DNA from: Brachybacterium nesterenkovii | GTDB lineage: Bacteria; Actinomycetota; Actinomycetes; Actinomycetales; Dermabacteraceae | Reading direction: 5' to 3' | Length of the DNA: 35,194 nt | NCBI RefSeq assembly: GCF_900163655.1 | Contig: NZ_FWFG01000011.1 | Coordinates: forward strand, 1-35,194 | In this document: positions 1-35,194 of the stretch, one piece after another | Layout: the number at the start of each line of letters is the position of its first letter | Numbering within the stretch: the first letter of the stretch is position 1 | Notes under the pieces: generated by a model | What the model was told of the DNA's origin: nothing | Seen by the model: only the letters and a program-made list of their open reading frames with translations | Databases searched by the model: none | Translations under genes and position numbers: made by a program

Positions 1-96
1 GCCATCTCATGGAACCGGCCCAAGGAGGTGCACCTGGGCCTGGCCGACCCCACCACCCCGACATTCAAAACCAAGGAAATCCTGCCAACTACTTGA
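1..96 (+). CDS. C-terminal tail of an unidentified protein (5' truncated by window edge)
   Basis: Frame 1 is open from the first base to a TGA at 94-96 and gives 31 residues, starting AISWNRPKEVHLGL and ending KTKEILPTT. I do not recognise the family. It is the only frame running in from the left edge and looks like the end of a real gene carried by the putative integrated element, but 31 residues are too few to be sure. It could equally be an open frame by chance. Confidence 0.35.
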   Translation, partial: AISWNRPKEVHLGLADPTTPTFKTKEILPTT

Positions 97-149
97 CGCG
101 GGACAGGTGCTCCGCCGGCTACGTGCGAGTGGCTTCCGGTAGGGCATGC

Positions 150-425
150 CTAGTTAATCAGGGCACATGGATAGCACTGTTCACGAGTGATTCGTTGGGG
201 AGGTTGCCCGTGCTCGTACGTGTCGACGGCGTTACGGCTCGTCGCGGGCCGGCCATTGGAGAGCCTGGTGAGTACCTCGGAGGTGGCCGGGCTCTCGTCG
301 GCTCTTAACTTGTGCGCAGGGTTGTCCCGCGAGTTGTCGGGGAATGACAGCAACGATGACAGCAACGCGATGGCGTCTGCCAAGCTGTGGGCCAACAGTG
401 CGAGTTTCCTGACCTGCTCCGACAT
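150..425 (-). CDS. small hypothetical protein next to the attachment site
   Basis: This ORF encodes 91 residues. It begins MSEQVRKLALLAHSLADAIA, a likely amphipathic helix, and continues into a polar, Arg/Pro-rich second half ending CYPCALIN. Its ATG lies about 20 bp left of the tRNA-Lys fragment and it reads away from the junction. Integrated elements often keep an excisionase or regulator there, but I see no recognisable helix-turn-helix or winged-helix motif. No convincing ribosome-binding site precedes the ATG. Codon use is less GC-extreme than in the chromosomal genes to the right, which fits foreign origin. Function unknown, and existence as a gene is only moderately supported. Confidence 0.35.
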   Translation of the reverse strand: MSEQVRKLALLAHSLADAIALLSSLLSFPDNSRDNPAHKLRADESPATSEVLTRLSNGRPATSRNAVDTYEHGQPPQRITREQCYPCALIN

Positions 426-445
426 ATTCTGCTACCCATGCACTG

Positions 446-492
446 GCGGACTTTTAATCCGCGGGTCGTGGGTTCGATCCCCACGGGGCCCA
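446..492 (+). other. 3' half of tRNA-Lys(TTT), putative att site
   Basis: The sequence folds as the 3' part of a tRNA: anticodon stem gcgga/tccgc around loop cttttaa (anticodon TTT at 453-455), a five-base variable region, T-stem gtggg/cccac around ttcgatc, 3' acceptor strand ggggccc, then discriminator A492. No CCA is encoded. The 5' half (acceptor and D-arm) is absent: bases 400-445 hold no GGTAGAGC-like D-arm. A clean 3' half is what a site-specific integrase leaves at the far boundary of an element inserted in a tRNA gene. Simple tRNA decay is the alternative. Confidence 0.65.
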
Positions 493-545
493 CTGCGGGC
501 GGCCTGTGCGCGCCCGGAACGCTGCTCGTCCCCAGACGCCGATCC

Positions 546-574
546 GCCCCGTCCCGCGACGTGCGGAACGGGGC
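546..574 (-). terminator. hairpin after the membrane-protein gene
   Basis: Two 12-base arms (546-557 and 563-574) pair with one mismatch around the loop gacgt, 26 bp beyond the stop codon of the reverse-strand gene that ends at 600. There is no T-run, as is usual for terminators in high-GC actinobacteria. Confidence 0.5.
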
Positions 575-599
575 CGATCGGTGCCTTGGCGTCAGGCTC

Positions 600-1562
600 T
601 CAGAACCCGCGCGATCCGAGAGCGTCGCCGTCGACGCGGCGCGACCCGCTGTCGGCGTCTGAGACCTCGCCGTCCGAGGCGCCTGCATCGGGGTACTCGT
701 CGTCCAGCGGGATCATCGGTGCGGTGCGCGGGTCCTCGCTGTGGGCGACCACGGGGGTGCGGGGCGACTCGTCGACGGTGATGCGCATGGTGGACGGCTC
801 CTCAGTGCTCGGTGCTCCCGCGGGATCGGCGCCGGACGCCGCCGCACCCGCGGCGCCACCGGCTCCTCCCGCCGCGCTGCCGCCGCCCGCGGCTCCCGTA
901 TCCGCGAGCGGGGCGGGGGCGTGACGGCGGTCGTCGGACAGGCGCGCGGTGCGCGGCTCGTCGTCGAAGACCTCGGAGACGGCGCGCTCATTGCCCCAGT
1001 CGGGATTCAGGCGGCGCGGGCGGGTGATGACGAGGCCGACGAGCCCCAGGAACGTCAGCAGCGCCGCGGCGGCGACGGCGAACAGGGGGAGGTCATCGAC
1101 CATCGTGGCCGGGATGAGGGCCCCGGGCACGGCGGTGCCGTCCGTCGTCGTGCCGAGCACGGGCGTGCCCAGGATCTTTCCGGAGGCGAGCGTGCCCTCA
1201 CGGGTGAACAGGTCCAGCAGCAGCGGCCAGGCCAGGCGCAGTCCGGCGCCGCAGAACAGCAGCAGGCCCGCGACCTTCGCGAGGAAGCGGTAGCGGCCGA
1301 CGCAGGCGGCTCCCAGCAGCATCGACCCTCCGCCCAGCAGCACGGCGGCGGCGGTCGCCACAGCGATCCACAGCGGCGCCGCGCCGCCCTGGGCCGCGGC
1401 GGCCGGCATGGTCAGCGCGCTGTCCTTCGCGCGCAGCACGAGGATCGTGCCCTCGGCCAGCAGCGTCAGGAAGAACAGGAAGCCGACGACCACCGTGAGC
1501 CACTGCAGGCGGCGGGAGCCGTAGCCGATCGGGCGGGGACGGTCGGTCGAGGAGCGGGCCAT
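600..1562 (-). CDS. multi-pass membrane protein with long acidic/Gly-Ala-rich tail
   Basis: The protein has 320 residues. It has a short basic N-terminus (MARSSTDRPRPIGYGSRR) and hydrophobic segments near residues 20-45, 65-90 and 95-115, with a further one near 160-180. A C-terminal cytoplasmic-type tail of about 130 residues is rich in Gly, Ala, Asp and Pro. No catalytic motif is recognisable. The start is chosen because AGGAGA (1569-1574, reverse strand) precedes the ATG by a normal distance. It is transcribed toward the putative element boundary and ends before a hairpin. It is the first clearly chromosomal gene right of the att-like site and is divergent from the stress-protein gene. Family unknown. 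Confidence 0.7.
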   Translation of the reverse strand: MARSSTDRPRPIGYGSRRLQWLTVVVGFLFFLTLLAEGTILVLRAKDSALTMPAAAAQGGAAPLWIAVATAAAVLLGGGSMLLGAACVGRYRFLAKVAGLLLFCGAGLRLAWPLLLDLFTREGTLASGKILGTPVLGTTTDGTAVPGALIPATMVDDLPLFAVAAAALLTFLGLVGLVITRPRRLNPDWGNERAVSEVFDDEPRTARLSDDRRHAPAPLADTGAAGGGSAAGGAGGAAGAAASGADPAGAPSTEEPSTMRITVDESPRTPVVAHSEDPRTAPMIPLDDEYPDAGASDGEVSDADSGSRRVDGDALGSRGF

Positions 1563-1750
1563 GGGGGATCTCCTGGGGTCGGGTCCGGGTTCTGCGAACG
1601 TACCACCGGCGCGCGGCCGGAGCCCGGCGGCATGCCCCGCGACCAGGGACCTTCAGCGTTGCGTCGCATCCGGGGGCGCGGTTGACTGGAGGCACGCCGG
1701 GGCGATGGGGCCCGGGCAGGCGGTACCCCCGCCCGACCGCAGGAGGAGCC

Positions 1751-2359
1751 ATGACCGAGAGTCGCAGGAAGATCGTCGTGGGAGTCGTCGACGAGCGCTC
1801 CCGCCACGTCATCGAGACCGCCGCCTGGTACGCCTCGCAGTTCGACGCGACGCTCGTGTGCGCGATGATCGTCCCCGACCCGTACGGCTTGGGGGAGGCC
1901 CCCGCCGGCTACCTCGGCATGATGCGCGCGATCACCCCCAGCGACCCGCCCGTCGAGATGCCGCCCGGACTGGTGCGGGTGATCGAGGAGGCCGTCGAGC
2001 CCCACGGCGTCCCGTGGGCCCCGTTCACGAGCATCGGCACCCCCGCCCGGGAGCTCACCGCGCTCGCCGAGCGGATCGACGCGCTCATGTTCGTCCTCGG
2101 CACCCGGGAGGGCGTGCGCGGCATGGTCAGGGAGGCCCTCAACGGCTCCGTCGCCGCGCAGCTCGCCCACCGGCATAACCGCCCCGTGGTGGTCGTGCCG
2201 CAGGACCCGATCGGCTTCGCGCAGGCCGATGCCGAGGGCATCGCCGACGACCTCGGCGCACCCGGCGGACCGGACGCCGAGGCCGCTCCGGCCCAGTCGC
2301 AGGGCCCCGTGGACGACTCGCCGGACGCTCAGGAGGGCGGGCGTAGCCTGTCGGAGTGA
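1751..2359 (+). CDS. universal stress protein family (UspA-like)
   Basis: The protein has 202 residues with a single Usp fold. It starts with an alternating beta strand (RKIVVGVVDERS) and ends the domain with the ATP-type nucleotide motif G-x2-G-x9-G-S, seen as GTREGVRGMVREALNGS, followed by the last strand RPVVVVPQ. A Pro/Ala/Asp-rich tail of about 40 residues follows. The ATG at 1751 is preferred over an upstream in-frame ATG at 1682 because AGGAGG sits at 1741-1746. The TGA stop overlaps the GTG start of mycothione reductase, which also has its own -10 box in the last codons here. A role in stress response fits the thiol-redox neighbour but is inferred. Confidence 0.85.
   Translation: MTESRRKIVVGVVDERSRHVIETAAWYASQFDATLVCAMIVPDPYGLGEAPAGYLGMMRAITPSDPPVEMPPGLVRVIEEAVEPHGVPWAPFTSIGTPARELTALAERIDALMFVLGTREGVRGMVREALNGSVAAQLAHRHNRPVVVVPQDPIGFAQADAEGIADDLGAPGGPDAEAAPAQSQGPVDDSPDAQEGGRSLSE
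2344..2349 (+). promoter_or_regulatory. -10 box TAGCCT for leaderless mtr
   Basis: TAGCCT matches the actinobacterial TAnnnT -10 form and ends 7 nt before the GTG of mycothione reductase, so the predicted transcript starts at the start codon. The box lies inside the end of the stress-protein gene. No good -35 is visible. Confidence 0.45.
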
Positions 2360-3792
2360 CCCACTACGACATCGCGCTCATCGGCTCCGGCTCGGCCAAC
2401 TCCTTCCCCGGTCCGGAGCTCGCCGACCGCAGCATCGTCCAGATCGACCGCGGCGTCGGCCCCGACGGCGCCTTCGGCGGCACCTGCCTGAACGTCGGCT
2501 GCATCCCCACCAAGATGCTCGTGCGCACGGCCGACGCCGCGATCGCGCCCGCCGAGGCCGCGCGCCTGGGCGTCCGCGCCCGTCTCGAGGGCGTCGACTG
2601 GCCGGCGATCCGCGACCGGATCTTCGCCGACCGCATCGACCCCATCTCCCGCGGCGGTCTGGCCTACCGCGCCGAGCACGAGGACAACGCGAACCTGACG
2701 CTGCTGCGCGGCACGGCCCGCTTCACCGGGCCCGGCGCGATGGAGGTGGAGCTCGCCGACGGGACGCTCGAGCAGATCACGGCGGACACGTTCGTGCTCG
2801 GCGCCGGCTCACGGCCCGCGATCCCCGGCATCGACGGCCTCGCCGAGGCGGCCCCGCTGACCTCCGACACGATCATGCGCGTCGATGAGCTCCCGGCATC
2901 GCTCGCGATCCTCGGCTCCGGCGTGATCGCCGTCGAGCTCGCCCACGTGCTCAGCGCCCTGGGCGTCGACGTCACCGTCATCGCCCGCTCCGCCCTGCTC
3001 CTGCGCCGCGAGGACGCCGACATCGCCGCGGCCGCGACCGCGCGCCTGGCCGAGCGCTGCCGCGTCGTCACCGGCTTCACCACCGCCGCCGTGCGCCGTA
3101 CCGCTGACGGCGTGCGGATCACGGGGACGCGCGACGGGCGCGAGGAGACCATCGAGGCCCAGGAGATCCTCGTGGCCACGGGACGGCGCCCGAACTCGGA
3201 CCTGCTGGACGCGGCCGCGGGAGGCATCGGCCTGGAGGACGACGGGCGCGTGCGCGTCGACCCCTATCAGCGGGTGCTGGACCCGGCCGGACGCGTCATC
3301 GAGGGGCATTGGGCCTTCGGCGACCTCTCCTCGCCCCACCAGCTCAAGCACGTCGCCAACCACGAGCAGCGGATCGTGCGCCACAACGTCCTCCACCCGA
3401 GCGACCTGCGCCGCTCCGACACCATGCCCGTGCCACGCGGGATCTTCGGGGCCCCGCAGATCGCCGCCGTCGGGCTCACCGAGGCCGAGGCTCGCGAGCA
3501 CGCCTCCCGCGAGGGCCGGGAGATCCGCGTCGCCCGCCAGGACTACGCGGGCATCGCCTACGGCTGGGCACTCGAGGACACGACCTCCTTTGCCAAGCTC
3601 ATCGCCGACGCGGAGACGGCGGAGCTGCTGGGCTGCCACATCATCGGCCCCGAGGCGACCGTGCTGATCCAGCCGCTCGTCCAGGCGATGAGCCTGGGAC
3701 AGAGCGCCCGGGACATCGCACGCACGCAGTACTGGATCCATCCGGCGCTGCCCGAGCTCGTCGAGAACGCCCTGCTGCAGCTGACCGACTGA
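2356..3792 (+). CDS. mtr: mycothione reductase
   Basis: This 478-residue flavoprotein of the pyridine nucleotide-disulfide reductase family reduces oxidised mycothiol (mycothione) with NADPH in the cytosol. The N-terminal FAD motif reads IGSGSAN. The redox-active disulfide lies in GGTCLNVGCIPTKM (Cys44 and Cys49). A second nucleotide fold begins near ILGSGVIAVELAH, and the C-terminal dimerisation domain has the catalytic-base motif HPALPE. The degenerate first GSGSANS glycine motif and the following residues are typical of Mtr rather than of lipoamide dehydrogenase. The GTG start overlaps the stress-protein stop and follows a TAGCCT -10 by 7 nt. Mycothiol is actinobacteria-specific, which supports the taxonomic call. 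Confidence 0.92.
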   Translation: MTHYDIALIGSGSANSFPGPELADRSIVQIDRGVGPDGAFGGTCLNVGCIPTKMLVRTADAAIAPAEAARLGVRARLEGVDWPAIRDRIFADRIDPISRGGLAYRAEHEDNANLTLLRGTARFTGPGAMEVELADGTLEQITADTFVLGAGSRPAIPGIDGLAEAAPLTSDTIMRVDELPASLAILGSGVIAVELAHVLSALGVDVTVIARSALLLRREDADIAAAATARLAERCRVVTGFTTAAVRRTADGVRITGTRDGREETIEAQEILVATGRRPNSDLLDAAAGGIGLEDDGRVRVDPYQRVLDPAGRVIEGHWAFGDLSSPHQLKHVANHEQRIVRHNVLHPSDLRRSDTMPVPRGIFGAPQIAAVGLTEAEAREHASREGREIRVARQDYAGIAYGWALEDTTSFAKLIADAETAELLGCHIIGPEATVLIQPLVQAMSLGQSARDIARTQYWIHPALPELVENALLQLTD

Positions 3793-3807
3793 CGCCGGGT
3801 CCGCCGC

Positions 3808-3837
3808 CCGCGCGCTCGTGCATCCTTCCGCGCGCGG
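3808..3837. terminator. bidirectional hairpin between mtr and the LCP gene
   Basis: Eight-base arms ccgcgcgc (3808-3815) and gcgcgcgg (3830-3837) pair around a 14-nt loop in the 57-bp gap between two convergent genes. It could serve both. There is no T-run. Confidence 0.45.
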
Positions 3838-3849
3838 TCCGCGTCGGCG

Positions 3850-6003
3850 TCAGCTCTTCTCGTCCGCCGGGAGGCAGGACTTCAGCGGATCCTCGTCGAT
3901 CGTCGGCTCGGTCGTCGTGGCGGCAGGCGCCTCGGACGAATCCGTGGCCTCGTCGCTCGGTTGCGCGGAGGCGTCACCGGACCCCTCCTCCGTCGGCTCG
4001 GCGCTCGCGGACTCCTCGGCGGGCGCGGCGCTCTCGGTGGGGGCGATCGTGCTCGGCGCCGGGCTCGGCTCGGTGCCCTTGACGGACTCGGCCTGCACCG
4101 AGGTCATCGAATCGTGGATCGAGGCCTGCACCCACTGGTGGAGGTAGTCCCAGTCGGGATGCCCGCCCCTGCCCCAGGTGTCGGCGCCGGGGGCGTCGAC
4201 CTCGTGCGTGATCGGGTAGGACGTGAAGCCCGCCTTCTGCACGCGCTGGGCGAGCGTCACGAACGCGTCGAGGCGCGCCGACGGCACGTCCGTCTCGATG
4301 TTCTTCTCCGTCGCGGTCACCAGCTGCGGGAAGGCGAGCGCGAGCGTCACGGGGTCCGCCTCCTCGCTGACGATGCGGATCATCCGCTGCTGGCGGCACA
4401 TGCGGTTGAAGTCGTCCGAGCCCTCGCGGGAGCGGGCGTACCACAGCGCGTGGTAGCCGTCGAGGTGCTGCTCGCCCGGCTCGATGTAGCCGGTGATCGG
4501 GTACTTGCCGCCCGTGGACTGGTTGGTGCCGCCGCCGATCGGGATCTTCCGCTCGACGTTGATGTCGACGCCGCCGATCGCGTTGACGAGGTCCTCGAAG
4601 CCCTTGAGATCGACCATCGCGTAGTAGTCGATGCTCAGGCCCAGGGTCTGCTCGACGGCGTGGCGGGTGGCGGTCAGCCCCGGGTTCGGGTCGCCGGGGA
4701 AGAGCTCCTTGTTCTGCTCGGCCCAGGCCCACACGGCGTTGAGCAGGTTCTCGTTCTCGCCGAAGGCGTCGAAGCCCTCGGGGAAGGCCTGCGCCTCGGG
4801 CGTGCCCTCGGGGAAGCGCACGTACTGGAGGTTGCGGGGCAGGGAGAACAGGGCGGTGCGGCCGGTCTTGGTGTCGATCGAGGCGACCATGATGGTGTCC
4901 GGACGCGTGCCGCTGCGGTCGGCGCCGGCGTCCTGGCCGAGCATGAGGATGTTCAACCGCTCGGTGTTGGCCCACGGATCCTTGCCCGCGGCGATCTTCC
5001 CGTTGTCGGTGCCGCCGAAGACGTCCGTGTTGCCCAGCAACCCCTGCGCGGAGTAGAGGCCGTTGGCGCCCAGGGCGAACGGTGCGGCGACCGTCCCCAC
5101 CAGCAGGACGGCCAGCAGGGTAGACACGGCCCGGCGCGCGCCCTGCAGGCGCTCCTTCGTGTTGTGCGCCAGGTTGGCCAGGAGGATCTGAGCGCACCAG
5201 ATGAGGCCGACGACGATCGCCGCCGCGAGCACGCCGATCACCACGGCCCGGCTCGAGGCCAGGCCCAGCAGCGTGGGGACCGGGTCCCCGAGCAGGAACC
5301 AGGCGACGACGCCGAGCGTGCCGAGCACGAGCGTCGAGAGGATCACGATCCCCGCCGCGCGCATGCGCGTCGTCAGCAGGCCGGTGCCGGGCACCAGCGC
5401 GGTCAGCACGGTCCAGCCCGCGGCGCGGCCCAAGGAACCGGGGGCGGTGGACTCGGCGCGGCGACGGCCCCGCGCCCGTGCGGCGGCCGCAGCGCCCGTG
5501 GACTTCTTCGGGGCCCCGCGATGGCGGGAGGAGACGGAGCGGTTCTGGTCGGCGGCACGGGGGCGCCGCGCAGCGGCAGTCGCCGATGCGTCCGCGGCAG
5601 GAGCGGCGCCATCGGCGTCGTCAGCGCGGCGAGGGGCCGGGGCCGACGGGGCCTCGGAACGGTCAGCCGGCGCGGCGTCCTCCTCGCGGGCGGCGGGCCC
5701 GGCATCGACGGGGGCGAGCGCCTCGGTCGCGGGTTCAGGCGAGTCGTCGGGCCCGGCGGTCGCCGGAGTCCAGGCCTCCTGCTCGGGTGCGGGGTCCGCG
5801 GGGGTCGGCTGCTCGGCGCTGAGCGCCGGCTCCTCGGCTGCGGGGGCCGGGCTCGGCGCAGGCGAGATGTCGCCGAAAGCGCGGGCGCGCGCCTCGCGGC
5901 CGCCCGCCGCGTCCGACGGCCGCGACGGCCTCGCGCCGGGGCGCGCCGTGTGGCGGCCTCGGGGCGCACGGGGGCGCCGCCGGGCCCAGCTGTGCTCGGT
6001 CAT
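3850..6003 (-). CDS. LytR-CpsA-Psr (LCP) family wall-polymer ligase, long form
   Basis: The protein has 717 residues. LCP proteins transfer lipid-linked glycopolymers (teichoic acid, arabinogalactan or capsule) to peptidoglycan outside the membrane. Residues 1-190 are a disordered Pro/Ala/Glu-rich cytoplasmic region. Residues 193-340 hold several hydrophobic segments (AAGWTVLTALVPGTG, VIGVLAAAIVVGLIWCAQIL, AVSTLLAVLLVGTVAAPFAL). The LCP domain (about 350-590) shows NILMLGQDAG, RPDTIMVASID, ALFSLPRNLQ, IGGVDINV and YARSREGSDDFNRMCRQQR, with the conserved Asp and Arg residues. The last 85 residues are a Ser/Glu/Ala/Pro tail. The start at 6003 is chosen because TAGGAT ends 8 nt before it; an in-frame ATG at 6012 overlaps that box. 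The extra N-terminal membrane bundle is longer than in the 341-residue LCP at 17621. Confidence 0.85.
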   Translation of the reverse strand: MTEHSWARRRPRAPRGRHTARPGARPSRPSDAAGGREARARAFGDISPAPSPAPAAEEPALSAEQPTPADPAPEQEAWTPATAGPDDSPEPATEALAPVDAGPAAREEDAAPADRSEAPSAPAPRRADDADGAAPAADASATAAARRPRAADQNRSVSSRHRGAPKKSTGAAAAARARGRRRAESTAPGSLGRAAGWTVLTALVPGTGLLTTRMRAAGIVILSTLVLGTLGVVAWFLLGDPVPTLLGLASSRAVVIGVLAAAIVVGLIWCAQILLANLAHNTKERLQGARRAVSTLLAVLLVGTVAAPFALGANGLYSAQGLLGNTDVFGGTDNGKIAAGKDPWANTERLNILMLGQDAGADRSGTRPDTIMVASIDTKTGRTALFSLPRNLQYVRFPEGTPEAQAFPEGFDAFGENENLLNAVWAWAEQNKELFPGDPNPGLTATRHAVEQTLGLSIDYYAMVDLKGFEDLVNAIGGVDINVERKIPIGGGTNQSTGGKYPITGYIEPGEQHLDGYHALWYARSREGSDDFNRMCRQQRMIRIVSEEADPVTLALAFPQLVTATEKNIETDVPSARLDAFVTLAQRVQKAGFTSYPITHEVDAPGADTWGRGGHPDWDYLHQWVQASIHDSMTSVQAESVKGTEPSPAPSTIAPTESAAPAEESASAEPTEEGSGDASAQPSDEATDSSEAPAATTTEPTIDEDPLKSCLPADEKS

Positions 6004-6010
6004 GCGCGTC

Positions 6011-6016
6011 ATCCTA
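6011..6016 (-). promoter_or_regulatory. -10 box TAGGAT for leaderless LCP gene
   Basis: On the reverse strand TAGGAT is followed by 7 nt and then the ATG at 6003. This favours that start over the ATG at 6012. Confidence 0.4.
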
Positions 6017-6043
6017 CGGACCCGCGGCGTGCATATCCGCTGA

Positions 6044-7567
<1,524 letters not shown>

Positions 7568-7581
7568 CCCCCGCCGCAGCC

Positions 7582-7616
7582 GCCGAGGTCCCCGGGACCG
7601 TCCCGGGGACCTCGGC
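7582..7616 (+). terminator. perfect 17-bp hairpin after guaB1
   Basis: Arms 7582-7598 and 7600-7616 are exact reverse complements (gccgaggtccccgggac and its partner) around one central base, 15 bp after the guaB1 stop. It also insulates galE. Confidence 0.8.
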
Positions 7617-7648
7617 GCGGGTGCTCGCGCGAGGCGACCTGCGGGCGG

Positions 7649-7654
7649 TAGCCT
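7649..7654 (+). promoter_or_regulatory. -10 box TAGCCT for leaderless galE
   Basis: TAGCCT ends 8 nt before the ATG at 7662, and no ribosome-binding site is visible in between. Confidence 0.4.
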
Positions 7655-7661
7655 GGGGCGC

Positions 7662-8654
<993 letters not shown>

Positions 8655-8683
8655 GGCATGCGCGCTCCGCGGGCGCGTCCTGC

Positions 8684-9964
8684 TCAGGTGAGGTAGCGGT
8701 ACATCGGCCCGGCAGGGTCGATGCGCTCGATCTCCATCGACGAGGCGGCCATGCGCTCCAGCAGCGGCTCGAGGTTCTCGCGCGCGCCGAGCTCGAGGCC
8801 CACGAGCGCGGGCCCCGTCTCGCGGTTGTTGCGCTTGATGTAGTCGAACAGCACGATGTCGTCCTCCGGGCCCAGGACGTCGTGCAGGAAGCGGCGCAGC
8901 GCACCGGGCTCCTGGGGGAACGTGACGAGGAAGTAGTGCTTGAGGCCCTCGTGGACCAGGGAGCGCTCGACCACCTCGTTGTAGCGGGAGACGTCGTTGT
9001 TTCCGCCCGTGAGGACCACGAGGATCCCGCCCTCGCCCGGGTCGCGCACGAGCCCCGTCGCGACGGCCGCGGGGGCCAGGGCGCCCGCGGGCTCGGCGAT
9101 GATCCCGTCGACCTGGTACAGCGCGAGCATCTCGGTGCACACGGCGCCCTCGTCGACCACGCCCAGACGGGGGCGGTGCGCCAGCACCGTCGCGAGCGGG
9201 TGCTCGCCCACCCGCCGCACCGCGGCACCGTCGACGAAGCGCTCGAGATCCGCCAGGGTCACGGGCTCCCCGGCGCGGACCGCGGCCGCCATCGACGCCG
9301 CGCCCGCGGGCTCGACGCCCAGGACGTGGACCTCGGGGGCGCGCTCGGCGAGCCAGGCCATGCAGCCGCCCAGCAGGCCGCCGCCGCCCACGGGCAGCAC
9401 GACGCTCGAGATCTCGCGGCCGTTGTCCTCGCGCACCTGCTCCATCGCCTCGGCGATCACGGTGCCCTGACCGGCCATGACGACGGGGGAGTCGAACGGC
9501 GGTACGAGGGCGGCGCCGGTGCGCGCGGCGTCGGCGGCCGCCGCGGCCGCCGCGTCGTCGAAGGCGTCCCCGGTCATCACCAGCTCGACCCGCTCGCCCC
9601 CGAGGGCCACGATGCGCTCGCGCTTCTGCCGCGGCGTGGTGGTGGGGACGTAGATGCGGGCGTCGATGCCCAGGGCCCGGCAGGCATAGGCGACGCCCTG
9701 GGCGTGGTTGCCCGCGCTCGCCGCCACGACCCCGGCCGCGCGGCGCTCCTCGTCGAGGGAGTCGAGGAACAGGTAGGCGCCGCGCAGCTTGTACGAGCGC
9801 ACCGCCTGGAGGTCCTCGCGCTTGAGCCAGACGGGCGCGCCCGCGAGCTCGGACAGCCGCTCCGACAGCTCGACAGGGGTGCGGCGCACGAGGGCGCCGA
9901 GGCGCTCGCGGGCCCGGTCGACGTCATCGGCCGTGACGGGCGCGGGGACGGCGGGGGAGGTCAT
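8684..9964 (-). CDS. ilvA: threonine ammonia-lyase (biosynthetic type)
   Basis: This 426-residue PLP enzyme converts threonine to 2-oxobutyrate, the first step of isoleucine synthesis. The PLP lysine is Lys59 in [10 protein letters not shown]. The phosphate-binding glycine loop is [11 protein letters not shown], and the Asn-containing [10 protein letters not shown] motif is present. The C-terminal regulatory part (about residues 335-426) is a single ACT-like domain beginning [17 protein letters not shown], as in the short actinobacterial isoleucine-regulated form rather than the two-domain E. coli form. The ATG overlaps the ispF stop (ATGA), so it is translationally coupled as the last gene of the EIIB-ispF-ilvA unit. 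Pairing with ispF instead of other ilv genes is unusual. Confidence 0.92.
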
Positions 9965-10494
9965 GCGGGGTCCTCTCCGGATGCGGCGGGGGCGGTGGCG
10001 GCGGGGACGATCACGACGGTGGCGATCGCGGCGATCCCCTCGCCGCGCCCGGTCAGCCCCAGGCCGTCGGTGGTGGTCCCCGACAGGCCCACGGGCGCGC
10101 CGAGGGCCTCGGCGAGGACGGCCTGGGCCTCGGCGCGGCGGGCGGACAGGCGTGGCCGGTTCCCGATCACCTGGATGGCCGCGCTGCCGATCTCGAAGCC
10201 GGCCGCGCGGACCAGGCGGGCGGCCTCGGCCAGCAGCGCGCACCCGGCAGCGCCCGCCCATTCGGGGCGCGAGGTGCCGAAGTGGGCGCCGAGGTCGCCG
10301 ATGCCGGCGGCCGAGAACAGGGCGTCGCAGGCGGCGTGGCAGGCGACGTCGGCATCGGAGTGCCCCTCGAGCGCGCGCTCGCCGGGCCAGGCGAGCCCGG
10401 CGATCCACAGGGTCCGCTCGGAGTCCTCGGGCGCGAAGGCGTGGACGTCGGTGCCGATGCCCACCCGCGGGACCGGGAGGGCCGCGGGGGTCAC
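9961..10494 (-). CDS. ispF: 2-C-methyl-D-erythritol 2,4-cyclodiphosphate synthase
   Basis: The protein has 177 residues and is the fifth-step enzyme of the MEP isoprenoid pathway. It cyclises CDP-methylerythritol 2-phosphate and releases CMP. The zinc ligands lie in GTDVHAF (Asp16, His18) and in [17 protein letters not shown] and the closing [15 protein letters not shown] motif are present (Asp where Glu is more common). The GTG start at 10494 overlaps the stop of the EIIB gene (GTGA), and its own stop overlaps the ilvA ATG. In many actinobacteria ispF directly follows ispD. Here it is separated from the carD-linked ispD-like gene by about 1.6 kb containing two forward genes and EIIB. Confidence 0.93.
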
Positions 10495-10784
10495 TGGGCG
10501 TTCTCCAGCTGGTCGAGCAGGCGGTCGATGTCGTCGTACGTGACACCGGGGGTGGTGTGCAGCAGCACCGGCATGCCGGAGACGACGGGGATGCCGAGCG
10601 CCGGCGGGATCGAGACGGTCGAGACGACCAGGTCGGCGCGGAAGTCGGGGGAGAGCAGATCCATCACGGTGGCCTGGACGACGCGCACGGGTCCGGGGCG
10701 GTCCTGCACGTGCTCGCGGACCCGCTCGGCGATGACCGCGGAGGTGGCGACGCCGGCGCCGCACACGATGGCGATAGTGGGCAT
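10491..10784 (-). CDS. orphan PTS EIIB component, galactitol/lactose-cellobiose-like
   Basis: The protein has 97 residues. The phosphocysteine loop is at the N-terminus ([17 protein letters not shown], Cys8), as in the GatB-like EIIB fold, and residues 35-95 make the rest of a Rossmann-like domain. EIIB passes phosphate from EIIA to the sugar during EIIC transport, but no EIIA or EIIC is present in the window. AGGAGG precedes the ATG, which fixes the start. It is the first gene of a coupled unit with ispF and ilvA. A regulatory or signalling role for a lone EIIB, or service to an EIIC elsewhere, are both possible. Confidence 0.8.
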
Positions 10785-10909
10785 CAGGGCCTCCTGGGCG
10801 CGATGGGGTGTGATGTGGACGACGGCTGATTCTCGCACGGGGGGCCGGGAGCGGCCACCGCGGGGAGGGAGCGAGGGCTGCCGGGGCGGCGGCGGGGGAG
10901 ACGGGTCGT

Positions 10910-10915
10910 TAGGAT
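10910..10915 (+). promoter_or_regulatory. -10 box TAGGAT for leaderless ispD-family gene
   Basis: TAGGAT ends 7 nt before the GTG at 10922 and no ribosome-binding site is present. It lies in the divergent gap shared with the EIIB gene. Confidence 0.45.
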
Positions 10916-10921
10916 TCCCGG

Positions 10922-11683
10922 GTGAGCACACCCCGTGGACCCCGTGCGCGCCGCGCCCGAGCGGGCGGCGCGGCCGGTGTCGTGCTCGCGGGCGGGACCG
11001 GCTCGCGCCTGGGCGCCGAGATCAACAAGGCCTTCCTCCCGCTCGCCGGGCGCGCGATCGCCGGCTGGAGCCTGGCCACCATGGCATCGGTGGAGGGCAT
11101 CGGGCCGCTCGTGTTCGTCGTGCGCCCCGAGGACCGCGCCCATGCCGAGGCCGTCGTCGAGCGCGGACTGCGCCGACGGGTCGAGGTCATCTCGGGCGGC
11201 GCGACGCGCCAGGAGTCCGAGCTGATGGCGCTGCGGCGCCTGGCCGACAGGATTGACGCCGGCACCGTGCACACGGTGCTGATCCACGATGCGGCGCGCC
11301 CGCTCGTCTCCCACGGTCTGATCGCCGCCGTGCTGCACGCCGCGATGGAGTCCGGGGGCGCGGTCCCCGCGATCCCCGTCCACGACGTCGCCGTCGCGGA
11401 TGCCGACGGCTTCCTCGCCCCGACCGCCGTCGACGCGGACGAGCTCCTGCGCGTTCAGACCCCGCAGGGCTTCCGGGCCGACGCGATCCTCGACGCCTAC
11501 GAGGCCGCCGCGCGCGACGCCTTCGTGGGCACCGATACGCAGTCGTGCGCCGAGCAGTACACGGACATCGCGACGACGTGGGTGCGCGGCGAGGAGACCA
11601 ACTTCAAGATCACCTACGCGCAGGACCTGCTGCTGGCCCAGGACGTGGTGGCCGCCGAGCGCCTCTCGCCCCGGTGGGGCTGA
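10922..11683 (+). CDS. ispD: IspD/TarI-family cytidylyltransferase with intact CTP site
   Basis: The protein has 253 residues. IspD joins CTP and methylerythritol 4-phosphate to give CDP-methylerythritol. The nucleotide loop is intact (VVLAGGTGSRLGAEINKAF, Arg29 and Lys36), as are GGATRQES, the metal/catalytic Asp in LIHDAARP (Asp123), RVQTPQGF, and the late lysine in NFKIT (Lys229). However, the arm that carries Thr140 and Arg157 in E. coli IspD reads PVHDVAVADAD and TAVDADELL here: the equivalents are Val156 and Ala172. It may therefore use a different acceptor (TarI-like ribitol phosphate) or depend on a partner. It is a forward-strand insertion into the carD-ispD-ispF block. Symbol given by family, not by proven function. 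Confidence 0.75.
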   Translation: MSTPRGPRARRARAGGAAGVVLAGGTGSRLGAEINKAFLPLAGRAIAGWSLATMASVEGIGPLVFVVRPEDRAHAEAVVERGLRRRVEVISGGATRQESELMALRRLADRIDAGTVHTVLIHDAARPLVSHGLIAAVLHAAMESGGAVPAIPVHDVAVADADGFLAPTAVDADELLRVQTPQGFRADAILDAYEAAARDAFVGTDTQSCAEQYTDIATTWVRGEETNFKITYAQDLLLAQDVVAAERLSPRWG

Positions 11684-11694
11684 GCGGCGCACGA

Positions 11695-11700
11695 TAGTGT
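11695..11700 (+). promoter_or_regulatory. candidate -10 box TAGTGT upstream of zinc-ribbon gene
   Basis: TAGTGT (TAnnnT form) lies 12 bp after the ispD stop. A transcript starting about 7 nt on would begin with the 11706-11738 hairpin and have a leader of about 70 nt. Confidence 0.3.
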
Positions 11701-11705
11701 GGGAG

Positions 11706-11738
11706 ACCCCGGTCACGTCCCGGGGGCGGGACCGGGGT
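11706..11738 (+). terminator. hairpin after the ispD-family gene
   Basis: Nine-base arms accccggtc (11706-11714) and gaccggggt (11730-11738) pair around a 15-nt loop. It may end the ispD transcript or form the 5' structure of the next mRNA. There is no T-run. Confidence 0.4.
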
Positions 11739-11776
11739 GCGGCCCCAGGGAGTGCGGACGGACGGGGGTGTCGGCG

Positions 11777-12094
11777 ATGGCGGTCCAGGAGAGCAACCTG
11801 CGGTGCACCGTGTGCGATCGGGAGGCCGAGCACGAGGTCGTGTACGCGGGCCGCTTCGTCACCCAGATCGTGTGCACCCATTGCGGTGCCGTGACCCGGC
11901 TGGACGTGAGCGAGGACTACCTGCCGGACCTGCGCGACCGCGTGGCGACCAAGCCGCGGCGCCTGGCGTCCGTGTTCCGCGACCATCCGCTGTCCTCGAC
12001 GACGAGCCTGCCCGGGCGGATGCTGTCCAAGCCCCTGCGCATGGCCGAGGAGGTGCTCACCGTGCACCGCAACCGCCGTCGCGGCGAGCGCTAG
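11777..12094 (+). CDS. small zinc-ribbon protein of unknown function
   Basis: The protein has 105 residues. It opens with a likely zinc ribbon: CTVC and, about 20 residues later, CTHCG, with the linker EAEHEVVYAGRFVTQIV. The rest is basic (KPRRLASVFRDHPL, ending VHRNRRRGER) and may be helical. The ATG at 11777 is chosen because homology-like content begins there; a GTG three codons upstream is possible. It lies between the two ispD-family genes on the strand opposite to the carD unit, and it may have entered together with the forward ispD. Role unknown; a nucleic-acid-binding or metal-binding adaptor is a guess. Confidence 0.65.
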   Translation: MAVQESNLRCTVCDREAEHEVVYAGRFVTQIVCTHCGAVTRLDVSEDYLPDLRDRVATKPRRLASVFRDHPLSSTTSLPGRMLSKPLRMAEEVLTVHRNRRRGER

Positions 12095-12139
12095 CCACCG
12101 CGCCGGGCCGGGCGTCCCGACAGATCAGGCGTCGACAGT

Positions 12140-12847
12140 TCAGGCTCCGCGGCGGGGCGCGGGCGAGGTGTCCCGCGCGAGGCCCAGGGCGATCTGCGCC
12201 TGCCAGAGCCCCAGGCGGTCGAGGACGGGCGCTCCCTGGTGGCTTCCGTGGACGACCCGCACGGCCGCGCCGAGGTGCAGGGCGGCGCGGATCTCGTCAT
12301 CGGGCAGGGTCGGGTCCGTCGCCTGCGCCGCGAGGATCTCCTCGAGCAGTCCCCGCCGCAGCGCGCGCGGGCACTGCAGGGTCCTCAGCGCGGAACGGTC
12401 AACGTTGCGCAGCCCGTGCTCGCCGCGCCGCTTGACCGAGTCGGTCACGTCGATCCCGGGGACCGCCGCGTCCGTCTCCGCGCCGTCCAGCGCATCGAGA
12501 ACCGCCCGGACCGTGGCGGGCGGGGTCAGGGCGCGCTCGGCCTCGTGCACGAGGACGATCTGATCGGCGGGCCCGGGGCCGAGATGCTCGAGAGCCTGCG
12601 CCAGGATGCGCAACCGGGGGCCGCCGTCCGCCGCGAGGGCGCGCGCGCGGCCGCCCAGCTCGCGAGACACCTCCCGGAGCGCTCCCGGGGACGTCACGAC
12701 GAGCGGCCCGTGTCCGGTCGCCTGCTCGAGCGGGCCGAGCAGGCGGCGCAGCAGGGTGGGCCCGCCGAGCGGCAGGAGCGCTGGCACGTCCTCGTCGTCC
12801 GCGCGCGGGAGCGCGAGGACGACGGGCAGGATCGGGGGAGCGGCCAC
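12140..12847 (-). CDS. degenerate IspD-like protein (carD-linked)
   Basis: The protein has about 235 residues. The order of IspD segments is recognisable: VVLALPRADDEDVPALLPL for the nucleotide loop, IVLVHEAERALTPP for the VHDAARP segment, DVTDSVKRR and NVDRSALRTLQCP for the arm, and VRVVHGSHQG for the last strand. The nucleotide-binding glycines, Arg20 and Lys27 are gone, Asp106 is Glu102, and Lys213 is lost. The arm residues remain (Ser137 for Thr140, Arg151 for Arg157), as does Arg109 (Arg105). The GTG at 12847, 27 nt after the carD stop, is the best start; it has no ribosome-binding site, so coupling to carD is likely. It sits where ispD normally follows carD, so it is probably the original ispD turned non-catalytic partner, or a relic. 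Confidence 0.65.
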   Translation of the reverse strand: MAAPPILPVVLALPRADDEDVPALLPLGGPTLLRRLLGPLEQATGHGPLVVTSPGALREVSRELGGRARALAADGGPRLRILAQALEHLGPGPADQIVLVHEAERALTPPATVRAVLDALDGAETDAAVPGIDVTDSVKRRGEHGLRNVDRSALRTLQCPRALRRGLLEEILAAQATDPTLPDDEIRAALHLGAAVRVVHGSHQGAPVLDRLGLWQAQIALGLARDTSPAPRRGA

Positions 12848-12873
12848 GGCGGCCGGGGGAGCGGCGTCTCGCC

Positions 12874-13356
12874 TCAGGAGGCGAGGACCTCGTCGAGGAT
12901 CGACTCGGCGTGCGTCTCGTCGGTCTTCTCCGCGAGCGCGAGCTCGGAGACGAGGATCTGCCGGGCCTTGGAGAGCATGCGCTTCTCGCCCGCGGACAGC
13001 CCGCGGTCCTTGTCGCGGCGCCACAGGTCGCGCACGACCTCGGCGACCTTCTTCACGTCGCCCGAGGCCAGCTTCTCGACATTCGCCTTGTAGCGGCGGG
13101 ACCAGTTGGTGGGCTCCTCCGTGTACGGCTGGCGCAGGACCTCGAAGACCTCGTCGAGGCCCTCCTTGTCCACGACGTCGCGGACGCCGACGAGATCGAC
13201 GTTGTCGGCCGGCACCTCGATCGTGAGGTCGCCCTGGGCGACCTTGAGCTTGAGGTAGGTGCGCTCCTCGCCCTTGATGGTGCGGGTCTTCACCTCTTCG
13301 ATGAGCGCGGCACCGTGGTGCGGGTAGACAACGGTCTCGCCGACGGCAAAAGTCAT
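12874..13356 (-). CDS. carD: CarD family RNA polymerase-binding regulator
   Basis: The protein has 160 residues. CarD binds the RNA polymerase beta subunit and stabilises open complexes, notably at rRNA promoters. The N-terminal RNAP-interaction Tudor-like domain begins [20 protein letters not shown] and includes [17 protein letters not shown]. The C-terminal helical DNA-binding domain holds [17 protein letters not shown] and [19 protein letters not shown], with the tryptophan that wedges the promoter (WRRD region). The ATG at 13356 is preceded by AAAGGGG at 13366-13372 (reverse strand), which fixes the start over an upstream in-frame ATG. It is divergent from an LpqE-like lipoprotein, as in mycobacteria. 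Confidence 0.93.
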
Positions 13357-13382
13357 GTGACTGGGCCCCTTTCGTCGGATCG

Positions 13383-13388
13383 AGTCTA
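13383..13388 (-). promoter_or_regulatory. candidate -10 box TAGACT for carD
   Basis: On the reverse strand TAGACT lies about 27 nt before the carD ATG, which leaves a short leader containing the AAAGGGG ribosome-binding site. Confidence 0.4.
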
Positions 13389-13402
13389 GCATCGCAGGGT
13401 TG

Positions 13403-13411
13403 TGCTAATAT
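13403..13411 (+). promoter_or_regulatory. extended -10 TGCTAATAT for the lipoprotein gene
   Basis: TGC plus TAATAT matches an extended -10 element. It lies back to back with the carD -10 and leaves a leader of about 135 nt before the GTG at 13555. A second TAnnnT (TACCCT at 13466-13471) is an alternative. Confidence 0.35.
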
Positions 13412-13554
13412 CCGCCGCTCTCGCGGGACCTCGGGCATCGCCCCTCGTGCTGACACGCTGTGCGATACCCTGGGGCGGCCCGGCGACGAAGCCCGAGCGC
13501 CTCGTCCCGCCCCCGTCCTGCGACCCGTGGTCGCTGACCTCCCCAGGAGAGCCC

Positions 13555-14136
13555 GTGAAGTCCGTGCGCCGCCCCCGCCGCCTCGCCCTGCCCCTCGCCG
13601 CCGTCGCGCTCGCGCTGACCGCCACGGGCTGCGCCTACCTCAACGACACCCAGACGCACGACTTCTACCAGGCGGCCGACGGCGTCAATATCAACGAGAC
13701 CGGGCTGGGCGTGCGCAACGCCGTGCTCGTCGTCGACGAGTCCGGCTCCGCGACGCTGTACGCGACGGCCACCAACACGACCGCCGAGGACGGCGAGCTC
13801 ACCCTCACCGGCAGCTACGAGGGCGCCCCGATCTTCGAGGCCACCGTCGCCGTGCCCGCACATGGCGTCACCCAGATCGGCGCCGAGGGCGCCCAGCAGG
13901 TCACCGCCTCGGGCCTGGCCGTGAAGCCCGGCTCCATGGTCGAGCTGACCGTCACGGCCGAGGGCCAGGAGGACGCCTCCTCGCCGATGCCCGTGCTGGA
14001 CCGCTCCCTCGAGTACTACGGCGGAGCGTCCGACGCGGGCGGGGCCTCCGATGCCGGCGGCGCCGCCTCCGACGCCGGAGACGCGACCGATGACGGCGGA
14101 GCGTCCGCGACCGCCGAGAGCGACGACGAGGGCTGA
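13555..14136 (+). CDS. LpqE-like lipoprotein
   Basis: The protein has 193 residues. The signal sequence has a basic start (KSVRRPRR), a hydrophobic core (LALPLAAVALALTA) and a lipobox ending TGC, so Cys is lipidated at about residue 24. The mature part is a beta-rich domain (GVRNAVLVVDESGSATLYAT, TGSYEGAPIFEATVAVPAHG, GLAVKPGSMVELTVTA) resembling PCuAC/DUF461-like folds. The last 40 residues are low-complexity repeats of GGASDAG. AGGAGA at 13545-13550 precedes the GTG at 13555. Its position divergent to carD is the same as lpqE (Rv3584) in M. tuberculosis, which is the main basis for the name. Function unknown. Confidence 0.75.
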   Translation: MKSVRRPRRLALPLAAVALALTATGCAYLNDTQTHDFYQAADGVNINETGLGVRNAVLVVDESGSATLYATATNTTAEDGELTLTGSYEGAPIFEATVAVPAHGVTQIGAEGAQQVTASGLAVKPGSMVELTVTAEGQEDASSPMPVLDRSLEYYGGASDAGGASDAGGAASDAGDATDDGGASATAESDDEG

Positions 14137-14159
14137 GCCCCGCGTCCTCGAGGACATGC

Positions 14160-14197
14160 GCGAGGGCCCGGGACGGTGATCCGTCCCGGGCCCTCGC
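14160..14197. terminator. 17-bp bidirectional hairpin between lpqE-like and regX3
   Basis: Arms 14160-14176 and 14181-14197 are perfectly complementary around the tetraloop tgat. It lies between convergent genes and should stop both transcripts. Confidence 0.8.
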
Positions 14198-14253
14198 TCA
14201 TGCCCGTCGGGGCGTCGGCTCTCGACGGCGCCCGTCTCAGCTCTCGTCTCGTC

Positions 14254-14946
14254 TCAGCTCTCGGCGGACTCGAACTTGTAGCCCAGGCCGCGGACCGTCA
14301 CCAAATGCACGGGGTTCTTCGGGTCCACCTCGATCTTCGCGCGCAGGCGCTTGACGTGGACGTCGAGGGTCTTGGTGTCCCCGACGTAGTCGGAGCCCCA
14401 GACCCGGTCGATCAGCTGGCCGCGGGTGAGCACGCGGTCGACGTTGCGCAGCAGCAGCTCGAGCAGCTCGAACTCCTTGAGCGGCAGCGCCACGACCTCG
14501 CCGCGCACCGTGACCACGTGGCGCTCGACGTCCATCGTGATGCCCGCCGCGCCGAGCTCCGCCTCGTCGGCCTCCTCCGGCGCCTCCTGGCGGCGCCGCA
14601 GCACGGCCTTGATGCGGGCCAGCAGCTCGCGGGACGAGTACGGCTTGGTCACGTAGTCGTCGGCCCCGAGCTCGAGCCCGAGGACCTTGTCGAACTCGTC
14701 GTCCTTCGCGGTGAGCATGATGACCGGCACGCTCGAGGTGCGGCGGATCTCCCGGCACACCTCGGTGCCGCTCATGCCCGGGAGCATGAGGTCCAGCAGC
14801 ACCAGGTCGGCGCCGTGCGCGGTGAAGATCCGCAGGCCGTCCGTGCCGGCGTCCGCGACCGCGACCTCGTAGCCCTCCTTGCGCAGGGTGTACGACAGCG
14901 GGTCGGAGAAGGATTCCTCGTCCTCGACGATCAGGATGCGCGTCAT
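14254..14946 (-). CDS. regX3: phosphate-responsive response regulator
   Basis: This 230-residue OmpR-type regulator controls phosphate-limitation genes. The receiver domain has acidic residues in ILIVEDEESF, the phosphorylated Asp52 in LVLLDLMLPG, and Lys in VTKPYSSREL. The C-terminal winged helix has LPLKEFELLELLLRN, a recognition region near TKTLDVHVKRLRAKIE, and the wing VTVRGLGYKFE. The stop of senX3 lies 4 nt before its ATG, so the two are coupled. Close similarity to RegX3/PhoP-type regulators and the divergent phoU make the assignment firm. Confidence 0.92.
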   Translation of the reverse strand: MTRILIVEDEESFSDPLSYTLRKEGYEVAVADAGTDGLRIFTAHGADLVLLDLMLPGMSGTEVCREIRRTSSVPVIMLTAKDDEFDKVLGLELGADDYVTKPYSSRELLARIKAVLRRRQEAPEEADEAELGAAGITMDVERHVVTVRGEVVALPLKEFELLELLLRNVDRVLTRGQLIDRVWGSDYVGDTKTLDVHVKRLRAKIEVDPKNPVHLVTVRGLGYKFESAES

Positions 14947-14950
14947 GTCC

Positions 14951-16147
14951 TCAGTCTTCCAGCTCCAGGGCGACCGGGCGACCGGTCGCGCTCGACTCGA
15001 TGGTGCCCGTGCGCCCCATCTCGGGCAGGCGCAGGGTGAAGGTCGAGCCCTCGCCGAGCTTCGACCAGGCCGTCACGTCGCCGCCGTGGTCGGAGGCGAT
15101 GTGCTTGACGATCGCCAGGCCCAGGCCGGTGCCGCCGCGCGAACGGGAGCGGGCCTTGTCCACGCGGAAGAAGCGCTCGAAGATGCGGCCCAGGTCCTCC
15201 GGCGAGATCCCCATGCCCTGATCCTTGACGACGATCTCCACCATCCCGCGGGTGCGGTGCACGGAGACGCCGATGCGCGTGTCCGGCTCGGAGTAGACGA
15301 TCGCGTTGGAGATCAGGTTCGACAGGGCGGTGGTCAGGCGCGCCGCGGAGCCGAAGACCCGCAACCCGGTGTCCCCTCCGACGCTGACCTCGATGCCCGA
15401 GCCGAGAGCGAGGTTGCGGTTGGCCGCGAGCGACTCGCGCACCACGTCGTCGATCTCGACGGGCGAGGCATCGGGCAGGGCCGAGGTGCCCTGGACGCGC
15501 GACAGCTCGATGATCTCCTGCACCAGGTTCGACAGGCGGCGCGACTCCGTCTGCATGCGCTCGGCGAAGCGGCGCACCGCGTCGGGGTCGTCGGCCGCGT
15601 CCTCCATGGTCTCCGCGAGCAGGGTGAGCGCCCCGACGGGCGTCTTGAGCTCATGGGACACATTGGCCACGAAGTCGCGCCGGGTGGCCTCGACGCGCTC
15701 GGCGCTCGTGAGGTCATCGGCCAGCAGGAGCACGCCGCGCGAGCCGAGGGCGCCCATGCGCACGTCCATGACGACCTCGCCGTCGCCCCGGTTCGACCGC
15801 GGCAGCGTCATGCGCTCGTCGCGGAAGCCGCCGTTGCGGCCCACATCGCTCGCGAGCTCGATCAGGGTGCGGTTGGCCAGGCGCGGGTAGTCGGTGCCGC
15901 CCGCGCGCACGAGGCCGTAGGAGTACGCCAGCGGGGAGGCGCGCAGCACATCGCCCGAGGAGTCGAGGACCACGTAGGCCGAGGACAGGATCGACAGGAC
16001 CTCGGCCGCGGGCTCGGGGATCGCGGGCTCGGGGTACTGCGGGACCGTGCCCTGGCGGCGCTGAGGGCGCACGAGCGCCACCGTCGCCCCGACGCCGATG
16101 AGGGCGCCGATGGCCACGGCCAGCAGCAGGAGCAGAGCGGATGGCAC
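14951..16147 (-). CDS. senX3: phosphate-sensing histidine kinase
   Basis: The protein has 398 residues. It has one N-terminal membrane segment (PSALLLLLAVAIGALIGVGA), a PAS-like sensor (about 50-150, ILSSAYVVLDSSGDVLRASP), the H-box FVANVSHELKTPVGAL, the N-box NLISNAIVYSE, and the G-boxes VKDQGMGI and GGTGLGLAIVKH. It phosphorylates RegX3 and is restrained by the phosphate-transport/PhoU system when phosphate is plentiful. Two GTG codons, at 16153 and 16147, are possible starts. The second is chosen because the -10 box TAGTCT (16154-16159) would put the transcript start on it, while the first abuts the box. Confidence 0.9.
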   Translation of the reverse strand: MPSALLLLLAVAIGALIGVGATVALVRPQRRQGTVPQYPEPAIPEPAAEVLSILSSAYVVLDSSGDVLRASPLAYSYGLVRAGGTDYPRLANRTLIELASDVGRNGGFRDERMTLPRSNRGDGEVVMDVRMGALGSRGVLLLADDLTSAERVEATRRDFVANVSHELKTPVGALTLLAETMEDAADDPDAVRRFAERMQTESRRLSNLVQEIIELSRVQGTSALPDASPVEIDDVVRESLAANRNLALGSGIEVSVGGDTGLRVFGSAARLTTALSNLISNAIVYSEPDTRIGVSVHRTRGMVEIVVKDQGMGISPEDLGRIFERFFRVDKARSRSRGGTGLGLAIVKHIASDHGGDVTAWSKLGEGSTFTLRLPEMGRTGTIESSATGRPVALELED

Positions 16148-16153
16148 CGCCAC

Positions 16154-16159
16154 AGACTA
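16154..16159 (-). promoter_or_regulatory. -10 box TAGTCT for leaderless senX3
   Basis: On the reverse strand TAGTCT ends 7 nt before the GTG at 16147. This supports a leaderless senX3-regX3 mRNA. Confidence 0.4.
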
Positions 16160-16208
16160 GGGCCAGCCCGCGCGCCTGCGCACCGTGGCCCCTGCGAGCA
16201 GGAACACT

Positions 16209-16259
16209 GGTCCGCAGGAGTTCACCGGGGCTCTCCTGTTCGTTCACCAACGGTTGCCA
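16209..16259. promoter_or_regulatory. PHO-box-like direct repeats (RegX3/PhoP type)
   Basis: GTTCACC occurs at 16220-16226 and again at 16242-16248, a 22-bp step. Weaker units in the same 11-bp phase are GTTGCCA (16253) and GGTCCGC (16209); the unit at 16231 is poor. Streptomyces PhoP boxes are 11-nt direct repeats with GTTCACC at their core. The repeat lies in the divergent senX3/phoU gap and fits autoregulation by RegX3. Confidence 0.6.
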
Positions 16260-16322
16260 GACTGTGATGCCGGACGGTCCGGTCGACGGACGCCCACCCC
16301 CGACGAGAAGCGAGAATCACCC

Positions 16323-17000
16323 ATGCGCGAGGCTTTCCACTCCGATCTCGAGACGATCCGCGGCAATCTCATCGAGATGTGCACGCAGGTCGAGACGGCG
16401 GTGCGCGACGCGACGACCGCCCTGCTGGACGGCGACCTGGCGACCGCCGAGCGGGTCATCGCCGCCGACGTGCACCTCGACGAGCTGCAGGTGGACATCG
16501 ACGAGATGGCCGTCGACCTCCTCGCCCGGCAGTCGCCCGTGGCCACCGACCTGCGCGTCCTCGTCTCCGCCCTGCGCATGAGCTCCTCGCTCGAGCGCGC
16601 CGGCGACCTCGCCGAGCACGTCGCCCTCATCGTCCGTCGCCGTCACCCCGATCCGGTCCTCCCGGAGGCCGACCGGGCGGACTTCGAGCGGATGGGCGAG
16701 CTGACGGTCGCCGCGATCCATGACGCCGCCGCCGTGATCGCCGAGCGCGACCTCGAGCTGGCCGCGCAGGTGGAGAAGCGCGACGCCGAGATCGACGACC
16801 TCATGCAGTCCGTCTACGGCCGTCTCGCCTCCCAGGGCGAGTCCTACAGCGCCGCCCAGATCACCGACCTGACGCTCCTGGGCCGCTTCTACGAGCGCAT
16901 GGGCGACCACGCGGTCTCGCTCGTCCGCCGCGTGGGCTTCCTCGTGACCGGCTCGACCCTCGACCCCCGGTCGGTCGCCACCGACGTCGAGGTCATCTGA
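16323..17000 (+). CDS. phoU: phosphate signalling protein PhoU
   Basis: This 225-residue all-helical protein is made of two repeats of a three-helix bundle. Each repeat carries the metal-binding E/DxxxD pattern: SSLERAGDLAEHVA in the first and RFYERMGDHAVSLVRRV in the second. The N-terminus MREAFHSDLETIRGNLIEMC is typical. PhoU links the Pst phosphate transporter to the SenX3 kinase and damps signalling in high phosphate. The ATG at 16323 is preferred over an upstream in-frame start because the family begins there; only a weak GAGAAG-like ribosome site precedes it. It is divergent from senX3-regX3 across a PHO-box-like repeat. No pst genes are in the window. Confidence 0.93.
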   Translation: MREAFHSDLETIRGNLIEMCTQVETAVRDATTALLDGDLATAERVIAADVHLDELQVDIDEMAVDLLARQSPVATDLRVLVSALRMSSSLERAGDLAEHVALIVRRRHPDPVLPEADRADFERMGELTVAAIHDAAAVIAERDLELAAQVEKRDAEIDDLMQSVYGRLASQGESYSAAQITDLTLLGRFYERMGDHAVSLVRRVGFLVTGSTLDPRSVATDVEVI

Positions 17001-17093
17001 GGCGGACGTCGGCACCGGACCGCGGGGAAGCCTCCGCCGGTCCGAGGCCGCAGCCCGGGGTCGCGGGCCCGCGTCCACGGGCCCGATGACGCC

Positions 17094-17131
17094 GAAGGCC
17101 CCGTTCCCACCGCGGTGGGAACGGGGCCTTC
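17094..17131. terminator. 18-bp perfect hairpin between phoU and DUF4235 gene
   Basis: Arms 17094-17111 and 17114-17131 are exact reverse complements around gc. It lies between convergent genes and ends in both directions. A smaller GGGCCC repeat lies just to its left. Confidence 0.8.
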
Positions 17132-17185
17132 GCGCATGCGAGGGGTGCCGCGAGGGGTGCGACGAGCGGACAGCCTCGCGCGGGA

Positions 17186-17572
17186 TCAGCCGCGGTTGGG
17201 GCGGGGCCGACGGGTGACGAGCTTGGCCGCGCCCTTCTGGGCGCCGCGCTCGGCCAGCAGGCGCAGCCCCTGGATGGCGACGCCCGACAGGACGGTCCAC
17301 AGGGCCACCTTCCACACCGGGAAGTCGTCCATCGGGTCCGAGATCTCGGCGATCTCCTGCTTGGTGGCGCCGTCCTTCTTCGCGGACTTCTTCTCGGCCT
17401 TGACGGCCTTCGCGCTCTGCTTGCTCATCTTCTCGCTCGGGGGCCGCTCGCCGAACACGGCCCCCCAGCCCTTCTCGAGCAACTGGTTGGCGGCCATGGC
17501 CGCGAGGGTCCCCGCGACGGCGACGGCGACCTTGACGATCGGATTGGCGGGCTGGGGCGATCCTGCGGGCAT
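17186..17572 (-). CDS. DUF4235 family membrane protein
   Basis: The protein has 128 residues. It has an N-terminal hydrophobic helix (VAVAVAGTLAAMAANQLLEK), a Lys/Ala-rich middle (SKQSAKAVKAEKKSAKK), and a second hydrophobic segment with the family signature ALWTVLSGVAIQGLRLLAER. The tail is basic. DUF4235 proteins are small actinobacterial membrane proteins of unknown role. AGGAGG precedes the ATG at 17572. It is the last gene of the Rieske-trmB-LCP unit and is followed by a strong hairpin. Confidence 0.85.
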   Translation of the reverse strand: MPAGSPQPANPIVKVAVAVAGTLAAMAANQLLEKGWGAVFGERPPSEKMSKQSAKAVKAEKKSAKKDGATKQEIAEISDPMDDFPVWKVALWTVLSGVAIQGLRLLAERGAQKGAAKLVTRRPRPNRG

Positions 17573-17620
17573 GGAACCTCCTGCGGTCGATGCGGAACAG
17601 AGGGGGACGCGGTCAGCGCC

Positions 17621-18646
17621 TCACCCGGAGTGAGAAGAGTAGTACCCCTCCATGTCGTCCTCCTGGAGAGCCGTGCGCAGCTCGTCCATCCCGGCCTCGT
17701 CGGTGCCGACGACGCTCGCGCCGCCGTCGGTGGTCATCGGGCCGGCGTGGGGGACGGAGAGGTAGCGGATGTCGGAGGAGCGCAGCGATCGCAGGTCGTA
17801 GGCGGTCGACGCGATCGCGCTCGGGGTCAGGCCCTCGTCGACCGTCATGAACGGGGCGGTCGTGTCGACGAGCTCGCGGATCGCGATCGGGTTCGACAGC
17901 GTGTCCGCCGAGATGATCTTCGCGGCGATCGCCGCGAGCAGCGCCTGCTGGTGGCGGTTGCGGGCGAAGTCGCCGTCCTCGAGCTGTTTGCGCTGGCGGA
18001 CGAAGGTGAGCGCGGTCGCGCCGTCCATGTGCTGCGTGCCCTGGGTGAACTGCACCCCGTCGCCCTCGAAGGACTGGTCCACCTGCACGTCCACGCCGCC
18101 GAGGGCGTCGACGAGGCCCTCGACGCCGTCGAAGTCGATGAGGGCCGCATCGTCTATCCGCGCGCCCGTGTAGTCCTCGACCGTCGTCACGGCCAGGGGA
18201 ATCCCCCCGAAGGCGAGCGCGGAGTTGATGCGGTTCCTGCCGTGCCCGGGGATGTCGACGTAGAGGTCGCGGGGGAACGAGATGACGTACGCCTGGGTGC
18301 GATCCGCGTTCACATGGACCAGCATCATGACGTCGGAGCGCTGGCCCTTCACGGTCTGGGCCTCGGCGGAGTCCGGGTCGCGCTTGTCGGAGCCGAGCAG
18401 CAGGTAGTTCTCGCCCTCCCCGTCCGCGTGCGTGCTCTCCGGCAGCGCCACCTGCGTGGACTTCGAGTAGAAGGAGTCCTGCAGCGTGTACAAGTAGCCG
18501 CCCACGACGGCGCAGCCGGCCAGCACGAGCGCGCCCACGACACCCAGGGCGATCAGGATCCGGCGGCGTCGACGGCGGGGGCGGTGCCCGGTCGCGCTCG
18601 CGGCGCCCGCCTCCGGCGGCGTGCCGTCGTCGTCGATGCTGCTCAT
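17621..18646 (-). CDS. LytR-CpsA-Psr (LCP) family wall-polymer ligase, short form
   Basis: The protein has 341 residues. A basic cytoplasmic stretch (HRPRRRRRR) leads into one membrane helix (ILIALGVVGALVLAGCAVVG). The extracellular LCP domain (about 75-310) shows NYLLLGSDKRD, RSDVMMLVHV, VISFPRDLYVDIPGHGRNRIN, LIDFDGVEGLVDALGGVDV, FVRQRKQLEDGDFARNRHQQ and the conserved Arg/Asp residues that bind the lipid pyrophosphate. It would attach a secondary polymer to peptidoglycan. GAGGAG precedes the ATG, which overlaps the trmB stop (ATGA). It is the second LCP gene in the window; it lacks the long N-terminal region and tail of the one at 3850. Confidence 0.9.
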   Translation of the reverse strand: MSSIDDDGTPPEAGAASATGHRPRRRRRRILIALGVVGALVLAGCAVVGGYLYTLQDSFYSKSTQVALPESTHADGEGENYLLLGSDKRDPDSAEAQTVKGQRSDVMMLVHVNADRTQAYVISFPRDLYVDIPGHGRNRINSALAFGGIPLAVTTVEDYTGARIDDAALIDFDGVEGLVDALGGVDVQVDQSFEGDGVQFTQGTQHMDGATALTFVRQRKQLEDGDFARNRHQQALLAAIAAKIISADTLSNPIAIRELVDTTAPFMTVDEGLTPSAIASTAYDLRSLRSSDIRYLSVPHAGPMTTDGGASVVGTDEAGMDELRTALQEDDMEGYYSSHSG

Positions 18647-19575
18647 GGCTGCTCCTCGGGGTGTGCGGACCCCGTGTTCTCGGGGCGGGAGGACTCGGTG
18701 TTCTCAAGGCCGCGGGGCGCGGCGGTCGCGGTGGATGCGGGAGGCGCGACGGCAGCGGTGCCGGGCAGCTCCTGCCGACGGTAGGCGAGATCCCAGACGA
18801 GGCGCCCGGCGTCGTGCGCCTTGCGCTCGAAGCTCGTGAGCACGCGGCCCTCGAAGCGCGGCGCCCAGCCCTCGCGCGGGAGGTCCTCGGGCAGCGGATC
18901 GGAGGCGGTCCCCGTCGGGCGCGCTCCGTCCGGGAAGAGGTTCTCGACGCGCGGATCGGCGTCGAGGACGCGGCGCATGTGCCCGGCGTACTCGGCCCAG
19001 TCCGTCGCGCAGCGCAGGACGGCGCCGTCGACGAGCAGCGGATCGAGCACGTCCAGCAGCGGCTCGGACACGAGGCGCCGCTTGTGGTGCTTGGACTTGT
19101 GCCAGGGGTCCGGGAAGAAGATCCACGCCTCGGTGATCGAGCCGGGCGCCAGCAGGATCGGCAGGGAATGCAGGGCGTCGAGCGGGAGGATCCGCACGTT
19201 CTCGGGGGAGCCGGCCTGCTCGAGACGCATCAGGGTCTGGGCGATGCCCGGGACGTACACCTCGAAGGCGAGGTGGTCGCGCTCGGGATGCGCGGCCGCG
19301 GCCGCGGCGATGTTCTCCCCCTGGCCGCTGCCGATCTCCACGACCAGCGGGGCCCGCCTGCCGAACACGCGCTCGAGGTCGAGGCGCTGATCCGGGGCGG
19401 GCAGGGTGTCGCGCTCGCCCTGGGGCAGGTCCAGCACCCAGCGCTCGTGCGAGCGGTCCCAGGCCTGCTGACGGCTGCGGGTCAGGCGGGAGCCGCGCCG
19501 CACGAACGAGACGATGTCGCGGCGCGGGAGCGCGGCGACGTGGCCGGAAGGGGGGGCGTCGTGCTCAGCGGACAC
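18643..19575 (-). CDS. trmB: tRNA (guanine-N7)-methyltransferase
   Basis: The protein has 310 residues. It methylates G46 of tRNAs with S-adenosylmethionine. The SAM site reads LVVEIGSGQGENI, and the family motif is FFPDPWHKSKHHKRRLV, followed by CATDWAEYAGHMRRVL and LTSFERKAHDAGR. The first 75 residues and the last 45 (Thr/Ala/Pro-rich, ending HPEEQP) exceed the core. The GTG start at 19575 overlaps the Rieske stop by 11 nt, and its own stop overlaps the LCP ATG, so translation is coupled along the unit. Confidence 0.92.
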   Translation of the reverse strand: MSAEHDAPPSGHVAALPRRDIVSFVRRGSRLTRSRQQAWDRSHERWVLDLPQGERDTLPAPDQRLDLERVFGRRAPLVVEIGSGQGENIAAAAAAHPERDHLAFEVYVPGIAQTLMRLEQAGSPENVRILPLDALHSLPILLAPGSITEAWIFFPDPWHKSKHHKRRLVSEPLLDVLDPLLVDGAVLRCATDWAEYAGHMRRVLDADPRVENLFPDGARPTGTASDPLPEDLPREGWAPRFEGRVLTSFERKAHDAGRLVWDLAYRRQELPGTAAVAPPASTATAAPRGLENTESSRPENTGSAHPEEQP

Positions 19576-20071
19576 GGCGCAGCACGTCGCCGTCGACCTC
19601 GACGGCGACCGGGGGCAGGGGCGAGGCGGCCGGAGCGGACAGGACCTCGCCGGTCTTCGCGTCGAACGTCGAGCCGTGGCACGGGCACTGGAGCTCCTCG
19701 CCCGCCATCGCGACGGCGCAGCCCTGGTGCGTGCAGTAGCCGGAGAAGGCGGTGATGTCCTCGCCCGTTCCGCGGACGATCGCGACGAACGGCCGCTCGC
19801 CGCCGAAGTTCACGAGGGTCGTGGCGTTCTCGGGCAGCTCGGACAGGGCGATCGCGTCGTCCGTGGCGCGCACCGGGTCGGCGTTGCCGAAGCCCTCGTC
19901 CTCCGGTCCGCAGGCCGCGAGGCCGCAGACGGCGCCGGTGCCCAGGCCGAGGGCGCCCAGGGCGCGGCGGCGCGTCATCGTGCGATCAGACGGCGTCGCC
20001 GCGTCGCCGGATGCAGCGGCGGAGGCGGGACGGGAGGAGGCAGGCGAGGCGGAGCTCTGAGGATCGATCAC
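19565..20071 (-). CDS. Tat-exported Rieske [2Fe-2S] lipoprotein
   Basis: The protein has 168 residues. A twin-arginine signal (TMTRRRALGALGLG) runs into a lipobox ending LAAC, so it is probably a folded, lipid-anchored surface protein. The Rieske cluster ligands are CTHQGC and CPCHGS, with the usual spacing, and the end PLPPVAVEVDGDVLRRV closes the fold. It is too short for the QcrA subunit of the cytochrome bc1 complex and lacks that protein's membrane helices. The GTG at 20071 is supported by TAGGCT ending 7 nt upstream; an in-frame ATG at 19978 would still keep the twin arginines. Electron partner unknown. Confidence 0.85.
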   Translation of the reverse strand: MIDPQSSASPASSRPASAAASGDAATPSDRTMTRRRALGALGLGTGAVCGLAACGPEDEGFGNADPVRATDDAIALSELPENATTLVNFGGERPFVAIVRGTGEDITAFSGYCTHQGCAVAMAGEELQCPCHGSTFDAKTGEVLSAPAASPLPPVAVEVDGDVLRRVR

Positions 20072-20077
20072 AGGTGA

Positions 20078-20083
20078 AGCCTA
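20078..20083 (-). promoter_or_regulatory. -10 box TAGGCT for leaderless Rieske-trmB-LCP operon
   Basis: On the reverse strand TAGGCT ends 7 nt before the GTG at 20071. It is the likely promoter of the four-gene unit, independent of def upstream. Confidence 0.45.
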
Positions 20084-20159
20084 GCCCGGTGCCCGGCGCA
20101 GCAGGAGCGCGAGACCCGCGCGGTGCGGTGCTCGTCCGGTCCGGCCCCGATGATGACCC

Positions 20160-20726
20160 TCAGACGGTGTCCTGCGTCAGCTCGGTCGGGTCCCACGACA
20201 GCAGGCCCTTCTCGCGCCAGCCCCGGGCGCGCACGGCGTCGAGGGCCTCGCGCCGCAGCGCCGGGCTCAACCTGTCGAGGTAGAGGCGCCCGTCGAGATG
20301 GTCGACCTCGTGCTGCAGGCAGCGGGCGAGGACCCCGCCCTCGTCGGCGATCTCGACCTCGCGGCCCTCGAGATCCGTGCCGCGCACGCGCGCGCCGCGA
20401 TGCCGAGCGGTCGGGAAGCCCTCGCCGGGCACGGAGAGGCAGCCCTTGATCGTCTCCTCGTCGAGCTCGAGCGGCCCGAAGCGCTCGAGCACCGGGTTGA
20501 TGACGTGACCGGAGCGCAGGACGCCGTCGGCGTCGGTGCACGAGTAGACGAAGATCCGCCAGCGGGCACCCACCTGCGGGGCCGCGAGGCCCGCGCCGGA
20601 GGCCGCCGCGCTCGTGGCGACCATGTCCTCGACGAGGGCGCGGAGCTCGCAGGTGACCTCCCGGACCCGGCGGGCCTTCTGGTCGAGGGCGCGGTGGCCG
20701 ATCATCGTGATGGGGCGGATGGTCAT
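20160..20726 (-). CDS. def: peptide deformylase
   Basis: This 188-residue metalloenzyme removes the formyl group from nascent protein N-termini. All three family motifs are present: GAGLAAPQVG, KGCLSVPGEG (metal-ligand Cys) and LQHEVDHLDG (two His ligands and the catalytic Glu). GAGGAG precedes the ATG at 20726, and the ATG overlaps the stop of the YihY gene (ATGA). It is last in the pgmB-GH65-YihY-def run of reverse-strand genes. A second deformylase elsewhere cannot be excluded. Confidence 0.94.
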   Translation of the reverse strand: MTIRPITMIGHRALDQKARRVREVTCELRALVEDMVATSAAASGAGLAAPQVGARWRIFVYSCTDADGVLRSGHVINPVLERFGPLELDEETIKGCLSVPGEGFPTARHRGARVRGTDLEGREVEIADEGGVLARCLQHEVDHLDGRLYLDRLSPALRREALDAVRARGWREKGLLSWDPTELTQDTV

Positions 20727-21961
20727 GCGTCGTCTCCTCGGCGGGTCGTCGGGTCGTCCGTCGTTCTCGTGCTGTCCACGGTGGGCTGCTCGTCGATCAT
20801 TCTCGGCTCGTCCGCGGTGGCGGCCAGGATCGCCCGGGCGGACCGCGCGGACGGGTCCACGGCCAGCGGGCTCGAGGCGTCGACCACGTGCAGGCCGCGC
20901 CGGCGGGGGAGCGCCCTGCCGTCCCGGGCGGCCTCGGCCACGGGACGCTCGAGCTCCATGCTCCGCTGCCGCGCGCTCTCGAAGAAGTCGAGGGAATGGC
21001 GCTCCTGGGGCTCGACGAGGATCCGCTCCCAGGCGGGCAGGCCGAGCGCGATCTGGCGGGCGCGCAGGAACTCCGCGTCGAGCGCCGCCCCGCCGATGAT
21101 CACCATGCACGCCAGCCACACCAGCAGCAGCACGGCGATCGCGCCGTTGATGGCCGGCAGGACGTCCGAGACCCGCGTGAGCAGCGAGGCCAGGCGCCCG
21201 GCCACGAGGGCGAGGGCGAACAGCACGAGCACCGAGATGATCGAGCCGAGGCTCATCACGCGGTACCGCGGCAGGCGGATGTTCGGGAACAGGTAGTAGG
21301 ACAGCGACACGGCCAGGGTGATCATCACCAGCAGGAGCGGCCACTTCACGAGGTTCCAGAGCGCGAAGGCCGCGCGGTCCACGCCGGCGAGGTCGCCCAG
21401 GCGCTGGGACCACTCGCCGCCCACCGCGATCACGGCGGTCGCGAGCATCGCCATCGACAGCAGCACCACCGTCTCCCCGACGACGATCGCGCGGAAGCGG
21501 AGGAACGGACGGCCCTCGCGGGTGTCGTACACGCGGTGCAGCGCCCGGTGGAAGGCGGCGACGCCGTTGGACGCCGACAGCACCGCGCCCGCCGTGCCCA
21601 GCAGGATCCCGGGGACGCCCCCGCCCGTGCGGGCCAGGGCCAGCAGGGCGCTCGCATACGGGTACGGGTCGACGGTCGGGAAGATCTCGGTGATCAGCTC
21701 GCCGACGGTCTCGACGGTGCGGTCCTCGAAGCCCAGCAGGCTCACGACGGACACCACCGCGATGGCCGCCGGCAGCACGGACAGCAGGAGGTAGAACGAC
21801 ATCGTGGCGCCCACATCCCACACCTGGATCTCGAGCAGGCGCATCCGCACCCTCCCGGCGACGTGCCAGATGCTCACCCGGGGGTGCGCGATCTCCGCCC
21901 CGCCGCGTCCGTTCCGCGCGTCGCGGGAGGCGCCGCGCGGAACGGGACGGGAACGGGGCAT
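20723..21961 (-). CDS. YihY/BrkB family inner-membrane protein
   Basis: The protein has 412 residues from the ATG at 21961. After a polar N-terminal stretch, IQVWDVGATMSFYLLLSVLPA marks the family's first membrane helix. Five further hydrophobic segments follow (GVPGILLGTAGAVLSAS, IVVGETVVLLSMAMLATAVI, LVKWPLLLVMITLAVSLSYY, LGSIISVLVLFALALVAG, AINGAIAVLLLVWLACMVII), as does the AEFLRAR motif. Residues about 300-412 are a variable, charged tail. The family was once called ribonuclease BN in error; its true role is unclear, with transport suggested. No clear ribosome site precedes the ATG; an upstream extension is open but overlaps the GH65 gene. Confidence 0.85.
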   Translation of the reverse strand: MPRSRPVPRGASRDARNGRGGAEIAHPRVSIWHVAGRVRMRLLEIQVWDVGATMSFYLLLSVLPAAIAVVSVVSLLGFEDRTVETVGELITEIFPTVDPYPYASALLALARTGGGVPGILLGTAGAVLSASNGVAAFHRALHRVYDTREGRPFLRFRAIVVGETVVLLSMAMLATAVIAVGGEWSQRLGDLAGVDRAAFALWNLVKWPLLLVMITLAVSLSYYLFPNIRLPRYRVMSLGSIISVLVLFALALVAGRLASLLTRVSDVLPAINGAIAVLLLVWLACMVIIGGAALDAEFLRARQIALGLPAWERILVEPQERHSLDFFESARQRSMELERPVAEAARDGRALPRRRGLHVVDASSPLAVDPSARSARAILAATADEPRMIDEQPTVDSTRTTDDPTTRRGDDA

Positions 21962-22028
21962 GGGATCGGCTTCCGGATCGGGACGGGGCGTGGCAGGTCG
22001 GGCGGGTGCGGCGCGGTCCGCGCGCGGG

Positions 22029-24557
22029 TCAGGCGGTCTCGTCCTCGATCGCGCTGACGGGGAACTCCCACGGCGAGTCGGGGTCGGCGGGCAGACCCGA
22101 GGTGATGATCGAGCCGTCCGGACGGTGGTCGCCGATCGCCGGGGACTCCTCGAGACGGGAATCATCGCGCAGGGGGCCCTGATCCGCCAGCGGCACCTCG
22201 ACGCCCTCGGCGGTCACGCGCACCCGCTCGCCGCGCACCGTCACCTCGACGCTCTCGCCCGTCTCGAGGACGAACGAGATCGCGCGGCGCCGCACCGTCA
22301 CCCGGATGCGGGAGCCGCGGATGGTCAGCGGGAAGCGCAGCTCGGGCCACGAGGCGGGCAGGCGGGGGTCGAAGGAGACCTCGCCGCGATCATGGCGCAT
22401 GCCGCCGAAACCGTGCACCAGGCAGTTCCAGACGCCGCCGGCCGAGGCGATGTGCACGCCGTCGGAGGTGTTGCGGTGCAGATCCGCGAGATCCACGTAC
22501 AGGCCGTCGCGGAAGTACTCGAGCGCCGCCTTCTGGTGCCCCACCTCCGCCGCGACAATGGACTGCACGACGGCCGACAGGGTCGAGTCGCCCGTCGTGA
22601 TCGGGTCGTAGTACTCGAAGTCCGCGAGCTTCTCCTCCGCGGTGAAGTCCGCGCCCTGCAGGAACAGGGCCAGCACGACGTCGGCCTGCTTGAGCACCTG
22701 GAAGCGGTAGATGACCAGCGGGTGGTAGTGCAGGAACAGCGGGAAGGCCTCCTCCGGCGTCGCGGGCAGGTCCCACAGCTCAAGTTCCAGGAAGCGGTCG
22801 TCCTGCGGATGGATGCCGAGCGCCTCGTCGAAGAGGATCACCATGCCGTCGGCGCATGCGAGCCACTCCTCCGGCTCGCCGTCGTGCAGGTCCAGCTCGG
22901 CGACCAGCGCGGCGTGGGCCGCGGGATCCCGCTCGGCGAGCGCGGTGACGGCCTCGGCGGCGCGACGCAGGTTGAAGCGCGCCATGACGTTGGTGAACAG
23001 ATTGTTGTTGACGACGGTGGTGTACTCGTCGGGCCCCGTGACCCCGTGGATGTGGAAGTCCTGAGCGCCGTTGGAGCGCCAGAACCCGAGGTCCGCCCAC
23101 ATGCGCGCGGTCTCCGCGAGCACCCGGGCGCCGTCCCGGGCGGCGAAGCCCTCATCGCCCGTGATGTCCGCATAGGTGGCCATCGCGTACGCCACGTCGG
23201 CGTCGATGTGGTACTGCGCGGTGCCCGCGGCGTAGTAGGCGGAGGCCTCCTCGCCGTTGATCGTCCGCCACGGGTACAGGGCGCCGCGCTGGGCCAGCTC
23301 GCGGGCGCGATCCCGGGCCTGAGGCAGCAGGTTCACGCGGAAGCGCAGGGCGTTGCGCGCCCACTGCGGCGAGGTGAACGTGAGGAACGGGACCACGTAC
23401 ACGTCGGTGTCCCAGAAGTAGTGGCCCTCGTAGCCGGAGCCCGTCAGGCCCTTGGCGGGGATGCCCTGCTGATCGGCCCGGGCCGCGGCCTGGGCGAGCT
23501 GGAACAGGCACCAGCGGATGGCCTGCTGCTGGCCGTCGTCGCCGGGCACCTCCACGTCCGTGCGCGTCCAGTAGTCCTCGAGGTACTGCCGCTGCTCGGC
23601 CTCGAGCGCCTCGAACGTGGTCTCGCGGACCCGGTCGAGGGTGCGGCGGCAGCGGTCGAAGAGCTCGCGCGTGGGCACGGAGCGGGACGTGTGGTAGGCG
23701 ACGGCCTTGCGGATCCTCAGGGTCTGCCCTTCGGTGATCCGCGTGCGCACGACCATGCGGCCCTGGTCCTTGGAGGTGGACATGAGGCGCTCGACGTCCG
23801 CGTCGCACTCGACGAGGTGATCGGCGCCGACGGCCAGGGTCATGCCCGACGTCGCGGTGCGGTAGCCCAGCAGCATGCGCCGCTTGCTGTGCCAGTGCCC
23901 GGTGGGCTCGAGCACCCGATGCGACAGCGCGGTCGTGCGGCGCGGGTCGGCCTTCTCCCCGGGATTGGGGGAGGTGCCGGCCTGGGCTCCGAACTCGTCG
24001 GAGTCGTCCTGGCGGTTGATGATCTGCGAGGACACGACGACGGGAGCACTGCCCTTGAGCATGGTGATCTCGAGCGACATGAGCGCGAGGTGGCGATCGG
24101 TGAAGGAGACCATCCGGGTGGAGCGGATCCGCACGCGCGAGCCCGACGGGATGCGCCAGACGAGATCGCGGCGCAGCACGCCGTCGCGGAAGTCGATCGA
24201 GCGCTCGTAGGACTCGATGTCGGCGACGCTGAGCAGGAGCGGCTCGTCGTCGACGTAGAGCTTCATCACCGTCGCGTCCGGGACGTTGACGATCGTCTGC
24301 CCGGTGGTCGCGAAGCCGTACGCGGCCTCGGCGTGGTTGATGCGCCAGGTCTCGTGGAAGCCGTTGATGAAGGTGCCGTGCTCGGCCGCGGGGCGCCCCT
24401 CGGACGGGGTGCCGCGCATGCCCAGGTAGCCGTTGGCCAGGGAGAAGATCGTCTCGAGCATCCCCTCGCCCGCGCTGGGGCGCGTCTCGACGAGGCGCCA
24501 GGGATCGGCGGGCAGGAGGAGGCGGTCGACGGGATCGCCGGTCACGTGGCCCCTCAT
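22029..24557 (-). CDS. GH65 disaccharide phosphorylase
   Basis: The protein has 842 residues, the usual length for glycoside hydrolase family 65 phosphorylases (maltose, trehalose, kojibiose, nigerose). An N-terminal beta-sandwich (1-275) leads through a linker to the (alpha/alpha)6 barrel. The barrel carries GYEGHYFWDTDVYVVPF, the catalytic acid in HGVTGPDEYTTVVNNN (Glu) and the phosphate-site region TTGDSTLSA, then a C-terminal beta domain. It would phosphorolyse an alpha-glucoside to glucose and beta-glucose 1-phosphate. The ATG overlaps the stop of the beta-phosphoglucomutase gene (ATGA), the expected partner. The pair resembles Rv3401-Rv3400 of M. tuberculosis. Substrate cannot be told from sequence. 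Confidence 0.88.
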   Translation of the reverse strand: MRGHVTGDPVDRLLLPADPWRLVETRPSAGEGMLETIFSLANGYLGMRGTPSEGRPAAEHGTFINGFHETWRINHAEAAYGFATTGQTIVNVPDATVMKLYVDDEPLLLSVADIESYERSIDFRDGVLRRDLVWRIPSGSRVRIRSTRMVSFTDRHLALMSLEITMLKGSAPVVVSSQIINRQDDSDEFGAQAGTSPNPGEKADPRRTTALSHRVLEPTGHWHSKRRMLLGYRTATSGMTLAVGADHLVECDADVERLMSTSKDQGRMVVRTRITEGQTLRIRKAVAYHTSRSVPTRELFDRCRRTLDRVRETTFEALEAEQRQYLEDYWTRTDVEVPGDDGQQQAIRWCLFQLAQAAARADQQGIPAKGLTGSGYEGHYFWDTDVYVVPFLTFTSPQWARNALRFRVNLLPQARDRARELAQRGALYPWRTINGEEASAYYAAGTAQYHIDADVAYAMATYADITGDEGFAARDGARVLAETARMWADLGFWRSNGAQDFHIHGVTGPDEYTTVVNNNLFTNVMARFNLRRAAEAVTALAERDPAAHAALVAELDLHDGEPEEWLACADGMVILFDEALGIHPQDDRFLELELWDLPATPEEAFPLFLHYHPLVIYRFQVLKQADVVLALFLQGADFTAEEKLADFEYYDPITTGDSTLSAVVQSIVAAEVGHQKAALEYFRDGLYVDLADLHRNTSDGVHIASAGGVWNCLVHGFGGMRHDRGEVSFDPRLPASWPELRFPLTIRGSRIRVTVRRRAISFVLETGESVEVTVRGERVRVTAEGVEVPLADQGPLRDDSRLEESPAIGDHRPDGSIITSGLPADPDSPWEFPVSAIEDETA

Positions 24558-25297
24558 GCCAGCTCCTCCAGGTCCGCGACGACGATGCTCGCGCCGGCCT
24601 CGCGGAGCGCGTCCGCGCCGGCCCCGCGGTCGACGCCGACGACGGCGCCGAAGCCGCCCGCCGCGCCCGCCCGCACGCCCGAGACCGCGTCCTCGTAGAC
24701 GACGGCCTGCTCGGGGGAGGCGCCGAGCTCGCGAGCGGCGTGGACGAAGGTGTCCGGGGCGGGCTTGCCGGGCAGGCCCAGGGCCGCGGCGACGTTCCCG
24801 TCGACCACGATCTCGAAGCGATCGGCCAGACCGGCGCCCGCGAGCACCTCCTCGGCGTTGCGGGAGCTGGAGACGACGGCGCAGCGCGCCTGAGCGCCGA
24901 GCGCGTCGAGGTAGGCGACGGTGCCCGGGTAGGGGGCCACGCCCTGCTCGCGGATCATCGCCAGCACCAGCTCGTTCTTGCGGTTGCCCAGGCCGCACAC
25001 CGTCTCGGCGGCGGCCGGATCGGTCGGCTCGCCCTCGGGCAGCTCGATGCCGCGCGAGGCGAGGAAGGCACGCACCCCGTCGTACCGGGGGCGGCCGTCG
25101 ACGTACGTGAAGTAGTCCTGCTCGGTGTAGGGCTCGGCGACGCCGCGGCGGGCGAGCTCCTCGGAGAACATCTGCTCCCACGCGCGCATGTGGACGATCG
25201 CGGTGGGGGTGATCACCCCGTCCATGTCGAAGAGGTGGACGGGCAGCGTGCGCGGGTCGGAGTCGGCGGGCACGGAGGGGGAGGTCTCAAGGGCCAT
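24554..25297 (-). CDS. pgmB: beta-phosphoglucomutase family HAD phosphatase
   Basis: This 247-residue HAD hydrolase has a cap domain. The nucleophile motif is LFDMDGVITPT, the second motif VVSSSRNAEEVL, then GKPAPDTFV (Lys) and YEDAVSGVRAG (acidic pair). It would convert beta-glucose 1-phosphate from the downstream GH65 phosphorylase to glucose 6-phosphate for glycolysis. The start at 25297 is supported by TAGTGT ending 7 nt upstream, so the gene is probably leaderless and heads the GH65-YihY-def run. Some relatives are phosphatases for other sugars; the GH65 partner makes the mutase role likely. Confidence 0.87.
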   Translation of the reverse strand: MALETSPSVPADSDPRTLPVHLFDMDGVITPTAIVHMRAWEQMFSEELARRGVAEPYTEQDYFTYVDGRPRYDGVRAFLASRGIELPEGEPTDPAAAETVCGLGNRKNELVLAMIREQGVAPYPGTVAYLDALGAQARCAVVSSSRNAEEVLAGAGLADRFEIVVDGNVAAALGLPGKPAPDTFVHAARELGASPEQAVVYEDAVSGVRAGAAGGFGAVVGVDRGAGADALREAGASIVVADLEELA

Positions 25298-25303
25298 GCG
25301 TCC

Positions 25304-25309
25304 ACACTA
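25304..25309 (-). promoter_or_regulatory. -10 box TAGTGT for leaderless pgmB operon
   Basis: On the reverse strand TAGTGT ends 7 nt before the ATG at 25297. The divergent SRPBCC gene has its own candidate -10, TACTCT, at 25359-25364. Confidence 0.45.
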
Positions 25310-25447
25310 GGGGCAGTCGCACCGTGGAGCCGAGGTGTCGCGCGCGGGTGTGCGCGAGTACTCTCTATCGCGTCGGCCGCGCCGTCCCGTGCCCCGCGGG
25401 AGGCATCCCGGTCGCGGCATCCCCGGGCAGCCCACGAGGAGATCCCC

Positions 25448-26173
25448 ATGCCCTCATCCCGCATCGCCGGCATCGTCGACGCGGTCAGCCGGAGCGTCGA
25501 GGTCGAGCGCGGCGACGGCACCGTCGCCCTGACGGCGCGCCTGCGCACCACGCTCGGCGGCGCCCCGTCGGAGCTGTGGCCCGAGCTCACCGAGGCCGAC
25601 CGTCTCGCGCAGTGGTACGGACCCGTCGAGATCGACCCCGCAGAGACCGATTCCGCCGAGAGCGAGTCCGCGGCCGCAGACGCGACGCCCGAGGCCGACG
25701 GCGCGGGCGAGCGCGCGTTCCGCACCGTCGGCGGTGCCCACGGGCGCGTCCTCGCCGCGGTGCCGCCGCACCAGCTCGACCTCACGTGGGAGTACGCGGA
25801 CAACGTCGACCGGCTCGAGATCAGGCTGGACCCCGAGGAGGACGGCACCTCGCGTCTCACGCTGCAGCAGATCGCGCGCCTACCCGAGGCGACGTTCGAC
25901 GCCTACGGTCCCGGGGCCGTCGGCATCGGCTGGGACATCGCGATCCTGGGGTTCGTCGCCCGCACGGGCGCCTGGCGCGAGCTGCGCCTCGACGTCCCGG
26001 TGGCCTCCCCGGCCTGGCTCGCCTCGTCCGAGGGGGCCGACATGGTGCGCGCCTGGTCGATCCGCTGGGCGGCCGCCTCGGTCGCCGCCGGGACCGACGT
26101 GGACGCGGCCCGGCGCGCCGAGAACGAGACCACCCGCGCCTACGGCGGGACGGTCGACGCGGCCCTCGTCTGA
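25448..26173 (+). CDS. SRPBCC (START-like/AHSA1) domain protein
   Basis: The protein has 241 residues. The helix-grip fold is suggested by LTEADRLAQWYGPVEID, RVLAAVPPHQLDLTWEYAD and RLEIRLDPEEDGTSRLTLQQ, followed by a long C-terminal helix region (GPGAVGIGWDIAILGFVA), as in AHSA1-like proteins that bind small hydrophobic ligands. A Glu/Ala/Asp-rich insert (about residues 60-90) interrupts the fold. GAGGAG at 25436-25441 precedes the ATG. Divergent from pgmB and not clearly linked to a pathway. Ligand unknown. Confidence 0.8.
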   Translation: MPSSRIAGIVDAVSRSVEVERGDGTVALTARLRTTLGGAPSELWPELTEADRLAQWYGPVEIDPAETDSAESESAAADATPEADGAGERAFRTVGGAHGRVLAAVPPHQLDLTWEYADNVDRLEIRLDPEEDGTSRLTLQQIARLPEATFDAYGPGAVGIGWDIAILGFVARTGAWRELRLDVPVASPAWLASSEGADMVRAWSIRWAAASVAAGTDVDAARRAENETTRAYGGTVDAALV

Positions 26174-26237
26174 GGCTGCTCCCGCCTGAGGGTGCTCTCG
26201 CCTGCGGCGCTCCTGCCTGCGGGCGCTCCTGCCCGGG
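26174..26237. repeat. four degenerate 15-16 bp tandem units
   Basis: Directly after the SRPBCC stop, four units resembling ggcgctcctgcctgcg follow one another at about 26174, 26190, 26206 and 26221. They are imperfect and non-coding. Function unknown; replication slippage is the simplest cause. Confidence 0.5.
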
Positions 26238-26348
26238 GAAGCCTCCGAGGGCGGCGCGCGAGAGGCCCGGTCTGTCGGGCGGCGGCAGTAGCATGACGCC
26301 GAGCCCGCCGGCTCCGGCGCGCCGACCCCTGACGCATCGGAGCCCGCC

Positions 26349-26789
26349 ATGGCCTACGCCCTGCACCCGTACCTCAACTTCCCCGGCACCGCGCGTGCGG
26401 CGATGGAGTTCTACCGGGAGGTGTTCGGCGGGGATCTCGTGGTCCACACCTTCGGCGACTTCCACGCCCTCCCCGACGACTCCCCGAACCTCGACAAGGT
26501 CATGAACGCCGAGCTCACGAGCGCGCACGTGCATCTCTCCGCGTCCGACGTCATCGAGGAGACCCCCATCGAGGTGGTCTTCGGCAACGCCACCACGCTC
26601 GCCCTCACCGGGGACGATGAACCCGCTCTGCGGGCGGCCTTCGGCCGCCTCGCCGAGGACGGCGACGTGATCATGCCGCTGGACCGCCAGATCTGGGGCG
26701 ACGTCTACGGCTCGGTGACCGACCGTTTCGGCACGTCCTGGCAGATCAACATCTCGGTCCCCGCCGAGGAGACGGCCGCCGGAGCCTGA
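26349..26789 (+). CDS. VOC/PhnB-like protein
   Basis: This 146-residue protein has one vicinal-oxygen-chelate fold of the PhnB-like class. The start ALHPYLNFPGTARAAMEFYREVFGG is the hallmark first strand and helix, and DRFGTSWQINI the hallmark last strand. A GGAG-like ribosome site lies at 26340. A candidate -10, TAGCAT (26289-26294), leaves a leader of about 48 nt. Family members include glyoxalase-like, resistance-like and non-enzymatic proteins; the usual metal ligands are not clear here, so no reaction is proposed. Confidence 0.8.
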   Translation: MAYALHPYLNFPGTARAAMEFYREVFGGDLVVHTFGDFHALPDDSPNLDKVMNAELTSAHVHLSASDVIEETPIEVVFGNATTLALTGDDEPALRAAFGRLAEDGDVIMPLDRQIWGDVYGSVTDRFGTSWQINISVPAEETAAGA

Positions 26790-26915
26790 TCCGGCGCGGT
26801 CGAGGGCGCGGCCTCGTCGGTCGTCGCCGCTGATCGACGCCGCTGACCGCCCCCGCCGATCGCGTCCGCGGACGAGACGATCGTCGGTACCGCGGCCGGG
26901 GCGCCATGCGGTGGG

Positions 26916-28154
26916 ATGGGTGCCATGAAGACCCGAGAGGACGCCGCGCGGCGCGAGGCGGGCCTGCGCCTGCTGCGCCGCGAGGCCGCTGCGACCGCCC
27001 CCGCCTTCGACCTGGCCTACCTGCGACCCGCCCCCGGGGCCGGCCCGGTGGTGCTGGTGATCGCGGGCGGCCCCGGCGTCGCCGTCCCGCTGATGTACCG
27101 CGACGTCCGCGCCGAGGCCGTCGCCCGCGGGCTCGACATCGTCATGGTCGAGCACCGCGGGGTCGGCCTGTCCCGCACCGATGCCGCGGGGGAGGACCTG
27201 CCCGTCGCGGCGGTCACCGTGCCGACGGTCGTGGACGATCTGGTCGCCGTGCTCGACGCCGAGGGGATCGACCGGGCGATCGTCTCCGGCTCCTCCTACG
27301 GCAGCTACGTCGCGGGCGCGCTCGCCGTGACCGCGCCCGAGCGCCTGGCCGGGCTCGTGCTCGATGCGCCGCTGCTCGGGGCGGCGGACGTCCACGAGAC
27401 CCGCGCCTGGGCCCGCTCCCTGCTGTGGGACGGGGCCTGGCCCGAGACCGCCGAGGTCGCGCGGAAGATCCGCATCCTCGTCGAGCGCGACGGCCACGAA
27501 CCCCTCCGGCTCGGCGCGGTCGCCTCCCTGCTGCACGAGTTCGGGGGAGCGCCGCTGCTCAAGCGCTGGCTCGATCAGCTCGTCGTCGGCCGCTCCCCGC
27601 TGACCGGCCGGCTCATCCGCCATGCCCTCCAGCGGGACGTCGGGCAGGTGATGCGCCACCTGGCCGAGACCGATCTGGTCGCCGGCATCGCCTACGGCGA
27701 GCTCGACTACACCGCCGAGCCGGACGGCGGGATCTTCGACCCCTCGGCGGTGCTGTCCCGGTCCGGCGTGCCGCCGTTCCGCGGCGAGCACTACGACCTG
27801 CGCACCCAGCTGGCCGCCGTCGACGTCCCCGCCGTCGTGCTCGTGGGCGAGCGGGACCTGCGCACCCCGCCCCCGATCGCCCGCATCGCGGCGCAGACCC
27901 TTCCCGATGCGACGCTGCTCGAGATCCCCGGGCACGGCCACAGCGCCCTCGACTCGCGGCACGGCCTGCTCCTCGAGGTGCTCGACGCGCTCGCCGAGGA
28001 CCGGCACCGCGAGCTCCCCGCGTCGGCCTCCGCGCTCGCACGACGCCACCGGCCGACCGGCTCGGGGACGGTCGTGCCCCGCGCGGTCCGCGGTCTCCTG
28101 CTCGCGGACCGGATTCTCGCCCCGTTCCCCCGCACGCCCCGCGGCCTGGCATGA
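26916..28154 (+). CDS. alpha/beta hydrolase, proline iminopeptidase-like (S33)
   Basis: The protein has 412 residues. The fold is marked by VVLVIAGGPGVAVP (oxyanion loop), VEHRGVGLSRTD, the nucleophile elbow GSSYGSYVA (central Ser), the acid in GERDLRTPP and the catalytic His in GHGHSALDS. The insertion between the elbow and the acid is a cap domain. Prolyl aminopeptidase-like enzymes and other esterases share this layout, so the substrate is open. Starts at 26916 or 26925 (MKTRED) are both possible; no firm ribosome site decides. The stop overlaps the ATG of the ABC ATPase, so hydrolase, ATPase and permease form one coupled operon. Confidence 0.82.
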   Translation: MGAMKTREDAARREAGLRLLRREAAATAPAFDLAYLRPAPGAGPVVLVIAGGPGVAVPLMYRDVRAEAVARGLDIVMVEHRGVGLSRTDAAGEDLPVAAVTVPTVVDDLVAVLDAEGIDRAIVSGSSYGSYVAGALAVTAPERLAGLVLDAPLLGAADVHETRAWARSLLWDGAWPETAEVARKIRILVERDGHEPLRLGAVASLLHEFGGAPLLKRWLDQLVVGRSPLTGRLIRHALQRDVGQVMRHLAETDLVAGIAYGELDYTAEPDGGIFDPSAVLSRSGVPPFRGEHYDLRTQLAAVDVPAVVLVGERDLRTPPPIARIAAQTLPDATLLEIPGHGHSALDSRHGLLLEVLDALAEDRHRELPASASALARRHRPTGSGTVVPRAVRGLLLADRILAPFPRTPRGLA

Positions 28155-28783
28155 GCGCCGCCGAGTTCACGGGACTGGCCGTGCTGCACGACGACGTCCT
28201 CATGGTCGACGGCGCGAGCGGCAGCGTGGAGGCAGGCGACGTGCTCGCCCTGACCGGCGCTAACGGCTCCGGCAAGACGACGGTGCTGCGAGTGCTCGCC
28301 GGCATGCTCGAGCCGACGGAGGGCGTCGCCCTGGTGGGCGGTCGCGTGCCCGTCGACCGCGACCCGGTCTTCCGCCGCTCTCTGGCCGCGCTCATCGGCC
28401 CGCCCCAGACCGCGCGCGACCTCACGATCGTCGAGCACCTGCAGTTCATCGCCGCCACCTGGGGCGCGACGGCCGGCACCGCCCGGGAGCAGGGTGAGCG
28501 CCTGCTGGCGGACCTGGCGATCGAGCACCTCGCCCGGCGCTACCCGCACGAGCTCTCGAGCGGGCAGTCCCAGCTGGTCGCGCTCGCGATGACGCTGGCC
28601 CGTCCCTTCGACGTGCTGCTCCTCGACGAGCCCGAGCAGCGCCTGGACGCCGACCGCCTCGAGCAGGTCATCGACGTCCTCGCCGTCCGGGCCGATGCCG
28701 GGGCCGCGATCGTGCTCGCGAGCCACAGCCCCCGCCTGCTGGACGCCCTGGCCGACGAGCGCGTGCACCTGGAGGGCGTGTGA
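28151..28783 (+). CDS. ABC transporter ATP-binding protein
   Basis: This 210-residue nucleotide-binding domain has Walker A GANGSGKTT, the Q-loop near ALIGPPQTARD, the signature LSSGQSQ, Walker B DVLLLDEPEQ with an EQRLD D-loop, and the switch His in ASHSPRLL. The signature has Gln in place of the more common Gly-Gly, so it is somewhat divergent. The ATG overlaps the hydrolase stop and its own stop overlaps the permease GTG. It would drive the 518-residue membrane protein downstream, probably as an exporter. Cargo unknown. Confidence 0.9.
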   Translation: MSAAEFTGLAVLHDDVLMVDGASGSVEAGDVLALTGANGSGKTTVLRVLAGMLEPTEGVALVGGRVPVDRDPVFRRSLAALIGPPQTARDLTIVEHLQFIAATWGATAGTAREQGERLLADLAIEHLARRYPHELSSGQSQLVALAMTLARPFDVLLLDEPEQRLDADRLEQVIDVLAVRADAGAAIVLASHSPRLLDALADERVHLEGV

Positions 28784-30336
28784 GCGCCACGGCCCGCGCG
28801 ACGGCGTCCCCGCTCGCGGGCGCGCTCGAGGTCTGGCAGTCGCGCGACGGCGCTCCGACCCGCGGGGACCGCCTCTACCTCGTGTACGTCGCGGTGCTCA
28901 CGGTGCTCGTGATCGGCGTGCCCGCGGGGCGCACGGTCATCGGCGCCCTCGCCCGCCCCGATGTGATCCCGTACCTCCTCTCGGGCAGCGCGCCGAACGT
29001 GCTCACGGGGGCATGGCTGGCCCTGTGCGCGCTGCTCGTCCTCGTCGGCGCGGTCCGCGGACCGGCCCTGCTGACCCCGTTCTTCACCGTCACGCTCGCC
29101 TCCTCGTCGATGCCGCGGCGGCGCGCCCTCCTGCGGCCCTTCGCGCGGGCGCTCGGGGCGCTGGCCGCGCTCGTGACCGTGCTCGGGGCCCTGATGGCCG
29201 GGACGCTCGTGCAGGCGGGCCTGGCGAGCGCGGGGGAGGCGGCCGTGTTCTCCGCCGCCTGCGCGGGTGCGGCGCTGCTGGCCGGCGGCGCCTGGCTGCT
29301 GGGAGAGATCGCAGGGGCGACGGTGCGCCGGATCCTCGCCGGTGCGCTCGTGCTCGCGGGCCTCGCCGCGGCCCTGCTCCCGGGCGGTGGACTCATCGGA
29401 CCCGGGGCGGCGCTGCCCGGCGGGTCAGGAGCTGCGGAGAACGGGCATATCGCGGCGCTCGTGCTCGTCCTCGCCGGGCTCGCAGCGGTCGTCATCGGCG
29501 CGCTCCGTCTGAACCGGGTGCGCGGCACCGTGCTGCTCGAGCAGGCCCGGCGCTGGGCCGATGCCACCACGACCGCCGTCTCCGGTGACCTCGCGGCCGC
29601 GGCCGGTGCCTTCCGGGCGCTGCCCACGGCCGGTCGCCGCCTGCCGGCGATCGGTGCGAGCGGCGGCGCGGGTCCCGTCGCGCTGCTGCGGCTGTACGCC
29701 CGACGCGACCTCGTCGCCCTGGCCCGCACGCCCGAGCGGACCGTCGCCGCGGTGCTCGGGATGCTCGCCGCCGGGGCCGCGCTCGCCCTCTCCGCGCCGC
29801 TGACGGGCCCGGTCCGCTGGACCCTCGTCGCCGGTGCGGCGCTGGTGTCCCACGCCGCGGCGAGCGCCCTGGTCGACGGCGCCCGGCACGGCATCGCGAC
29901 GATCGGGGCGCCCGGCCTGTTCGGGCAGAGCGCAGGACGCCAGGTGCTCTGCCACCTGCCGGTCCCGCTGCTGGTGGCCGTGCTCGCCGCCGGGTCAGGG
30001 GCGCTGCCCGCCGTCCTGTCGGGAGCGGGCGGCGCTCCAGGCGTCACCGCCGCCGTGCTCATGGCACCGCTGCTGGTGATCGGTCGCGTCCGCGACGCCG
30101 CCAAGGGGCCGATGCCGCTGCGCCTGACGATGCCGATGCCCACCGCCCAGGGCGACGCCTCGATCATCCCGATGCTCGCGTGGCAGGCCGATGGCCCGCT
30201 GCTCGCGATCGCCACGGGCGTGCTTCTGGCCCTCGGCGCCGGGATCGGCCCGGCGGCGGCGCTCATCGCGGCGGGGGCGATGCTCGCGGTCCTCGGCGTC
30301 GGGGCGGTCACGCGGATGCGGGAGCTGCAGGGCTGA
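28780..30336 (+). CDS. ABC transporter permease (multi-pass, DUF6297-like size)
   Basis: The 518-residue protein has about ten to twelve hydrophobic segments, for example LYLVYVAVLTVLVIGVPAG, GAWLALCALLVLVGAV, LAALVTVLGALMAG, ILAGALVLAGLAAALLPG, ALVLVLAGLAAVVIGAL and ALIAAGAMLAVLGVGAV, with a central cytoplasmic loop near residues 245-300. The GTG start overlaps the ATPase stop (GTGA). Pairing with a lone ATPase suggests an ABC-2-like exporter. I do not recognise a named subfamily with certainty. No recognisable substrate-binding protein is nearby, which argues against import. Confidence 0.75.
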   Translation: MSATARATASPLAGALEVWQSRDGAPTRGDRLYLVYVAVLTVLVIGVPAGRTVIGALARPDVIPYLLSGSAPNVLTGAWLALCALLVLVGAVRGPALLTPFFTVTLASSSMPRRRALLRPFARALGALAALVTVLGALMAGTLVQAGLASAGEAAVFSAACAGAALLAGGAWLLGEIAGATVRRILAGALVLAGLAAALLPGGGLIGPGAALPGGSGAAENGHIAALVLVLAGLAAVVIGALRLNRVRGTVLLEQARRWADATTTAVSGDLAAAAGAFRALPTAGRRLPAIGASGGAGPVALLRLYARRDLVALARTPERTVAAVLGMLAAGAALALSAPLTGPVRWTLVAGAALVSHAAASALVDGARHGIATIGAPGLFGQSAGRQVLCHLPVPLLVAVLAAGSGALPAVLSGAGGAPGVTAAVLMAPLLVIGRVRDAAKGPMPLRLTMPMPTAQGDASIIPMLAWQADGPLLAIATGVLLALGAGIGPAAALIAAGAMLAVLGVGAVTRMRELQG

Positions 30337-30352
30337 GCCGCCGTTGCGGTGG

Positions 30353-30366
30353 TCGCTCCAGAGCGA
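30353..30366 (+). terminator. weak hairpin after the permease
   Basis: TCGCTC and GAGCGA pair around ca, followed by gtcttctgc. The stem is only six pairs. The rest of the 122-bp gap before the ogt stop shows nothing. Confidence 0.25.
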
Positions 30367-30458
30367 GTCTTCTGCTGCGAGCCTCAGCGCCACCAGGCGG
30401 TGTCGCTCCGGAAAGGGTCCTGTGCCTGGGCCCGGGGATGACGCGGGGTGCCCCGCCC

Positions 30459-30956
30459 TCAGGGCAGTTCGACGCCCTCCAGGGTCAGCAGAGCCCGCTT
30501 GGTCTCCACGCCGCCCGCATAGCCGGTGATCGCGCCCGTCGAGGAGAGCACCCGATGGCAGGGGATCGCGATCGAGATCGGGTTGGAGCCCACCGCACCG
30601 CCGACGGCCTGGGACGCGCGCGGGGCGTCGAGGACGCGAGCGATCTGGCCGTAGGTCGTCGTGTACCCGCGCGGGATCTCGGCGAGGAGCGACCAGACCC
30701 GGCGCTGGAAATCTGTGCCGCGGGGCGAGAGCGGCAGGTCGAACTCCTCGCGCTCGCCCGCGATGTAGGCCAGGAGCTGCGCCGCGGCCTCGTCGAGCAG
30801 CGCATTGTCCGCAGCAGCGGTCCCCAGACGGTCTGGCCCCGGGAAATGCGCCTGGTCGCGGCGCCAGATGCCGGTGATCGCCGCGCCCTCGGCGGCGATC
30901 GTGTATTCGCCGAGCGGAGTCCTGATGGTGCGGTGGCGGGGGGCAGCGTCAGTCAT
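30459..30956 (-). CDS. ogt: methylated-DNA-[protein]-cysteine S-methyltransferase
   Basis: This 165-residue suicide enzyme takes the alkyl group from O6-methylguanine onto its own Cys. The active site is IAIPCHRVLSSTGAITGYAGG, the DNA-binding helix-turn-helix includes GYTTTYGQIARVLDAP, and the conserved FQRRVWSLL and AVGGAVGSNP motifs are present. GGAGG precedes the ATG at 30956; an in-frame upstream extension has no ribosome site. It lies next to, and on the same strand as, the yefM-yoeB pair but 56 bp away, with no sign of a shared operon. Length is typical. Confidence 0.93.
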   Translation of the reverse strand: MTDAAPRHRTIRTPLGEYTIAAEGAAITGIWRRDQAHFPGPDRLGTAAADNALLDEAAAQLLAYIAGEREEFDLPLSPRGTDFQRRVWSLLAEIPRGYTTTYGQIARVLDAPRASQAVGGAVGSNPISIAIPCHRVLSSTGAITGYAGGVETKRALLTLEGVELP

Positions 30957-31012
30957 GGCGTGCCTCCAAGGCAGGTCGGAGAGGAACCGGAGGCATCGCC
31001 CCCGCGCGGGGG

Positions 31013-31273
31013 TCACCTCTCATAGTGGTACCGGCAGCTGGCGATGCGGATCTCGTCCTCGACGATGGCGTATACGAGCCGATGCTCGTCGGTGATCCGG
31101 CGCGACCAGTACCCCGCCAGGCCGTGCTTGAGGGCCTCGGGCTTGCCCAGCCCCTCGTTGCCGTGGCGTCCCACGTCGCGGATCAGCAGGTTGATGCGCT
31201 TCAGCGTCCGACGGTCCTGAGCCTGCCACCAGAGATAGTCCTCCCAGGCGCTCTCGTCCCAGACGATGAGCAC
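31013..31273 (-). CDS. yoeB: YoeB/Txe family ribosome-dependent mRNA interferase toxin
   Basis: The protein has 86 residues. The family catalytic residues fall at the same numbers as in E. coli YoeB: Glu46 (KPEALK), Arg65 (DEHRLVY), His83 and Tyr84 (CRYHYER). WEDYLWWQAQDRRTLKRIN is the usual N-terminal helix. It would cleave mRNA at the ribosomal A site when free of antitoxin. The GTG start lies 5 nt after the yefM stop, so it is coupled to it. It looks fully functional. TA pairs are often mobile; a tRNA-Gly gene lies 0.4 kb away. Confidence 0.92.
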   Translation of the reverse strand: MLIVWDESAWEDYLWWQAQDRRTLKRINLLIRDVGRHGNEGLGKPEALKHGLAGYWSRRITDEHRLVYAIVEDEIRIASCRYHYER

Positions 31274-31278
31274 GGCGG

Positions 31279-31533
31279 TCAGTCCTCGATGAGGTCGTGG
31301 CGGTCTCCGTGTCCCGCGTCGAGGCGCTCGATGGAGTCCAGGAGGCGACGGGCATTGGCCGGCGAGCGCAGGAGGTAGGACGTCTCGCGGAGCGCCTCGT
31401 ACTCGGTGAGTGAGACGATGACGACGGGGTCGTGCCCCGCACGCGTGATGACGGCTTCTTCACGGTCGTTGACCACGTCGTCGAGCACCTGCGCGTAGTT
31501 GGCGCGGGACTCGGTGTAGCTGAATGTCTTCAC
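31279..31533 (-). CDS. yefM: YefM family antitoxin
   Basis: The protein has 84 residues. The DNA-binding N-terminal domain reads KTFSYTESRANYAQVLDDVV, followed by ITRAGHDPVVIVSLTEYEAL, and the C-terminal toxin-binding part is RSPANARRLLDSIERLD. YefM neutralises YoeB and, with it, represses its own promoter. The GTG at 31533 is chosen because GGGGGTG precedes it and the family starts there; an upstream in-frame extension would run across the operator. Confidence 0.9.
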   Translation of the reverse strand: MKTFSYTESRANYAQVLDDVVNDREEAVITRAGHDPVVIVSLTEYEALRETSYLLRSPANARRLLDSIERLDAGHGDRHDLIED

Positions 31534-31543
31534 GGCACACCCC

Positions 31544-31583
31544 CTGTACGGATAACTGTACGCGGCGGGGAAGCGGTGCTCAA
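31544..31583 (-). promoter_or_regulatory. yefM-yoeB promoter with paired operator
   Basis: On the reverse strand TTGAGC (31583-31578), 17 nt and TACAGT (31560-31555) form a -35/-10 pair about 15 nt before the predicted start of a short leader. Two CTGTACG repeats (31544-31550 and 31556-31562) overlap the -10 and the start region; their GTAC centres are 12 bp apart. The E. coli yefM-yoeB operator is described as two TGTACA-core palindromes at that spacing. Confidence 0.65.
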
Positions 31584-31670
31584 GGCGGCGCTCATGGGTG
31601 CGCATCGTCGCGCCATGCAACACGAATCGCGCCACCGTTCGTGAACGATGACGCGACTCATGACAATCCG

Positions 31671-31741
31671 AGCGGATGACGGGAATCGAACCCGCGTCAT
31701 CAGTTTGGAAGACTGAGGCTCTACCATTGAGCTACATCCGC
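31671..31741 (-). tRNA. tRNA-Gly(TCC)
   Basis: On the reverse strand the sequence folds into a full cloverleaf: acceptor GCGGATG with CATCCGC, D-arm with GGTAGAGC, anticodon loop CTTCCAA (TCC), and T-loop TTCGATT. The discriminator is T, and no CCA is encoded. Confidence 0.95.
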
Positions 31742-31945
31742 GAGGCCCCGATCGTCGATGTCGCGGTGGTTGCCGACGTCGACGGATGAGGGCCGGGTCC
31801 ATTGAAGCAGATCCCCGCAGCGGCGTCATTCCCACTGCGGCTTCACAGCCGTGCAGTGCCCTGCCGCACGTGCGCCATGGTTCGTGCGCGGAGAGGCGGA
31901 TCACAGGCCGCTGGGACGGTCGGGGTGCTCGCCAGCGCGAACGGG

Positions 31946-31951
31946 TAAGCT
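31946..31951 (+). promoter_or_regulatory. candidate -10 TAAGCT for tRNA-Pro
   Basis: TAAGCT (TAnnnT) lies 16 bp before the tRNA-Pro 5' end. No good -35 is seen. The rest of the 226-bp gap between the two tRNAs holds no gene. Confidence 0.35.
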
Positions 31952-31967
31952 CGGGAGGGTTGCCCTC

Positions 31968-32042
<75 letters not shown>

Positions 32043-32131
32043 TCGCAGTCGCGGCGGCGCCCAGCAGGGCACCCGGCAGGCAGCGACGACAAGACCACCC
32101 ATCATCGATGCGCACACCAGGAGATCCGCCA

Positions 32132-33838
32132 GTGAAGACCGCTGTCGAGAAGCTCAGCCCCACGCGGGTCAAGCTCAATGTCGAGGTGCCGTTCGCCGAG
32201 CTCACGCCGGCGATCGAGCAGGCCACCAAGAAGATCGCGGACCAGGTCCAGATCCCCGGCTTCCGCAAGGGCCGCGTGCCCTCGCGACTTGTCGAGCAGC
32301 GCTTCGGCCGCCCGGCGATCATGCAGGAGGCCGTCAACGACGCCCTCCCCGAGTTCTACCAGCAGGCCGCGCTCGAGGCCGAGATCCGTCCCGTGGGCCG
32401 CCCCGAGGTCGAGATCACCGATGTCCCCGGCCTCGACGGCAAGGACGAGGGCGACCTGAAGTTCGTCGTCGAGCAGGACGTCCGCCCCGAGATCGAGCTG
32501 CCCGACCTCTCGACCATCGAGGTCGAGATCGAGGAGCCCGCGGTCGACGACGACGCCGTGCAGGTGCGTCTGGACGCGCTCCGCGAGCGCTTCGGCACCC
32601 TCGTGGGCGTCGACCGTCCGGCCGCCGACGGCGACTTCGTCTCCCTCGACATGGTCGCGACCATCGACGGCGAGGAGATCGAGACCGTCGAGGGCGTCTC
32701 CTACCGCATCGGCGAGGGCACCATGCTCGACGGCCTCGACGAGGCCCTCATCGGCCTCTCGGCCGGCGAGACCACCACCTTCACCTCCGAGCTCGCCGGC
32801 GGCGACCGCGCGGGCGAGAAGGCAGACGTCAAGGTCACCCCGCAGTCCGTGAAGGTCCGCGAGCTGCCCGAGGCCGACGACGAGTTCGCCGAGCTCGCCT
32901 CCGAGTTCGACACGATCGACGAGCTGAAGGCGGATCTCAAGGTCCAGGCCGAGCGCGACGCCGAGGGCAACCGTGTGGCCCTGGCCCGCAACGCCTTCCT
33001 CGAGAAGATCCTCGAGGAGCTCGACATCCCCGTCCCCGAGTCGCTCGTGGCCGAGGAGATCAGCGCGCACCTCCAGAACGAGGGCAAGCCCGAGGGCGAC
33101 CCCCACGGCGAGGAGATCCGCGAGGACACCGAGCGCGCCATCCGCACCCAGTTCCTGCTGGATGCCCTCCTGGAGACCCGTGAGGTCGAGGTCGGCCAGG
33201 AGGACCTCATGAACTACATGGCGCAGCTGTCCGCGACCTACGGAATGGACCCCAACCAGTTCATCCAGATGCTCGCCCAGTCCGGCCAGATCGAGGCCGT
33301 CTTCGCCGAGGCGCAGCGCGCCAAGGCGCTGGATGTGGCCCTCGCCGATGTCACGGTGAAGAACGCCTCCGGCGACGTCATCGACCTCGGCCTCGAGGGC
33401 TCGTCCTCCGAGGAGGATGCCGAGGCTCCCGCCGAGGAGAAGGCGCCCGCGAAGAAGGCCCCGGCGAAGAAGGCGCCTGCGAAGAAGGCTCCGGCCCGCA
33501 AGCCGGCCACGAAGAAGACGACGGCTGCCGCTGCGAAGTCCGAGGACGCCGCTGAGGCTCCGGCGGAGGACGCGGCCGCGGCCGCGGACGAGGCTCCCGC
33601 CGCGAAGGCGCCCGCGAAGAAGGCCCCGGCGCGCAAGCCGGCGGCCAAGAAGACGACGGCTGCCGCGAAGTCCGAGGACGCCGCTGAGGCGACCGAGGCC
33701 GCTGCGGAGGAGGAGCCCGCGAAGAAGGCGCCTGCGAAGAAGGCTCCGGCCAAGAAGGCGCCTGCGAAGAAGGCCCCGGCGCGCAAGCCCGCCGCCAAGA
33801 AGACGACCGCCGCGGCCGAGGACTCCACCGAGTCCTGA
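32132..33838 (+). CDS. tig: trigger factor with C-terminal Lys/Ala/Pro-rich tail
   Basis: The protein has 568 residues; trigger factor is usually about 430-470. The N-terminal ribosome-binding domain holds the signature GFRKGRVPSRLVEQRFG. The FKBP-type prolyl isomerase domain follows (ADGDFVSLDMVATIDGEEIE, YRIGEGTMLDGLDEALIG, TTTFTSELAGGDRAG), then the helical chaperone arms (EEISAHLQNEGKPEGDPHGE, YMAQLSATYGMDPNQFIQM). From about residue 425 to the end come three repeats of APAKKAPARKP-KKTTAAA joined by acidic KSEDAAEA linkers, like histone H1/HU tails. AGGAGA at 32119-32124 precedes the GTG at 32132. Confidence 0.92.
   Translation: MKTAVEKLSPTRVKLNVEVPFAELTPAIEQATKKIADQVQIPGFRKGRVPSRLVEQRFGRPAIMQEAVNDALPEFYQQAALEAEIRPVGRPEVEITDVPGLDGKDEGDLKFVVEQDVRPEIELPDLSTIEVEIEEPAVDDDAVQVRLDALRERFGTLVGVDRPAADGDFVSLDMVATIDGEEIETVEGVSYRIGEGTMLDGLDEALIGLSAGETTTFTSELAGGDRAGEKADVKVTPQSVKVRELPEADDEFAELASEFDTIDELKADLKVQAERDAEGNRVALARNAFLEKILEELDIPVPESLVAEEISAHLQNEGKPEGDPHGEEIREDTERAIRTQFLLDALLETREVEVGQEDLMNYMAQLSATYGMDPNQFIQMLAQSGQIEAVFAEAQRAKALDVALADVTVKNASGDVIDLGLEGSSSEEDAEAPAEEKAPAKKAPAKKAPAKKAPARKPATKKTTAAAAKSEDAAEAPAEDAAAAADEAPAAKAPAKKAPARKPAAKKTTAAAKSEDAAEATEAAAEEEPAKKAPAKKAPAKKAPAKKAPARKPAAKKTTAAAEDSTES
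33439..33822 (+). repeat. internal KAPAKKAPARK-coding repeats in tig
   Basis: Three near-repeats (about 33439-33557, 33602-33693 and 33717-33822) encode the basic tail. Nucleotide similarity between them is high, which suggests recent expansion by duplication. Confidence 0.7.
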
Positions 33839-33860
33839 GCCTCTGCACCTCCGACCTGAC

Positions 33861-33894
33861 CGGGTCGGAGACGTGAACGGGTCGGAGACGTGAA
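33861..33894. repeat. 17-bp tandem duplication
   Basis: cgggtcggagacgtgaa occurs twice with no gap (33861-33877 and 33878-33894), between the tig stop and its hairpin. Confidence 0.85.
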
Positions 33895-33897
33895 CGG

Positions 33898-33941
33898 GAG
33901 ATCCCCGCAGCACCCCGGAGACGGAGCGCTGCGGGGATCTC
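33898..33941 (+). terminator. hairpin after tig
   Basis: Fourteen-base arms gagatccccgcagc (33898-33911) and its exact complement (33928-33941) pair around a 16-nt loop, 59 bp after the tig stop. Confidence 0.75.
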
Positions 33942-34422
33942 GTCGTTCTGGAGGTATCTCGGAGAGGGGCTCTGGCATGAAGTGACGGTGCCTGTGCTGG
34001 GCCAGGGCCTGCTCACTCTGCTCCGAAGAAAGCAGACGCAGCGAGTACGAGGAATTGGTCGCTACCTGGGTGTGATTCCAGCACTTTCCTCCTACTCGCT
34101 CAGGCGGTGGCGTCGCGAGGACGAAGAAATGGCGGCTTCCCGAATACCGAGTACCCGCACTTCCCTTGTGCTCGAGGTTCGAGCACAGTCTGGCGGTTCG
34201 ACGCCCCCTGGCGGCTCGATGCTCTTGCATGCCGGGACCTGGTGAATCGGAGGGAGCTGCGGTCATGTGCGCCCCGCAGTCGCTGATCCTTCATCTCGTC
34301 GCTGGCTTGCCGATAGATGCCGAGGTGCAGGTCCGCGTACGTGTGTCCCGGGGAACCTGTGACTGGGTTGGTGTGCATGGAAATGAGCAGTGCCCGGCGC
34401 GTGATCCAGCCCCCGAACGCGC
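33942..34422. other. gene-free intergenic stretch of lower GC
   Basis: Between the tig and NlpC hairpins I see no supportable gene. The base composition is clearly less GC-rich than the flanking genes, and short open frames on both strands lack family resemblance and ribosome sites. One perfect 8-bp hairpin (34168-34186, gtgctcga ... tcgagcac) stands out. It may be a decayed insertion or an unannotated small RNA. Confidence 0.5.
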
Positions 34423-34457
34423 AGAACCCCCGACCTGCAGTGCAGGTCGGGGGTTCT
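34423..34457. terminator. 17-bp perfect hairpin after the NlpC/P60 gene
   Basis: Arms 34423-34439 and 34441-34457 are exact complements around one base, 26 bp beyond the stop of the reverse-strand gene. Confidence 0.8.
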
Positions 34458-34483
34458 CAGCGACAGGAGGTGCCGTCCGCCGA

Positions 34484-35194
34484 TCAGCGGTAGGTCACGA
34501 AGCGGGGGTTGCCCCAGATGTTGCGCTCGGAGACGGCGTCGGGGGAGCGGCCGGCGTCGATGACCTTGTTGCCACCGGCGTAGATGCCGACGTGACCGGG
34601 CCACACGACGAGGTCGCCGGGCTGCGCCTGCGACTTCGAGATGCGCTTGCCACCATTGGCCTGAGCCGAGGAGCTGTGGGGGAGCGAGATACCGGCCTTG
34701 GAGTAGGCGTACTTGGTCAGGCCGGAGCAGTCGAAGGCGCGACCCGGGCTGTAGGAGCCCCAGTTGAAGTCGGCACCCTTCTGCGAATGGGCGGCGCGGA
34801 CGATCGCGTTGGAGCTGAAGCCCTCATCCGAGCTCGACTCGTCCGAGTCGTCCTCGTTGTCGGCGCTGCGGGTGGTGCCCTTGCCGACCGAGGCAGGGGT
34901 GGACTCGTTGAGCGCACCGCGGGTCTCGGGGCCGACGCGGCCGTCGACCTTGAGCCCGTTCTCCTGCTGGAAGTCGACGACGGCGGCGTGGGTCGCGGGG
35001 CCGAACTTGCCGTCGACCGCGAGGCTCGCGCCGTTGTGGTTCAGGGCGACCTGGAGGGTCTCGACGGTGCTGCCGCGGTGGCCGCGGGCGACGGTCTTGC
35101 CGGCGGGGAGCACGGCGGCCTGGATGGTGGCGGGAGCCGCAACCTGGGGGGCGGCGACCTGCGGGGCCGCAACCTGGGGGGCGGCGGCCGGGGG
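34484..35194 (-). CDS. NlpC/P60 peptidoglycan hydrolase with PG-binding domain (5' truncated)
   Basis: 236 residues are visible; the N-terminus lies outside the window. Repeats of AAPQV lead to a PG_binding_1 domain (TVETLQVALNHNGASLAVDG, FQQENGLKVDGRVGPETRGA) and a Ser/Asp/Glu linker. The C-terminal NlpC/P60 domain has the catalytic Cys in AFDCSGLTKYAYSKAG and His in WPGHVGIYAGG. The usual third polar residue falls in VIDAGRSPD. Such enzymes cut peptide bonds in peptidoglycan stems outside the cell, as in daughter-cell separation or resuscitation. It ends before a strong hairpin. Confidence 0.88.
   Translation of the reverse strand, partial: PPAAAPQVAAPQVAAPQVAAPATIQAAVLPAGKTVARGHRGSTVETLQVALNHNGASLAVDGKFGPATHAAVVDFQQENGLKVDGRVGPETRGALNESTPASVGKGTTRSADNEDDSDESSSDEGFSSNAIVRAAHSQKGADFNWGSYSPGRAFDCSGLTKYAYSKAGISLPHSSSAQANGGKRISKSQAQPGDLVVWPGHVGIYAGGNKVIDAGRSPDAVSERNIWGNPRFVTYR

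Follow-up and report, generated by a model that had tools for sequence, protein, structure and literature searches.

The two IspD-family genes and their neighbors

The window, by which we mean the whole 35,194-nucleotide stretch of Brachybacterium nesterenkovii DNA that was analyzed, carries two genes of the IspD family, and both open reading frames lie where the initial annotation had placed them. The forward gene, on the plus strand, encodes what is proposed below to be a cleft subunit, and the carD-linked gene, on the minus strand, encodes its candidate partner, the arm subunit. The two genes are convergent, with a gene for a small zinc-ribbon-like protein in between. The carD-linked gene begins 26 bp after carD on the shared strand, and ispF, which had already been reported nearby, flanks the forward gene at its opposite end and is encoded by the minus strand. 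The features are as follows.

About 9961 to 10482, minus strand: ispF, of the MEP pathway (PF02542)
10491 to 10787, minus strand: PTS galactitol IIB-like ORF, between ispF and the forward gene (NF007643, below its cut-off)
10922 to 11683, plus strand: forward IspD gene, putative cleft subunit (253 amino acids, GTG start; PF01128, 161.9 bits)
10976 to 11029, plus strand: nucleotide loop of the cleft subunit, approximately residues 19 to 36, with R29 and K36 (E. coli R20 and K27)
11363 to 11446, plus strand: decayed beta-arm of the cleft subunit, residues 148 to 175 (low conservation; T140 in 0 of 112 rows)
11606 to 11608, plus strand: K229 of the cleft subunit (E. coli K213; 112 of 112 rows)
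11777 to 12094, plus strand: gene for a small zinc-ribbon-like protein, immediately following the cleft gene
12140 to 12847, minus strand: carD-linked degenerate IspD gene, putative arm subunit (235 amino acids, GTG start)
12380 to 12466, minus strand: conserved beta-arm of the arm subunit, residues 128 to 156, with TDSVK and VDR
12874 to 13392, minus strand: carD, immediately upstream of the gene for the arm subunit (PF21095 and PF02559)

Elsewhere in the window, a YoeB-like toxin and a Phd/YefM antitoxin are paired at 31013 to 31635 (minus strand).

The textbook view of IspD is that of a homodimer, and the enzyme is a target for drugs and herbicides. In the structure of the E. coli enzyme, Thr140 and Arg157 reportedly come from the opposite subunit. 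The beta-arm has been described as hooking the monomers together, with the active site at their interface (PMC11796317); the arm reportedly contains the MEP site, and MEP seems to bond Arg157 and Lys213 (PMC11770629). Thr140 is described as bonding the erythritol moiety, and in Francisella tularensis IspD, exchange of the equivalent residue for Asp or Glu is stated to cost 75% or all of the activity (PMC3111433). In the Bacillus subtilis enzyme, CTP binding is ascribed to Arg15, Lys22, and Lys209 (PMC5099578).

Both proteins of the window are members of Pfam family IspD (PF01128; 161.9 bits for the forward protein and 61.8 bits for the carD-linked protein; cut-off, 27), and with an IspD fold and scores above the PF01128 gathering threshold the pair falls within the superfamily; an IspD-like fold is predicted for the partner as well. 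Neither protein, however, passed the cut-off of the TIGR00453 IspD equivalog model (169.9 and 69.0 bits, respectively, versus 181.3). The residues that TIGR00453-type proteins use at the CTP site (R20, K27, D106, and K213) are present in the forward chain and not in the carD-linked chain, whereas the arm residues T140 and R157 are found in the carD-linked chain (as S137 and R151) and not in the forward chain. A scripted check located R29, K36, D123, R126, V156, A172, T180, and K229 in the forward protein and E102, R105, D136, S137, K139, D150, and R151 in the carD-linked protein, confirming the residues that had been named by eye; S137, K139, and R151 correspond to E. coli T140, K142, and R157. 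The forward protein thus has an intact CTP site without equivalents of Thr140 and Arg157, and the carD-linked protein retains the beta-arm but has lost the CTP loop, K27, and K213.

Complementary residue states, selection, and pathway content

Residue states were counted in an alignment anchored to E. coli IspD that held 29 canonical, 112 forward-type, and 62 partner rows. GlmU/MobA-like matches, the row for the E. coli locus, the fusion frame from genome G170, and canonical-locus matches below the score limits were excluded from these counts, and 11 other IspD-like rows were tallied separately. Canonical IspDs carried R20, K27, K213, T140, and R157 in 29 of 29 rows and K142 in 18. Cleft subunits had both R20 and K27 in all 100 rows with an intact N terminus (the other 12 lack it) and had K213 and T165 in 112 of 112; T140 was found in none and K142 in only 2. 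R157 was scored in 10 of the 112 rows, never together with T140 and within a badly aligned, hypervariable arm. Partners carried S/T140, K142, and R157 in 61 of 62 rows, at least 4 of which are repeats of one gene seen via another locus; the single exception (L259) stems from faulty trimming, its protein having VTDTVKR and DRD. R20 occurred in 3 of the 62 partner rows, and K27 and K213 in none, while D136, K139, D150, and R151 were invariant in 44 partner rows that include those of Amycolatopsis. The carD-linked protein had also been noted to lack Asp106. This is correct here, where the residue is Glu102, but it does not extend to partners in general: Asp106 is retained in 55 of 62 rows, and the Glu of the Brachybacterium partner is therefore a local detail.

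The arms of the two proteins also differ in how well they are conserved. Over 25 Brachybacterium rows of each protein, the mean frequency of the commonest residue was 0.60 in the forward protein arm versus 0.91 in the rest of the protein, and 0.82 in the partner arm versus 0.69 in the rest (the first 20 columns being excluded from the rest). The complementary losses are therefore not due to chance, and this mirror image is expected of a composite site but not of a relic.

The relic reading, raised in the initial annotation, takes the forward gene for a complete IspD that has replaced an old, decaying carD-linked copy. It draws on the position of the carD-linked gene, which is that of the canonical ispD in other families, on the placement of the forward clade among non-actinobacterial IspDs (see below), and on rates of evolution in Brachybacterium, where the carD-linked gene changes faster (median dN/dS by Nei-Gojobori, 0.46 over 298 pairs, maximum 0.86) than the forward gene (median 0.23 over 300 pairs, maximum 0.48). 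Yet the carD-linked gene is open in 25 of 25 Brachybacterium rows with dN/dS below 1, indicating purifying selection, and the supposed replacement lacks T140 in all 112 rows. In addition, the partner persists in several families with its arm retained and is in some fused to the forward protein, and both genes are missing from species that have only the mevalonate (MVA) pathway. The relic reading is thereby largely refuted, and we consider it very improbable.

A third canonical ispD elsewhere in the genome was one of the observations named beforehand as counting against a split enzyme. A PF01128 search of the complete genome of the window (99.98% complete, 119 contigs) returned three matches, namely, the forward protein, the carD-linked protein, and one that was rejected as a canonical IspD: it covers only profile positions 3 to 129 within a long frame and, judging by a motif, is presumably GlmU. 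No third canonical ispD was thus found in this genome. Other IspD-like genes of Brachybacterium were likewise rejected as true IspDs, as they occur in genomes without dxr.

Gene content was then compared across 38 Brachybacterium genomes, of which 25 carry ispF, 26 carry dxr, and 16 carry HMG-CoA reductase. The forward gene was present in 25 of 25 ispF-positive genomes, and the carD-linked gene in 24; none was found in the 25th (G005, 84% complete), where the contig stops before the locus. In the incomplete genome G006, dxr is present and the carD-linked gene lies close to the end of a contig. Twelve genomes lack both ispF and dxr, and all 12 have HMG-CoA reductase. In these MVA-only genomes the forward gene was found in none of the 12 (search at an E value of 1e-40 for ten; a separate search for G003 and G023). 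The partner was judged by reading the carD locus in the 11 where this was possible (all but G042, which gave no carD match); in each, carD adjoins ilvA, and the partner, the zinc-ribbon-like gene, the forward gene, and ispF are missing. Across the genus, the two genes are therefore present and absent together with the MEP pathway. Four genomes (G012, G017, G021, and G050) have dxr/ispF as well as HMG-CoA reductase and are possible intermediates of a pathway switch; mixed use of the MEP and mevalonate pathways also appears in a published account of Brachybacterium (PMC13001223). On an rpoB tree (1.8 kb, 34 of the 38 genomes), the MEP or MVA-only label requires six changes, of which branches with good support force at least four. 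We take all six for losses, a direction that goes beyond what the rpoB tree proves. Because the two genes are neighbors in Brachybacterium, one deletion can remove both; this weakness is removed by the recurrence of the pattern beyond the genus, also where the genes are unlinked.

The same data bear on a TarI-like change of substrate, in which the forward protein would make CDP-ribitol or a similar product and isoprenoids would be supplied from elsewhere. Four rows taken for TarI-like from their residues (L237, L243, L262, and L263) also lack T140 and R157, and the ORF adjoining the forward gene resembles PTS galactitol IIB (NF007643, 36 bits, under the cut-off of 95). Against this, K213 and T165 are universal in forward rows, where the four TarI-like rows have H and M, and the forward protein scored 92 bits with the NCBI model for D-ribitol-5-phosphate cytidylyltransferase (NF001183; cut-off, 166), with which the carD-linked protein gave no match up to an E value of 1. 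The forward gene moreover tracks dxr and ispF in the genus, while other IspD-like genes do occur in MVA-only genomes (two inspected, L031 and L033). All 11 MVA-only carD loci retain the PTS gene, which for this reason was also rejected as a component of the system. A TarI-like change is, in our estimate, the least probable of the readings, and both competitors listed in the initial annotation fit much worse than a split heterodimer.

Recurrence in other lineages and natural fusions

The complementary pattern was also found in other Dermabacteraceae, in Nanopelagicales-like genomes, in Amycolatopsis, and in three more families. A scan of species genomes with the forward-protein alignment retained 80 of 568 loci as encoding a relative. 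Fifteen of these, from Nanopelagicales-like genomes (a grouping made here that includes Planktophila and Nanopelagicaceae labels, some of them apparently wrong), encode a forward protein and, close to it, another IspD-like protein. The latter lacks Arg20 and Lys27, has Arg for Lys213 (a gap in one row), and carries Glu-Thr-x-Lys and Arg157 in 15 of 15. On the 1.43-Mb chromosome OX376642.1 (G412), the only PF01128 matches were a cleft subunit, an arm subunit, and a GlmU-like protein.

No partner was detected in the flanks of 32 Amycolatopsis loci and one Actinophytocola locus that encode the forward protein. All five Amycolatopsis genomes searched whole nevertheless contained both kinds, with the genes far apart; in G408 they are separated by about 7 Mb in coordinates on a 10.7-Mb chromosome. 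The Amycolatopsis partner lies between carD and ispF, lacks the loop, Lys27, and Lys213, and has Asp-Thr-x-Lys and Arg157; that of G407 retains Arg at position 20. In G407, G409, and G411, the PF01128-type matches comprised the forward protein, the partner, and a GlmU-like protein only. As these distant genes are complementary all the same, the pattern is independent of linkage.

An order-wide search (E value of 1e-40), in which the query was the forward protein of another family, identified 37 of 396 genomes, in families f1, f6, f15, and f18. Twenty-six genomes were examined whole: 24 contained the forward protein, and two (G201 and G388) contained neither protein. Since partner rows were gathered by similarity to IspD or partner profiles, a partner without the arm could be overlooked; this concern is countered by the genomes searched whole, as each of the 24 with a forward protein gave an arm-bearing partner. 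An extra canonical-looking IspD with T140 and R157 accompanies the pair at L201 (G410) and L227 (G083). In genus g44, the partner measures approximately 140 to 160 residues (start assigned by eye) and still reads VRPVTDTLKRV...GTADRE; four arm-subunit ORFs of this genus (L236, L238, L242, and L261) comprise little beyond the arm motif and could serve as naturally occurring minimal partners in structural studies. The profiles did not pick up the short partners of G164, G204, and G138, which were read by eye only.

Both halves also occur within one protein. In G170, a single open frame (L248:828-2258) starts with GTG after GGAGG and encodes the partner half first. A search of 5.8 billion proteins, in which the best 8,000 candidates were scored, gave two further full-length fusions among the 83 matches listed: P0007 from Tersicoccus sp. 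MR15.9 (487 amino acids, 61% identical) and the metagenomic P0020 (459 amino acids, 39% identical). By eye, all three fusions carry T140 and R157 but no loop in their first half, with the reverse in their second; the K142 position is Thr in P0007 and the G170 fusion. P0020 and P0007 scored 210.0 and 184.6 bits with TIGR00453, both above the cut-off of 181.3.

The two proteins could also work together in a different manner, with the carD-linked protein activating the forward enzyme allosterically, like a prozyme, donating no residues, and the forward protein binding MEP differently. Trypanosomatid enzymes are described as operating in this way (PMC5201418, PMC3663545), and heterodimerization would be expected here too. 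An AlphaFold2 model of P0020 does not reveal the docking of the two halves, its pTM being only 0.72 and its arm-subunit half mostly poorly predicted except around the arm. However, the conserved stretch of the partner consists of the MEP-binding positions D/E139, S/T140, K142, and R157, even in very short partners. A pure activator needs no MEP-site residues, and the conservation of the arm therefore counts against this explanation, which we regard as unlikely.

A candidate heterodimeric IspD and its relation to known systems

We consider it likely, judging from sequence, that the forward and carD-linked proteins are two subunits of one heterodimeric IspD with a single composite active site. 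The proposal of a split enzyme in the initial annotation has gained support from the lack of a third IspD in the window's genome, selection on the partner, co-occurrence with the MEP pathway, recurrence without linkage, and the fusions, all of which are consistent with it. In such an enzyme, the forward protein would supply the cleft, holding CTP and magnesium through the loop (Arg20/Lys27), Asp106, and Lys213, while the beta-arm of the carD-linked protein would hook over the forward protein and set Ser/Thr140 and Arg157 against MEP. Because the dimer would consist of unlike subunits with complementary losses, it would contain one working composite site; the second site, formed by the cleft of the arm subunit and the arm of the cleft subunit, would be dead, having decayed on both sides. 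We infer dimerization, the action of Thr140 and Arg157 in trans, and catalysis of MEP and CTP to CDP-ME.

In a 94-row tree, the forward proteins form one clade (37 rows, SH-aLRT of 100) that is apart from the actinobacterial carD-linked IspDs and sits among IspDs of other, non-actinobacterial bacteria; the non-actinobacterial rows, E. coli aside, came from a search with the forward protein, which favors forward-like rows. All partners fall to the same side of one branch (SH-aLRT of 84), next to actinobacterial canonical IspDs, and the single branch joining them may reflect long-branch attraction. This arrangement suggests that a foreign cleft subunit joined a native IspD, whose own cleft was then lost, although the origin of both subunits is uncertain because of the long branches and the choice of outside rows. 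Overall, we think it probable that an incoming cleft subunit relies on the arm that the native carD-linked IspD provides, so that homologues of different origin share an active site. The partner would have lost its catalytic cleft, in some lineages to the point of being nearly an arm alone, and the system would span several actinobacterial families, with its genes adjacent, megabases apart, or fused, having passed as ordinary IspD in annotation.

Canonical IspD (E. coli YgbP; TIGR00453/PF01128) resembles this candidate system in fold, in the cleft residues of one subunit, and in the arm residues of the other, and canonical ispD is adjacent to carD, as is the arm subunit gene here. The split system differs in having two unlike subunits with complementary losses, neither of which alone reaches the TIGR00453 cut-off, whereas two fusions do. 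TarI shares the IspD fold, and TarI-like rows likewise lack equivalents of Thr140 and Arg157, but they have His for Lys213, and no dependent partner of TarI is known. Fusions of the IspDF type contain an IspD domain, as do the split-IspD fusions; the latter, however, join two IspD homologues, arm subunit and then cleft subunit, and not IspD with IspF. No description of a split or heterodimeric IspD was found among the titles and abstract openings listed by the literature searches, which covered few subscription journals.

On sequence criteria, the pair fits the pattern of a pseudoenzyme-activated heteromer, in which a homologue under selection but without catalytic residues stands beside an impaired one; for complex formation, the fusions are an indirect pointer. 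Trypanosomatid AdoMetDC/prozyme and deoxyhypusine synthase c/p are essential enzymes that likewise combine an impaired catalytic subunit with a dead paralogue, but published accounts cast the dead partner as an activator (PMC5201418, PMC3663545), whereas the IspD partner is proposed to donate substrate-binding residues; the subunits of split IspD may also differ in origin. The working of the IspD pair thus appears to resemble that of known pseudoenzyme-dependent heteromers, with the sharing of substrate-binding residues added.

If this interpretation is correct, the system offers a clear example from nature of two decaying homologues that divide an active site between them, one of them cut down in some lineages to a donor arm. 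It would allow a direct test of how obligate heteromers evolve, as the state exists in the form of neighboring genes, distant genes, and fusions, and other families of the same order still have homodimer-type IspDs. Many actinobacteria seemingly build IspD, an essential enzyme of the isoprenoid pathway, from two such damaged-looking copies. Annotation is affected too: partner proteins of Brachybacterium and Amycolatopsis are entered as plain IspD or IspD/TarI family, and such proteins probably cannot work alone.

The zinc-ribbon-like protein, which has two CxxC motifs, matched nothing in NCBIfam at 0.01 or in Pfam at 0.001. It was found in 23 of the 396 genomes of the order, all 23 being among the 37 with the cleft gene. 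Its gene lies beside the forward gene even where the partner is elsewhere (G096 and G323), and does so also in seven Nanopelagicales-like loci (L136 to L141 and L146) and in Actinophytocola (L102). The protein is possibly a third, optional component with an accessory role.
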